A stretch of 43,425 bases of DNA from Ilumatobacteraceae bacterium (GTDB lineage Bacteria > Actinomycetota > Acidimicrobiia > Acidimicrobiales > Ilumatobacteraceae), in contig JAFMFC010000008.1 of the NCBI GenBank assembly GCA_017856375.1, forward strand, positions 1-43,425. Reading direction: 5' to 3'. Both the position numbers and the translations under genes were made by a program. The notes under the pieces are model-generated. The model made no database searches. It was not told where the DNA came from and saw only the letters and a program-made list of their open reading frames with translations. Of this stretch, positions 1 to 43,425 are shown piece by piece. Within the stretch, counting starts at the first letter, position 1, and every line of letters begins with the position of its first letter.

Positions 1-1452
1 AGAACCACCGGTTGCACTCGGAACTTGCCACGACAGATCCACCGACGTCTCCCCAGCTGTGGCGACGAGTGACCGAACGGCTCCCGGCTCCGTCGTGATG
101 CTCGGCGTCACGGCTACCGCGACAAGTGCTGCCATCTCGCCTGAGCTGTCACCTTGGCTCAGATCACTATCGAGTCCGAGCGCACCAAAAGTTCCGTTGC
201 CCCAACACTTGAGAGCAGCAGTGACGAGCAGCGCACACGTGTGAGTGTCACCCGCACCGATGGCGAGCACGCTCGTGCCGAGTGTGATCGCCGTGAGGTT
301 TGCGCCCATTTCATTTGCGTTATCGCCGAGGCTGGCGGTGGAGTTCGCACCCAGTTGTCCCCAACTCCCCTCACCAAAACACTTCATCGACAAGTCATCG
401 AGGAGGACACAGGTGTGTGAGCCGCCCGCCGCAGCGGCCCACACCCTGCGCGCGGCGCCAAGATCGATGGCAGGCAAGAAAGTGCCCAACTCGTTCTCCC
501 CGTCGCCACGACTAGTGGTGGCACCGGTTCCGAGCCGCCCGTTACCACCATTCCCAAAACACTTCATCGACAAGTCATCGAGCACCACGCAGGTGTGCGC
601 ACTTCCCAGTGCCAGAGCAACGGCACTGCGGCCCGAACCCAGGTCGACTGTGGCAGTGGCAGCAAAACCTGCAACCGCTCCCACCGAGGTGGTGTTGCCA
701 AGTCCCAACTGCCCCGATGAATTGAGCCCCCAGCAGGTGACCTGCCCCGTGTCGAGCAACGCGCATGTATGAAAGTCACCGGCGGCAATCGCGGTGGGTG
801 TTGCCGAACCGAACGACACGGCGGGAAGTGCGTTACCCATTTCACCCGGTTGATCACCCCGGTCGAAATTGTCGCCAATTCCCAGCTGACCGTTGGCGTT
901 ACGACCCCAACACTTGACAGTGGCGTTGTCGAGCAGTGCACAGGAGTGCTCCTCACCAAGTGCCAACTGCGTTGCCGTGCGACCCGAGCCCAAATCAACA
1001 TTCGACAAACTCGACCCCATCTCGCCCGCAGCATCGCCAAGCGCAGACGTCGCGCCATGACCAAGTTGTCCGCGAGTTCCACGACCCCAGCACTTGACTG
1101 CACCCGCTGTCGTGATGGCACAGGTATGCGATGCACCTGCTGCAATGGCTAACGGAGCGGCATCGATGTCTGAAAACGAGGATGTACTGACAGGCGAACT
1201 CGAATCCGCGCCAACACTCGGTTGATTTCCAATTCCTAGTTGACCAAAGGAGTTGTCGCCCCAACACTTGATCTGGTTGGTCGACGTGATCACGCAGGTG
1301 TGTCGATCTCCCAAGGCCAACTTCCACGCTGCTGCCTGGCGCATGGTTGCCGTCGAACCATCATGAAGCACAGCACCGGAGACATCTGCCGAGGCGATAC
1401 CAGCACCAACGAGTGCCAATGCAACCACCAACGCAGCAAGTCGCCGCAACAT
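1..1452 (-). CDS. Secreted RCC1-repeat protein with fibronectin III domain (3' end outside window)
   Basis: An uninterrupted minus-strand frame of 484 codons runs off the left end with no stop, so only the N-terminal part is visible. It begins with a signal peptide (MLRRLAALVVALALVGAG). Seven RCC1-type repeats follow, roughly residues 50-445, each built as HTC(A/V)-x(9-12)-KCWG-x(4-5)-GQLG. Each repeat has two Cys, one after HT and one before WG, suggesting a disulfide per blade as expected outside the cytoplasm. The last visible 25 residues (VRSLVATAGETSVDLSW) match the start of a fibronectin type III domain. RCC1 repeats form a seven-bladed beta-propeller; the ligand is unknown. ATG 1452 is preferred because it gives the best signal peptide and lies 6 bases after a TACGGT box. 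ATG 1479 is in frame but has no ribosome site. Confidence 0.88.
   Translation of the reverse strand, partial: MLRRLAALVVALALVGAGIASADVSGAVLHDGSTATMRQAAAWKLALGDRHTCVITSTNQIKCWGDNSFGQLGIGNQPSVGADSSSPVSTSSFSDIDAAPLAIAAGASHTCAITTAGAVKCWGRGTRGQLGHGATSALGDAAGEMGSSLSNVDLGSGRTATQLALGEEHSCALLDNATVKCWGRNANGQLGIGDNFDRGDQPGEMGNALPAVSFGSATPTAIAAGDFHTCALLDTGQVTCWGLNSSGQLGLGNTTSVGAVAGFAATATVDLGSGRSAVALALGSAHTCVVLDDLSMKCFGNGGNGRLGTGATTSRGDGENELGTFLPAIDLGAARRVWAAAAGGSHTCVLLDDLSMKCFGEGSWGQLGANSTASLGDNANEMGANLTAITLGTSVLAIGAGDTHTCALLVTAALKCWGNGTFGALGLDSDLSQGDSSGEMAALVAVAVTPSITTEPGAVRSLVATAGETSVDLSWQVPSATGGS
374..402. repeat. 29-bp direct repeat, copy 1, inside the RCC1 gene
   Basis: The segment starting CCAAAACACTTCATCGACAA is identical at 374-402 and 554-582, exactly 180 bases (60 codons) apart. 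It encodes the conserved LDDLSMKCFG core of two neighbouring RCC1 repeats. Confidence 0.9.
554..582. repeat. 29-bp direct repeat, copy 2, inside the RCC1 gene
   Basis: Second copy of the segment at 374-402. The flanking codons differ, so identity at DNA level is limited to this core. Confidence 0.9.
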
Positions 1453-1458
1453 GACGTG

Positions 1459-1464
1459 ACCGTA
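1459..1464 (-). promoter_or_regulatory. -10 box, leaderless promoter of the RCC1 gene
   Basis: TACGGT on the minus strand, 6 bases before ATG 1452. It fits the TANNNT-N6 pattern seen at many genes here. Confidence 0.5.
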
Positions 1465-1601
1465 TGGACAACCACACATGCGTACTGGCTTGACGGAATG
1501 AAATTCCACTAGTCGAAAACTTTGTTAACTCAATCCCCCGTAACCGCGAAGTTTTTGCACGAGCGATGACCAAACGCTTCAACCACTGATCACGCGCGTG
1601 G

Positions 1602-1623
1602 GTGCAAAAGCACCTTTTTGCAC
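1602..1623. repeat. Inverted repeat between the RCC1 and TetR genes
   Basis: Arms GTGCAAAA (1602-1609) and TTTTGCAC (1616-1623) are perfect reverse complements around a 6-base centre. It lies in the 228-base gap between the divergent RCC1 gene and the TetR gene, 58 bases before the TetR start, so it is a candidate operator. The overlapping GGTGC-AAAA-GCACC-TTTTT (1601-1619) also has the shape of an intrinsic terminator on the plus strand, but no plus-strand gene ends just upstream. Nothing else stands out in this gap. Confidence 0.5.
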
Positions 1624-1668
1624 TGGTTATGAACAAACTTGATGACCCACTTCTGCCTCACAAGTGGA

Positions 1669-1674
1669 CATACT
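1669..1674 (+). promoter_or_regulatory. -10 box of the TetR gene
   Basis: CATACT ending 6 bases before ATG 1681 resembles TATACT. There is no Shine-Dalgarno sequence, so the transcript is probably leaderless. Confidence 0.4.
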
Positions 1675-1680
1675 TAAGCC

Positions 1681-2289
1681 ATGGAGGGCCAACGAGGCCG
1701 AACCGAAGTGCCCCAGACGATCCGCTCTCGGGCCACCCACGAGCGGATCACTACTGCCCTCGTTCGCCTCGTCGAGTCTGGACAACATCACCCTGGGGCC
1801 AACGACGTTGCTCATGGTGCCGACGTCAGTCTCCGCACCATCTTTCACCACTTCCATGATCTCGACCAGATGTATTCCGCAGCTCTCGCTGCAAAAGTCA
1901 ACGTTGCTCGGGTTGGACTCATGTCAATCGACACATCGAGCGAGATAGCGACGAGATGCGGAGCAATCTCGCTCAACCGTGATTCCATCTACGCAACTCT
2001 CGCCCCGATGTTGCGTGCCTATATCGCCAACCCAAATCGAGCGATACAACTCGGTAATCACCTCGAACACGAAGAGCTCCTCATGGCGATGCAGGGTCAG
2101 ACTCGTAACACCTTCGCCAGCGAACTACGACAGCATCATGATCCGCTCAAGGCATTGCTCGGCGTGGAGACCGCGCTCTCGTTCGCGGTGTGGGACTATC
2201 TCCACCGAGTACAGGGTGTGAGTCGCTCAGGAACTCGCCAATTCATGTCGGCATTGACTTTGAGCATCATCAGGTCCTTCGGGGCGTAG
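1681..2289 (+). CDS. TetR/AcrR-family transcriptional regulator
   Basis: The 202-residue length is typical for TetR regulators. The N-terminal helix-turn-helix domain spans about residues 14-62. Its recognition-helix part (GADVSLRTIFHHFHDLDQMY) matches the family pattern of V-S-xx-T-hh-x-HF-xx-K/Dxx-L/Myxa. The C-terminal half is the variable ligand-binding/dimerisation domain and gives no hint of ligand. It is followed 31 bases later by inositol-3-phosphate synthase and is divergent from the RCC1 gene, so either could be a target. The inverted repeat at 1602-1623 is a possible binding site. The target and effector are not known. Confidence 0.88.
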   Translation: MEGQRGRTEVPQTIRSRATHERITTALVRLVESGQHHPGANDVAHGADVSLRTIFHHFHDLDQMYSAALAAKVNVARVGLMSIDTSSEIATRCGAISLNRDSIYATLAPMLRAYIANPNRAIQLGNHLEHEELLMAMQGQTRNTFASELRQHHDPLKALLGVETALSFAVWDYLHRVQGVSRSGTRQFMSALTLSIIRSFGA

Positions 2290-2292
2290 CCT
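2287..2292 (+). promoter_or_regulatory. Putative -10 box of ino1
   Basis: TAGCCT overlaps the TetR stop codon. The ATG lies 28 bases further on, so ino1 would have a short leader carrying the AGGAG ribosome site at 2311-2315. Confidence 0.4.
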
Positions 2293-2320
2293 TGGGGAGC
2301 CTCAATCTCCAGGAGTGTTC

Positions 2321-3646
2321 ATGCCCTCTCAACGTCCAGTAGTTGCACCCGCCGAAGGAAAACTCGGGGTGCTCACCGTCGGTCTCGGCGCGGTTGCCTC
2401 CACCCTCATCGCGGGTGTCGAGCTCACCAAGCGCGGCCTCGGTAAGCCCATCGGATCGCTCGCCCAGATGGACACCATCCGTCTTGGCAAGCGCACTGAC
2501 GGGCGCAATCCCTTGATCAAGGACTTCGTGCCCCTCGCCCGCCTCGAAGACATTGAGTGGGGTGCCTGGGATCCGTTCCCGGATGACGCCTACGTAGCCG
2601 CGCAGCGCGCCGGCGTGTTGGAGGGACCGAAGCACATCGAAGGCATCGCCGACACACTCCGCGAGATTCGTCCGATGAAGGCCGCCTTTGATCGTCAGTA
2701 TGTGAAGAAGATCGATGCGGAGAACACGCTCGGCACCATCAACAAGCGCCAGATGCTGCAGGCAATTCGTGAAGACATCAATCGCTTCCGCGACGAGAAG
2801 AAGGTGGACCGCCTGGTGATGATCTGGTGCGCCTCGACCGAGATCTTCATCGAGCCGGGTCCCGCGCACATGAACCTCGAGGCGTTTGAGAAAGCGATCG
2901 ACGCCAACGATCCGTCCATTGCACCAAGCATGTTGTACGCATACGCAGCCATCCTCGAAGGTGTGCCGTTTGCCAACGGCGCGCCGAACTTGGCGGTCGA
3001 CACCCCGGTCCTGCGTCAACTCGCAACCGAAAAGAAGGTCGCCATCAGCGGAAAAGATTTCAAGACTGGTCAGACGTTGATGAAGACGGTGCTCGCACCG
3101 ATGCTTCGCGCACGCATGCTCGGTTTGTCAGGTTGGTACTCCACCAACATCCTCGGTAACCGCGACGGCGAAGTGTTGGATGATCCGGACAACTTCAAGA
3201 CCAAGGAAGAGTCGAAGCTCGGCGTGCTCGAAGACATCTTGCAGCCCGACAAGTTCCCCGATCTCTACGGCAACGTCTTCCACAAGGTGCGAATCAACTA
3301 CTACCCACCTCGTGGCGACAACAAGGAAGGCTGGGACAACATCGACATTTTCGGTTGGCTCGGCTATCCAATGCAGATCAAGGTGGACTTCCTCTGCCGC
3401 GACAGCATCCTCGCTGCTCCCCTGGCGCTCGATCTCGTGTTGTTCATGGACCTCGCACAACGTGCCGGCCTCGGCGGCATCCAGGAATGGTTGTCGTTCT
3501 ATTACAAGAGCCCGCAGGTTGCCCCCGGCCTCACACCCGAACACGACTTGTTCGTGCAGTTGGCCAAGTTGAAGAACACGCTGCGCTGGATGATGGGCGA
3601 AGAACAGATCACCCACCTCGGCCGCGAGTACTACGACGAAGCGTGA
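2321..3646 (+). CDS. ino1: Inositol-3-phosphate synthase
   Basis: Converts glucose-6-phosphate to 1D-myo-inositol-3-phosphate with NAD+, the first step to inositol phospholipids and mycothiol in actinobacteria. Visible features are the NAD-binding GLGAVAST loop (residues 21-28), the conserved SGKDFKTGQT segment and the GWYSTNILGNRDGEVL block. All are hallmarks of the family. At 441 residues it is longer than the compact mycobacterial Ino1 type (about 370) and resembles the longer form. ATG 2321 is chosen because AGGAG (2311-2315) sits 5 bases upstream; the in-frame GTG at 2315 overlaps that ribosome site. The DUF3054 gene follows with overlapping GTGA. Confidence 0.93.
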   Translation: MPSQRPVVAPAEGKLGVLTVGLGAVASTLIAGVELTKRGLGKPIGSLAQMDTIRLGKRTDGRNPLIKDFVPLARLEDIEWGAWDPFPDDAYVAAQRAGVLEGPKHIEGIADTLREIRPMKAAFDRQYVKKIDAENTLGTINKRQMLQAIREDINRFRDEKKVDRLVMIWCASTEIFIEPGPAHMNLEAFEKAIDANDPSIAPSMLYAYAAILEGVPFANGAPNLAVDTPVLRQLATEKKVAISGKDFKTGQTLMKTVLAPMLRARMLGLSGWYSTNILGNRDGEVLDDPDNFKTKEESKLGVLEDILQPDKFPDLYGNVFHKVRINYYPPRGDNKEGWDNIDIFGWLGYPMQIKVDFLCRDSILAAPLALDLVLFMDLAQRAGLGGIQEWLSFYYKSPQVAPGLTPEHDLFVQLAKLKNTLRWMMGEEQITHLGREYYDEA

Positions 3647-3978
3647 CTTCGAAACTGATCGACGTCCTCGCCGTTCTCATCTTCGTCGCCATCGGCCGAC
3701 GAAGTCATGAGGAAACAAACTCGATCAGTGGTCTTCTGCAAACTGCTGCACCATTCCTGATTGCGGTGGTGCTGTCGTGGTTGGTCGTCGCGGTCACCAA
3801 ACCAAACGGCGCATTCATCCCCGCATTAGCAACGTGGGCAATCACCGTGAGCATGGGAATGCTGTTGCGCAATCTCGCATTCGGAGAAGGCACTGCAACT
3901 TCGTTCATCATCGTCACCACGATCACACTCTTCGTGTTGATCGTCGGCGCGCGCCTTGTCGCGGCGCGTATCTTCTGA
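3643..3978 (+). CDS. DUF3054-family membrane protein
   Basis: A 111-residue protein with four predicted membrane helices: LIDVLAVLIFVAIG, the segment around FLIAVVLSWLVVAV, ALATWAITVSMGMLL and FIIVTTITLFVLIVG. The charged loop GRRSHEE after helix 1 is typical of DUF3054, an uncharacterised actinobacterial family. The start GTG 3643 overlaps the ino1 stop, so the two are translationally coupled. A link to inositol metabolism is possible only from position. The gene ends 3 bases from the convergent ilvD. Confidence 0.8.
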   Translation: MTSKLIDVLAVLIFVAIGRRSHEETNSISGLLQTAAPFLIAVVLSWLVVAVTKPNGAFIPALATWAITVSMGMLLRNLAFGEGTATSFIIVTTITLFVLIVGARLVAARIF

Positions 3979-3981
3979 TTA

Positions 3982-5685
<1,704 letters not shown>

Positions 5686-5692
5686 GGCGCCA

Positions 5693-5698
5693 AGGCTA
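5693..5698 (-). promoter_or_regulatory. -10 box, leaderless promoter of ilvD
   Basis: TAGCCT on the minus strand, 7 bases before ATG 5685, in the 41-base gap after gatB. Confidence 0.55.
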
Positions 5699-5726
5699 GT
5701 TACACGCGTACGACGATGTGCTTCGC

Positions 5727-7186
<1,460 letters not shown>

Positions 7187-7190
<4 letters not shown>

Positions 7191-8608
7191 CGCGCACGCT
7201 CCAGTTCGGCCGCAACGCGGAACATCGTCGCTTCACCAAGTGCAGGCGCCAGCACCTGCACGCCCACCGGCAGTGAATGGGCCCCGGTACCGAAGGGCAC
7301 GCTCATCGCGGCATGACCAGCGAGGTTGGTGGGAATGGTGAACACATCACAGAGGTACATCGCCAACGGATCGGCGGTCTTGTCGCCGAACGGAAACGCA
7401 ACCGACGGAGAAGTTGGCGTGAGCACCACGTCACACGACTGATAAGCCTTGGCAAAGTCATCGGCGATCAATCGACGAACCTTCAGCGCTTTGCCGTAAT
7501 AAGCGTCGTAGTAGCCGGCCGACAACGCATACGTGCCGAGCATGATCCTGCGCTTGACCTCGGCGCCAAAGCCCTGTGAGCGGGTAGCGGCATACATGGC
7601 GTTGAGATCGGGGGCATCGACACGCATGCCGTAGCGAACTCCGTCGTAACGGGCGAGGTTGCTCGATGCCTCGGCAGGGGCAACCAAGTAGTAGGCGGTG
7701 AGTCCAAACTGCAGCGATGGCAACTTGACGTCGACGATGGCGGCTCCGCGTTCCTTGAGCGCAGCAAACGCTGCATCGAGACGCTCCAACACATCGGGTT
7801 CACTGCCCTCAGGCATGTCCACTACCCGACCGATACGCATGCCCTGCACACCTTGGTCGAGCACACTCAGCAAACTTGGCGCAGGCTGCAACAACGAAGT
7901 CGAATCCATCGGATCGTGTCCAGCGATCGACTCCATGACGAGCGCGGCATCTTCCACCGTGTGGGTAAACGGGCCGATCTGATCCAAGCTGCTGGCAAAC
8001 GCGACTAGTCCGTAACGACTGACGACTCCGTACGTCGGCTTCACGCCGACCAAACCACACAACGCAGCCGGCTGACGAATGCTGCCGCCTGTGTCACTGC
8101 CGAGACTTGCCGCAGCGAAACCGGCAGCCACCGCTGCAGCACTGCCGCCACTCGATCCGCCAGGGACACGAGAGGTATCGAGCGGATTGCGGGTGGGCCC
8201 GAATGCCGAGTTCTCCGTGCTCGACCCCATCGCGAACTCGTCCAAGTTCGTCTTACCGACGATCACGGCACCCGCCTCCCGCAGCTTCGTCACCACCGTG
8301 GCGTCGTAAGGCGGCTTCCAACCTTCGAGAATCTTCGATGAGCACGTGGTTTCGATTCCACGTGTGCACATGTTGTCCTTCAATGCGATCGGTACACCAG
8401 CCAGAGGCCCGAGAGGTTTGCCCGCCTGCACCGCACGATCGACTTCAACGGCTGCGGCACGAGCGTTTTCTGCGGTGACGAGATTGAAAGCGTGGATTTC
8501 ACTCTCCCGCTCGTCAACTCGTTTGAGATGCTCTTCGAGAACGGCCGATGCCGTCACCTTTCCCTCGCGAATATCGCGCGCAAGCTGTGCCACCGTGGGG
8601 AAAGACAC
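7187..8608 (-). CDS. gatA: Glutamyl-tRNA(Gln) amidotransferase subunit A
   Basis: The amidase subunit that releases ammonia from glutamine for GatB. It is a 473-residue amidase-signature protein with the Ser-cisSer-Lys triad region visible: Lys in VPIALKDNMC, the Gly/Ser stretch PGGSSGGSAAAVAAG, and the nucleophile in GSDTGGSIRQPAALCG. The start is GTG 8608, placed by a GGAG ribosome site 6 bases upstream inside the end of gatC, whose TAA stop is 2 bases before. The downstream end overlaps gatB by ATGA. Confidence 0.96.
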
Positions 8609-8610
8609 CG

Positions 8611-8922
8611 TTACTCCGTAAATCCGATGGTCGGAGGCACTCGGAATCGCTTGTCTTCGGCAGCAGGCGCATTGGCCAGTACCTCGTCACGATCGAGTGA
8701 AGGAACGACCACGTCTTCGCGAAACACGTTCTTCAAAGGCAACGGTTGTGGCATCGGTGCCACGTCCGCGAGATCGAGTTTGTCGATGTCGCGAAAGTGC
8801 TCCAGCATTCCCGAAAGCTGTTCGGTCATTCGAGCCAACTCGTCGGGAGTGAGATCGAGTCGTGCGAGACGAGCCACCTTGGCCACCACTACGTCGTCGA
8901 TTCGCGCGTTTTCCACGCGCAT
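8611..8922 (-). CDS. gatC: Asp/Glu-tRNA amidotransferase subunit C
   Basis: The small subunit that wraps around GatA and stabilises GatCAB. It has 103 residues, normal for the family. It shows the typical N-terminus VAKVARLARLDLTPDELARM, the FRDIDKLDLADVAPM segment and the FREDVVVPSLDRDEVLANAP motif with the near-C-terminal FRVPPTI. ATG 8922 is used because the longer open frame reads back into lgt without homology. It begins 4 bases after the lgt stop. No strong ribosome site is visible, so expression probably depends on read-through from lgt. Confidence 0.93.
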   Translation of the reverse strand: MRVENARIDDVVVAKVARLARLDLTPDELARMTEQLSGMLEHFRDIDKLDLADVAPMPQPLPLKNVFREDVVVPSLDRDEVLANAPAAEDKRFRVPPTIGFTE

Positions 8923-8926
8923 CAGG

Positions 8927-9760
8927 CTACTGAGCGTCGTCGAGAATTTGGCCGTGCACTCGAGCGCCACGCAGCTTCACAATGAAGCCGAGTGCGATCG
9001 CAAACACCACCACCGAAGTCCATTGATTGAGACGCCATCCACCCACATCTTGAGCAGGATCGATGCGCAATCCCTCGATGAAGAACCTCATCAGGGTGTA
9101 ACCAGCGCCGTACCAAGCGAACAGTGCTCCATCGCGTAGCGGCTTGCGAAGATCAAACGCAATCAAAGCAAATCCCAGGAGTGCGCATCCGATCGACTCG
9201 TAGAGGAACGTTGGATGGAACAGGGTTCCCGAGACATACCCATCGGGCAAATGACGGTCATCGATCTCCAGACCCCAGGGCAACGTCGTCGGTTTACCAA
9301 ACAACTCTTGGTTGAACCAGTTACCCCACCGACCTATCGCCTGAGCGAATGCAAGTGCGGGTGCAACACAGGTGAGTGCCGCCGCCATCGCGATACCTCG
9401 TCGTTTGGCGACGACGACTCCGACCGCCACACCAAGTGCGATACCGCCCCAGATGCCAAGGCCACCCTTCCAGATTTCGATCGCCTTGAGTGGATCGTCT
9501 TCGAATCGATTCCAATCGGTGATCACGTGATAGAGCCGCCCTCCGATGACTCCGGCCGGTACAGCCCACAAAGCGATAGTCGACGCATCGTCGCGAGTAC
9601 CCACACCACGGCGCTCCAAACGTCGCCCAAAAATCATCACTGCAACTACGACGCCGATGGCGATCATCGCGCCATATGCGTTCAAACGAAGAGGCCCTAT
9701 CGAAAGAGAGCCGCTGGATGGGCTAGGCAACGAAGCGAGCAATGCAATGGAATGCGACAT
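8927..9760 (-). CDS. lgt: Prolipoprotein diacylglyceryl transferase
   Basis: Transfers diacylglycerol from phosphatidylglycerol to the lipobox Cys of prolipoproteins in the inner membrane. The 277 residues contain about seven membrane helices. The Lgt signature GRWGNWFNQELFG carries the essential Arg/Asn, GGLGIWGG is the actinobacterial form of the HGG loop, and the late conserved Arg lies in YTLMRFFIEGLR. ATG 9760 gives the expected N-terminus; a TAGCGT box lies 10 bases upstream. It is first in the lgt-gatC-gatA-gatB run and divergent from the M48 protease/lnt pair, so the two lipoprotein-maturation enzymes of this window lie less than 1 kb apart. Confidence 0.95.
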   Translation of the reverse strand: MSHSIALLASLPSPSSGSLSIGPLRLNAYGAMIAIGVVVAVMIFGRRLERRGVGTRDDASTIALWAVPAGVIGGRLYHVITDWNRFEDDPLKAIEIWKGGLGIWGGIALGVAVGVVVAKRRGIAMAAALTCVAPALAFAQAIGRWGNWFNQELFGKPTTLPWGLEIDDRHLPDGYVSGTLFHPTFLYESIGCALLGFALIAFDLRKPLRDGALFAWYGAGYTLMRFFIEGLRIDPAQDVGGWRLNQWTSVVVFAIALGFIVKLRGARVHGQILDDAQ

Positions 9761-9770
9761 GCGCAATCGA

Positions 9771-9776
9771 ACGCTA
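9771..9776 (-). promoter_or_regulatory. Putative -10 box of lgt
   Basis: TAGCGT on the minus strand, 10 bases before ATG 9760. The spacing is slightly longer than at the other leaderless starts. Confidence 0.4.
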
Positions 9777-9821
9777 GTTGAGGAAACGAGGGCATTCCCG
9801 TCGCGATGGTTGAATGAACCC

Positions 9822-10700
9822 ATGGATCGGCGCAGCGTGGATTCCTCCGCATTCACGGCACTTGCACCGCTGGCAGTGTTGCTCCCACCGTGGATCGTGG
9901 CGATCTTCGTGTTGTGGATCCCTCTGGGCATCGCCACACCAGTCGATTTCCTCGCTTTCGCCATCGTCGCACTCCTGGGTGGCGTGGTGTTGTTCCTGCG
10001 CCCCGTACAACGCATCGTTTTCGTTCGTCTTCTTGGCGCTCGAACGCCAACCCCGAATGAACTCGAGCGTCTGGAGCCAGCGTGGCGCGAGGTCGCAAAA
10101 GTTAACGGATTCGATCCCGGCAGGTTTGTCTTGGCAGTTGTCGATGCCGATGACCTCAACGCCTTTGCTTGTGGAGGACATTTGCTCGTCGTGTCGTCGT
10201 TTGCGGTGGATCACCTCACCGACGACGAACTCACCGGTGTGCTTGCCCACGAACTGAGTCATCATCTCGGTGGTCATACGGTGGCACTCACCATTGCGCA
10301 ATGGATGAGTCTCCCTGTTCTCGGTGTTGCACGACTGGGAATACATCTGCGCAACTTGAGTGACCGCGCTACCTCGAGGTTCGGCGCACGCTCAACGCTC
10401 TTGCGCATCGCCGGAGTAGCATTCACCTTGGTTTTGACCGGTGCATCACGTCTGTTGTTGCTCGGACTTCTGCTCGCACAAATGCTCGGCAACTTCGTCG
10501 GACGCGGCAGTGAGTACCACGCGGATCGCCGTGCTTACGAGATGGGATTCGGGCGCGAGTTGTTGAACGCGTTGCGTCATGTCAGCGACAAGCAGGGACG
10601 AGTTGAAACACATGCCGGCATGGTGGTGATGTCGCACCCTCCCGCGCGCACCCGAATCGCACGATTGGAAGCGATGATGCGCGACGGCGCGCGCCCATGA
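9822..10700 (+). CDS. M48-family membrane zinc metalloprotease (HtpX/Ste24-like)
   Basis: A 292-residue membrane protease. Two N-terminal membrane helices (about residues 14-55) are followed by a soluble loop with AFACGG and the zinc motif HELSHHLGGH (HExxH). Two further hydrophobic helices and the downstream SEYHADRRAYEMG block supply the third zinc ligand. The order matches the HtpX/M48B family, which degrades misfolded membrane proteins. Substrates here are unknown. ATG 9822 is a compromise: an in-frame ATG at 9759 would add 21 residues, and neither has a clear ribosome site. Its 3' end overlaps lnt by ATGA, so the two are co-translated. Confidence 0.87.
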   Translation: MDRRSVDSSAFTALAPLAVLLPPWIVAIFVLWIPLGIATPVDFLAFAIVALLGGVVLFLRPVQRIVFVRLLGARTPTPNELERLEPAWREVAKVNGFDPGRFVLAVVDADDLNAFACGGHLLVVSSFAVDHLTDDELTGVLAHELSHHLGGHTVALTIAQWMSLPVLGVARLGIHLRNLSDRATSRFGARSTLLRIAGVAFTLVLTGASRLLLLGLLLAQMLGNFVGRGSEYHADRRAYEMGFGRELLNALRHVSDKQGRVETHAGMVVMSHPPARTRIARLEAMMRDGARP

Positions 10701-12160
10701 ACCGCACTGCGAAGTATCTCGCCTTGGTCGGTGCCGGCGCGCTCGTTGCCGCAAGCATGCCGCCCTGGGGCTTTTGGCCGCTCGCATTCGTCGGAGTCGC
10801 GATCTTCGCTCGAGTGAGCGCGTCTTTGGACAATGCGCGAAGTCGTTTCGTTGGCGGATTCCTCTTCGCAATCGCGTGGTTCGCACCCGGGATGGGATGG
10901 ATGTGGCACCTCACCGCACCGGGGTACGTGATTGCCATCCCCCTCTTTGCGGCCCTCCATGGAGTCGCCACCATGGTCTCGGCTCGCGCGCGACACCTGA
11001 TGTTTGCCGCACCACTTGCGCATACTCTCGCCGAGGCATTGCGCTTCTCGATGCCGTTCGGCGGTGTACCACTGGCAACACTCGCCATTTCCCAGGCCGA
11101 TTCGCCGAGCGTGCATCTTGCTGCAATTGGTGGACCGATCCTGTTGTCATGGTTCGTGTTCCAAGTGGGCTTCATCGCGGCTTACCAACTTGGGCTGCGA
11201 AGTGTTCGACGATCAATCGTCACGGTTGTCACCATCGTTCTTGTCGTTGTCATTGCGCCGGTGACCGGTGGAGGAAGCAACACGGGTGAAGTGCTCCGTG
11301 TTGCTGCGGTGCAAGGAGGCGGCCCCCAAGGAACGCTCGCGATCAACACTCGATCACGTGACGTAGTCGATCGTCATCTCGAAGCCACTCGTTCGATCGA
11401 CGAATCAATCGAACCGGACTTGGTGATCTGGCCGGAGAACGTGGTCGACGTAGACGAATTCTCGATGAGCACCGAACGCGAGGAGATCGCTGCTGAAGCT
11501 GCGCGATTGAACGCTCCCTTCCTCATCGGCATCACGGAGGACGTCGACTCACAAGCCTTTACGAACGCTCAAGTAGTCGTGAATGTAGATGGAACTCTCG
11601 GTGATAGATATGACAAGGTTCGCCGAGTTCCCTTTGGCGAGTTTGTCCCGCTCCGCAGTGCGCTCGAGGCGCTTGGTGCTCCCGTCGACAGGATTCCTCG
11701 CGATGCTCGCGCCGGAGAGGGGCCGGGGCTGTTGCGTGTCGGCGATTCCGTTTTGGCGGTTGCCATCTCCTGGGAAGTGTTCTTCGCCGGGCGTGCCAAT
11801 GAGGGTGTCGAGCTGGGTGCCGCGATGCTCGTCAATCCCACGAATGGTTCGAGCTACACCGGAACGATCCTGCAAACACAGCAGATCGCATCGTCCAGAT
11901 TGCGCGCAGTGGAAACCGGACGTTGGGTGGTGCAAGTTTCACCGACCGGATTTTCTGCCTTCGTTTCACCCGAAGGAGAGGTGTTCGATCGGACGGGAGT
12001 CAGCGAACGGCGCGTTATCGTGCGCGAGATCCCCTTGCGTGATGGACGCACGATCTACTCATTCATCGGTGATCAGCCAATCCTGATCACCGCCTCGGCC
12101 ACCCTGCTTTCCTTGCTCGTGCTCGGAAAGCGCAGAAGGGATGGAAATACCGCTCGGTAG
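10697..12160 (+). CDS. lnt: Apolipoprotein N-acyltransferase with Ser at the nucleophile position
   Basis: Lnt adds the third acyl chain to the N-terminal Cys of lipoproteins. The 487 residues comprise six to seven N-terminal membrane helices (1-190), a nitrilase-fold domain (about 195-455) and a C-terminal helix. Aligning with E. coli Lnt, the catalytic Glu is E247 (WPEN), Lys is K307 (YDKVRR) and the accessory glutamates are E315 and E360. The nucleophile position is S358 (AISWEVFF) instead of Cys. The spacing K307-E315 and S358-E360 matches E. coli K335-E343 and C387-E389 exactly, so the alignment is secure. It may be a divergent enzyme or have lost the standard chemistry. It is coupled to the M48 protease upstream. 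Confidence 0.88.
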   Translation: MNRTAKYLALVGAGALVAASMPPWGFWPLAFVGVAIFARVSASLDNARSRFVGGFLFAIAWFAPGMGWMWHLTAPGYVIAIPLFAALHGVATMVSARARHLMFAAPLAHTLAEALRFSMPFGGVPLATLAISQADSPSVHLAAIGGPILLSWFVFQVGFIAAYQLGLRSVRRSIVTVVTIVLVVVIAPVTGGGSNTGEVLRVAAVQGGGPQGTLAINTRSRDVVDRHLEATRSIDESIEPDLVIWPENVVDVDEFSMSTEREEIAAEAARLNAPFLIGITEDVDSQAFTNAQVVVNVDGTLGDRYDKVRRVPFGEFVPLRSALEALGAPVDRIPRDARAGEGPGLLRVGDSVLAVAISWEVFFAGRANEGVELGAAMLVNPTNGSSYTGTILQTQQIASSRLRAVETGRWVVQVSPTGFSAFVSPEGEVFDRTGVSERRVIVREIPLRDGRTIYSFIGDQPILITASATLLSLLVLGKRRRDGNTAR

Positions 12161-12163
12161 GCT
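12158..12163 (+). promoter_or_regulatory. -10 box of the glycosyltransferase operon
   Basis: TAGGCT, overlapping the lnt stop codon (TAG), 9 bases before ATG 12173. It suggests the glycosyltransferase run has its own start of transcription. Confidence 0.45.
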
Positions 12164-12172
12164 GACCCAACT

Positions 12173-13465
12173 ATGTCGACGCCGTTCGATCCAAACGGCC
12201 CGTTGCGCATTGCGTACCTCACCTATCGCGGCAAACCCCATGTCGGTGGACAAGGGGTGTACACCCGCCACCTGACCAAGGCGCTCGTCGATCTCGGGCA
12301 TCACGTGGAGGTGTTTGGAGGACAGCCGTACCCCGTCCTCGATCCAAGAATCGCACTGCACAAGCTTCCGAGCCTCGACATTTTCAACGACCAATACCCC
12401 GGACGATTCCCCGCGTACTGGGAGATCAAGGACCGACCCGCGTTCGTCGAAATGGCCCAGTTCTTGAAGGGCACTTTCGGCGAACCACGGACCTTTTCGT
12501 TGCGTGCTCTGCGCGCACTGCGAACCCGTGTGAACGATTTCGATCTCGTTCACGACAACCAATGCCTCGGTTACGGAATCCTCGACATCGAGAAACTCTT
12601 TCCCACCATCGTCACCCTCCATCACCCGATCACCAAAGATCGCAAGTTGGAGATGGACCATGCTCCGAACTGGTGGAAGAAGCGTGCAATCGGTCGCTGG
12701 TACTCCTTCGTCAAGATGCAAGGCAAAGTGGCGAGCAGGATGCCGCGTGTCGTGGTGGTAAGCGAAAACTCGATCAATGACATTCACCAAGACATGGGTG
12801 TGTCGCTTGATCGCATGCGCCTCGTACCAGTGGGCGTCGATCCCGACCTCTTCACCCCACTGCCAAGCATCATTCGCAAGCCTGGCCACTTGATAACTAC
12901 TGCATCTGCAGACGTTGCATTGAAAGGTCTCTCGTACCTCTTGGAAGCGATCGCAAAGTTGCGTACCGAACGCGACATCCATCTCACGATCATTGGTAAG
13001 CCGCGGGAAGGTGCGAATGCAGACCTGATTCGCAAGCTCAACCTGCAGGACTGCATCACCCATGTCTCGGGCGTGAGCGACGAGCGCATCGTCGAGTTGT
13101 ACGCGGAGAGCGAACTCGCCGTCGTACCAAGCCTGTACGAGGGCTTCAGCCTTCCCGCTGTCGAGGCAATGGCAACCGGCATCTGTCTCGTCGCCACAAC
13201 TGGTGGCGCACTACCCGAAGTGACCGGTCGTGACAATGACACCGTGTTGTCGTGCGCTCCCGGTGATGCCGAGGCACTCGCTGCCACCATTCGGCGAGGT
13301 CTCGATAACGCAGAGCTGCGCAATCGAGTTGGCCTCGCTGGTCGCCAACGAGTAATCGAGCGATGGAGCTGGCGTTACTGCGCATCATTGACCGTGGACC
13401 AGTACCGCGAGGTACTCGCCATGCCCCACAACCAGGAAAAGCTTCGTCGCAGGAGCGCCCACTGA
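12173..13465 (+). CDS. GT4-family (GT-B fold) glycosyltransferase
   Basis: A 430-residue retaining glycosyltransferase. The N-terminal acceptor domain shows the Gly-rich loop GKPHVGGQGVYTRHL (residues about 20-34). The C-terminal nucleotide-sugar domain has VGVDPDLFTPLP, the IIGKP strand and the EX7E motif YEGFSLPAVEAMATG, which binds the donor. The sugar and acceptor cannot be read from sequence. The gene overlaps the following methyltransferase (TGATG), which in turn overlaps the toroid protein (ATGA), so the three products are probably made together for one pathway, plausibly a modified glycolipid or cell-surface glycan. Confidence 0.9.
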   Translation: MSTPFDPNGPLRIAYLTYRGKPHVGGQGVYTRHLTKALVDLGHHVEVFGGQPYPVLDPRIALHKLPSLDIFNDQYPGRFPAYWEIKDRPAFVEMAQFLKGTFGEPRTFSLRALRALRTRVNDFDLVHDNQCLGYGILDIEKLFPTIVTLHHPITKDRKLEMDHAPNWWKKRAIGRWYSFVKMQGKVASRMPRVVVVSENSINDIHQDMGVSLDRMRLVPVGVDPDLFTPLPSIIRKPGHLITTASADVALKGLSYLLEAIAKLRTERDIHLTIIGKPREGANADLIRKLNLQDCITHVSGVSDERIVELYAESELAVVPSLYEGFSLPAVEAMATGICLVATTGGALPEVTGRDNDTVLSCAPGDAEALAATIRRGLDNAELRNRVGLAGRQRVIERWSWRYCASLTVDQYREVLAMPHNQEKLRRRSAH

Positions 13466-14199
13466 TGTTGACGGTGCGCTTCGAACAACTGCCGATCGGC
13501 GAAGGAACACTGTTTCTGGATGCGGGAGCCGGATTCGGCCGCCATGCATACGAAGCAGCACGACGTGGCGCACGTGTGGTTGCCCTCGACTACGCGGAAG
13601 CGGAGACCACCACCACTCGCGCAACCTTCGCTGCCATGTTCGAGGCGGGAGAGATCACGGCCGATCAACTCGCTGGCGTAATGCGGGGCGATGCCACACG
13701 CTTGCCGTTTCGCGACGGCTCATTCGACGTCATCGTCACCTCGGAAGTGTTGGAGCACATCCAGAACGATGTGGCAGCACTCGCCGAACTGAGTCGTGTG
13801 CTCAAGCCTGGAGGAACCTTTGCCGCCACGGTTCCGTCGTGGTTCCCCGAGAAAATCAATTGGATGCTTTCTGACGAATACCACGCGCCATTCGTCGAGG
13901 GTGGTCATGTGCGCATCTACTCGGCAACCGAATTGAGAGCAAAAGTTCGCGCAGCTGGACTTGCCGTTATTGGAAGTCACCGATCGCATGGTCTGCATTC
14001 GCCGTATTGGTGGTTGCGATGTGCCGTCGGGCCAACCCGTGAGGGTCACCCGCTCGTGGCGCGCTACAAGAAATTGTTGGAGTGGGACATCATCAAGCGT
14101 CCAGTCATCACCCGCGTTCTTGAAAAAGTGCTTGCTCCAGCAATTGGCAAGAGCTACGTGCTGTATGCACATAAACCGCACGAATCGATCAAGCGATGA
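13465..14199 (+). CDS. Class I SAM-dependent methyltransferase
   Basis: A 244-residue Methyltransf_11-type enzyme. Motif I is LDAGAGFGRH (residues 19-27), motif II is the acidic end of beta2 (VVALDY), and motif IV region is FDVIVTSEVLEHI followed by the post-motif RVLKPGGTF. The substrate is unknown. ATG 13465 overlaps the upstream glycosyltransferase stop codon; the frame is open further upstream but only as the shadow of the glycosyltransferase. The 3' end overlaps the toroid gene by 4 bases. Coupling suggests it methylates the product or carrier of the glycosyltransferase. Confidence 0.88.
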   Translation: MLTVRFEQLPIGEGTLFLDAGAGFGRHAYEAARRGARVVALDYAEAETTTTRATFAAMFEAGEITADQLAGVMRGDATRLPFRDGSFDVIVTSEVLEHIQNDVAALAELSRVLKPGGTFAATVPSWFPEKINWMLSDEYHAPFVEGGHVRIYSATELRAKVRAAGLAVIGSHRSHGLHSPYWWLRCAVGPTREGHPLVARYKKLLEWDIIKRPVITRVLEKVLAPAIGKSYVLYAHKPHESIKR

Positions 14200-15227
14200 C
14201 GATCGACGATCAACGACTCGACGGGATTCTGACGACAAGTGAATTGATGGCGACTGCCAAGTGGATCGCCTCTCTCCAACAGCCGAGCGGAATGATCATG
14301 TGGTTTCCAGGTGGCCATTGCGACCCGTGGAATCACGTGGAAACGGCGATGGCGCTCGACGTCATGGGAATGCACGAACATGCACGCCGGGCCTACCAGT
14401 GGCTTGCCAACATTCAACGTTCAGACGGCTCGTGGCACAACTATTACTTCGCCGACGGATCGGTGAAGGAGCACAAGCTCGACACCAATGTCTGCGCATA
14501 CATCGCTACCGGCGTGTGGCACCACTGGCTCTGCACGGAAGATCGTGCGTTTATTGCCCAGATGTGGCCGACGGTCAAGAGGTCGCTCGAATGGGTGCTC
14601 TCGATGCGTAAGTCGAATGGCACCGTCCTGTGGGCCCGCGAAGTGGACTCCATGCCGTGGGACTACGCGTTGCTCACCGGATCCTCATCCATTCGCCACG
14701 CGTTGCACTGCGGGGCCAACATCGCGGCAATCCTCGATGATCATCAGCCCGAGTGGCGAGTTGCGGCAGACACTCTCGACGAGCACATCAATGGTGACCT
14801 CGGTGTGTTCGAGCCCAAGGAACGTTGGGCGATGGACTGGTACTACCCCGTTCTCTCGGGAGCCTTGATTGGAGTGGACGGGGCGCGCAGGCTCGCCAAC
14901 CAATGGGACCTCTTTGTCATCGACGGTGTCGGCGTGCGCTGCGTGAATGACGAGGATTGGGTGACTGCGGCAGAAACTGCTGAGTGTTCGTTGTCGCATG
15001 CCGCGATTGGTGACTTCGACACGGCGAAAGAACTGCTCGCCTGGACGCGCGCTCACCGCACCGACAACGGTGAATACATAACCGGCATCGTGTACCCGAA
15101 TCGCGTGGTGTTCCCTGCCGACGAAAAGAGCGCCTACACCGGCGCCGCCGTGATACTCGCAGCCGATGCAATTTCCGGCGGCTCGCCAGCAAGTGAAATC
15201 TTCCTGCGGGCTACCGTCGTCGACTGA
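14196..15227 (+). CDS. Alpha/alpha-toroid protein (prenyltransferase/squalene-cyclase-like)
   Basis: A 343-residue protein with two QW-like repeats, residues about 22-36 (KWIASLQQPSGMIMW) and 67-80 (YQWLANIQRSDGSW). The repeats of paired helices suggest the alpha/alpha-barrel shared by terpene cyclases, protein prenyltransferase beta subunits and some glycosidases. The DxDD protonation motif of squalene-hopene cyclases is absent. Conserved-looking acidic spots are CDPWNHVE (residues 42-49) and KLDTNVCAY. Databases usually label such actinobacterial proteins 'prenyltransferase', but the catalytic role is not established. The position after a glycosyltransferase and a methyltransferase equally allows a glycan- or lipid-processing enzyme. 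Confidence 0.72.
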   Translation: MTIDDQRLDGILTTSELMATAKWIASLQQPSGMIMWFPGGHCDPWNHVETAMALDVMGMHEHARRAYQWLANIQRSDGSWHNYYFADGSVKEHKLDTNVCAYIATGVWHHWLCTEDRAFIAQMWPTVKRSLEWVLSMRKSNGTVLWAREVDSMPWDYALLTGSSSIRHALHCGANIAAILDDHQPEWRVAADTLDEHINGDLGVFEPKERWAMDWYYPVLSGALIGVDGARRLANQWDLFVIDGVGVRCVNDEDWVTAAETAECSLSHAAIGDFDTAKELLAWTRAHRTDNGEYITGIVYPNRVVFPADEKSAYTGAAVILAADAISGGSPASEIFLRATVVD

Positions 15228-15229
15228 TT

Positions 15230-15817
15230 ATGAACAATCTCGACGACCAGTCTCTCTCCCTTCTCTTTACCGACGCCCACACGGCACACGACTTCACGGG
15301 CGAACCACTTCCCGAGACGGAACTTCGTCGTCTGCACGATCTCGTGAAGATGGCCCCCACATCGTTGAACTCTCAACCAATGCGCGTGGTCTATGCGCAG
15401 AGTCCCGATGCCCGAAAGCGATTGATCGGACACCTGAGCGAAGGAAACAAGGCGAAGACTTCGAGTGCGCCCACGGTCGCAATTCTGTGTTTCGACGGTG
15501 AATTCCACGAATGGTTCCCCACGGTGTTACCGCACTTCGCAGCCGCACGCGATTTGTTCGCCGACGAGACGCCCCGCCATGCCTTTGCATTGGGTCAGGC
15601 CTGGTTGCAGGCCGGTTACTACATCCTTGCTGCACGCTCACTTGGCTACGTCGTCGGCCCGATGACCGGATTCAACTCGGCCGGTGTGGATGGCGATCTA
15701 CTCGCGGGCACCACACTCAAGTCGTTCTGCGTGGTCAACATCGGCCAACCAGGAGAAAATGCCTACAAACCGCGCAACCCTCGCGTCGAGTTCTCCGATG
15801 CGGTGACGATCCTCTGA
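15230..15817 (+). CDS. RutE/HadB-like nitroreductase-family protein (malonic semialdehyde reductase-like)
   Basis: A 195-residue FMN-dependent nitroreductase-fold protein. The N-terminal FTDAHTAHDFTGEPLP, MAPTSLNSQPMRVV (FMN-binding) and C-terminal GYVVGPMTGFNSAGVD are typical of the RutE group; E. coli RutE is 196 residues and reduces malonic semialdehyde in pyrimidine breakdown. No other rut gene is visible, so the physiological substrate is uncertain. ATG 15230 follows the toroid gene stop by 2 bases, making it the fourth gene of the glycosyltransferase run. A role there as a flavin-dependent reductase is possible. Confidence 0.85.
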   Translation: MNNLDDQSLSLLFTDAHTAHDFTGEPLPETELRRLHDLVKMAPTSLNSQPMRVVYAQSPDARKRLIGHLSEGNKAKTSSAPTVAILCFDGEFHEWFPTVLPHFAAARDLFADETPRHAFALGQAWLQAGYYILAARSLGYVVGPMTGFNSAGVDGDLLAGTTLKSFCVVNIGQPGENAYKPRNPRVEFSDAVTIL

Positions 15818-15820
15818 AGT

Positions 15821-16459
15821 TCAGGATTTGCGCAAGACGCGCAATGAGCCGATCCGCGAAATCTCGCTGAAGCCTGCCGATATCGCAGGCAAATAGATCT
15901 CCTCGAACGGCGCTTGACCACCGTCACGCTCGTCTTCGAACACATCGTGGATTGCCAAGGTGGCACCACTCGTAAGTAGCGGTGACCACGACGTCCAGTC
16001 CGTTCTTGCCACCTCACGACCGTGACCACCATCGATGAACACAAATGAGATCGGTTGAACCCATGAGGAAGCTGCGGAACTCGACTCGGCAACGACGGGA
16101 CGCACCACATCGTTTAATCCCGCCCGATCGAGGGTGGCGAGGAAATGCGGCAACGTGTTCAGTCGTCCCGTCGCGGGGTCGACCAGCGACTCATCGTGCC
16201 ACTCCCACCCAGGCTGGTTTTCTTCCGAACCGCCGTGGTGATCGACTGCATGAAGCTTCACGCCACTCATGCGAGCAGCAGCGCCGAGCCACACCGTGCT
16301 TCTCCCGCAATACGAGCCAATTTCGACGAAATCAGCAGCGGTCACCACACGCGATGCATCGATCGCAGCTGCAAACAGCGCGTCACCCTCATCCTCAGGC
16401 ATGAAACCCTTCGTCGACAGCGCAATCTGCTTCAACTCGTACGGCATCGACATGGTCAT
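15821..16459 (-). CDS. Class I SAM-dependent methyltransferase (Methyltransf_24 type)
   Basis: A 212-residue protein with motif I FVEIGSYCGRSTVWLG (residues about 45-60), an acidic strand-2 end KLHAVDHHGG and the FVFIDGGHGREVARTDW segment. All are typical of the Methyltransf_24 group that includes O-methyltransferases acting on sugars or small aromatics. The open frame continues upstream but without homology. ATG 16459 is preferred because a TAGCGT box ends 8 bases before it; ATG 16453 and 16447 are close alternatives. Convergent with the nitroreductase (3 bases apart) and divergent from the thioesterase. The substrate is unknown. Confidence 0.82.
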   Translation of the reverse strand: MTMSMPYELKQIALSTKGFMPEDEGDALFAAAIDASRVVTAADFVEIGSYCGRSTVWLGAAARMSGVKLHAVDHHGGSEENQPGWEWHDESLVDPATGRLNTLPHFLATLDRAGLNDVVRPVVAESSSAASSWVQPISFVFIDGGHGREVARTDWTSWSPLLTSGATLAIHDVFEDERDGGQAPFEEIYLPAISAGFSEISRIGSLRVLRKS

Positions 16460-16467
16460 CCCGATCG

Positions 16468-16473
16468 ACGCTA
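16468..16473 (-). promoter_or_regulatory. -10 box of the 15821-16459 methyltransferase
   Basis: TAGCGT on the minus strand, 8 bases before ATG 16459. Confidence 0.45.
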
Positions 16474-16479
16474 CAGCCG

Positions 16480-16485
16480 TAGTTT
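16480..16485 (+). promoter_or_regulatory. Putative -10 box of the thioesterase gene
   Basis: TAGTTT lies 29 bases before GTG 16515 and back-to-back with the opposite -10 box at 16468-16473. This would give a short leader. Confidence 0.3.
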
Positions 16486-16514
16486 TTGCCGTTCCTGATG
16501 GCAGCATTAAAGGC

Positions 16515-17369
16515 GTGCCAAGCCCCCTCGATGATCTCGTAACACTCCTCGATCTCGAATTGATCGAGGTCAACATCTTCCGTGGCCAATCTCCCATGGA
16601 GAACAGACAGCGGATCTATGGCGGACAAGTAGCGGGGCAGGCGCTCGTCGCCGCCTCTCGCACGATCGACGAACAAGATCGTCATGTGCATTCGCTGCAC
16701 GCGTACTTCCTTCGTCCCGGAGCACCAGGTGTGCCCGTCGTCTACGAGGTCGACCGCATTCGCGACGGCAAGAGTTTCTCCACACGCCGGGTGGTGGCGA
16801 TTCAAAACGGCAAACCGATCTTCAACTTGCACGCTTCGTTCCAGAAACGAGAAGAGGGGCTCGAATATCAAATCGACATGGTTTCCGACACTCCCGATCC
16901 GGAAGACCTTCCCGACTTTCATTCGCGAATGGCCCCCTACAAGGAAAAGCTCGGCGAGTGGTATGACCGACCGCGACCGATCGACCAGCGTTACGTAGAC
17001 GGCGACCCCATGACTCGTGCCAACAATCCGTTGCCAGGCCAGCGCGTGTGGTTTCGCGCGGACGGCACTCTTCCCGACGATGAAGTACTGCACGCCTGCA
17101 TCGTCACGTATGCCAGCGACTCATCGTTACTCGACACCGCATTGTTGCCTCACGGTCGCGGATGGATGGATGGCACGGTGCAAATGGCATCGCTCGATCA
17201 CGCAATGTGGTTCCACCGAAAGTTCCGTGCAGACGAGTGGTTGCTTTACCAGCAGAAGTCGATCAGCACCTCTGGCTCACGAGGTCTTGCAGAAGGTCAC
17301 ATCTTCACGCAAGACGGAAGACTTGCGGTCACGGTCGTACAAGAAGGACTGACTCGCCTGATGAGTTAG
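16515..17369 (+). CDS. tesB: Acyl-CoA thioesterase II
   Basis: Hydrolyses acyl-CoA to free fatty acid and CoA. The double-hotdog architecture is clear. The first hotdog has LLDLELIEVNIFRG, then RIYGGQVAGQALVAA and SLHAYFLRPG. The second has SDSSLLDTALLPHG, SLDHAMWFHR and the C-terminal VVQEGLTR with the catalytic Gln. The Asp of SDSSLLD fits the Asp of the E. coli D-T-Q triad. With start GTG 16515 the length is 284, against 286 in E. coli. An in-frame ATG at 16452 would add 21 unrelated residues and overlap the divergent methyltransferase, so it is less likely. It ends 30 bases from the convergent mreB. Confidence 0.92.
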   Translation: MPSPLDDLVTLLDLELIEVNIFRGQSPMENRQRIYGGQVAGQALVAASRTIDEQDRHVHSLHAYFLRPGAPGVPVVYEVDRIRDGKSFSTRRVVAIQNGKPIFNLHASFQKREEGLEYQIDMVSDTPDPEDLPDFHSRMAPYKEKLGEWYDRPRPIDQRYVDGDPMTRANNPLPGQRVWFRADGTLPDDEVLHACIVTYASDSSLLDTALLPHGRGWMDGTVQMASLDHAMWFHRKFRADEWLLYQQKSISTSGSRGLAEGHIFTQDGRLAVTVVQEGLTRLMS

Positions 17370-17399
17370 CCGCGACGAGCGGCTCGTGTTACAGCCGCG

Positions 17400-18404
17400 T
17401 TAGCGGCGAGAGTCCATGAACATGCCCTTCAAGGCTTGATAGTTCTCGATGCAGTGACCTGCGCCGAGAACAACGGCCTCGAGGGGTTGTTCGGACATCA
17501 CAACCGGCACCTGCGTGTCGCGCTCGAGTCGCTGAGCAAGGCCCCGCAGCATCGAGCCACCACCCACGAGATACATGCCACGAGTGAGGAAGTCTTGCGA
17601 CAATTCGGGTGGCGCGACAGCGAGGCAGCGCATCACCGACTTGACCATTTGGGTCACCACCTCATCGATGGCTTCGCGTACTTCGGCCGCTGTCAACACC
17701 ACCGTCTTCGGGAGACCTGTGACGAGGTCGCGGCCTTTCACTTCGGCATCGCAATCTTCGGGTGTGGGCATCGCGCTACCGATCGAAATCTTGATCTGCT
17801 CCGCGGTGCGCTCGCCGATCGCCAAGCCATGAGCCTTGCGAACATGCGCCTGGATCGCTGCATCAATGTCGAAACTTCCCACGCGAACTGCTTCAAGAGC
17901 AACGATGCCACCAAGACTGATCACGGCGGTCTCGGTGGTCCCACCACCAATATCAATGACCATGTTGCCCACTGGCTCATTGATCGGAAGATCTGCACCA
18001 ATGGCCGCCGCCATCGGCTGTTCCAACAACTGAGCGTCGGCAGCACCAGCCTTACGCGTTGCGTCCGTCACTGCGCGACGCTCCACTTCCGTGATCGCCG
18101 ATGGCACGCAGATCAATACCTTCGGTCGGGAGAATCGCGATACACCGGCACGCTGGAGCAACAGACGGATCATTTTCTCCGTGATTTCGAAGTCGGTGAT
18201 TGCGCCACCACGCAATGGTCGCACTGCAACGATGTTGCCTGGCGTTCGACCGATCATGTCCCAGGCCTCTCGTCCCGTGGCGAGCACTTCGCCAGTAGTG
18301 CGATTGACCGCGATCACCGAAGGCTCGTCGATGACAATTCCTCTTCCCTCCATGTAGACGAGAGTGTTCGCCGTACCGAGGTCGATCGCCAGGTCGCGAG
18401 CCAT
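17400..18404 (-). CDS. mreB: MreB-family actin-like rod-shape protein
   Basis: A filament-forming ATPase of the actin superfamily that guides cell-wall synthesis. The 334 residues show phosphate-1 loop AIDLGTANTLVY near the N-terminus, phosphate-2 DIGGGTTETAVIS and adenosine motif GMYLVGGGSMLRG. The membrane-binding amphipathic N-terminus is minimal. No mreC, mreD, pbp2 or rodA is nearby; instead the gene follows moaE and a 72-residue membrane protein. It could therefore be the main MreB or an Mbl/MreBH-like paralogue. ATG 18404 is 3 bases after the upstream stop codon. Confidence 0.93.
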   Translation of the reverse strand: MARDLAIDLGTANTLVYMEGRGIVIDEPSVIAVNRTTGEVLATGREAWDMIGRTPGNIVAVRPLRGGAITDFEITEKMIRLLLQRAGVSRFSRPKVLICVPSAITEVERRAVTDATRKAGAADAQLLEQPMAAAIGADLPINEPVGNMVIDIGGGTTETAVISLGGIVALEAVRVGSFDIDAAIQAHVRKAHGLAIGERTAEQIKISIGSAMPTPEDCDAEVKGRDLVTGLPKTVVLTAAEVREAIDEVVTQMVKSVMRCLAVAPPELSQDFLTRGMYLVGGGSMLRGLAQRLERDTQVPVVMSEQPLEAVVLGAGHCIENYQALKGMFMDSRR

Positions 18405-18407
18405 GGT

Positions 18408-18626
18408 TTAGCTGTTCTCGCGAATGCGGTTCTTGGATTCCTGCAAACGCTGGCGTAGATGGGCGCGCGAGTCATCCGACAACGCATTCAGGTGGCGCTG
18501 AAACGCGACCATACCGTTGTCCCGCGACTCTCGACGTGACTCTTGCAACATCAGATATGCCAGAGCGAGCGCAGACGCAACAGATATTCCCGCAAACAAA
18601 AACGTGAGTGGCGAGTACGCGATCAT
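18408..18626 (-). CDS. Small single-pass membrane protein next to mreB
   Basis: A 72-residue protein I do not recognise. One membrane helix spans about residues 8-28 (TFLFAGISVASALALAYLML). It is followed by a highly charged, probably helical cytoplasmic or exported tail rich in Arg, Glu and Ser (QESRRESRD, LRQRLQESKNRIRENS). Its ATG overlaps the moaE stop by 4 bases and its own stop is 3 bases before mreB, so all three are in one translationally linked operon. The position makes a membrane partner of MreB a reasonable guess, but nothing in the sequence proves it. Confidence 0.7.
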   Translation of the reverse strand: MIAYSPLTFLFAGISVASALALAYLMLQESRRESRDNGMVAFQRHLNALSDDSRAHLRQRLQESKNRIRENS

Positions 18627-19120
18627 CGCGTCGCTCGCTCGGCAACGAACGTCGAAAGATCAGTGACGTGTTGCGCGGTCTTCGCCCAATCGTCGCCACC
18701 CTTCCATGTCTCGCGTTTCCAAATCGGTGCAGTTGCTTTCAACGCATCAATTCCGAATCGCGCTGCTTCGAATGCCTCCGGCCGGTGCGGAGCAGACACC
18801 ACGACCAACACCGAGGATTCACCAACGGGAACATTGCCTACTCGGTGAATGAGGGCTACCCGACGCACTGTTTCCCACTTCTTGCGCATCTCGGAGACCA
18901 CCTCGCGCAAAGCAGGAACAACCGCTTCCTCGTAGGCCTCGTAGGCCAACGTCTCCACGCCTTCGCGACCCTCCGAATGATCCCGAGCCGTGCCGGAAAA
19001 CATCACGACGGCACCACTGGAGGGCACGACCGCCCAGTCATAGGTTTCGCCCGCCCTAAGCGGCTGGTCTGTCAACTCGATCAAGGTGTCCCCACCATCG
19101 ATCAGTTGGCGTGCATTCAC
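18623..19120 (-). CDS. moaE: Molybdopterin synthase catalytic subunit
   Basis: The large subunit of molybdopterin synthase, which puts sulfur onto precursor Z using MoaD thiocarboxylate. The 165 residues carry the family core GAVVMFSGTARDHSEG, LAYEAYEEAV, ALIHRVGNVPVGESSV and the active-site strand ALKATAPIWKRE with both conserved lysines. A length of about 150 is usual. The start is GTG 19120, placed by a TACGCT box 6 bases upstream and by the lack of any ribosome site. No moaD or other moa gene is visible nearby. It is first of the moaE-small membrane protein-mreB operon. Confidence 0.93.
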   Translation of the reverse strand: MNARQLIDGGDTLIELTDQPLRAGETYDWAVVPSSGAVVMFSGTARDHSEGREGVETLAYEAYEEAVVPALREVVSEMRKKWETVRRVALIHRVGNVPVGESSVLVVVSAPHRPEAFEAARFGIDALKATAPIWKRETWKGGDDWAKTAQHVTDLSTFVAERATR

Positions 19121-19126
19121 GACCTC

Positions 19127-19132
19127 AGCGTA
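19127..19132 (-). promoter_or_regulatory. -10 box, leaderless promoter of the moaE operon
   Basis: TACGCT on the minus strand, 6 bases before GTG 19120. It is divergent from the -10 box at 19171-19176. Confidence 0.55.
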
Positions 19133-19170
19133 TCCGAGTGGCTCGACACCACTGTGAAAAGCACCGTGAC

Positions 19171-19176
19171 TAACCT
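19171..19176 (+). promoter_or_regulatory. -10 box, leaderless promoter of the HtrA-like gene
   Basis: TAACCT, 7 bases before ATG 19184, with no Shine-Dalgarno sequence between. Confidence 0.55.
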
Positions 19177-19183
19177 GCCAACG

Positions 19184-20002
19184 ATGTCCGCGAACGAGAA
19201 TGACGATTCGTCCGGCGAAATATTCTTCAATCCGCCCCTGCCGATGTACGAACGTTCATGGCGACATCCGAGCGAAATAGCCGCTCAGACCAAGACCGAA
19301 ACGATTGGTCAGCGCACCATGCGCAAAGTGGCGATGACTACCGCCGCAATGAGTCTCGTCATGTCCGTGGTTCTGGTGGCAGTGTTGCTCCCCGCCCGAC
19401 CCAGTCGCGAGCCGGCCACCACCACTGCTGACGCATCTCTCACCACTGCAGGGCGTGCGCTCGACCTGCCAAGTGAGGCATCTAAGTTCGGCTATCTCGA
19501 AGGAACCGAAGTTGCGGTTGCGGCGATGTCATCATCGGGATTCCTCGTCACCTCGCTTACGAATCCTGTCAACGGCGAAGCGGTGAAAATTCTTGCAGTC
19601 GACAACACCCGGGTGACCGCGATCGTGGTGGACCATGAACACGACCTTGGCATCACCTGGCTGCATGTCATAGACGAGACATCCGGGGAATACGTTCCAC
19701 TTGGTCCGCCACTCAATATTCCCAACAAGCAGATCGTGTCGTTCTCCCGCGGAAGTCGAGTGTGGGTGCAAACCACTCCCTCTCAAGTTCAAGAAGCTGA
19801 GGTGGGGATCTCGAGTGACGCCAATCAGCAACTCGTGCCGATCGATCCGAATTCAAAACCTCAATCGATCGACCGCGGCCCAGCGTTCGATGACGGAGGG
19901 AACTTCATTGGTTGGTGCGTCAAGCGCGACGGGAGTACGTGGATGGTTCCGCTCGCCGTGCTCGAAGAACGACTCCTTAGGCTTGAGTCCGGTGTCGAAT
20001 AG
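19184..20002 (+). CDS. Membrane-anchored HtrA-like (S1C fold) protein without catalytic triad
   Basis: A 272-residue protein: cytoplasmic N-terminus (1-47) with a Pro-rich RSWRHPSE motif, one membrane helix (about 49-70), a Thr/Ala linker, then a domain resembling a trypsin-like HtrA protease. The clues are SSGFLVTS (as in GSGVIVS), the strand pair TRVTAIVVDHEHDLGITWLHV (as in ARVVGVDPxxDLAVLKV) and SIDRGPAFDDGGNFIGW (as in GNSGGPLxxxxGxVVGI). At the position of the catalytic Ser there is Asp230, and the His of the TNxHV motif is not found. It is therefore predicted to bind rather than cut. The stop overlaps the next gene. Similarity is by eye and moderate. Confidence 0.62.
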   Translation: MSANENDDSSGEIFFNPPLPMYERSWRHPSEIAAQTKTETIGQRTMRKVAMTTAAMSLVMSVVLVAVLLPARPSREPATTTADASLTTAGRALDLPSEASKFGYLEGTEVAVAAMSSSGFLVTSLTNPVNGEAVKILAVDNTRVTAIVVDHEHDLGITWLHVIDETSGEYVPLGPPLNIPNKQIVSFSRGSRVWVQTTPSQVQEAEVGISSDANQQLVPIDPNSKPQSIDRGPAFDDGGNFIGWCVKRDGSTWMVPLAVLEERLLRLESGVE

Positions 20003-21158
20003 CCCGGACGAAAACCCCTTTGGCGGAATGCCATTCTTCGGCGATCTGGCCAAAGCGATGGCCTCCCAGGGGCCACTTCAATGGGACGTTGCTCGACAAG
20101 TGGCAATGATGACAGCCACGCATGGCTCGAACACCGAGGCCAATGTCGATCCGGCTTCCCGAATCTCCGTCGAACGACTGGCTCCCATTGCAGAAATGCA
20201 TGTGCGAGAAAGCACGGGCATCGATCTCGGCACAACTAATTCAGTACAGGTCGTCAATCGTTCGATGTGGACCCACCTTGCTCTCGAGGCCTACAAGCCG
20301 ATGTTTCAGAATCTCGCCACTTCGCTCTCCTCGGCACCAGCAACGAACGAACCAAGCGACGACCCGATGGCCAACATGCTCGAGTCGCTGAACAAGATGA
20401 TCGCTCCCGCGATGATGGGAATGTCGGTTGGCACCATGGTGGGCCAACTGTCGCTTCGTGCATTCGGACAGTACGACTTGCCCGTGCCGCGAGATCCAAA
20501 CAAGGGAGTCATGCTCGTCGCACCAAATGTCGAAGGGTTTGCATCTGATTGGAGCATCGTTGCCGACGACATGCGAATGTGGGTGCTCATCCACGAGTTC
20601 ACTTCGCACTCGATCCTTTCTCGTGACGTGGTTCGAGCCGCACTCACCGAGGCACTCGGGGGTTACATCTCTGGCTTCCGACCCAATCCCGACGCGCTCA
20701 TGGATCGACTCAGCAGCGTGGAACTCGGTACCGACGACCCGATGAAGGCGATGCAGAAGTTCCTCACCGACCCGTCGATCCTGCTCGGTGCAGTGCGCTC
20801 ACCTGCGCAGGAGCACCTCGCACCCGAACTTGACGCAATCGTCGCAGCAATCGTCGGCTACGTGGATCATCATGTCGATCGCGTCACCGAGAAACTGTTG
20901 GGCTCCGACTCGCGAATCGCCGAGGCAGTTCGACGCCGACGCGTGGAAGCAAGCCCACAAGACACCTTCGTCGAGCAGCTACTCGGACTCAAACTGTCGA
21001 ACTCCCAGGTGCAGCGTGGCACGGACTTTGTCGGCGGTGTCGTAGAGCGTGCAGGAGTGACCGCACTGGCTCAACTGTTCGCTCGCCCCGGCAACTTGCC
21101 TACGCCGAATGAGCTTGTGGCTCCCGGTTTATGGCTCGCGCGTCTAGACGTTCAGTGA
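19992..21158 (+). CDS. DUF2342/Zincin_2 family protein with altered zinc motif
   Basis: A 388-residue protein of the actinobacterial DUF2342 group (predicted zinc metalloproteases; related to 'coenzyme F420 biosynthesis-associated' annotations). Family traits are the N-terminal NPFGGMPFFGDLAKAM, the membrane-free helical body with LSLRAFGQYDLPVPR, and WVLIHEFTSHSIL where WxxLHExTHxxxF is usual. Here His201-Glu202 is followed by F-T-S205-H206, so the second His of HExxH is displaced by one residue and Ser occupies its place. The C-terminal FVEQLLGLKLSNSQVQRG is also typical. The start is GTG 19992 (TTG 19983 possible), inside the end of the HtrA-like gene, so the two are coupled. Confidence 0.78.
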   Translation: MSNSPDENPFGGMPFFGDLAKAMASQGPLQWDVARQVAMMTATHGSNTEANVDPASRISVERLAPIAEMHVRESTGIDLGTTNSVQVVNRSMWTHLALEAYKPMFQNLATSLSSAPATNEPSDDPMANMLESLNKMIAPAMMGMSVGTMVGQLSLRAFGQYDLPVPRDPNKGVMLVAPNVEGFASDWSIVADDMRMWVLIHEFTSHSILSRDVVRAALTEALGGYISGFRPNPDALMDRLSSVELGTDDPMKAMQKFLTDPSILLGAVRSPAQEHLAPELDAIVAAIVGYVDHHVDRVTEKLLGSDSRIAEAVRRRRVEASPQDTFVEQLLGLKLSNSQVQRGTDFVGGVVERAGVTALAQLFARPGNLPTPNELVAPGLWLARLDVQ

Positions 21159-21159
21159 T

Positions 21160-22272
21160 TCACGACGAATACAAGTAGTAGGCGGCGGCGAGTCCCGTTG
21201 CCATACCTACGAGCATGAAACCAACTTGGTCAGACGGGGAGATGATCACCGCCAGTAACCCCGCCGCGACCCAGGCCAGCTGATTACGTGTTTCAAATCG
21301 CGTGAAAGCTCGTGCCCGATTGGCATCCGGAGCACTCACTTGGACGATCGACTCAAACGCCAGCTTGCCGGTGGCAGCCATCGCATTCACCACACCCACG
21401 ATCACTATTCCCCACGTAACCCCGCCAAAGAAGCCTGCAATCAAAGCAGTCACTGAAACCACCACGAGCGACGCGTCGAGGATCGTACGTTCGCTCATTC
21501 TTCTGCGGAGCAACGGTCCGATCGAGTTGGCAAGAAAAATCGAAATGGAAAGCACCGCAACTGCAAGACCAAACCATGCCGTGCCTGCCTTTTGATCGCG
21601 AAACCAAAACGCCAGGTGGAAGAACACGAAACCTACCGAGGCACGCAGTACGAGCATCGAAAAGGCAGCCCAGCGGACTTCAGGCTGGTGCAGCTCCCGC
21701 AACTCCTCATTGCTCGCGGGCTGAGCAGCTGCAGCAACCTTCTTCGGCAGTGCCAGCGCGGCGGTGGCTGCGAGCGCAAAGCACAATGCAGAAAGTCCGA
21801 GCGACCAACGTGAGTCGATCAGTTGCAGCAGCGCTGCTGGTCCTCCGGCGAGGAATCCCACCACACCGCCCAGTCGGCCGAGCTTGCCGTTTGCAGAAAC
21901 AAGCTCTTCGTCACCATCAACCACGGTGGGAACGATTGCGGAACGAGAAACTACGTACACCTTCGCAAGAACCAAGGAGGCAAACGCAAGTGGAAAGAGC
22001 GCTAGTGAGTCGAGATAACGCATCATCCCGAGCAGGATCAATGCGCGTAGTGCCCCCACTCCACTCACCGTCAGTCTTCTTCCTCCAGGAAGTCGATCGA
22101 TGAACGGACCGATCAATGGTGCGAGAACTGCGAACGGGGCAAGACTGATCGCGAGGAACAACAGCACCTGTGAACGAGCAGCATCCGGGCTGATCGACAG
22201 AAACAGCGAGTCTGCGAGCGAAACCGCCAGTGCCGCCTCACCCGCAACCATGAAGCCGTGCACGCGCGACAA
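21160..22272 (-). CDS. MFS-type transporter
   Basis: A 370-residue membrane protein with about 11-12 hydrophobic helices. The MFS loop after helix 2 reads GPFIDRLPGGRR, matching GxxxDRxGxRR. A Pro/charged central loop (KKVAAAAQPASNEELRELHQPE) divides the two halves. The substrate cannot be inferred; related actinobacterial proteins are often annotated simply as MFS. The start is uncertain: TTG 22272 opens the frame, while ATG 22251 would begin just before helix 1. It follows the response regulator by about 45 bases on the same strand and may be co-transcribed, but no promoter is clear. Confidence 0.78.
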   Translation of the reverse strand: MSRVHGFMVAGEAALAVSLADSLFLSISPDAARSQVLLFLAISLAPFAVLAPLIGPFIDRLPGGRRLTVSGVGALRALILLGMMRYLDSLALFPLAFASLVLAKVYVVSRSAIVPTVVDGDEELVSANGKLGRLGGVVGFLAGGPAALLQLIDSRWSLGLSALCFALAATAALALPKKVAAAAQPASNEELRELHQPEVRWAAFSMLVLRASVGFVFFHLAFWFRDQKAGTAWFGLAVAVLSISIFLANSIGPLLRRRMSERTILDASLVVVSVTALIAGFFGGVTWGIVIVGVVNAMAATGKLAFESIVQVSAPDANRARAFTRFETRNQLAWVAAGLLAVIISPSDQVGFMLVGMATGLAAAYYLYSS

Positions 22273-22316
22273 ACGCGTGAGTGGTGAAACCGGAGGAAGT
22301 CCTGAACTGCGATTGA

Positions 22317-23030
22317 CTATCGCGTCAGTTTTTCATACTTGTAGCCGAGACCTCGGATGGTCACGATGTTCACCGGGTTTGCGGGATCGCTCTCCACCTT
22401 GGACCGAAGTCGCTTGATGTGGACGTCGAGAGTCTTGGTGTCACCGAAGTAGTCCGAGCCCCACACACGATCGATGAGGTTCTCTCTCGTCATCACCTTG
22501 CCGGCATTGGCCATGAGCACGTACAGGAGTTCGAATTCTTTGAGGGGCAGTTTCACCACTTCATCGCGGATGGTCACGACATGTCGCTCGGGATCGATGG
22601 ACACGTCACCCACCCAGATTGCGCCGAAGCCGACGTCGTCGATCTCGGTCTGAGTGAGCGTGCTACGCCGCATCACGGCACGCATTCTCGCCACCAGTTC
22701 CCGCAGTCGGTACGGCTTGACGATGTAGTCGTCTGCTCCGACTTCGAGCCCCACCACCGCATCTACCTCCGACCCTTTTGCAGAAACGATGATGATCGGG
22801 ACTTGGCTCTTCTTGCGAACTTCCCGACACACGTCGGTGCCGGAAACCTTCGGGAGCATCACGTCGAGCAACATGATGTCGGGGTCTACAACGTCGAATT
22901 TCGACAACGCCTCGGCACCGTCGCGGGCCACGACGACCTCGAAACCCTCGCGGGCAAGACCCACCTGCAGGGCCTCGATGAAGGCTTCCTCATCCTCCAC
23001 CAACATGACCCTTGGCGACACTCTGCTCAT
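22317..23030 (-). CDS. regX3: OmpR-family response regulator (RegX3/PhoB-like)
   Basis: A 237-residue two-domain regulator. The receiver domain (about 5-120) has the acidic pocket VEDEE, phosphoacceptor Asp56 (LLDVMLP), the conserved Thr/Ser in IIVSAKG and Lys in DYIVKPY. The winged-helix effector domain (about 140-237) ends with VDVHIKRLRSKVE-like and TIRGLGYKYE, diagnostic of OmpR/PhoB. Its ATG overlaps the histidine kinase stop by 4 bases. Together with phoU upstream and ppk1 beyond, it is best read as the phosphate-starvation regulator RegX3/PhoB. The symbol is by similarity and context. Confidence 0.9.
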   Translation of the reverse strand: MSRVSPRVMLVEDEEAFIEALQVGLAREGFEVVVARDGAEALSKFDVVDPDIMLLDVMLPKVSGTDVCREVRKKSQVPIIIVSAKGSEVDAVVGLEVGADDYIVKPYRLRELVARMRAVMRRSTLTQTEIDDVGFGAIWVGDVSIDPERHVVTIRDEVVKLPLKEFELLYVLMANAGKVMTRENLIDRVWGSDYFGDTKTLDVHIKRLRSKVESDPANPVNIVTIRGLGYKYEKLTR

Positions 23031-24151
23031 CGCGCTCCTCCCCTCGGCAGGGTGATCGTGAATGTCGAACCCTGCCCTTCCGTCGACCTGACCACAATCG
23101 AACCTCCGTTGTTCTCCACCGCATGCTTGGCGATCGCAAGACCGAGTCCCGTACCACCGGTTGCGCGACTGCGTGCGCGATCGACTCGATAGAAGCGCTC
23201 GAAGATCCGCTCGAGATCACCTTGCGCAATGCCGATACCCTCGTCCGAAATCTCGATCTTCACCGAGTTTCCGTTGCTCAACCGAATCTTCACGGTGTCG
23301 CCTCGTTCGCTGTACTTGATCGCGTTTTCCACCAGATTCGAGACTGCCGAGAGCATCTGAGTCCGATCGATGCGAATCGGATCGAGGCGAAGTGTCTCCA
23401 CCTCGAGGTGGATTCCGGCTCCATCTGCGTTCAAACGTTGCAACGAGACAGCTTCGTTGACGATCGTCGCCACATCCACTTCTTCGAACCGAACATCTGC
23501 GCGTGATTCGATGCGCGAAAGATCGAGTAGGTCGTCGATCACTGCCGACATGCGCTGCGCCTCCGACGCCACCCGCTCGGCGAGCCGCGCAACCACCTCG
23601 TGGTCGGTCTCCCCGATCATTGAGTCGCTCAGCGCCGCCATGCCGCCGAGAGGCGTCTTCAACTCGTGACTCAGGTTGGCGACGAAATCCCGTCGCATCG
23701 ACTCGAGTCGCTCCCTCGTGGTCACATCGTCCGCAAAGACCACCACCTCGCCGGAAGCCAACCGCGACGCCATCAGTGCGTAGTTGCGCGCGGGCGGCCC
23801 GGCAACGGCGAGCTGGGATTCGTTGGTCGTTCCCGCTGGCGTGCTCGCCGCCAGTCGCTCGACCGCATCCTCTACCAAGGCGTCGATGTGACGCACGCCG
23901 GACATCGAGTTGGCAGATGCATTCTTCGCAATCGTCTCACCGCTGGCACCGATCAGCGTCACACCGATCGGCAACTGGTCGATCAACGACTGGAACCGAG
24001 CTGACGACGAGGCGGCATCGGTGCCGGCAACGGCAGCATTCCCCGCTTCAGCAGAGCGAGAATTCTGTCCGGCACGCTTGCCGAGGGTACGTCCCACCAG
24101 GAATGCAACGATCCCCACTACGACAATCGATAGCCACGCTCCCGCAGTCAC
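23027..24151 (-). CDS. senX3: Sensor histidine kinase (SenX3/PhoR-like)
   Basis: A 374-residue kinase with one N-terminal membrane helix (about residues 4-20) and almost no extracellular part. A PAS-like domain follows (about 52-145, FQSLIDQLPIGVTLIG). The DHp domain has phospho-His162 in SHELKTPLGG. The ATP-binding domain has the N box NLVENAIKYS, G1 DEGIGI, F box FERFYR and G2 GTGLGLAI. This layout, with two or fewer membrane segments plus PAS, matches SenX3/PhoR sensors, which read phosphate through PhoU and the Pst transporter rather than directly. The start is GTG 24151, 12 bases after phoU. No pst genes are in the window. Confidence 0.9.
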   Translation of the reverse strand: MTAGAWLSIVVVGIVAFLVGRTLGKRAGQNSRSAEAGNAAVAGTDAASSSARFQSLIDQLPIGVTLIGASGETIAKNASANSMSGVRHIDALVEDAVERLAASTPAGTTNESQLAVAGPPARNYALMASRLASGEVVVFADDVTTRERLESMRRDFVANLSHELKTPLGGMAALSDSMIGETDHEVVARLAERVASEAQRMSAVIDDLLDLSRIESRADVRFEEVDVATIVNEAVSLQRLNADGAGIHLEVETLRLDPIRIDRTQMLSAVSNLVENAIKYSERGDTVKIRLSNGNSVKIEISDEGIGIAQGDLERIFERFYRVDRARSRATGGTGLGLAIAKHAVENNGGSIVVRSTEGQGSTFTITLPRGGAR

Positions 24152-24163
24152 TGGTCGTATCGA

Positions 24164-24871
24164 TCAGGCGTTTTCGTCGGATTCCTGCTTGGCGTTGAAC
24201 CGAGCTGCACCCTTCAGTTCCGGCATCCAACCGGTGAGCAGGAAGCGTGTGCGATCACCCACGTTCACTGCGTGATCGCCGATTCGCTCGTAGAAGCGGG
24301 CCACGACCGCGAGTTGTACCGCAACTTGGAGGTCGATCCTTTCCCGCGAATGACTCTCGAAGATCTCCTGCACGAACTGTCGCTGCAATCCGTCCAGAAA
24401 CGAATCCATGTCATCGATCGCGGCAGCCTTTGCAGCGTCGTTCGATTCAAAAGCCTCCATTGCTGCCACGTACAACTGCTGAGCCTGATCGCTCATCTTG
24501 CTGATCAAGCCACGCAGAACGGGGTCAATGTTGTGGCCGTAGATTCGGCGAGCGGCCTTGCAGATGTTCACCGTCAGGTCGGCCGAGCGCTCCAACTCGC
24601 CCGTGATCTTGATGATCGCCACCAGTTGGCGAAGATCGCCGGCTACAGGCGCCTGCAGCGCAAGCATCTGAAAGCAACGGTCCTCGACGTCCACCGCACG
24701 GGCGTCAATTTCGTCGTCCGCCTGGACCATCAGGTCGGCACCTTCCAGGTCTCCTGCCAACAACACCTGCGTGGCACGTGGGATCTTCTCGATCACCTGA
24801 GCACCCATGCGCACGACATCAGTGCGCAACGCCTCGAGTTCCTGATGGAACGTCCGTCGTAGCTCTTCCAC
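24164..24871 (-). CDS. phoU: Phosphate signalling protein PhoU
   Basis: A negative regulator linking the Pst transporter to the sensor kinase. The 235 residues form two three-helix PhoU repeats with the metal-binding E(D)xxxD patterns: DDEIDARAVDVED with LRQLVAIIKITGELERSADL in the first half, and ARFYERIGDHAVNVGD in the second. The latter is the family signature. The start is GTG 24871, placed by the GGGG ribosome site at about minus 8. The kinase starts 12 bases after its stop, giving a phoU-senX3-regX3 operon. Confidence 0.94.
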   Translation of the reverse strand: MEELRRTFHQELEALRTDVVRMGAQVIEKIPRATQVLLAGDLEGADLMVQADDEIDARAVDVEDRCFQMLALQAPVAGDLRQLVAIIKITGELERSADLTVNICKAARRIYGHNIDPVLRGLISKMSDQAQQLYVAAMEAFESNDAAKAAAIDDMDSFLDGLQRQFVQEIFESHSRERIDLQVAVQLAVVARFYERIGDHAVNVGDRTRFLLTGWMPELKGAARFNAKQESDENA

Positions 24872-24872
24872 T

Positions 24873-24894
24873 GTTCACACCCCTTTCAGCCCCG
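24873..24894. promoter_or_regulatory. Possible PHO-box-like direct repeat before phoU
   Basis: Two adjacent 11-base units on the plus strand, GTTCACACCCC and TTTCAGCCCCG, agree at 7 of 11 positions. The first has the GTTCAC core of actinobacterial PhoP/RegX3 boxes. The site overlaps the phoU ribosome site, so part of the similarity may come from that. The rest of the 102-base gap to ppk1 shows nothing definite. Confidence 0.25.
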
Positions 24895-24973
24895 AAAATA
24901 CGAGCGTTACCGTATCTTCTTTCGGTGAGCGGAACCCTAACGACAGGTAACGGCTCTATGAACGGGCATCTAG

Positions 24974-27085
24974 TCAGCGAACTTGCGTGGAGTACACCCA
25001 GCGATGCAACTGCTCCTGAGCATCGCCAAGCGTTGCGAAGTCGCCTTCACGGGTCCACACGTTGTCGGCATGGAGTTCAAAACGCGTGACATCGTCGGCC
25101 ATCAGGAAGCCGAGCACCTTGTCCAACCAGGCGCGATGCTTCGGGTGCGTGAGGGGTACGAGCACTTCGACGCGGCCATCAAGGTTGCGTCCCATCATGT
25201 CGGCCGACCCGATGAGATACAGGGGCTCACCCGATTCTTGACCGTGTTCGAAGCGGTACAGCCGCGAATGCTCGAGGTATCTACCGAGGATCGAGCGCAC
25301 GCGAATGTTCGATGACATCCCCTCGACGCCCGGCCGCAAACAACAGATTCCACGAATGACCAAGTCGACTCGCGCTCCCGCCTCACTAGCCCGATACAGC
25401 GCTTCGATGACATCGGGATCGGAGATCGAGTTCAACTTCATCACTATTCGGCCATCGGTGCCAAAAGAAGCCTCTCGATCGATCAACTCGATCACTCGGG
25501 GTCGCAATTGGTGTGGCGCCACTATCAAGGTGCGGTACTGCGGTTCGCGGGCATACCCGGTGAGGAAGTTGAAAAGGTCGGTCGCATCAGCTCCGATCTC
25601 CTCCTCGCAGGTGAAGTATCCGACGTCTTCGTACACCCGCGCCGTCACTGCGTTGTAGTTGCCTGTGCCGATGTGTACGTAGCGACGAACGCGATCGTCA
25701 TCCTGGCGGACGACGAGAACGCACTTCGCGTGAGTCTTCAATCCGACGAGGCCGTACGTCACGTGCACTCCCGCGTATTCCAGTTCCTTCGCCCACGAAA
25801 CATTGCGCGCTTCGTCGAAGCGAGCCTTCAACTCGAGCACCGCCGCCACTTGCTTTCCCGCCTCAGCAGCCTTGATCAGGTGTCGGGCAATCGATGAGTC
25901 GCCCGAGGTGCGATACAGCGTCATCTTGATCGACTGCACCCTCGGGTCCCTTGCGGCCTGCTCGACGAATTCCTCGACGGATGACGAGAACGACTCGTTC
26001 GGGTGATGGACGAGGAGCTGACGTTCCCTAATCACGTCGAAAAACGACTGCCCTGTCTCCTCAGCCGCAGAAAGACGCCCCGCCACCACGCGCTTCCAGG
26101 GAACAAACTTCAGGGCAGGTAGATCGAGGGAACTCAACTGGCTGAGGGATGTGGTATCGATGAACGAACGATGTCGATACACGTCTTCACTCGCAAGATC
26201 GAGCTCTTCAAGCAACAGCTCGAGCATCGACCGCGGCATGTCATCGTGCACCTCAAGACGCACTGCCTTGCCGAATCGCCGGCGCCGGAGCTCGGATTCC
26301 ACCGCTGCAAGCAAGTCCTCCGCATCTTCGTCGTCCACCGCCAAGTCGGCATTTCGCGTGACTCGGAAAAGATGGATTTCCTCGATCTCCATCCCGGGAA
26401 ACAGCGCCCCAAGGTGTGCCCCAATCACGTCTTCGAGCAGCACGAACGTGTTCGACCCACCGACACTCACGAAGCGAGGCAGGTTCGGTGGCAACTTCAC
26501 ACGCGCGAAGCGATGCTCGCCGGATTCGGGGTCTCTCACCTGCAACGCGAGACTCAGTGCAAGGTTGGAGATGTACGGAAATGGGTGGGCAGGATCGACC
26601 GCCAGCGGCGTTAGTACTGGAAAGATGCGCAAGTCGAAGAGCTCGCGCAACTCGGCTTGCTCGCTGTCGTTCAATTCGTGAATCTTCTTGATTCGAATCC
26701 CCTGCTCTTCGAGCATTGGGAGTAACTGTTCGAGCAGGATTGCCTCTTTTTCGGCAATCAGATGCTGTGCGTGCTCACCGACGTCCTTCAACTGTCGACG
26801 AGGAGAGCGACCATCAGGAGTCGGCGTGGTGATTTCACCTTCGATTTGATCCTTCAACGCAGCAACACGTATTTGGAAGAACTCGTCCAAGTTGCTCGAG
26901 AAGATAGAGACGAAGCGCAGACGCTCAAGTAACGGAACGCCAGGGTCTGTTGCCAGCGTGAGCACGCGAGCGTTGAAGTCCAACCAACTCAGTTCGCGAT
27001 TGATGAATCGAGTGTCGATGTCTTGATGGTAGGGATCTACGACTAACGACATCGTCTGCCGAAGCAAACGTCGCCAAACGCTCAT
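24974..27085 (-). CDS. ppk1: Polyphosphate kinase 1
   Basis: Makes inorganic polyphosphate from ATP and works in reverse. The 703 residues have the four PPK1 domains: N-terminal RFINRELSWLDFNARVL, the head domain, and two C-terminal phospholipase-D-like domains. The autophosphorylated His is H452 (LKTHAK) and the second conserved His is H471 (RYVHIGTGNYN). The ATP-binding Arg/Asp region MTLYRTSGDSSI and the late RSILGRYLEHSR block are intact. ATG 27085 and ATG 27052 are both possible starts. It is followed by phoU 102 bases later and preceded by a small hypothetical gene. Confidence 0.96.
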   Translation of the reverse strand: MSVWRRLLRQTMSLVVDPYHQDIDTRFINRELSWLDFNARVLTLATDPGVPLLERLRFVSIFSSNLDEFFQIRVAALKDQIEGEITTPTPDGRSPRRQLKDVGEHAQHLIAEKEAILLEQLLPMLEEQGIRIKKIHELNDSEQAELRELFDLRIFPVLTPLAVDPAHPFPYISNLALSLALQVRDPESGEHRFARVKLPPNLPRFVSVGGSNTFVLLEDVIGAHLGALFPGMEIEEIHLFRVTRNADLAVDDEDAEDLLAAVESELRRRRFGKAVRLEVHDDMPRSMLELLLEELDLASEDVYRHRSFIDTTSLSQLSSLDLPALKFVPWKRVVAGRLSAAEETGQSFFDVIRERQLLVHHPNESFSSSVEEFVEQAARDPRVQSIKMTLYRTSGDSSIARHLIKAAEAGKQVAAVLELKARFDEARNVSWAKELEYAGVHVTYGLVGLKTHAKCVLVVRQDDDRVRRYVHIGTGNYNAVTARVYEDVGYFTCEEEIGADATDLFNFLTGYAREPQYRTLIVAPHQLRPRVIELIDREASFGTDGRIVMKLNSISDPDVIEALYRASEAGARVDLVIRGICCLRPGVEGMSSNIRVRSILGRYLEHSRLYRFEHGQESGEPLYLIGSADMMGRNLDGRVEVLVPLTHPKHRAWLDKVLGFLMADDVTRFELHADNVWTREGDFATLGDAQEQLHRWVYSTQVR

Positions 27086-27128
27086 CGAAAATTCATCCCT
27101 GCGTCACCATTGACGCGACTCGATGTCG

Positions 27129-27398
27129 TCAGGTTGTCTCGACGGGATACCCAAGATCCCATTCGACGCTGATGAGCTCGCGCTCGGCATCGCGGTTTAC
27201 GCGCTCCTGGTTGCGGCGGAACTGTGGGTCATTGCGGGGCAGCAACACCAGGCGGGCAAGCACGCGAGCGCGGAACTCCTCGAGGAGGTTTGGATCGCCG
27301 TAATCGCTGTAGACCTCCCAGTGTGGGGAGACCGGGCCGAGATACACGATTCGTGCGTGGCCACGCGGCGGTTCGTTCGTCAGGACTGCATCAGACAC
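27129..27398 (-). CDS. Conserved small hypothetical protein upstream of ppk1
   Basis: An 89-residue hydrophilic protein I do not recognise. It contains GHARIVYLGPVSPHWEVYSDYGD and an Arg-rich C-terminal half with LPRNDPQFRRNQERVNRD. It has no Cys and no membrane helix. Support for a real gene is the leaderless promoter pattern (TAGCCT, 6 bases before GTG 27398), coding-like composition and the space it fills between divergent whiB and ppk1 (43 bases downstream). A role in polyphosphate metabolism is possible only by position. Confidence 0.6.
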   Translation of the reverse strand: MSDAVLTNEPPRGHARIVYLGPVSPHWEVYSDYGDPNLLEEFRARVLARLVLLPRNDPQFRRNQERVNRDAERELISVEWDLGYPVETT

Positions 27399-27404
27399 TC
27401 GGTC

Positions 27405-27410
27405 AGGCTA
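27405..27410 (-). promoter_or_regulatory. -10 box, leaderless promoter of the 89-residue gene
   Basis: TAGCCT on the minus strand, 6 bases before GTG 27398. Confidence 0.55.
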
Positions 27411-27427
27411 CCGCCGAAGGCCTGGGA

Positions 27428-27433
27428 TAAGGT
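27428..27433 (+). promoter_or_regulatory. -10 box of whiB (27446)
   Basis: TAAGGT 12 bases before ATG 27446, so the leader would be about 5 bases. Confidence 0.45.
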
Positions 27434-27445
27434 GAGGCCACCCCC

Positions 27446-27706
27446 ATGGATTCCGAAACGAAATCCACCGAATGGATGGCACGCGGCAACTGCCGCAACT
27501 TTCCGCCCGCCACCTTCTTTCCAAGCGACGGCGCGGGCGTCGAGCGAGCGCGTGCGATTTGCGCCAACTGCACCGTAATTTCCGAGTGCCTCGAGTACGC
27601 GTTGACTGAACACATCGACCATGGTGTGTGGGGCGGTTGTTCCGAGCGCGAACGGCGCCGAATTGCCAAGAGTCGTCGTCTCGAGGTGCGCAGCGCCTCG
27701 CAGTAA
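27446..27706 (+). CDS. WhiB-family iron-sulfur transcription factor (1)
   Basis: An 86-residue WhiB-like protein, a family confined to actinobacteria and their phages. The [4Fe-4S] ligands are C16, C39, C42 and C48 (C...C-x2-C-x5-C). The GVWGG turn follows at 60-64, then the basic DNA-binding tail ERERRRIAKSRR. Unusually, the residue after GVWGG is a fifth Cys (C65), where other residues are more common. Divergent from the 89-residue gene and 9 bases before ppx, whose -10 box overlaps the whiB stop. The regulated genes are unknown. Confidence 0.92.
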   Translation: MDSETKSTEWMARGNCRNFPPATFFPSDGAGVERARAICANCTVISECLEYALTEHIDHGVWGGCSERERRRIAKSRRLEVRSASQ

Positions 27707-27709
27707 TCT
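27704..27709 (+). promoter_or_regulatory. -10 box, leaderless promoter of ppx
   Basis: TAATCT, 6 bases before GTG 27716. Its first three bases are the whiB stop codon. Confidence 0.55.
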
Positions 27710-27715
27710 CACCCC

Positions 27716-29254
27716 GTGGCCACGGGCTCGGACAAGGTGATCGCCGCTCTCGACATCGGCACGAACTCATTCCACATGGTCGTTGCGCGGGCACTGGACG
27801 AGGGATTCGAGGTCATCACCCGGGAGAAAGAAACCGTTCGCCTCGGTCGCGGAGCTGATGAAATGCGGATGCTCGCTCCCGACGCAATTGACCGTGGAAT
27901 CGCCTGCCTCACCCGTATGCGTCAGGTTGCAGACTCCCATGACGCCGAAATTCGAGCCGTCGCGACAAGTGCAGTTCGCGAGGCCAGGAACAGAGATGAA
28001 TTCATCAAGCGCGCAAGGCGCGAGGCAGGAATCGACGTTCGGGTGATTTCCGGCGTGGAAGAGGCACGACTCATTCACCTCGGTGCGCTACACGGTGTCG
28101 GGATCGAGGATCAAGCGATGTTTCTGTGTGACATCGGCGGCGGCTCAACCGAGATCGTGGTGGGCACAGATGACGAGGAGCTTCTCGCACGCAGCTTCAA
28201 GATCGGCGCAGTACGTCTTACCGATCGCTTCTTCACGAGTGAGACGCTCCACCCCGGCGCAGTCAGCAGTTGCCGCACCTTCGTTCGCTCCGCGTTCATG
28301 AACATCCGCACCGAGGTGGCCGACTTGGGATTTGAGTTTGCGGTTGCCTCTTCGGGAACTGCCGAGACCGTCGCTCGAATGATCGCCGGCTTCACCAACC
28401 AGCCAAAGTCATTCAACAAGTTCGAGATGGCGAGCACTGAGATTTCCCGAGTCGTCGACGAACTTGCAGCGCTGCCCAGTGTCGCCGAACGAGTGACCGC
28501 TTTCGGGTTGGAACGCAACCGTGCGGAAATCATCCTCGCCGGGGCGATCATCCTCGAGTCGATTGCGGACGTGTTCGGAATCGAAAAGTTCGTGTTCAGC
28601 GATTACGCCTTGCGCGAAGGCCTGCTGATCGACGAATTGCACAAGATGGGTCGGGGGCCTGCCGGCGATGGCGACGCAGCGATGCGCAGCGTTCGACTAC
28701 TCGCCGAGCGCTGTGACGATCGACCTGATCACTCGGAGCACGTAGCGCGCATCGCGCTCGAGTTGTTCGACCAACTTCACGACGAACTGAAGATGAATAT
28801 CGATACTCGCAAGTTGCTCGAAGCGGCGGCTCTTCTGGCAAACGTTGGCGTAGTGGTGTCACATTCCAAGCACCACTTGCACTCCTATTACGTGATTCGG
28901 AATTCAGAATTGGTGGGGCTTACCGATCGTGAGATCGAACTCATCGCCCAGATCGCTCGCTACCACCGAAAGGGTCTTCCCAAGGTGGAACACGCAGAGT
29001 TCGCCGCGCTCTCCTCCGATGATCAACATGTGGTGCGTTCACTCGCCGGGATTCTGCGCGTCGCGATCGGGCTTGATCGCACACAAGATGGTCGGGTCAA
29101 GAAAGTGACGACGAAACTGGGCGATGACGGCCTGGAGATCCAATTCACCACAGGCAAATCGAAGGAAGGCGACCTGAACGCCTACGCCGCGACGGAACGT
29201 CGCGCCTTACTTGCCGAAGTGCTCAATCGCCGCGTGAAGATCGTCGCGGCCTAG
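27716..29254 (+). CDS. ppx: Exopolyphosphatase / guanosine pentaphosphate phosphatase family
   Basis: Releases phosphate from polyphosphate ends or the 5' phosphate from pppGpp. The 512 residues start with the actin-like phosphate loop ALDIGTNSFHMVV. They carry the second loop DIGGGSTEIVVG, AVATSAVREARN and SSGTAETVARM in the Ppx/GppA core (about 8-300). The C-terminal HD-like helical domain (about 330-500) has DHSEHVARIAL and SKHHLHSYYVIRNS, but the HD pair reads AN (AALLANVG), so it is probably not a nuclease or phosphohydrolase centre. The start is GTG 27716. With ppk1 and phoU nearby the polyphosphate role is favoured. Confidence 0.93.
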   Translation: MATGSDKVIAALDIGTNSFHMVVARALDEGFEVITREKETVRLGRGADEMRMLAPDAIDRGIACLTRMRQVADSHDAEIRAVATSAVREARNRDEFIKRARREAGIDVRVISGVEEARLIHLGALHGVGIEDQAMFLCDIGGGSTEIVVGTDDEELLARSFKIGAVRLTDRFFTSETLHPGAVSSCRTFVRSAFMNIRTEVADLGFEFAVASSGTAETVARMIAGFTNQPKSFNKFEMASTEISRVVDELAALPSVAERVTAFGLERNRAEIILAGAIILESIADVFGIEKFVFSDYALREGLLIDELHKMGRGPAGDGDAAMRSVRLLAERCDDRPDHSEHVARIALELFDQLHDELKMNIDTRKLLEAAALLANVGVVVSHSKHHLHSYYVIRNSELVGLTDREIELIAQIARYHRKGLPKVEHAEFAALSSDDQHVVRSLAGILRVAIGLDRTQDGRVKKVTTKLGDDGLEIQFTTGKSKEGDLNAYAATERRALLAEVLNRRVKIVAA

Positions 29255-29266
29255 CCGCGGCTCTCG

Positions 29267-29458
29267 TTACTGCGCGGGCGGTGGCGTTGTTCCGCCACCC
29301 TGCTGATCAGAAGACGGGGCGTTCTGCGAGCCCTGTGACTGACCCTTCTTGAACTCTTGCTGCGCCTGGCCGAGATTACGAGCGATCTTCGGCAAACGTG
29401 AACCGAACAAGGCAACTGCAATCACCAGAACGACTATCCATTCCCATCCGCTTGGCAT
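29267..29458 (-). CDS. tatA: Twin-arginine translocase subunit TatA/E
   Basis: A 63-residue protein: a short N-terminal region, one membrane helix (WEWIVVLVIAVALF), the FG hinge, an amphipathic helix SRLPKIARNLGQAQQEFKKG, and a Gln/Ser/Pro-rich unstructured tail. This is the exact layout of TatA, which oligomerises to let folded proteins cross the membrane. tatB and tatC are not in the window. ATG 29458 lies 6 bases after a TAGATT box. Divergent from the formiminotransferase-like gene; convergent with ppx. Confidence 0.93.
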   Translation of the reverse strand: MPSGWEWIVVLVIAVALFGSRLPKIARNLGQAQQEFKKGQSQGSQNAPSSDQQGGGTTPPPAQ

Positions 29459-29464
29459 GCGGTC

Positions 29465-29470
29465 AATCTA
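29465..29470 (-). promoter_or_regulatory. -10 box, leaderless promoter of tatA
   Basis: TAGATT on the minus strand, 6 bases before ATG 29458. Confidence 0.55.
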
Positions 29471-29503
29471 GCACCCTGCTGGCGGAGTTGGCCCTGGGTG
29501 CGA

Positions 29504-29509
29504 TATACC
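29504..29509 (+). promoter_or_regulatory. -10 box, leaderless promoter of the formiminotransferase-like gene
   Basis: TATACC, 6 bases before GTG 29516. It decides between GTG 29498 and GTG 29516 as start. Confidence 0.5.
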
Positions 29510-29515
29510 TTTGCG

Positions 29516-30313
29516 GTGCTTGAGTGCGTCGTGAACATCAGTGAAGGAGCGGACAAAGCCCGCCTCGCGACGCTGGCCGAGAGTGTCGGTGTTGACCTCC
29601 TTGATCTCCACAGTGACGCGGATCACAACCGCAGCGTGTTCACACTTGCTGGCGTCGAAGCACCACGGATCCTCGCTCGCACCGCACTCGAACAACTCGA
29701 CATTTCGGTGCACGAGGGCGTGCACCCTCGAGTCGGCATCGTGGACGTCGTTCCCTTTGTCGCCATCGACCCGAGCACCTACGACGACGCACTTGCTGCG
29801 CGCGATGACTTCGCCCGTTTTGCATCCGAGGATCTCGGTGTGCCGTGTTTTCTCTACGGGCCAGAACGAACGCTTCCCTTCATTCGCAAGCACGCCTTCG
29901 TCGATCTTCTCCCCGACTTCGGACCAAAGACACCGCATCCCAATGCAGGTGCGATGTGTGTCGGCGCACGACCGATCCTGATCGCCTACAACTTGTGGCT
30001 GAAGGACTGCACGCTCGAAGTCGCCAAGCGGATCAGCAAGGAGTTGCGCTCGGATTCGGTTCGGGCGCTCGGTTTACAGGTGGGAAGTCATGCTCAGGTG
30101 AGCATGAACCTCATCGCTCCCGACGTTACGGGCCCAGACGCCGTGTATGACTTCGTTGCAGAACGGGCAGACATCGACTTTGCCGAGCTCGTTGGATTGG
30201 TGCCGGCGCGAACGCTCGCTCGAATCGATCGAGCACGGTGGGAGCAGCTCGACTTGTCGAGTGACAAGACGATTGAGTCGCGGCTCGCTCGCCGCAACCA
30301 GACGCGCCGTTAG
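29516..30313 (+). CDS. Glutamate formimidoyltransferase-like protein (FtcD N-terminal domain)
   Basis: A 265-residue protein with only the formiminotransferase part of FtcD. Characteristic segments are ECVVNISEGAD at the N-terminus, the conserved His in DADHNRSVFTLAG, HEGVHPRVGIVDVVPF and PHPNAGAMCVGARPILIAYN. In the family it moves the formimino group from formiminoglutamate (histidine breakdown) to tetrahydrofolate. No cyclodeaminase domain or hut genes are visible, so the true reaction may differ. The start is GTG 29516 because TATACC lies 6 bases upstream and the homology begins at once. Convergent with the second whiB, overlapping it by 4 bases. Confidence 0.85.
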   Translation: MLECVVNISEGADKARLATLAESVGVDLLDLHSDADHNRSVFTLAGVEAPRILARTALEQLDISVHEGVHPRVGIVDVVPFVAIDPSTYDDALAARDDFARFASEDLGVPCFLYGPERTLPFIRKHAFVDLLPDFGPKTPHPNAGAMCVGARPILIAYNLWLKDCTLEVAKRISKELRSDSVRALGLQVGSHAQVSMNLIAPDVTGPDAVYDFVAERADIDFAELVGLVPARTLARIDRARWEQLDLSSDKTIESRLARRNQTRR

Positions 30314-30585
30314 GCGCTGGCGATGTTGCGGTTGCTTTGGGCGCGCTGACGGCGCAGCTTGCGACGCTCACGTTCGGAAAGCCCGCCCCAGATACCGAAC
30401 TTCTCGCCGTTGGCAAGGGCGTACTCAAGGCACTCATCGCGCACGACACAGCCGCGGCACACTTCCTTGGCTTCGCGAGTGGAGGCTCCTCGCTCGGGGA
30501 AAAAGAGGTCGGGGTCGACACCCAGGCAGTTGGCTTGGTCTTGCCAAGCGCGATCAGCACTCAGCCCGAGTAGTTCTTCGTCCAC
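30310..30585 (-). CDS. WhiB-family iron-sulfur transcription factor (2)
   Basis: A 91-residue WhiB protein with cluster ligands C20, C43, C46 and C52, the FGIWGGLSERERRKLRRQR turn and a basic tail. The spacing and the acidic N-terminus (VDEELLG) resemble the WhiB1/WhiB2 type. The start GTG 30585 is chosen because GGGAGGG lies 9 bases upstream. The frame is open to GTG 30621, but that would place the ribosome site inside the gene. Unlike most genes here it has a clear leader, and an inverted repeat sits further upstream at 30651-30663. Its last codons overlap the convergent gene. Confidence 0.92.
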   Translation of the reverse strand: MDEELLGLSADRAWQDQANCLGVDPDLFFPERGASTREAKEVCRGCVVRDECLEYALANGEKFGIWGGLSERERRKLRRQRAQSNRNIASA

Positions 30586-30650
30586 CGATTTGTTCCCTCC
30601 CTGCCCCGCCGAGTCGCGCACGCGCGCCTACACCGAGGTAATTACAACGG

Positions 30651-30663
30651 TGTCATTGTGACA
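30651..30663. repeat. Short inverted repeat upstream of whiB (2)
   Basis: TGTCA-TTG-TGACA. On the minus strand it overlaps TTGTCA, a good -35 hexamer, with TTACCT 17 bases on as a possible -10. It is a candidate operator about 65 bases before GTG 30585. Confidence 0.35.
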
Positions 30664-30699
30664 AATCCCAACAGAAAATGCAAATAGCGGTCTGGGGGA

Positions 30700-32730
30700 T
30701 CAGTCGATCGTCGCATGACGACCCCGACGACCCGAACCCCGGGTCTTCTGTCGCTTGTGCTCGAGGAAGTCCACCAGCACGTAGTCGCCAAGCGTCTCGT
30801 GATTCGTAAAGAAAGCTCGGCCACGATTGATTCGCGTCATCTGTTCGACGAATCGTCGCAATCCATTGTCCGCGTCCAGCATGAACGTGTTAATTCGGAT
30901 TCCAGCCTTGGTACAACGCATCACTTCGCGCAGGGTGAGCTCGACGGTCTCGTAGACCGGTGGGTAGTTGAAGTACACGTCACCCCGCGGGGTGATGTGG
31001 GCAGTGGGTTCACCGTCGGTGATCATGATGATCTGCTTAGTACCCGACTCATGCGCCAACATCCGACGGGCCAGCGTGAAGGCGTGATGCATGTTGGTGC
31101 CGTAGGCAAAATCCCACGAGGCTTCGGGCAGGGCCTCAGGCTTCAGTTCGCGGGCAGTCTCACCAAAGCCCACCACGCCGAGATAGTCCCGCGGAAACTG
31201 ACTCGTAATCAAGTGGTGGAGGGCAATTGCCACCTTCTTTGCGGGTAAGAAGTTGTCCCGCATCGGCATCGACATAGACAAGTCCAACATCAACACCGTG
31301 CTCGATCTCGTGCTGTGTTCCGTTCGCTCGATCTCGAAGTCTTCGGGTGAAAGGTCAACCGGCACCTTGGCGCCGTTGCGGCGGATTGCATTTCGCAGTG
31401 TGCCGTGCAGATCGAGACGGAACGGATCGCCGAACTCGTACGGTCGAGACTCTTCGGCTCGTTCGTGACCGAACCCTGTTTGGTCGATGACGTGTTGCCC
31501 CACCATGTCCTTGCGCAATGACCCGAACAGATCCCGCAGCGCGTTTGCCCCAAGTTTTCTGATTGCCCGCGGACTGAGGGTGAGCCGACCTTCCTTGTTG
31601 TCGATGAGCCCCGCCTCTTGCATCATCTTGGTGAGCTCAGAGAGCCTCTCGAGCGAATTAGCCGACTCATCGCCGAGCAGGTCACGAACCCGGTCGATGT
31701 CCACCTCCGCGAGGCCGGCCGGCGAGGTGGCATTCTTCAACATCGACTCCAATGAGTCGATGTCCTGAATGTCGCGCATCGCCTGCATTGCCTGCTGAAA
31801 ACCCATCGGAGAAGTTCCCGTGAAGCCTTGCGAGTCGCCCCAACCTGCATCGGGGAACATGCCGCGGAGGTTCTCGCCGAGCCTGCTCATTTGCCAGCGT
31901 AAGTCCATGTCCTCGAGCAGCTGATCGGAGAGTTGTTGCAACTGCTCCTGCTGCGCCGGAGTCATCGAATTGAACATCGCTTGAGCTCTCGCCATCCGCT
32001 CGGCCATCGCGCGCAGCAACTCATCGAGATCTTGAGGGTTCTCGGGGAAGAAGTCGCCGAACTGCTCCATGAACTCTTCGAACCGCGGATCTTCCCCATT
32101 CGCCCGACGTTCGATCATCTCGTTGAGCGCGGCCATCATGTCCTTCATCCGCGCCATCTCTTCCGGGCTCATGTTCTGAATGGCTGATGACATCTGGTCG
32201 AGGTGCTGCTGCATCACCTGCTCTCGCAACTTGTCCATCAGTTCTTCGAATCGCCGTTCCGCTTCGCGTGACTGAAAGTCATAGCGCTGCAACTCGGCGA
32301 CCTTTCCTGCTAGGTCGTCGGGCAACATGTCGAGTCGGAAATTGCGCTCATCGGCAGAATTCTTGGCCGCTTCGGCACGCCGATCATCACCGGATTCCTG
32401 GGCCGCACGCAATTGCTTGTCGACTTCAAGTCGCTCTTCATCCACGACATCATTCAGCGCGTCAGCGATTTCTGAGTAAATGCCACCGAGATCGCCGCTC
32501 TCGCGAATCTCGTCCCGTCGTTCACGCAACTTGCGCATCATTTCGCGGATGCCCTCGATCCGCTCCCCATCCGCATCCCGCAAACCTTCTTGCATCATCC
32601 GACGTAATGCACTCGCGGGATCTCCGTGGTACAGCAGGTCGTCGCCAAGTTGGTCGAACAGGGAATCTGCGTCGAGGTCGAAGCCGCGCTGGGTACCGTC
32701 CCACCGGGAATAGGTGAAGCGCTGCCCCAT
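30700..32730 (-). CDS. VWA-domain protein, partner of the MoxR/ChlI-like ATPase
   Basis: A 676-residue protein. Residues 1-440 are mostly long charged helices rich in Glu, Arg, Met and Gln (predicted coiled coil). The C-terminal von Willebrand A domain (about 475-640) has an intact metal site: D483-L-S485-M-S487, the Thr of YGTNMHH and ITDGEPTAH. The MIDAS domain usually binds a partner through Mg2+. Its neighbour upstream is a MoxR/ChlI-like AAA+ ATPase; such pairs act as metal-insertion or remodelling chaperones in known systems, but the client is unknown here. ATG 32730 lies 6 bases after TATGGT. Confidence 0.87.
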   Translation of the reverse strand: MGQRFTYSRWDGTQRGFDLDADSLFDQLGDDLLYHGDPASALRRMMQEGLRDADGERIEGIREMMRKLRERRDEIRESGDLGGIYSEIADALNDVVDEERLEVDKQLRAAQESGDDRRAEAAKNSADERNFRLDMLPDDLAGKVAELQRYDFQSREAERRFEELMDKLREQVMQQHLDQMSSAIQNMSPEEMARMKDMMAALNEMIERRANGEDPRFEEFMEQFGDFFPENPQDLDELLRAMAERMARAQAMFNSMTPAQQEQLQQLSDQLLEDMDLRWQMSRLGENLRGMFPDAGWGDSQGFTGTSPMGFQQAMQAMRDIQDIDSLESMLKNATSPAGLAEVDIDRVRDLLGDESANSLERLSELTKMMQEAGLIDNKEGRLTLSPRAIRKLGANALRDLFGSLRKDMVGQHVIDQTGFGHERAEESRPYEFGDPFRLDLHGTLRNAIRRNGAKVPVDLSPEDFEIERTEHSTRSSTVLMLDLSMSMPMRDNFLPAKKVAIALHHLITSQFPRDYLGVVGFGETARELKPEALPEASWDFAYGTNMHHAFTLARRMLAHESGTKQIIMITDGEPTAHITPRGDVYFNYPPVYETVELTLREVMRCTKAGIRINTFMLDADNGLRRFVEQMTRINRGRAFFTNHETLGDYVLVDFLEHKRQKTRGSGRRGRHATID

Positions 32731-32736
32731 GAGCGC

Positions 32737-32742
32737 ACCATA
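32737..32742 (-). promoter_or_regulatory. -10 box, leaderless promoter of the VWA gene
   Basis: TATGGT on the minus strand, 6 bases before ATG 32730. Confidence 0.55.
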
Positions 32743-32790
32743 GTCCGACTACGGAAGCACTCGTCGTGCCGAAAGAACCGTTGGCGAGCC

Positions 32791-34197
32791 CTATCGGGCG
32801 CGATAGACCGCCCGGCCACCCGATTCGTCTTTGTTCAACCGCTTGGAGAGATGCAAACCCTCCAACACGAATTCAGTGGCACTGGCGATCATTGCTGGCG
32901 GAGCTTCAGGTCCGACGAGGCGCACCACAACTTCACGAAGAGCCGGTTGCTGCTCCACCAATCGAACGTAATCAGCCGATGTGATGTCGTCACCAGCGTG
33001 AGCCACGAGCCCTTCTTCGAAACTCGTCACGACGGCGGGGAGTGATTCGGTTTGGACACTCTGTTTGAACGACTCGAGTACGGCGGAACGAACGACGTTT
33101 TGCAGGATCGCCGACTCGCGCCCATCTTCCATCGACTCCACTTCGACCTTGCCAGACATGGATGCAGCGAGAGAGCCCAGATCACTGACACGTGGCGCAA
33201 CGAACGTCTCACCTACTCGCAATGCCCGTCGCACTGCGTTGGCCGCCAAGATTTCATGATTGCTCACCGAAAGACGCACGCTCACACCGCTGCGCTGGTT
33301 GATGTGAGAGCTAGACCGTGCCACTTGGCTCACCGTGGCCACGATTCTCTCCATGAACTCAGGCCAGTGCACGGTGACGCCGTCGATGTTTGAATCACGG
33401 GCTTCCCGGCGAACGATTTCGATCTCTGTATCGACCTCGAGCGGATAATGAGTGCGAATCTGGCTACCAAATCGATCTTTAAGTGGAGTGATCAACCGAC
33501 CGCGATTCGTGTAATCCTCTGGATTGGCGGACGCCACCAACATCACGTCAAGCGGCAATCGAATCTTGTGCCCACGAATTTGCACATCGCGCTCCTCAAG
33601 CACATTCAGCAATCCAACCTGGATTCGCTCGGCAAGGTCGGGCAACTCATTGATCGCAAAGATTCCCCGATTTGTGCGTGGTACGAGACCAAAGTGAATG
33701 GTCAACTCATCACTCAAGTAACGACCTTCGGCCACGCGAATCGGATCCACTTCACCAATTAAGTCCGCAATCGACGTGTCTGGCGTGGCCAACTTCTCGC
33801 CGTAGCGATCGTCTCGATGCACCCAAGCGATCGGTGTGTCATCGACCTTCTCTGCCACCAATCGCCTGGCCATGGCCGACACTGGTTGATATGGGTCATC
33901 GTTAATTTCACTGCCTTCGACGATGGGCATCCACTCATCGAGCAAGCCAGTGAGCGAGCGAATCATCCTCGTCTTGGCCTGACCGCGCTCGCCGAGGAAG
34001 ATCACGTCGTGTCCCGCCAACAGCGAGTTTTCGAGTTGTGGCATGACCGTGTCCTCGTAACCGAGAACACCTTCGAACAATGGCTCACCTGCCGCGATGC
34101 GCTTCACTGCATTGCGGCGAATTTCTTCCTTAACTGGCACCGACTGCCAACCCGATTGGCGGAGAGCGCCGAGCGTTTTCGGCAACGTCTGGGTCAT
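32791..34197 (-). CDS. MoxR/ChlI-like AAA+ ATPase
   Basis: A 468-residue AAA+ protein related to the magnesium chelatase I subunit. Walker A is FLGERGQAKTRMI (residues about 70-82). The Walker B strand reads GIFAINELPDL with Asn where Asp is classical, followed by the LLNVLEERDVQIRG helix-2 insert. Sensor 1 is VASANPEDYTNRGRLI and the DRF arginine-finger region follows. The C-terminal lid is helical. The VWA partner lies 60 bases downstream on the same strand. ATG 34197 is 6 bases after TAGTCT. Divergent from the SDR gene. Confidence 0.9.
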   Translation of the reverse strand: MTQTLPKTLGALRQSGWQSVPVKEEIRRNAVKRIAAGEPLFEGVLGYEDTVMPQLENSLLAGHDVIFLGERGQAKTRMIRSLTGLLDEWMPIVEGSEINDDPYQPVSAMARRLVAEKVDDTPIAWVHRDDRYGEKLATPDTSIADLIGEVDPIRVAEGRYLSDELTIHFGLVPRTNRGIFAINELPDLAERIQVGLLNVLEERDVQIRGHKIRLPLDVMLVASANPEDYTNRGRLITPLKDRFGSQIRTHYPLEVDTEIEIVRREARDSNIDGVTVHWPEFMERIVATVSQVARSSSHINQRSGVSVRLSVSNHEILAANAVRRALRVGETFVAPRVSDLGSLAASMSGKVEVESMEDGRESAILQNVVRSAVLESFKQSVQTESLPAVVTSFEEGLVAHAGDDITSADYVRLVEQQPALREVVVRLVGPEAPPAMIASATEFVLEGLHLSKRLNKDESGGRAVYRAR

Positions 34198-34203
34198 GTG
34201 CGG

Positions 34204-34209
34204 AGACTA
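34204..34209 (-). promoter_or_regulatory. -10 box, leaderless promoter of the AAA+ ATPase gene
   Basis: TAGTCT on the minus strand, 6 bases before ATG 34197. Confidence 0.55.
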
Positions 34210-34246
34210 ACCCCGCGCGCCAAGCGAACAACAGTCGGCGATCACA

Positions 34247-34252
34247 TAGCCT
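34247..34252 (+). promoter_or_regulatory. -10 box, leaderless promoter of the SDR gene
   Basis: TAGCCT, 7 bases before ATG 34260. Confidence 0.55.
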
Positions 34253-34259
34253 CGAACGA

Positions 34260-35144
34260 ATGAACTCGAGTGCTCGTCCAATCGCAGTGGTGACAGGAGC
34301 AAACACGGGCATCGGTCGCGCCACGGCGGTCCATCTCGCAAGCAAAGGTTGGCGAACTTTCGCGACAGTTCGCGGCATCAGCAAGGCCGACAAGTTGCTC
34401 GCTCACGCGGAGAAGAACGGCGCCAGCGTCGAGATCGTCGAAATGGACATCGCCGAAGACGGGTCGGTACGAGCCGCATTCGACGAAATTCTCCGCATCT
34501 GCGGACACGTCGACGTCCTCGTCAACAACGCGGGAATCGGTGGCAACGGCGTGGTGGAAGAAGCATCCGCCCAGCAATACCTCGACGCTTTCAATGTCAA
34601 TGTGCTGGGTTCGCTGCGTTGCATTAAACGTGTACTGCCGACGATGCGCGAACGACGCAGTGGAACGATTGTCAATGTGACGTCCGTGGTTGGTCGACTT
34701 GCCGCAATCGCCCAAGCGCCATATGTCACCTCGAAGTGGGCATTCGAAGGGCTGAGTGAAGAACTCGCGCACGAAGTTGCGCCTTTCGGCATTCGTGTAG
34801 CGATCATTGAGCCCGGGATCACGCGTTCCTCGATCTTCGGCAAGAACATCGACGCGCCGAATGATTCCGGCCAATATGACTCGCACTATCGAAGGATGTT
34901 TCGGTTCTACGAAGTGGGAGCCAGCCATGCCAGCCCTGCCGAGGACGTAGCCGAGGTGATTCATCACGCCGCTGTTACCGACAACCCGCGTCTTCGCTAT
35001 GCCTGCTCATGGGGCGGCGAAACAATTACCGCGGGTCGTCAATCAATGAGTGATGAGCAGTGGGTGAAGCTCGGTGCGGCTCTTGACGACGAGGAGTACT
35101 ACAGCAAATTCGCCCAGTACTTCGGTGTTGATCTCAACAAATGA
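34260..35144 (+). CDS. Short-chain dehydrogenase/reductase
   Basis: A 294-residue classical SDR. The cofactor loop TGANTGIG lies near residue 12 (TGxxxGIG), the NNAG motif is VLVNNAGIG, the catalytic Ser is in VNVTSVVGRL and the catalytic pair is YVTSK (YxxxK). The first-strand end (FATVRG with Arg) suggests NADP(H). The C-terminal half resembles SDRs acting on retinol- or steroid-like or lipid alcohols, but the substrate cannot be fixed. It stands alone between the divergent AAA+ gene and the ABC exporter, which has its own promoter. Confidence 0.9.
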   Translation: MNSSARPIAVVTGANTGIGRATAVHLASKGWRTFATVRGISKADKLLAHAEKNGASVEIVEMDIAEDGSVRAAFDEILRICGHVDVLVNNAGIGGNGVVEEASAQQYLDAFNVNVLGSLRCIKRVLPTMRERRSGTIVNVTSVVGRLAAIAQAPYVTSKWAFEGLSEELAHEVAPFGIRVAIIEPGITRSSIFGKNIDAPNDSGQYDSHYRRMFRFYEVGASHASPAEDVAEVIHHAAVTDNPRLRYACSWGGETITAGRQSMSDEQWVKLGAALDDEEYYSKFAQYFGVDLNK

Positions 35145-35200
35145 TCCTGCTCTTCAACGTTCGTACCTGACGCGACCCCTTGTCGCCCACTGTGCGACCG

Positions 35201-35206
35201 TAGGCT
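35201..35206 (+). promoter_or_regulatory. -10 box, leaderless promoter of the ABC exporter operon
   Basis: TAGGCT, 7 bases before ATG 35214. A TTGTCG hexamer (35180-35185) lies 15 bases upstream, slightly short for a -35. Confidence 0.55.
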
Positions 35207-35213
35207 GTGGAGC

Positions 35214-35942
35214 ATGACTCAAGCAGCCGCAACGGCCACTGCCGCGAGCAAGATCTACGGCTCCGGCGACAGCGAAGTGAGGGCCTTGGACGGCGTCACC
35301 ATCGCATTCGAAAAGGGCAAGTTCACCGCGATCATGGGGCCGAGCGGCTCGGGCAAGTCCACCCTCATGCACTGCGTCGCCGGTCTCGACTCACTGACGA
35401 GCGGAAGCGTGGCGATTGGCGACACCCAACTCGAGACCCTGAGCGACAAGGAACTCACAACTCTGCGCCGCGAGCAAGTGGGGTTCATCTTTCAGGCTTT
35501 CAACTTGATCCCCACGCTGAATGCACTGGAAAACATCATGTTGCCCCTTTCGCTCGGCGGACAAGAGGGTGACATGCAGTGGATTAACACGGTGATCGAC
35601 ACGATCGGGCTCCGCGATCGACTTGAACATCGACCGAGCGAACTGTCTGGTGGTCAGCAGCAACGTGTCGCAGTTGCTCGTGCTCTCGCCAGCAAACCTT
35701 CCGTGATCTTCGCCGACGAACCGACCGGAAACTTGGACTCCAAGACTGGCGGCGAGGTGCTGGGATTCATGCGCCGCGCGGTGAGCGATCTCGGTCAGAC
35801 CATCGTCATGGTGACGCACGACGCCAACGCCGCTTCCTACTCAGATCGCATCGTGTTCCTCAAGGACGGCAAGATCGCTGGAGAGATGACTGAGCCGAAC
35901 CCCGAGAAGGTGCTCGACTACCTGAAGCACCTCGGCGAGTAA
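35214..35942 (+). CDS. ABC transporter ATP-binding protein (LolD/MacB type)
   Basis: A 242-residue ATPase with Walker [14 protein letters not shown]-loop [17 protein letters not shown], signature [15 protein letters not shown], Walker [17 protein letters not shown] and H-loop VMVTHD. The [16 protein letters not shown] stretch and DEPTGNLDS are typical of the LolD/MacB/FtsE class, which works mechanically on the periplasmic side rather than moving a solute. The stop is directly followed by the ATG of the permease. Function likely export of, or action on, lipids, peptides or antibiotics. Confidence 0.94.
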
Positions 35943-38477
35943 ATGTTCTCTCTCTCGCTCAAGATGTCGCTCGCCCGCAAGGGTCGCCTCATCCTCACGT
36001 CGCTCGCGATCATTCTTGGCACCGGTTTCCTGTCGGGAACCTTCATCTTTTCCGACACTCTCTCCCGCACGTTCGACCGCTTGTTCACCGACGTGTTCCG
36101 TGACGTCGATGCCTATGTTCGATCCACGAATTTCATCGAGGTTCCCTTCGGTGGCGAGCAGCGTGCCGGCACTCCAATCGAAGCATTGGATTCCGTGCTT
36201 GCCGTTCCTGGCGTGAAGGATGCCACCGGCGACATTCAGGCATTCGCACGGATCATCGGCAAGGACGGCACCCCACTGGGATCCGACAACGGTCCCCCCA
36301 CTTTCGGCGGCATCGCCTCGGCGAGCGTGGCCGGATTGTGGAACATCGAAGACGGTCGATTGCCAAATGGCCCTAGCGAGATGGTGATGGATCGCTCATC
36401 TGCAGAGAAGGGCGACTTCGTCGTCGGTGACACCGTGCGCGTCAATGCCCAGTCGGGAAGTCGCGAATTCACCCTCGTTGGCATCGCCAACTACGGCGAC
36501 ATCTCCTCCCCCGGCGGTGCCACGTTTGCGTTGTTCGATCAACAAACCGCTTCGGAGTTCCTCCTCAAGCCGGGATTCGTTGATGCGTTCCTGATTCAAG
36601 GCGACGGCACGATGACCCAAGAAGAACTTGCCACTGCAGTCAATGCAGCGCTCAACCCGACGCTGAAGCTCGAGACCTTGACCGGCGCCCAGATTGCCGA
36701 GGAAACGAAGGACCAGATTGGTGCGGTCGTCGGCTTTCTCAGCACGTTCCTCACCATCTTCTCGTTGATCGCACTCGGCATCGGATGCTTCGTCATCTAC
36801 AACGTGTTCTCCATTACGACCGCCCAACGTTTGCGCGAGAACGCCTTGATGCGAGCGATCGGTGCAAGCCGTAAGCAGGTAACCACCACCGTGATCGTTG
36901 AGGCGTTGATCATCGGCGTTCTTGGATCGATACTTGGATTCGTTGTCGGCATCGGACTCTCCCGGGGATTGAGCGCACTGCTTGCCGCTTTCGGTGTGGA
37001 CATTCCCACCAGCGGTCTTGCCATTCGCGGTCCCCGCATCGCCACCACGATCATCGTCGGCACGTTGGTCACACTGTTTTCTGCCGTCTTCCCCGCCCTC
37101 CGAGCAGGACGAGTTCCGCCGCTTGCGGCAATGCGTGACACGGCATTTGAGCGCATCGGCAGTCGGAAGTTCCGGTTCGTCATCGGCGCCGTCATCGCGG
37201 TCATCGGTGTGGCGGCACACGTTGCAGCCGCAGCCGGAGTGAACGACTGGTTGCTGGGCGTTGGAGTGGTGTGTGTCTTTGCGGCAGTCATCATCTACGG
37301 ACCATTGATCGCCAAGCCAGTAGCGCTGATGCTCGGTGCGCCACTCGCCCGTCGCAGTGTGACCGGGGCAATGGCTCGTCAAAACGCCGCGCGCAACCCA
37401 CGCCGCACCGCCGGCACCGTCGCACCCGTGCTCATCGGTGTTGCACTCGTCACTGCGTTCTCGGCATTTGCTGCGAGCGTGCGCAGTGAAATTCGTAGCG
37501 TGATCGGCGACCAGTTCGGTGGCGATTACGCCATCTCCGCTCCACAAAATGGATTTGGTGGTCTGCCCATTGCCCTGTCGGACGAAGTTGCTGCACTCCC
37601 CGAGGTGCAGCAGGCGACGGGCTTGGGTTTCGGCACGGTCGAGCTTGATGGCGAAGGTCGATTCGTTACGGTCATCAATCCTGCGACGGCAAGTGGCCTC
37701 GTTGACCTCAACATGGTCCAAGGAGATCAGTCGAAACTCTCCGCAAACGGCGTGGTCGTCAGCAACAACCGCGCCACCACCGAAGGCTGGAACCTTGGTG
37801 ACACGCTCGAGATGAAGTTCGTAGACGGCACCGTAAAAGATCTCGTCATCGAGGGCACATTCATTCCGAACGGATTCTTCGGCTCCTACGTCATCAATCG
37901 CGAAGCTTTTGCGGGAACGACCAACTCACTGTTCGACTCGATCATCTATGTGGTGATGAAGGACGGCGTCTCCGAGGAAGACGCGCGTGCAGCGCTCGGC
38001 GCGGTTTCCGAGCAACGAGGACTTGGCACGTTGCAGAGTCGCGAGGAGTTCATCGACGCGCAAGCCGACCAAATCAACCAGATTCTCGGTCTGATCTACG
38101 GCTTGCTTGCGCTGTCCATCGTGATCGCCGTGGTGGGCATCGTCATCACCTTGTTGCTGTCCGTGTTCGAGCGGCGAAGAGAGATCGGTTTGCTCCGTGC
38201 CGTAGGCATGACGCGCTCGCAGGTGCGCTTCACCGTGGTGGGCGAGAGTGTGATCACGTCGATGTTCGGTGCGGTGGTGGGCGTGGTGCTCGGAATTGGC
38301 GAAGGTCTTGCACTTATCGGCACACTTGCCGACGACGGAATCGCCGCATTCAGCCTGCCGCTTGGCTCCACGATCGTGATCTTGATTCTTGCCTTCATCA
38401 TCGGCGTCATCGCTGCCGTTTATCCGGCACGTCGCGCGACGAGGGTGGACATCATGCAAGCAATCTCCACCACGTAA
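35943..38477 (+). CDS. ABC transporter permease with two FtsX domains
   Basis: An 844-residue permease containing two MacB/FtsX units in one chain. An N-terminal helix (about 14-36, LILTSLAIILGTGFLSGTF) is followed by an extracellular domain (40-255). Three helices follow around 265-400, including IALGIGCFVIYNVFSITTAQR and the coupling-loop motif RENALMRAIGASRKQV. Then come helices near 410-460, a second extracellular domain (about 500-710) and a final three-helix FtsX domain with RREIGLLRAVGMTRSQVR. This is the common actinobacterial architecture in which one permease pairs with one ATPase. The substrate is unknown. Confidence 0.93.
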   Translation: MFSLSLKMSLARKGRLILTSLAIILGTGFLSGTFIFSDTLSRTFDRLFTDVFRDVDAYVRSTNFIEVPFGGEQRAGTPIEALDSVLAVPGVKDATGDIQAFARIIGKDGTPLGSDNGPPTFGGIASASVAGLWNIEDGRLPNGPSEMVMDRSSAEKGDFVVGDTVRVNAQSGSREFTLVGIANYGDISSPGGATFALFDQQTASEFLLKPGFVDAFLIQGDGTMTQEELATAVNAALNPTLKLETLTGAQIAEETKDQIGAVVGFLSTFLTIFSLIALGIGCFVIYNVFSITTAQRLRENALMRAIGASRKQVTTTVIVEALIIGVLGSILGFVVGIGLSRGLSALLAAFGVDIPTSGLAIRGPRIATTIIVGTLVTLFSAVFPALRAGRVPPLAAMRDTAFERIGSRKFRFVIGAVIAVIGVAAHVAAAAGVNDWLLGVGVVCVFAAVIIYGPLIAKPVALMLGAPLARRSVTGAMARQNAARNPRRTAGTVAPVLIGVALVTAFSAFAASVRSEIRSVIGDQFGGDYAISAPQNGFGGLPIALSDEVAALPEVQQATGLGFGTVELDGEGRFVTVINPATASGLVDLNMVQGDQSKLSANGVVVSNNRATTEGWNLGDTLEMKFVDGTVKDLVIEGTFIPNGFFGSYVINREAFAGTTNSLFDSIIYVVMKDGVSEEDARAALGAVSEQRGLGTLQSREEFIDAQADQINQILGLIYGLLALSIVIAVVGIVITLLLSVFERRREIGLLRAVGMTRSQVRFTVVGESVITSMFGAVVGVVLGIGEGLALIGTLADDGIAAFSLPLGSTIVILILAFIIGVIAAVYPARRATRVDIMQAISTT

Positions 38478-38491
38478 TCAGAAGAATTACT

Positions 38492-38504
38492 GACGCCAGG
38501 CGTC
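38492..38504. terminator. Weak hairpin between convergent permease and nei-like genes
   Basis: GACGCCAGGCGTC is a 6-base-arm inverted repeat in the 26-base gap. There is no T-tract; it might act as a terminator in both directions. Confidence 0.25.
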
Positions 38505-39394
38505 TAGAAGTTTCCTGCGCGCCTCGCGTTGATTTCGTCCATGAAGATTTGTGCCGCAGGGTGTGTGTCGCCTCGCGTTGCGTCGCGATCCACGTAGGCA
38601 GGTGTGAAGTTGGGGCGCGTCAGCGGTTGATGTGTCGTTTGACAACCGGGGCACCAGTACAACACTCGGTTCGCCTCGCCGTGGTGGGTCACCTTGATCA
38701 CGTCTCCACAGCGCATGCAAGCCTTGCCCTGTCTGCCGTATACGGCGCGTGACACGCGGCCAACGCCGAGCTTGTCTGCCCGCAACGTCTCGCACATGAG
38801 GGTGACGAGTTCACGACACTCGGCTCGCTTGAACTCTCCGATCGTCGCCCATGGATGCACTTCACACGCCCACATTGCCTCACAGCGATAGACATTGCCG
38901 ACGCCAGTGAGCACTCGCTCGTCCACGAGCACTTCGGCGATCGTGGCGTCACGCTCTTCGTACTCCATCATGCGATCGACACACTCTTCAATGTCCGCAT
39001 CGTCACGACCAAGATCCGGGCCGTGCGAGCCGAGCATCGGGTGGCGGCGTACGTCGAAATCGCGATACGTCTCCACGTGCGATGCTCCGTAACAAACCGC
39101 ACGCCACTGCCCCACGTCCAACATCACGCTCACGTGACTTTCAGGTCGTCGTAGTTCCTCTCCACGGCGATGGAGCTGCCAAGAGCCGAACATTTTCAAC
39201 TTGGTGCTCAACACGACGCCGTTGTCCCACACCACTTCTATTGCATGATTTCGGAGTCTGATTTCTTCGATCACATGGTCAATTGGTGGTTCAATTCCCT
39301 CGAGACGTCTGCATTCCACCGAGAGTGTCGTTCGTCCGAGAAGAGCGGTGCGCAAAGCAGCCATCGTTCGGTAGGTGCGACGCGAGCCAGCCAT
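38504..39394 (-). CDS. Nei/Fpg-family protein lacking the catalytic N-terminal Pro-Glu
   Basis: A 296-residue member of the formamidopyrimidine-DNA glycosylase/endonuclease VIII family, closest to actinobacterial Nei2. The family starts M-P-E-G-D-T with catalytic Pro2 and Glu3. Here the N-terminus is MAGSRRTYRT, aligning without gaps to MPEGDTxYRT, so both catalytic residues are replaced. The rest looks intact: beta-loop LKMFGSWQL with its Lys, H2TH helix LTGVGNVYRCEAMW, and a zinc finger CMRCG...YWCPGC with all four Cys. An in-frame TAG seven codons before ATG 39394 rules out a longer N-terminus. Predicted to bind DNA without classical glycosylase chemistry. Confidence 0.88.
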   Translation of the reverse strand: MAGSRRTYRTMAALRTALLGRTTLSVECRRLEGIEPPIDHVIEEIRLRNHAIEVVWDNGVVLSTKLKMFGSWQLHRRGEELRRPESHVSVMLDVGQWRAVCYGASHVETYRDFDVRRHPMLGSHGPDLGRDDADIEECVDRMMEYEERDATIAEVLVDERVLTGVGNVYRCEAMWACEVHPWATIGEFKRAECRELVTLMCETLRADKLGVGRVSRAVYGRQGKACMRCGDVIKVTHHGEANRVLYWCPGCQTTHQPLTRPNFTPAYVDRDATRGDTHPAAQIFMDEINARRAGNF

Positions 39395-39402
39395 GTAGGT
39401 GA

Positions 39403-39408
39403 AGATTA
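39403..39408 (-). promoter_or_regulatory. -10 box of the nei-like gene
   Basis: TAATCT on the minus strand, 8 bases before ATG 39394. It supports that start codon. Confidence 0.5.
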
Positions 39409-39418
39409 TTCGCTAGAA

Positions 39419-39428
39419 CCCTTAAGGG
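39419..39428. repeat. Palindrome in the -35 region of the nei-like gene
   Basis: CCCTTAAGGG is a perfect 10-base palindrome 10 bases upstream of the -10 box, where a repressor or activator could sit. Confidence 0.4.
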
Positions 39429-39451
39429 GGTGGGATTCTCGCGGTTTGTGA

Positions 39452-39471
39452 GATCACTCGATCGAGTGATC
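39452..39471. terminator. 20-bp perfect palindrome just after the DUF4916 gene
   Basis: Arms GATCACTC and GAGTGATC flank GATC. It begins 1 base after the stop of the minus-strand DUF4916 gene, so it most likely folds as an 8-bp hairpin terminator without a U-tract. It also lies 44 bases upstream of the nei-like -10 box and could instead be a protein-binding site. Confidence 0.5.
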
Positions 39472-39472
39472 G

Positions 39473-40009
39473 TTACGGAAGTCGACCGACGGATGCGAGT
39501 GCCATGCGCACCAATCGATCGTGACCACCTGTCATCTCTTTACGCATGTGTTCGCTTGTCGCCTGATCGGGAGTGAACCATCCAAGGTCCAATGCCTCCT
39601 GTGTGGGATGGCAATCGCCCGACACCGGAACCACGAACGCCAAGCTCACCGCGTGTTGTCGCGGGTCATGAAAGCCTGTCTTGTCCGGGTCCGGGAAGTA
39701 CTCGACCACGGTGAACGGCGACGGATCTGGGGGAATTCGGGGCAAAGCCAAGGGACCAAGATCCTTCTCCAGGTGTCGCAGTAAGGCCTCCCGAATCAAC
39801 TCACCGAAGAGCACGCGACCCGACACAACGGTACGACTGATGGTGCCATCCGGCGCTTGTCGCAGAAGCATTCCCACATGGGTGATCGAACCCATGTCGT
39901 CCACCCGTACGGGAACTGCATCCACGTACACGATCGGCATCTGTCCGCGAACGGCGGTCAACGAGGCTGGGTCGAGCCAGTTGGTCTTGATATCGATGTC
40001 GTCAGTCAT
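39473..40009 (-). CDS. DUF4916 Nudix-like protein
   Basis: A 178-residue protein of the actinobacterial DUF4916 group, which has a Nudix fold. The Nudix box should read GX5EX7REUXEEXGU; here it is G-RVLFG-E-LIREALL-RHLEKDLG. The Gly, first Glu and Arg are kept, but the metal-binding REUXEE part has become RHLEKD. Hydrolase activity is therefore doubtful. The C-terminal QEALDLGWFTPDQA is typical. A G-run lies 6 bases before ATG 40009 as ribosome site, unlike the leaderless neighbours. The substrate is unknown. Confidence 0.82.
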   Translation of the reverse strand: MTDDIDIKTNWLDPASLTAVRGQMPIVYVDAVPVRVDDMGSITHVGMLLRQAPDGTISRTVVSGRVLFGELIREALLRHLEKDLGPLALPRIPPDPSPFTVVEYFPDPDKTGFHDPRQHAVSLAFVVPVSGDCHPTQEALDLGWFTPDQATSEHMRKEMTGGHDRLVRMALASVGRLP

Positions 40010-40078
40010 CTCGCGCCCCCCGAATACCTAATCATTCCAGACGCAGCATCGCCTAGCGGACAGTTTTCGACTGACCGC

Positions 40079-41521
40079 TCAGGCCCAGTTGCCCGCCACA
40101 TACTTCAGTTCAAGGAAAGCCAGCAGGCCCTCATGTGCGCCTTCACGACCGAGACCCGACGCCTTGACGCCTCCGAATGGCGCAGCCGGATCGGACACGA
40201 GGCCACGGTTGAAACCCACCATTCCCGACTCCAATTGCTCGGCGACTCGCAACGCGCGAGCAGCGTTGCCGCTGTAGACGTACGACACGAGCCCGTGCTC
40301 CACCCTGTTCGCCTCAGCCACGATGTCGTCATGATCGTCGAACGAGATGATCGGGGCCACTGGTCCAAAAATCTCCTCATCGGTGATCGGGTCACGCTTT
40401 GAGACATCGGCGAGCACCGTCGCCTGGTAACCGAAGGCCGGATCATTCGTCGCCTTCCCACCACACAACACCTTCGCACCCCGAGCAACTGCACCGTCCA
40501 CGAGATTTGCCACTCGCTCCTGTTGTGCTCTGCTCATGAGAGGGCCGAGCGTCACGCCCTCTGCGAGACCATCACCAAGCTTCAGGGCCGACATCCGCGC
40601 GACGAACTTCTCGGTGAACGAATCGAGCACGTTGGAGTGGACGTAAAAACGATTTGCCGCAGTGCACGCAGCACCACCGTTGCGCATCTTGGCGAGCATC
40701 GCGCCATCGACAGCAGCATCGATGTCGGCGTCTTCGAACACGATGAACGGCGCATTGCCACCTAGCTCCATGCTGCAATTGATCACTCGCTTGGCAGCCT
40801 GCGCGAGCAGCAGCGACCCAACACGCGTGCTTCCGGTGAAACTCAACTTGCGCACCTTGCCCGAATCGAGCATTGCCTCCACTGCGGCACCCGGCTGATC
40901 AGTCACCACGACGTTGACAACACCACTCGGCACCCCTGCACGCTCGAGGATTTCGGCAATTGCCAGCGCAGTAAATGGTGTCTCATGCGCTGGCTTCAGC
41001 ACCACCGTGCAACCTGCAGCCAGCGCCGGTCCGATCTTGCGAGTTGCCATTGCCGCAGGAAAATTCCACGGCGTGGCCAACAGCGCAACACCAACCGGTT
41101 GACGACTCACCATCAACCAATTCGCTCCACTCGGTGCCCGGCGATAGTCGCCTTCGATGCGAACCGCTTCCTCGCTGAACCACCGAAAGAACTCGGCTGC
41201 GTAGGCCACTTCGGCCCGGGCATCGGTGATCACCTTGCCCATCTCCATCGTGATGATTCGAGCCAGTCGTTCCTGCTCGGCGATCATCAACTCGAATGCC
41301 TTGCGCAACACTTCCGCCCTTGCACGAGGTGCAGTGTTACGCCACGAGTCGAAAGCGTCGTGTGCGGCATCTACTGCGCGTAGGCAATCTCCCACCAATG
41401 CGTTGGCCACCGAAGCCAATACTTTGCCCGTCGCCGGGTTCAGGACATCGATCGTTGAACCCGACTTTTCCCATTTGCCCGCGATCAGGTTTTCGCGCTT
41501 CGTGCCGTCGGGCAGCGACAT
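40079..41521 (-). CDS. gabD: Succinate-semialdehyde dehydrogenase-like aldehyde dehydrogenase
   Basis: Oxidises an aldehyde to the acid with NAD(P)+. The 480 residues contain PWNFP (151-155), the cofactor motif FTGSTRVG (229-235), general-base Glu252 in MELGGNAPF and nucleophile Cys286 in GGAACTAANR. The CTAANRFYVH stretch and Arg-rich substrate pocket are typical of succinate-semialdehyde dehydrogenases (GabD). It follows the oxygenase gene by 7 bases on the same strand, forming a two-gene operon. The exact aldehyde is not proven. Confidence 0.9.
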   Translation of the reverse strand: MSLPDGTKRENLIAGKWEKSGSTIDVLNPATGKVLASVANALVGDCLRAVDAAHDAFDSWRNTAPRARAEVLRKAFELMIAEQERLARIITMEMGKVITDARAEVAYAAEFFRWFSEEAVRIEGDYRRAPSGANWLMVSRQPVGVALLATPWNFPAAMATRKIGPALAAGCTVVLKPAHETPFTALAIAEILERAGVPSGVVNVVVTDQPGAAVEAMLDSGKVRKLSFTGSTRVGSLLLAQAAKRVINCSMELGGNAPFIVFEDADIDAAVDGAMLAKMRNGGAACTAANRFYVHSNVLDSFTEKFVARMSALKLGDGLAEGVTLGPLMSRAQQERVANLVDGAVARGAKVLCGGKATNDPAFGYQATVLADVSKRDPITDEEIFGPVAPIISFDDHDDIVAEANRVEHGLVSYVYSGNAARALRVAEQLESGMVGFNRGLVSDPAAPFGGVKASGLGREGAHEGLLAFLELKYVAGNWA

Positions 41522-41528
41522 CGGTTGC

Positions 41529-42380
41529 CTATTTTTTCAGATCGACGCCAGCGATCTCTTTGATTCGCTGAGCCAGAAATTCGAATGCCGTCTTGCCCTC
41601 GGCAATGACCACGTCATCGGCTGGGTGGAGGAACAGAGGGGTCGACACACGTGAGCGCGTTGCCGCCTCACCCACCGGGTTGACCACACGATGCGTCGTG
41701 CTCGGGAAATAGCCATCCGTTGCGTAGTCGAGCATGTCGCCCGCATTGATGGCCACGCTGCCCGGATCGCATGGCACGTCGTGCCAATTGCCTTCGAGAT
41801 CGAGCACCTGTAGTCCGGGCTCATTGCTCGCCGGCAACACCGTGATCATGTTGATGTCTTCGTGAGCTGCCGCCCTGATCGAACCCTCGGGTTCGTCACC
41901 GCGAAGCGGCGGATAGTGCAAGACACGGAGCAACGTCCGGCGCGTGCCAGTGATCATCTCAGACAACGGCATCGAGAACTTTTTCGAAATCTCAGGAAGC
42001 GTGTTTGCCTCCACCCACCCGAGAAGTTCGCACGCCAAATTCATGCCTGCGGTGTAGTAGGCCATCGCGGAGGCGGATTCCTTCTCTGGCTGTCGACCCC
42101 AGGGATACCAATGGAAGTACTCCTTGATGTCCTTCACTTGCGCGCCCACTGCCTTCTCGGCCTCTTCCATCGGCCGATAGCCATCCTGGTCGTTTTCGCC
42201 CGGAAGGAAATCCCATTTGCGGTCGGACTTGAAAAAATCCAACCACTCGCGCTGAAGCCGCAGCACGTCGTCGTAGTTGATGGGATGGTTCACCAGTACC
42301 GCAAAGCCCGTGTTGCGCAGCGAGTCGGTGAACTCCTTGGCCGCATTGGGCGACTTGTAGTCGACGACTTTCACGTCCAT
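41529..42380 (-). CDS. Isopenicillin-N-synthase-like 2-oxoglutarate/Fe(II) oxygenase
   Basis: A 283-residue double-stranded beta-helix oxygenase. The iron ligands are His and Asp of AAHEDINMIT (HxD) and His of STTHRVVNP. The RxS 2-oxoglutarate site is in RSRVSTPLFLHP. The N-terminal half has GFAVLVNHPI typical of the IPNS/ACC-oxidase group. In bacteria these act on varied small molecules; it does not imply penicillin synthesis. ATG 42380 is chosen over GTG 42389 because TAGCGT lies 7 bases upstream of it. Co-transcribed with the aldehyde dehydrogenase; divergent from the aldo/keto reductase. Confidence 0.88.
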   Translation of the reverse strand: MDVKVVDYKSPNAAKEFTDSLRNTGFAVLVNHPINYDDVLRLQREWLDFFKSDRKWDFLPGENDQDGYRPMEEAEKAVGAQVKDIKEYFHWYPWGRQPEKESASAMAYYTAGMNLACELLGWVEANTLPEISKKFSMPLSEMITGTRRTLLRVLHYPPLRGDEPEGSIRAAAHEDINMITVLPASNEPGLQVLDLEGNWHDVPCDPGSVAINAGDMLDYATDGYFPSTTHRVVNPVGEAATRSRVSTPLFLHPADDVVIAEGKTAFEFLAQRIKEIAGVDLKK

Positions 42381-42387
42381 GCCTTCC

Positions 42388-42393
42388 ACGCTA
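42388..42393 (-). promoter_or_regulatory. -10 box, leaderless promoter of the oxygenase operon
   Basis: TAGCGT on the minus strand, 7 bases before ATG 42380. Confidence 0.55.
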
Positions 42394-42418
42394 GGCCCGC
42401 GTGACCACCTCACGCACC

Positions 42419-42424
42419 TAGATT
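42419..42424 (+). promoter_or_regulatory. -10 box, leaderless promoter of the aldo/keto reductase
   Basis: TAGATT, 6 bases before ATG 42431. Confidence 0.55.
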
Positions 42425-42430
42425 CAGGCC

Positions 42431-43425
42431 ATGGAATATCGGTATCTCGGAAACAGCGGTCTCAAGGTTTCGGCCATCAGTTATGGCAATTGGATCACCC
42501 ACGGCAGTCAAGTGGAGGAACAAGCCGCCATCGCTTGCGTAAAGCGATCACTTGAGCTCGGCATCACCACCTTCGATACAGCCGATGTTTATGCGGGCAC
42601 ACGTGCCGAGTCGGTATTGGGTAAGGCGCTCGGGGGCACCCGACGAGAGGGCATCGAGTTGTTCACCAAGGTGTATTGGCCGACAGGTCCCGGACAAAAC
42701 GATCGTGGTCTCTCCCGAAAACACATCATGGAGTCGATCAATGGATCGTTGAAGCGTCTCGGCACCGACTACGTCGACCTCTACCAAGCGCACCGCTTCG
42801 ACTACGAGACTCCTCTCGAAGAGACGATGCTCGCCTTCGCCGATGTGGTGCGCAGTGGCAAGGCGTTGTACATCGGTGTGTCCGAGTGGACCGCAAAGCA
42901 GATTCGTCAGGGAGCAAAGCTGGCGCGCGAACTGCACGTTCCGTTCGTCTCCAATCAACCGCAGTACAGCATGTTGTGGCGGGTGATCGAGGAAAAGGTG
43001 ATTCCTGCGTCGAAGGAACATGGGCTCTCGCAGATCGTGTGGTCACCGATTGCCCAAGGTGTGCTCACGGGAAAGTACTTGCCGGGACAACCACCACCCG
43101 AAGGATCACGCGCCACCGACGAGCTGAGCGGGAAGAACTTCATTTCACGTTGGATGAGCGACGAAGTGCTCGTCAAGGTGCAGGAGTTGCGTCCGATCGC
43201 CGAGCAAGCAGGACTGTCGATGGCACAGTTGGCCATTGCCTGGGTGCTGCAAAACGAGAATGTTGCCACCGCGATCATCGGCGCGACACGTCCCGAACAA
43301 ATCGACGAAAACGTCAAGGCCGCAGGCGTCAAACTCGGCGAAGAGACCATGGCGGCGATCGACAAGGTGCTTGCTGACATCATCATCAGCGATCCCAAGA
43401 AGACCGAGTCGCCAGCCACCCGCCC
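42431..43425 (+). CDS. Aldo/keto reductase, potassium-channel beta-subunit-like (3' end outside window)
   Basis: 331 codons are visible and no stop is reached; typical relatives have about 320-340 residues, so little is missing. The start MEYRYLGNSGLKVSAISYGNW is the standard AKR N-terminus. The tetrad is visible: Asp and Tyr in FDTADVYAG, Lys in ELFTKVYW and His in YQAHRFDYETP. QPQYSMLWR and the NADPH-binding IGATRPEQIDENV complete the TIM barrel. The subgroup (YghZ/Kv-beta-like) reduces small aldehydes and ketones with NADPH. It is divergent from the oxygenase/aldehyde dehydrogenase pair. Confidence 0.93.
   Translation, partial: MEYRYLGNSGLKVSAISYGNWITHGSQVEEQAAIACVKRSLELGITTFDTADVYAGTRAESVLGKALGGTRREGIELFTKVYWPTGPGQNDRGLSRKHIMESINGSLKRLGTDYVDLYQAHRFDYETPLEETMLAFADVVRSGKALYIGVSEWTAKQIRQGAKLARELHVPFVSNQPQYSMLWRVIEEKVIPASKEHGLSQIVWSPIAQGVLTGKYLPGQPPPEGSRATDELSGKNFISRWMSDEVLVKVQELRPIAEQAGLSMAQLAIAWVLQNENVATAIIGATRPEQIDENVKAAGVKLGEETMAAIDKVLADIIISDPKKTESPATR

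Follow-up and report, generated by a model that had tools for sequence, protein, structure and literature searches.

The Nei2-like gene of the window (the whole 43,425-nucleotide stretch of contig JAFMFC010000008.1, assembly GCA_017856375.1, that was analysed here) encodes a protein which, judged from its sequence, is full length and keeps the residues associated with DNA binding, but lacks those of the known Nei2 chemistry. It is probably a diverged Nei2 orthologue which has turned into a non-catalytic, DNA-binding pseudo-glycosylase, of a kind that would have evolved recurrently in the Ilumatobacteraceae, the family of this freshwater-type bacterium. The suggestion of a pseudo-glycosylase with its DNA-binding parts retained, made originally by a sequence-only reading, is well supported by the loss of the catalytic residues, the conservation of the binding residues and the purifying selection that is apparent in sister clades without Pro-Glu.

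Loss of catalytic residues and retention of DNA-binding elements

The gene is an uninterrupted open reading frame whose translation (39394..38504, minus strand) begins MAGSRRTYRTMAALRTALLG; the features discussed here are collected in Table 1. The sequence-only reading had described this frame and its coordinates correctly: the start MAGSRRTYRT aligns at the family start, translation and alignment both place Ala at Pro2 and Gly at Glu3, an in-frame TAG lies seven codons upstream of the ATG (stop, RIIFTY, then M), and the TAATCT box is found 8 bases before the ATG. It had also held the H2TH element and the four-Cys zinc finger to be intact, which agrees with a PF06831 score of 40.3 bits (cut-off 34.7) and with the presence of C226, C229, C248, C251 and R243, the Pfam zinc-finger model itself scoring 13.8 bits, under its cut-off of 21.3. 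Two further replacements are evident relative to the M. smegmatis Nei2 structure 8tjg and to intact relatives, namely of Lys51 (M. smegmatis Nei2 numbering) of the RGK motif by His and of the His of HTHM by Lys, both of which had been missed.

Table 1. Features of the Nei2-like gene and its surroundings, in window coordinates
Feature	Coordinates	Strand	Evidence
Nei2-like protein without catalytic Pro2/Glu3/Lys51, 296 aa	38504..39394	-	ORF, profile and alignment evidence
N-terminus MAGSRRTY at the site of family MPEGDTIY, Pro-Glu absent	39371..39394	-	Alignment
RNH, residues 48-50, replacing R/H-G-K (Lys51 of M. smegmatis Nei2)	39245..39253	-	Alignment
STKL, residues 63-66, replacing HTHM (conserved His lost)	39197..39208	-	Alignment
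H2TH region, residues 134-205, GVGNVYRCE motif kept	38780..38995	-	Pfam and alignment
Zinc-finger region, residues 223-254, C226/C229/C248/C251/R243 kept	38633..38728	-	Pfam and alignment
HPAA, residues 278-281, motif of the C-terminal tail that characterizes the gene lineage	38552..38563	-	Alignment
NUDIX-like gene (DUF4916), upstream, usual syntenic neighbour	39473..40009	-	Synteny across family
FtsX/MacB-type permease gene, convergent, usual syntenic neighbour	35943..38477	+	Synteny across family
TAATCT, resembling a -10 element, 8 bases ahead of the ATG	39403..39408	-	Comparison across genes

The best PDB sequence match is M. smegmatis Nei2 (8tjg; E 3e-19, residues 7-254), followed by E. 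coli endonuclease VIII. For the N-lobe, the evidence consists of this alignment, which spans residues 7-254; an AlphaFold2 model (5 sequences) had a pLDDT of 36.6, too low for use. The NCBIfam Nei2 model NF040775 matched at E 2.5e-25 with 89.4 bits, below its curated cut-off of 400 bits, which was reached in none of the 221 family genomes, those with intact copies included. A PHROGs search returned one unnamed family.

Three of the replaced residues are those whose mutation has been reported for M. smegmatis Nei2, from which the window protein differs at all three mutated positions (Pro2, Glu3 and Lys51): P2A abolished AP lyase activity, E3A abolished 5-hydroxyuracil glycosylase activity and K51A abolished both (PMC11323726). 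According to the same study, the psoralen sensitivity of M. smegmatis was complemented by P2A but not by E3A or K51A Nei2, and P2C Nei2 complemented even though it lacked 5-hydroxyuracil glycosylase activity (PMC11323726).

Active-site loss across the genus, family and order

The genus of the window genome (g1) is represented by 23 genomes inside a family of 221, of which 197 match at an E value of 1e-20 or better. The survey covered 190 loci, of which 185 family genomes supplied 187 and other families of the order the remaining 3. For the tree and counts 184 were kept; those left out were L018, L021 and L031 (N-lobe missing), L160 and L176 (incomplete) and L159 (G093:C94), a likely contaminant fragment that is 96% identical to a g9 Nei2 and lies inside a g13 assembly.

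Among the same-genus genes the N-terminus could be read in 17, and 15 of these lack Pro-Glu, which is thus missing neither by chance nor through sequencing error. It had been suggested that the AGSR start might mark a conserved clade; this was not borne out, the relatives in the genus starting MLEVNS, MREVNS, VLIGNK (and variants), (V)MSEIAL or VPLRYA, and the recurring feature is a missing active site rather than the particular start of the window protein (MAGSRR). Two same-genus genes, those of G005 and G009, keep MPEGDTIY. Within g1, Pro2 and Glu3 were lost in separate lineages, with the MLEV/MREV genes retaining Glu3 and the VPLR gene retaining Pro2. Eight same-genus genes (L004-L008, L013, L015 and L016) lack Pro2 and possess Glu3 and Lys51; as this pattern resembles that of M. 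smegmatis P2A, they might be glycosylases devoid of lyase activity, and several relatives with Glu3 and Lys51 may still be glycosylases. L013 (start MSEI) was scored as lacking Glu3 through a one-residue alignment shift, Pro2 being absent either way.

Across the 184 rows, Pro-Glu is present in 75 and absent in 109; all four of Pro2, Glu3, Lys51 and the His are kept in 58, none of the four in 56, and Pro2, Glu3 and Lys51 are jointly missing in 56. On a protein tree from which the N-terminus and catalytic columns had been removed (quick search, LG model), Pro-Glu required 20 parsimony changes, or 20 losses when loss was treated as irreversible (Dollo), although the true number of inactivations may be smaller, since Glu3-to-Asp and Pro2-to-Ser changes were scored as losses. 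The largest loss groups comprise g40/g13 with two other genera (30 rows), g4 (24), g1 (15), g42 (9), g2 (5) and g48 (4). At the level of the order, Pro-Glu is found in 9 of 10 Nei2 genes (3 plus 6 of 7), the tenth having an internal stop and no readable start. A graded series from PEGDTIY through PEGDTNY, PEGDANY and PEGDAKY to full loss was observed in g48 (e.g., L073-L089 and L118-L127), where all of the changed forms belong to genomes in which Lhr was not found. Fpg genes of the genus served as a control, and the 13 fetched all start M/V-PELPE; of the 15 found, those of the window genome (contig end) and of G021 were left out.

The DNA-binding parts present a different picture. In an initial set of 104 family genes, the 44 intact copies all have P2, E3 and G4, which are scattered in the other 60; those 60 nonetheless keep the four Cys and RHP in 60/60, the GxGN Asn in 59/60 and the finger Arg in 58/60. 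Of the 174 copies whose finger can be read (7 more being unreadable), 153 carry HP[AV] as a C-terminal motif, namely 88 of 103 without and 65 of 71 with Pro-Glu. It was found in none of the 3 order-level copies and, with a slightly stricter pattern applied to the last 60 residues, in none of 14 second Nei-type genes.

Selection on genes without Pro-Glu

Pooled dN/dS values (NG86, over overlapping pairs with dS of 0.05-1.5) were between 0.048 and 0.163 in six clades lacking Pro-Glu: 0.048 in g1a, 0.081 in g1b, 0.097 in g4a, 0.152 in g4b and, from few pairs, 0.083 in g48 (4 pairs) and 0.163 in g13 (3 pairs). These clades are, therefore, not simple pseudogenes. Two clades with intact Pro-Glu gave 0.072 (g9) and 0.074 (g48). 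A C-lobe under tighter constraint than the N-lobe is clear only in g4 (0.066 and 0.101 versus 0.157 and 0.215); the C-lobe is looser in g13 (0.242 versus 0.152) and slightly so in g1a (0.053 versus 0.034). In the 24 g4 genes, all of them without Pro-Glu, the finger loop of 13 residues shows no variation and N-terminal conservation is 51%, compared to 94% in the intact g9; conservation of the finger loop is only 61% in g40 and 64% in g13. The divergence of the window gene is too great for dN/dS: comparison with 8 relatives gave pS values of 0.64-0.78, close to saturation of the synonymous sites, and pN values of 0.27-0.35 overall, 0.35-0.43 for the N-lobe and 0.20-0.29 for the C-lobe.

Lhr helicase and second Nei2 genes

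In mycobacteria, the helicase Lhr is the operon partner of Nei2. It was sought as PF08494 in draft genomes, where the lack of a match is not proof of absence, and no match was obtained in the window genome (86.9% complete) or in 21 of the 22 other g1 genomes. The single Lhr-positive genome among the 23 of g1 is G005, whose Nei-like gene is intact; G009, the other g1 genome with an intact gene, gave no Lhr match in an assembly that is 55% complete. Eight of the 22 Lhr-negative g1 genomes are at least 90% complete. Per-genus counts, to which no completeness limit was applied, are as follows: in g9, Lhr is present in 13/13 and the site intact in 13/13; in g4 and g40, none of 24 genes (from 23 genomes) and none of 18 genes, respectively, all without Lhr, is intact; in g2, the intact form occurs in 4/4 Lhr-positive and 0/5 Lhr-negative cases; and in g48, all four residues are kept in 6/6 Lhr-positive versus 6/21 Lhr-negative cases. 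Genomes in g8, g10, g12, g15, g42, g47, g49 and g51 combine Lhr with a changed site, and many such genomes carry a second Nei2. Second Nei-type genes with PEG starts occur in the larger family genomes (L198-L203, L206-L211, L219 and L224), and an [MV]PEG start was seen in all 14 second genes inspected (13 over threshold, that of G036 being weaker). A search of the window genome for a second intact nei or fpg, as had been proposed, yielded one Fpg, cut by a contig end, and no second nei or other H2TH gene in this 86.9%-complete assembly.

The association was assessed on 145 of the 184 rows, leaving out the 3 order-level rows, G093 and Lhr-negative genomes less than 80% complete. The Lhr of G093 was disregarded, since that assembly also contains L159, the fragment 96% identical to a g9 protein, and its lhr is presumably a contaminant likewise. 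In the 120 rows without a second Nei2, the four residues are intact in 43 of 58 Lhr-positive versus 8 of 62 Lhr-negative rows (raw Fisher p 5e-12, the rows not being independent), where a row with just one residue changed counts as decayed; at least one of the four is changed in the remaining 15 of the 58 Lhr-positive rows. Phylogenetically independent pairs gave 3.2 in the same direction and 0.5 in the opposite one (median p 0.375) for the 120 rows, 3.6 versus 0.0 (p 0.125) for small-genome genera only, and 3.2 versus 0.9 (p 0.625) for all 184 rows; the decisions to analyse small-genome genera separately, to limit completeness and to exclude second-Nei2 genomes were taken once the data had been inspected. 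A simple rule of "no Lhr, no active site" consequently holds only in part, given the Lhr-positive exceptions and the lack of significance after phylogenetic correction. The tendency of active-site loss to accompany Lhr absence or a second intact Nei2 is a lead, strong in raw counts, not significant phylogenetically and subject to exceptions.

Alternative explanations and proposed role

The protein might still be an enzyme. A Met-Ala start permits Met removal, whereas Met before Leu or Arg, as in relatives, would stay. The alpha-amino group of Ala2, or else another residue, could then act as the nucleophile in the manner of Val2 in NEIL3, which is reported to be active (PMC11323726), and clades lacking Pro-Glu still show constraint on the N-lobe (dN/dS 0.034-0.215). 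Moreover, the in vivo role of Nei2 in M. smegmatis needs Glu3 and Lys51 (PMC11323726), which suggests a protein lineage normally kept for its chemistry. However, Glu3 and Lys51 have gone from the window protein along with Pro2, and in M. smegmatis Nei2 the P2A change kills lyase activity, E3A 5-hydroxyuracil glycosylase activity and K51A both (PMC11323726). Starts within the genus are furthermore MA, ML, MR, VL, VM/MS and VP, and the lack of any conserved substitute makes it unlikely that these proteins share a new N-terminal chemistry; we regard continued catalysis by the window protein as unlikely also.

Alternatively, the gene may be decaying in a small genome (1.67 Mb, Lhr not found), catalysis having become useless and the reading frame being soon to be lost. 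The faster N-lobe evolution in g4 is consistent with this, and the window gene's own synonymous sites are too near saturation to yield a dN/dS value. Such decay appears unlikely, however, in light of the low overall dN/dS of the six clades without Pro-Glu, the invariant finger loop of g4, the promoter-like box near the start of most genus genes inspected and, for the window gene, an uninterrupted frame in which pN lies well under pS; sister-clade dN/dS and intact frames make a recent pseudogene unlikely, though less firmly so for the window gene itself. As regards a wrong start codon or an assembly error hiding an intact MPEGD start, the genome is a draft of 130 contigs, yet the stop seven codons upstream, the alignment of MAGSRRTYRT at the family start and the 14 other same-genus genes which lack Pro-Glu in different ways effectively rule this out.

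The preferred reading remains a non-catalytic, DNA-binding Nei2 derivative. Because many relatives have lost the residues, yet are kept intact by selection, the protein probably performs a useful job without cutting DNA. The window protein would be unable to form a Schiff base or to cut a glycosidic bond, and may bind damaged, abasic or single-stranded DNA through its H2TH element, zinc finger and groove, possibly at the sliding clamp, whereupon it would shield or mark the site for other repair proteins. The clamp, a reported binding partner of M. tuberculosis Nei2 (review PMC9690074), is a candidate partner by analogy, and the C-terminal HP[AV] motif is a putative second candidate. This role would not be the known one of Nei2, as E3A and K51A fail in psoralen complementation in M. 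smegmatis. Historically, Nei2 catalysis may have become dispensable, often with Lhr being lost or a second Nei2 taking over, and the active site would then have decayed while the binding role stayed under selection. A fuller proposal is advanced as a tentative possibility: the Ilumatobacteraceae would possess a class of pseudo-glycosylases, fixed-locus Nei2 copies engaged in non-catalytic damage or clamp binding, possibly by the HPAA tail, whose catalysis would have gone in about 20 parallel events, upon the loss of Lhr or the arrival of a second Nei2 in its place.

Relation to known systems

By sequence alignment, the N-lobe, the H2TH element and the four-Cys finger follow one another in mycobacterial Nei2 (8tjg, NF040775) as they do in the window protein. 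The window protein differs in lacking Pro2, Glu3 and Lys51, the latter two being those needed in vivo in M. smegmatis (PMC11323726), and in its extra C-terminal tail with HPAA, while its gene is not located beside lhr, which was not found in the window genome. The 2024 Nei2 study reported an in vivo role independent of AP lyase activity and so separated cellular role from lyase, leaving the mechanism open, its authors leaning to glycosylase activity as what counts (PMC11323726). The H2TH and zinc-finger architecture is also common to E. coli Nei (endonuclease VIII) and Fpg, in contrast to which the window protein lacks the catalytic N-terminal Pro-Glu. Known precedents are NEIL3 and the truncated M. 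tuberculosis Fpg2. NEIL3, which is reported to serve as a scaffold, independently of catalysis, in the repair of cisplatin crosslinks (cited in PMC11323726), likewise departs from Pro2 but, unlike the window protein, retains the neighbouring Glu and has activity with Val2 (PMC11323726). Fpg2 (Rv0944) is reported to be another Fpg/Nei-family protein without the catalytic N-terminus, its N-terminal part being truncated and a complete orthologue existing in M. smegmatis (PMC2734929), whereas the window protein has a full-length N-lobe and belongs to a family in which the loss has happened repeatedly.

Literature searches on inactive Nei/Fpg, Lhr-Nei2, clamp binding, the NEIL3 scaffold and Ilumatobacter repair returned no report of this among the matches listed, by title. 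Many lineages keep a Nei-type protein that has lost the entire known active site, beside close orthologues that have it, which renders a non-catalytic role of such proteins testable; if the proposal is true, they constitute a natural active-site mutant series in which a kept Nei-type function is separable from the chemistry. An annotation as "Nei" or "Fpg" is, accordingly, no proof of glycosylase activity.

Locus organization

In most members, intact or decayed, the Nei-like gene is situated between the DUF4916 NUDIX-like gene and the convergent permease gene. Across 114 loci, many of which are truncated at the end of a contig, the NUDIX label was given to 86 ORFs and the permease label to 95; other neighbours occur at some loci, e.g., those of g10, g14 and g49. 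TAATCT, TATTCT or TACTCT directly precedes the start in 9 of the 13 genes inspected (the window gene L003; L004, L007, L009, L015, L017 and L019 of the same genus; L020 and L039 of g9), L013 having TAATGT and L023 and two g4 genes showing no clear match. The proximity of this -10-like box to the start perhaps indicates a leaderless mRNA. A perfect 20-bp palindrome, GATCACTCGATCGAGTGATC, at positions 39452-39471 separates the NUDIX stop from the Nei-like start; it occurs once in the window, in 0 of 100 shuffles and, among 247 loci, only at those of the window genome itself, and may represent an operator or a terminator stem.
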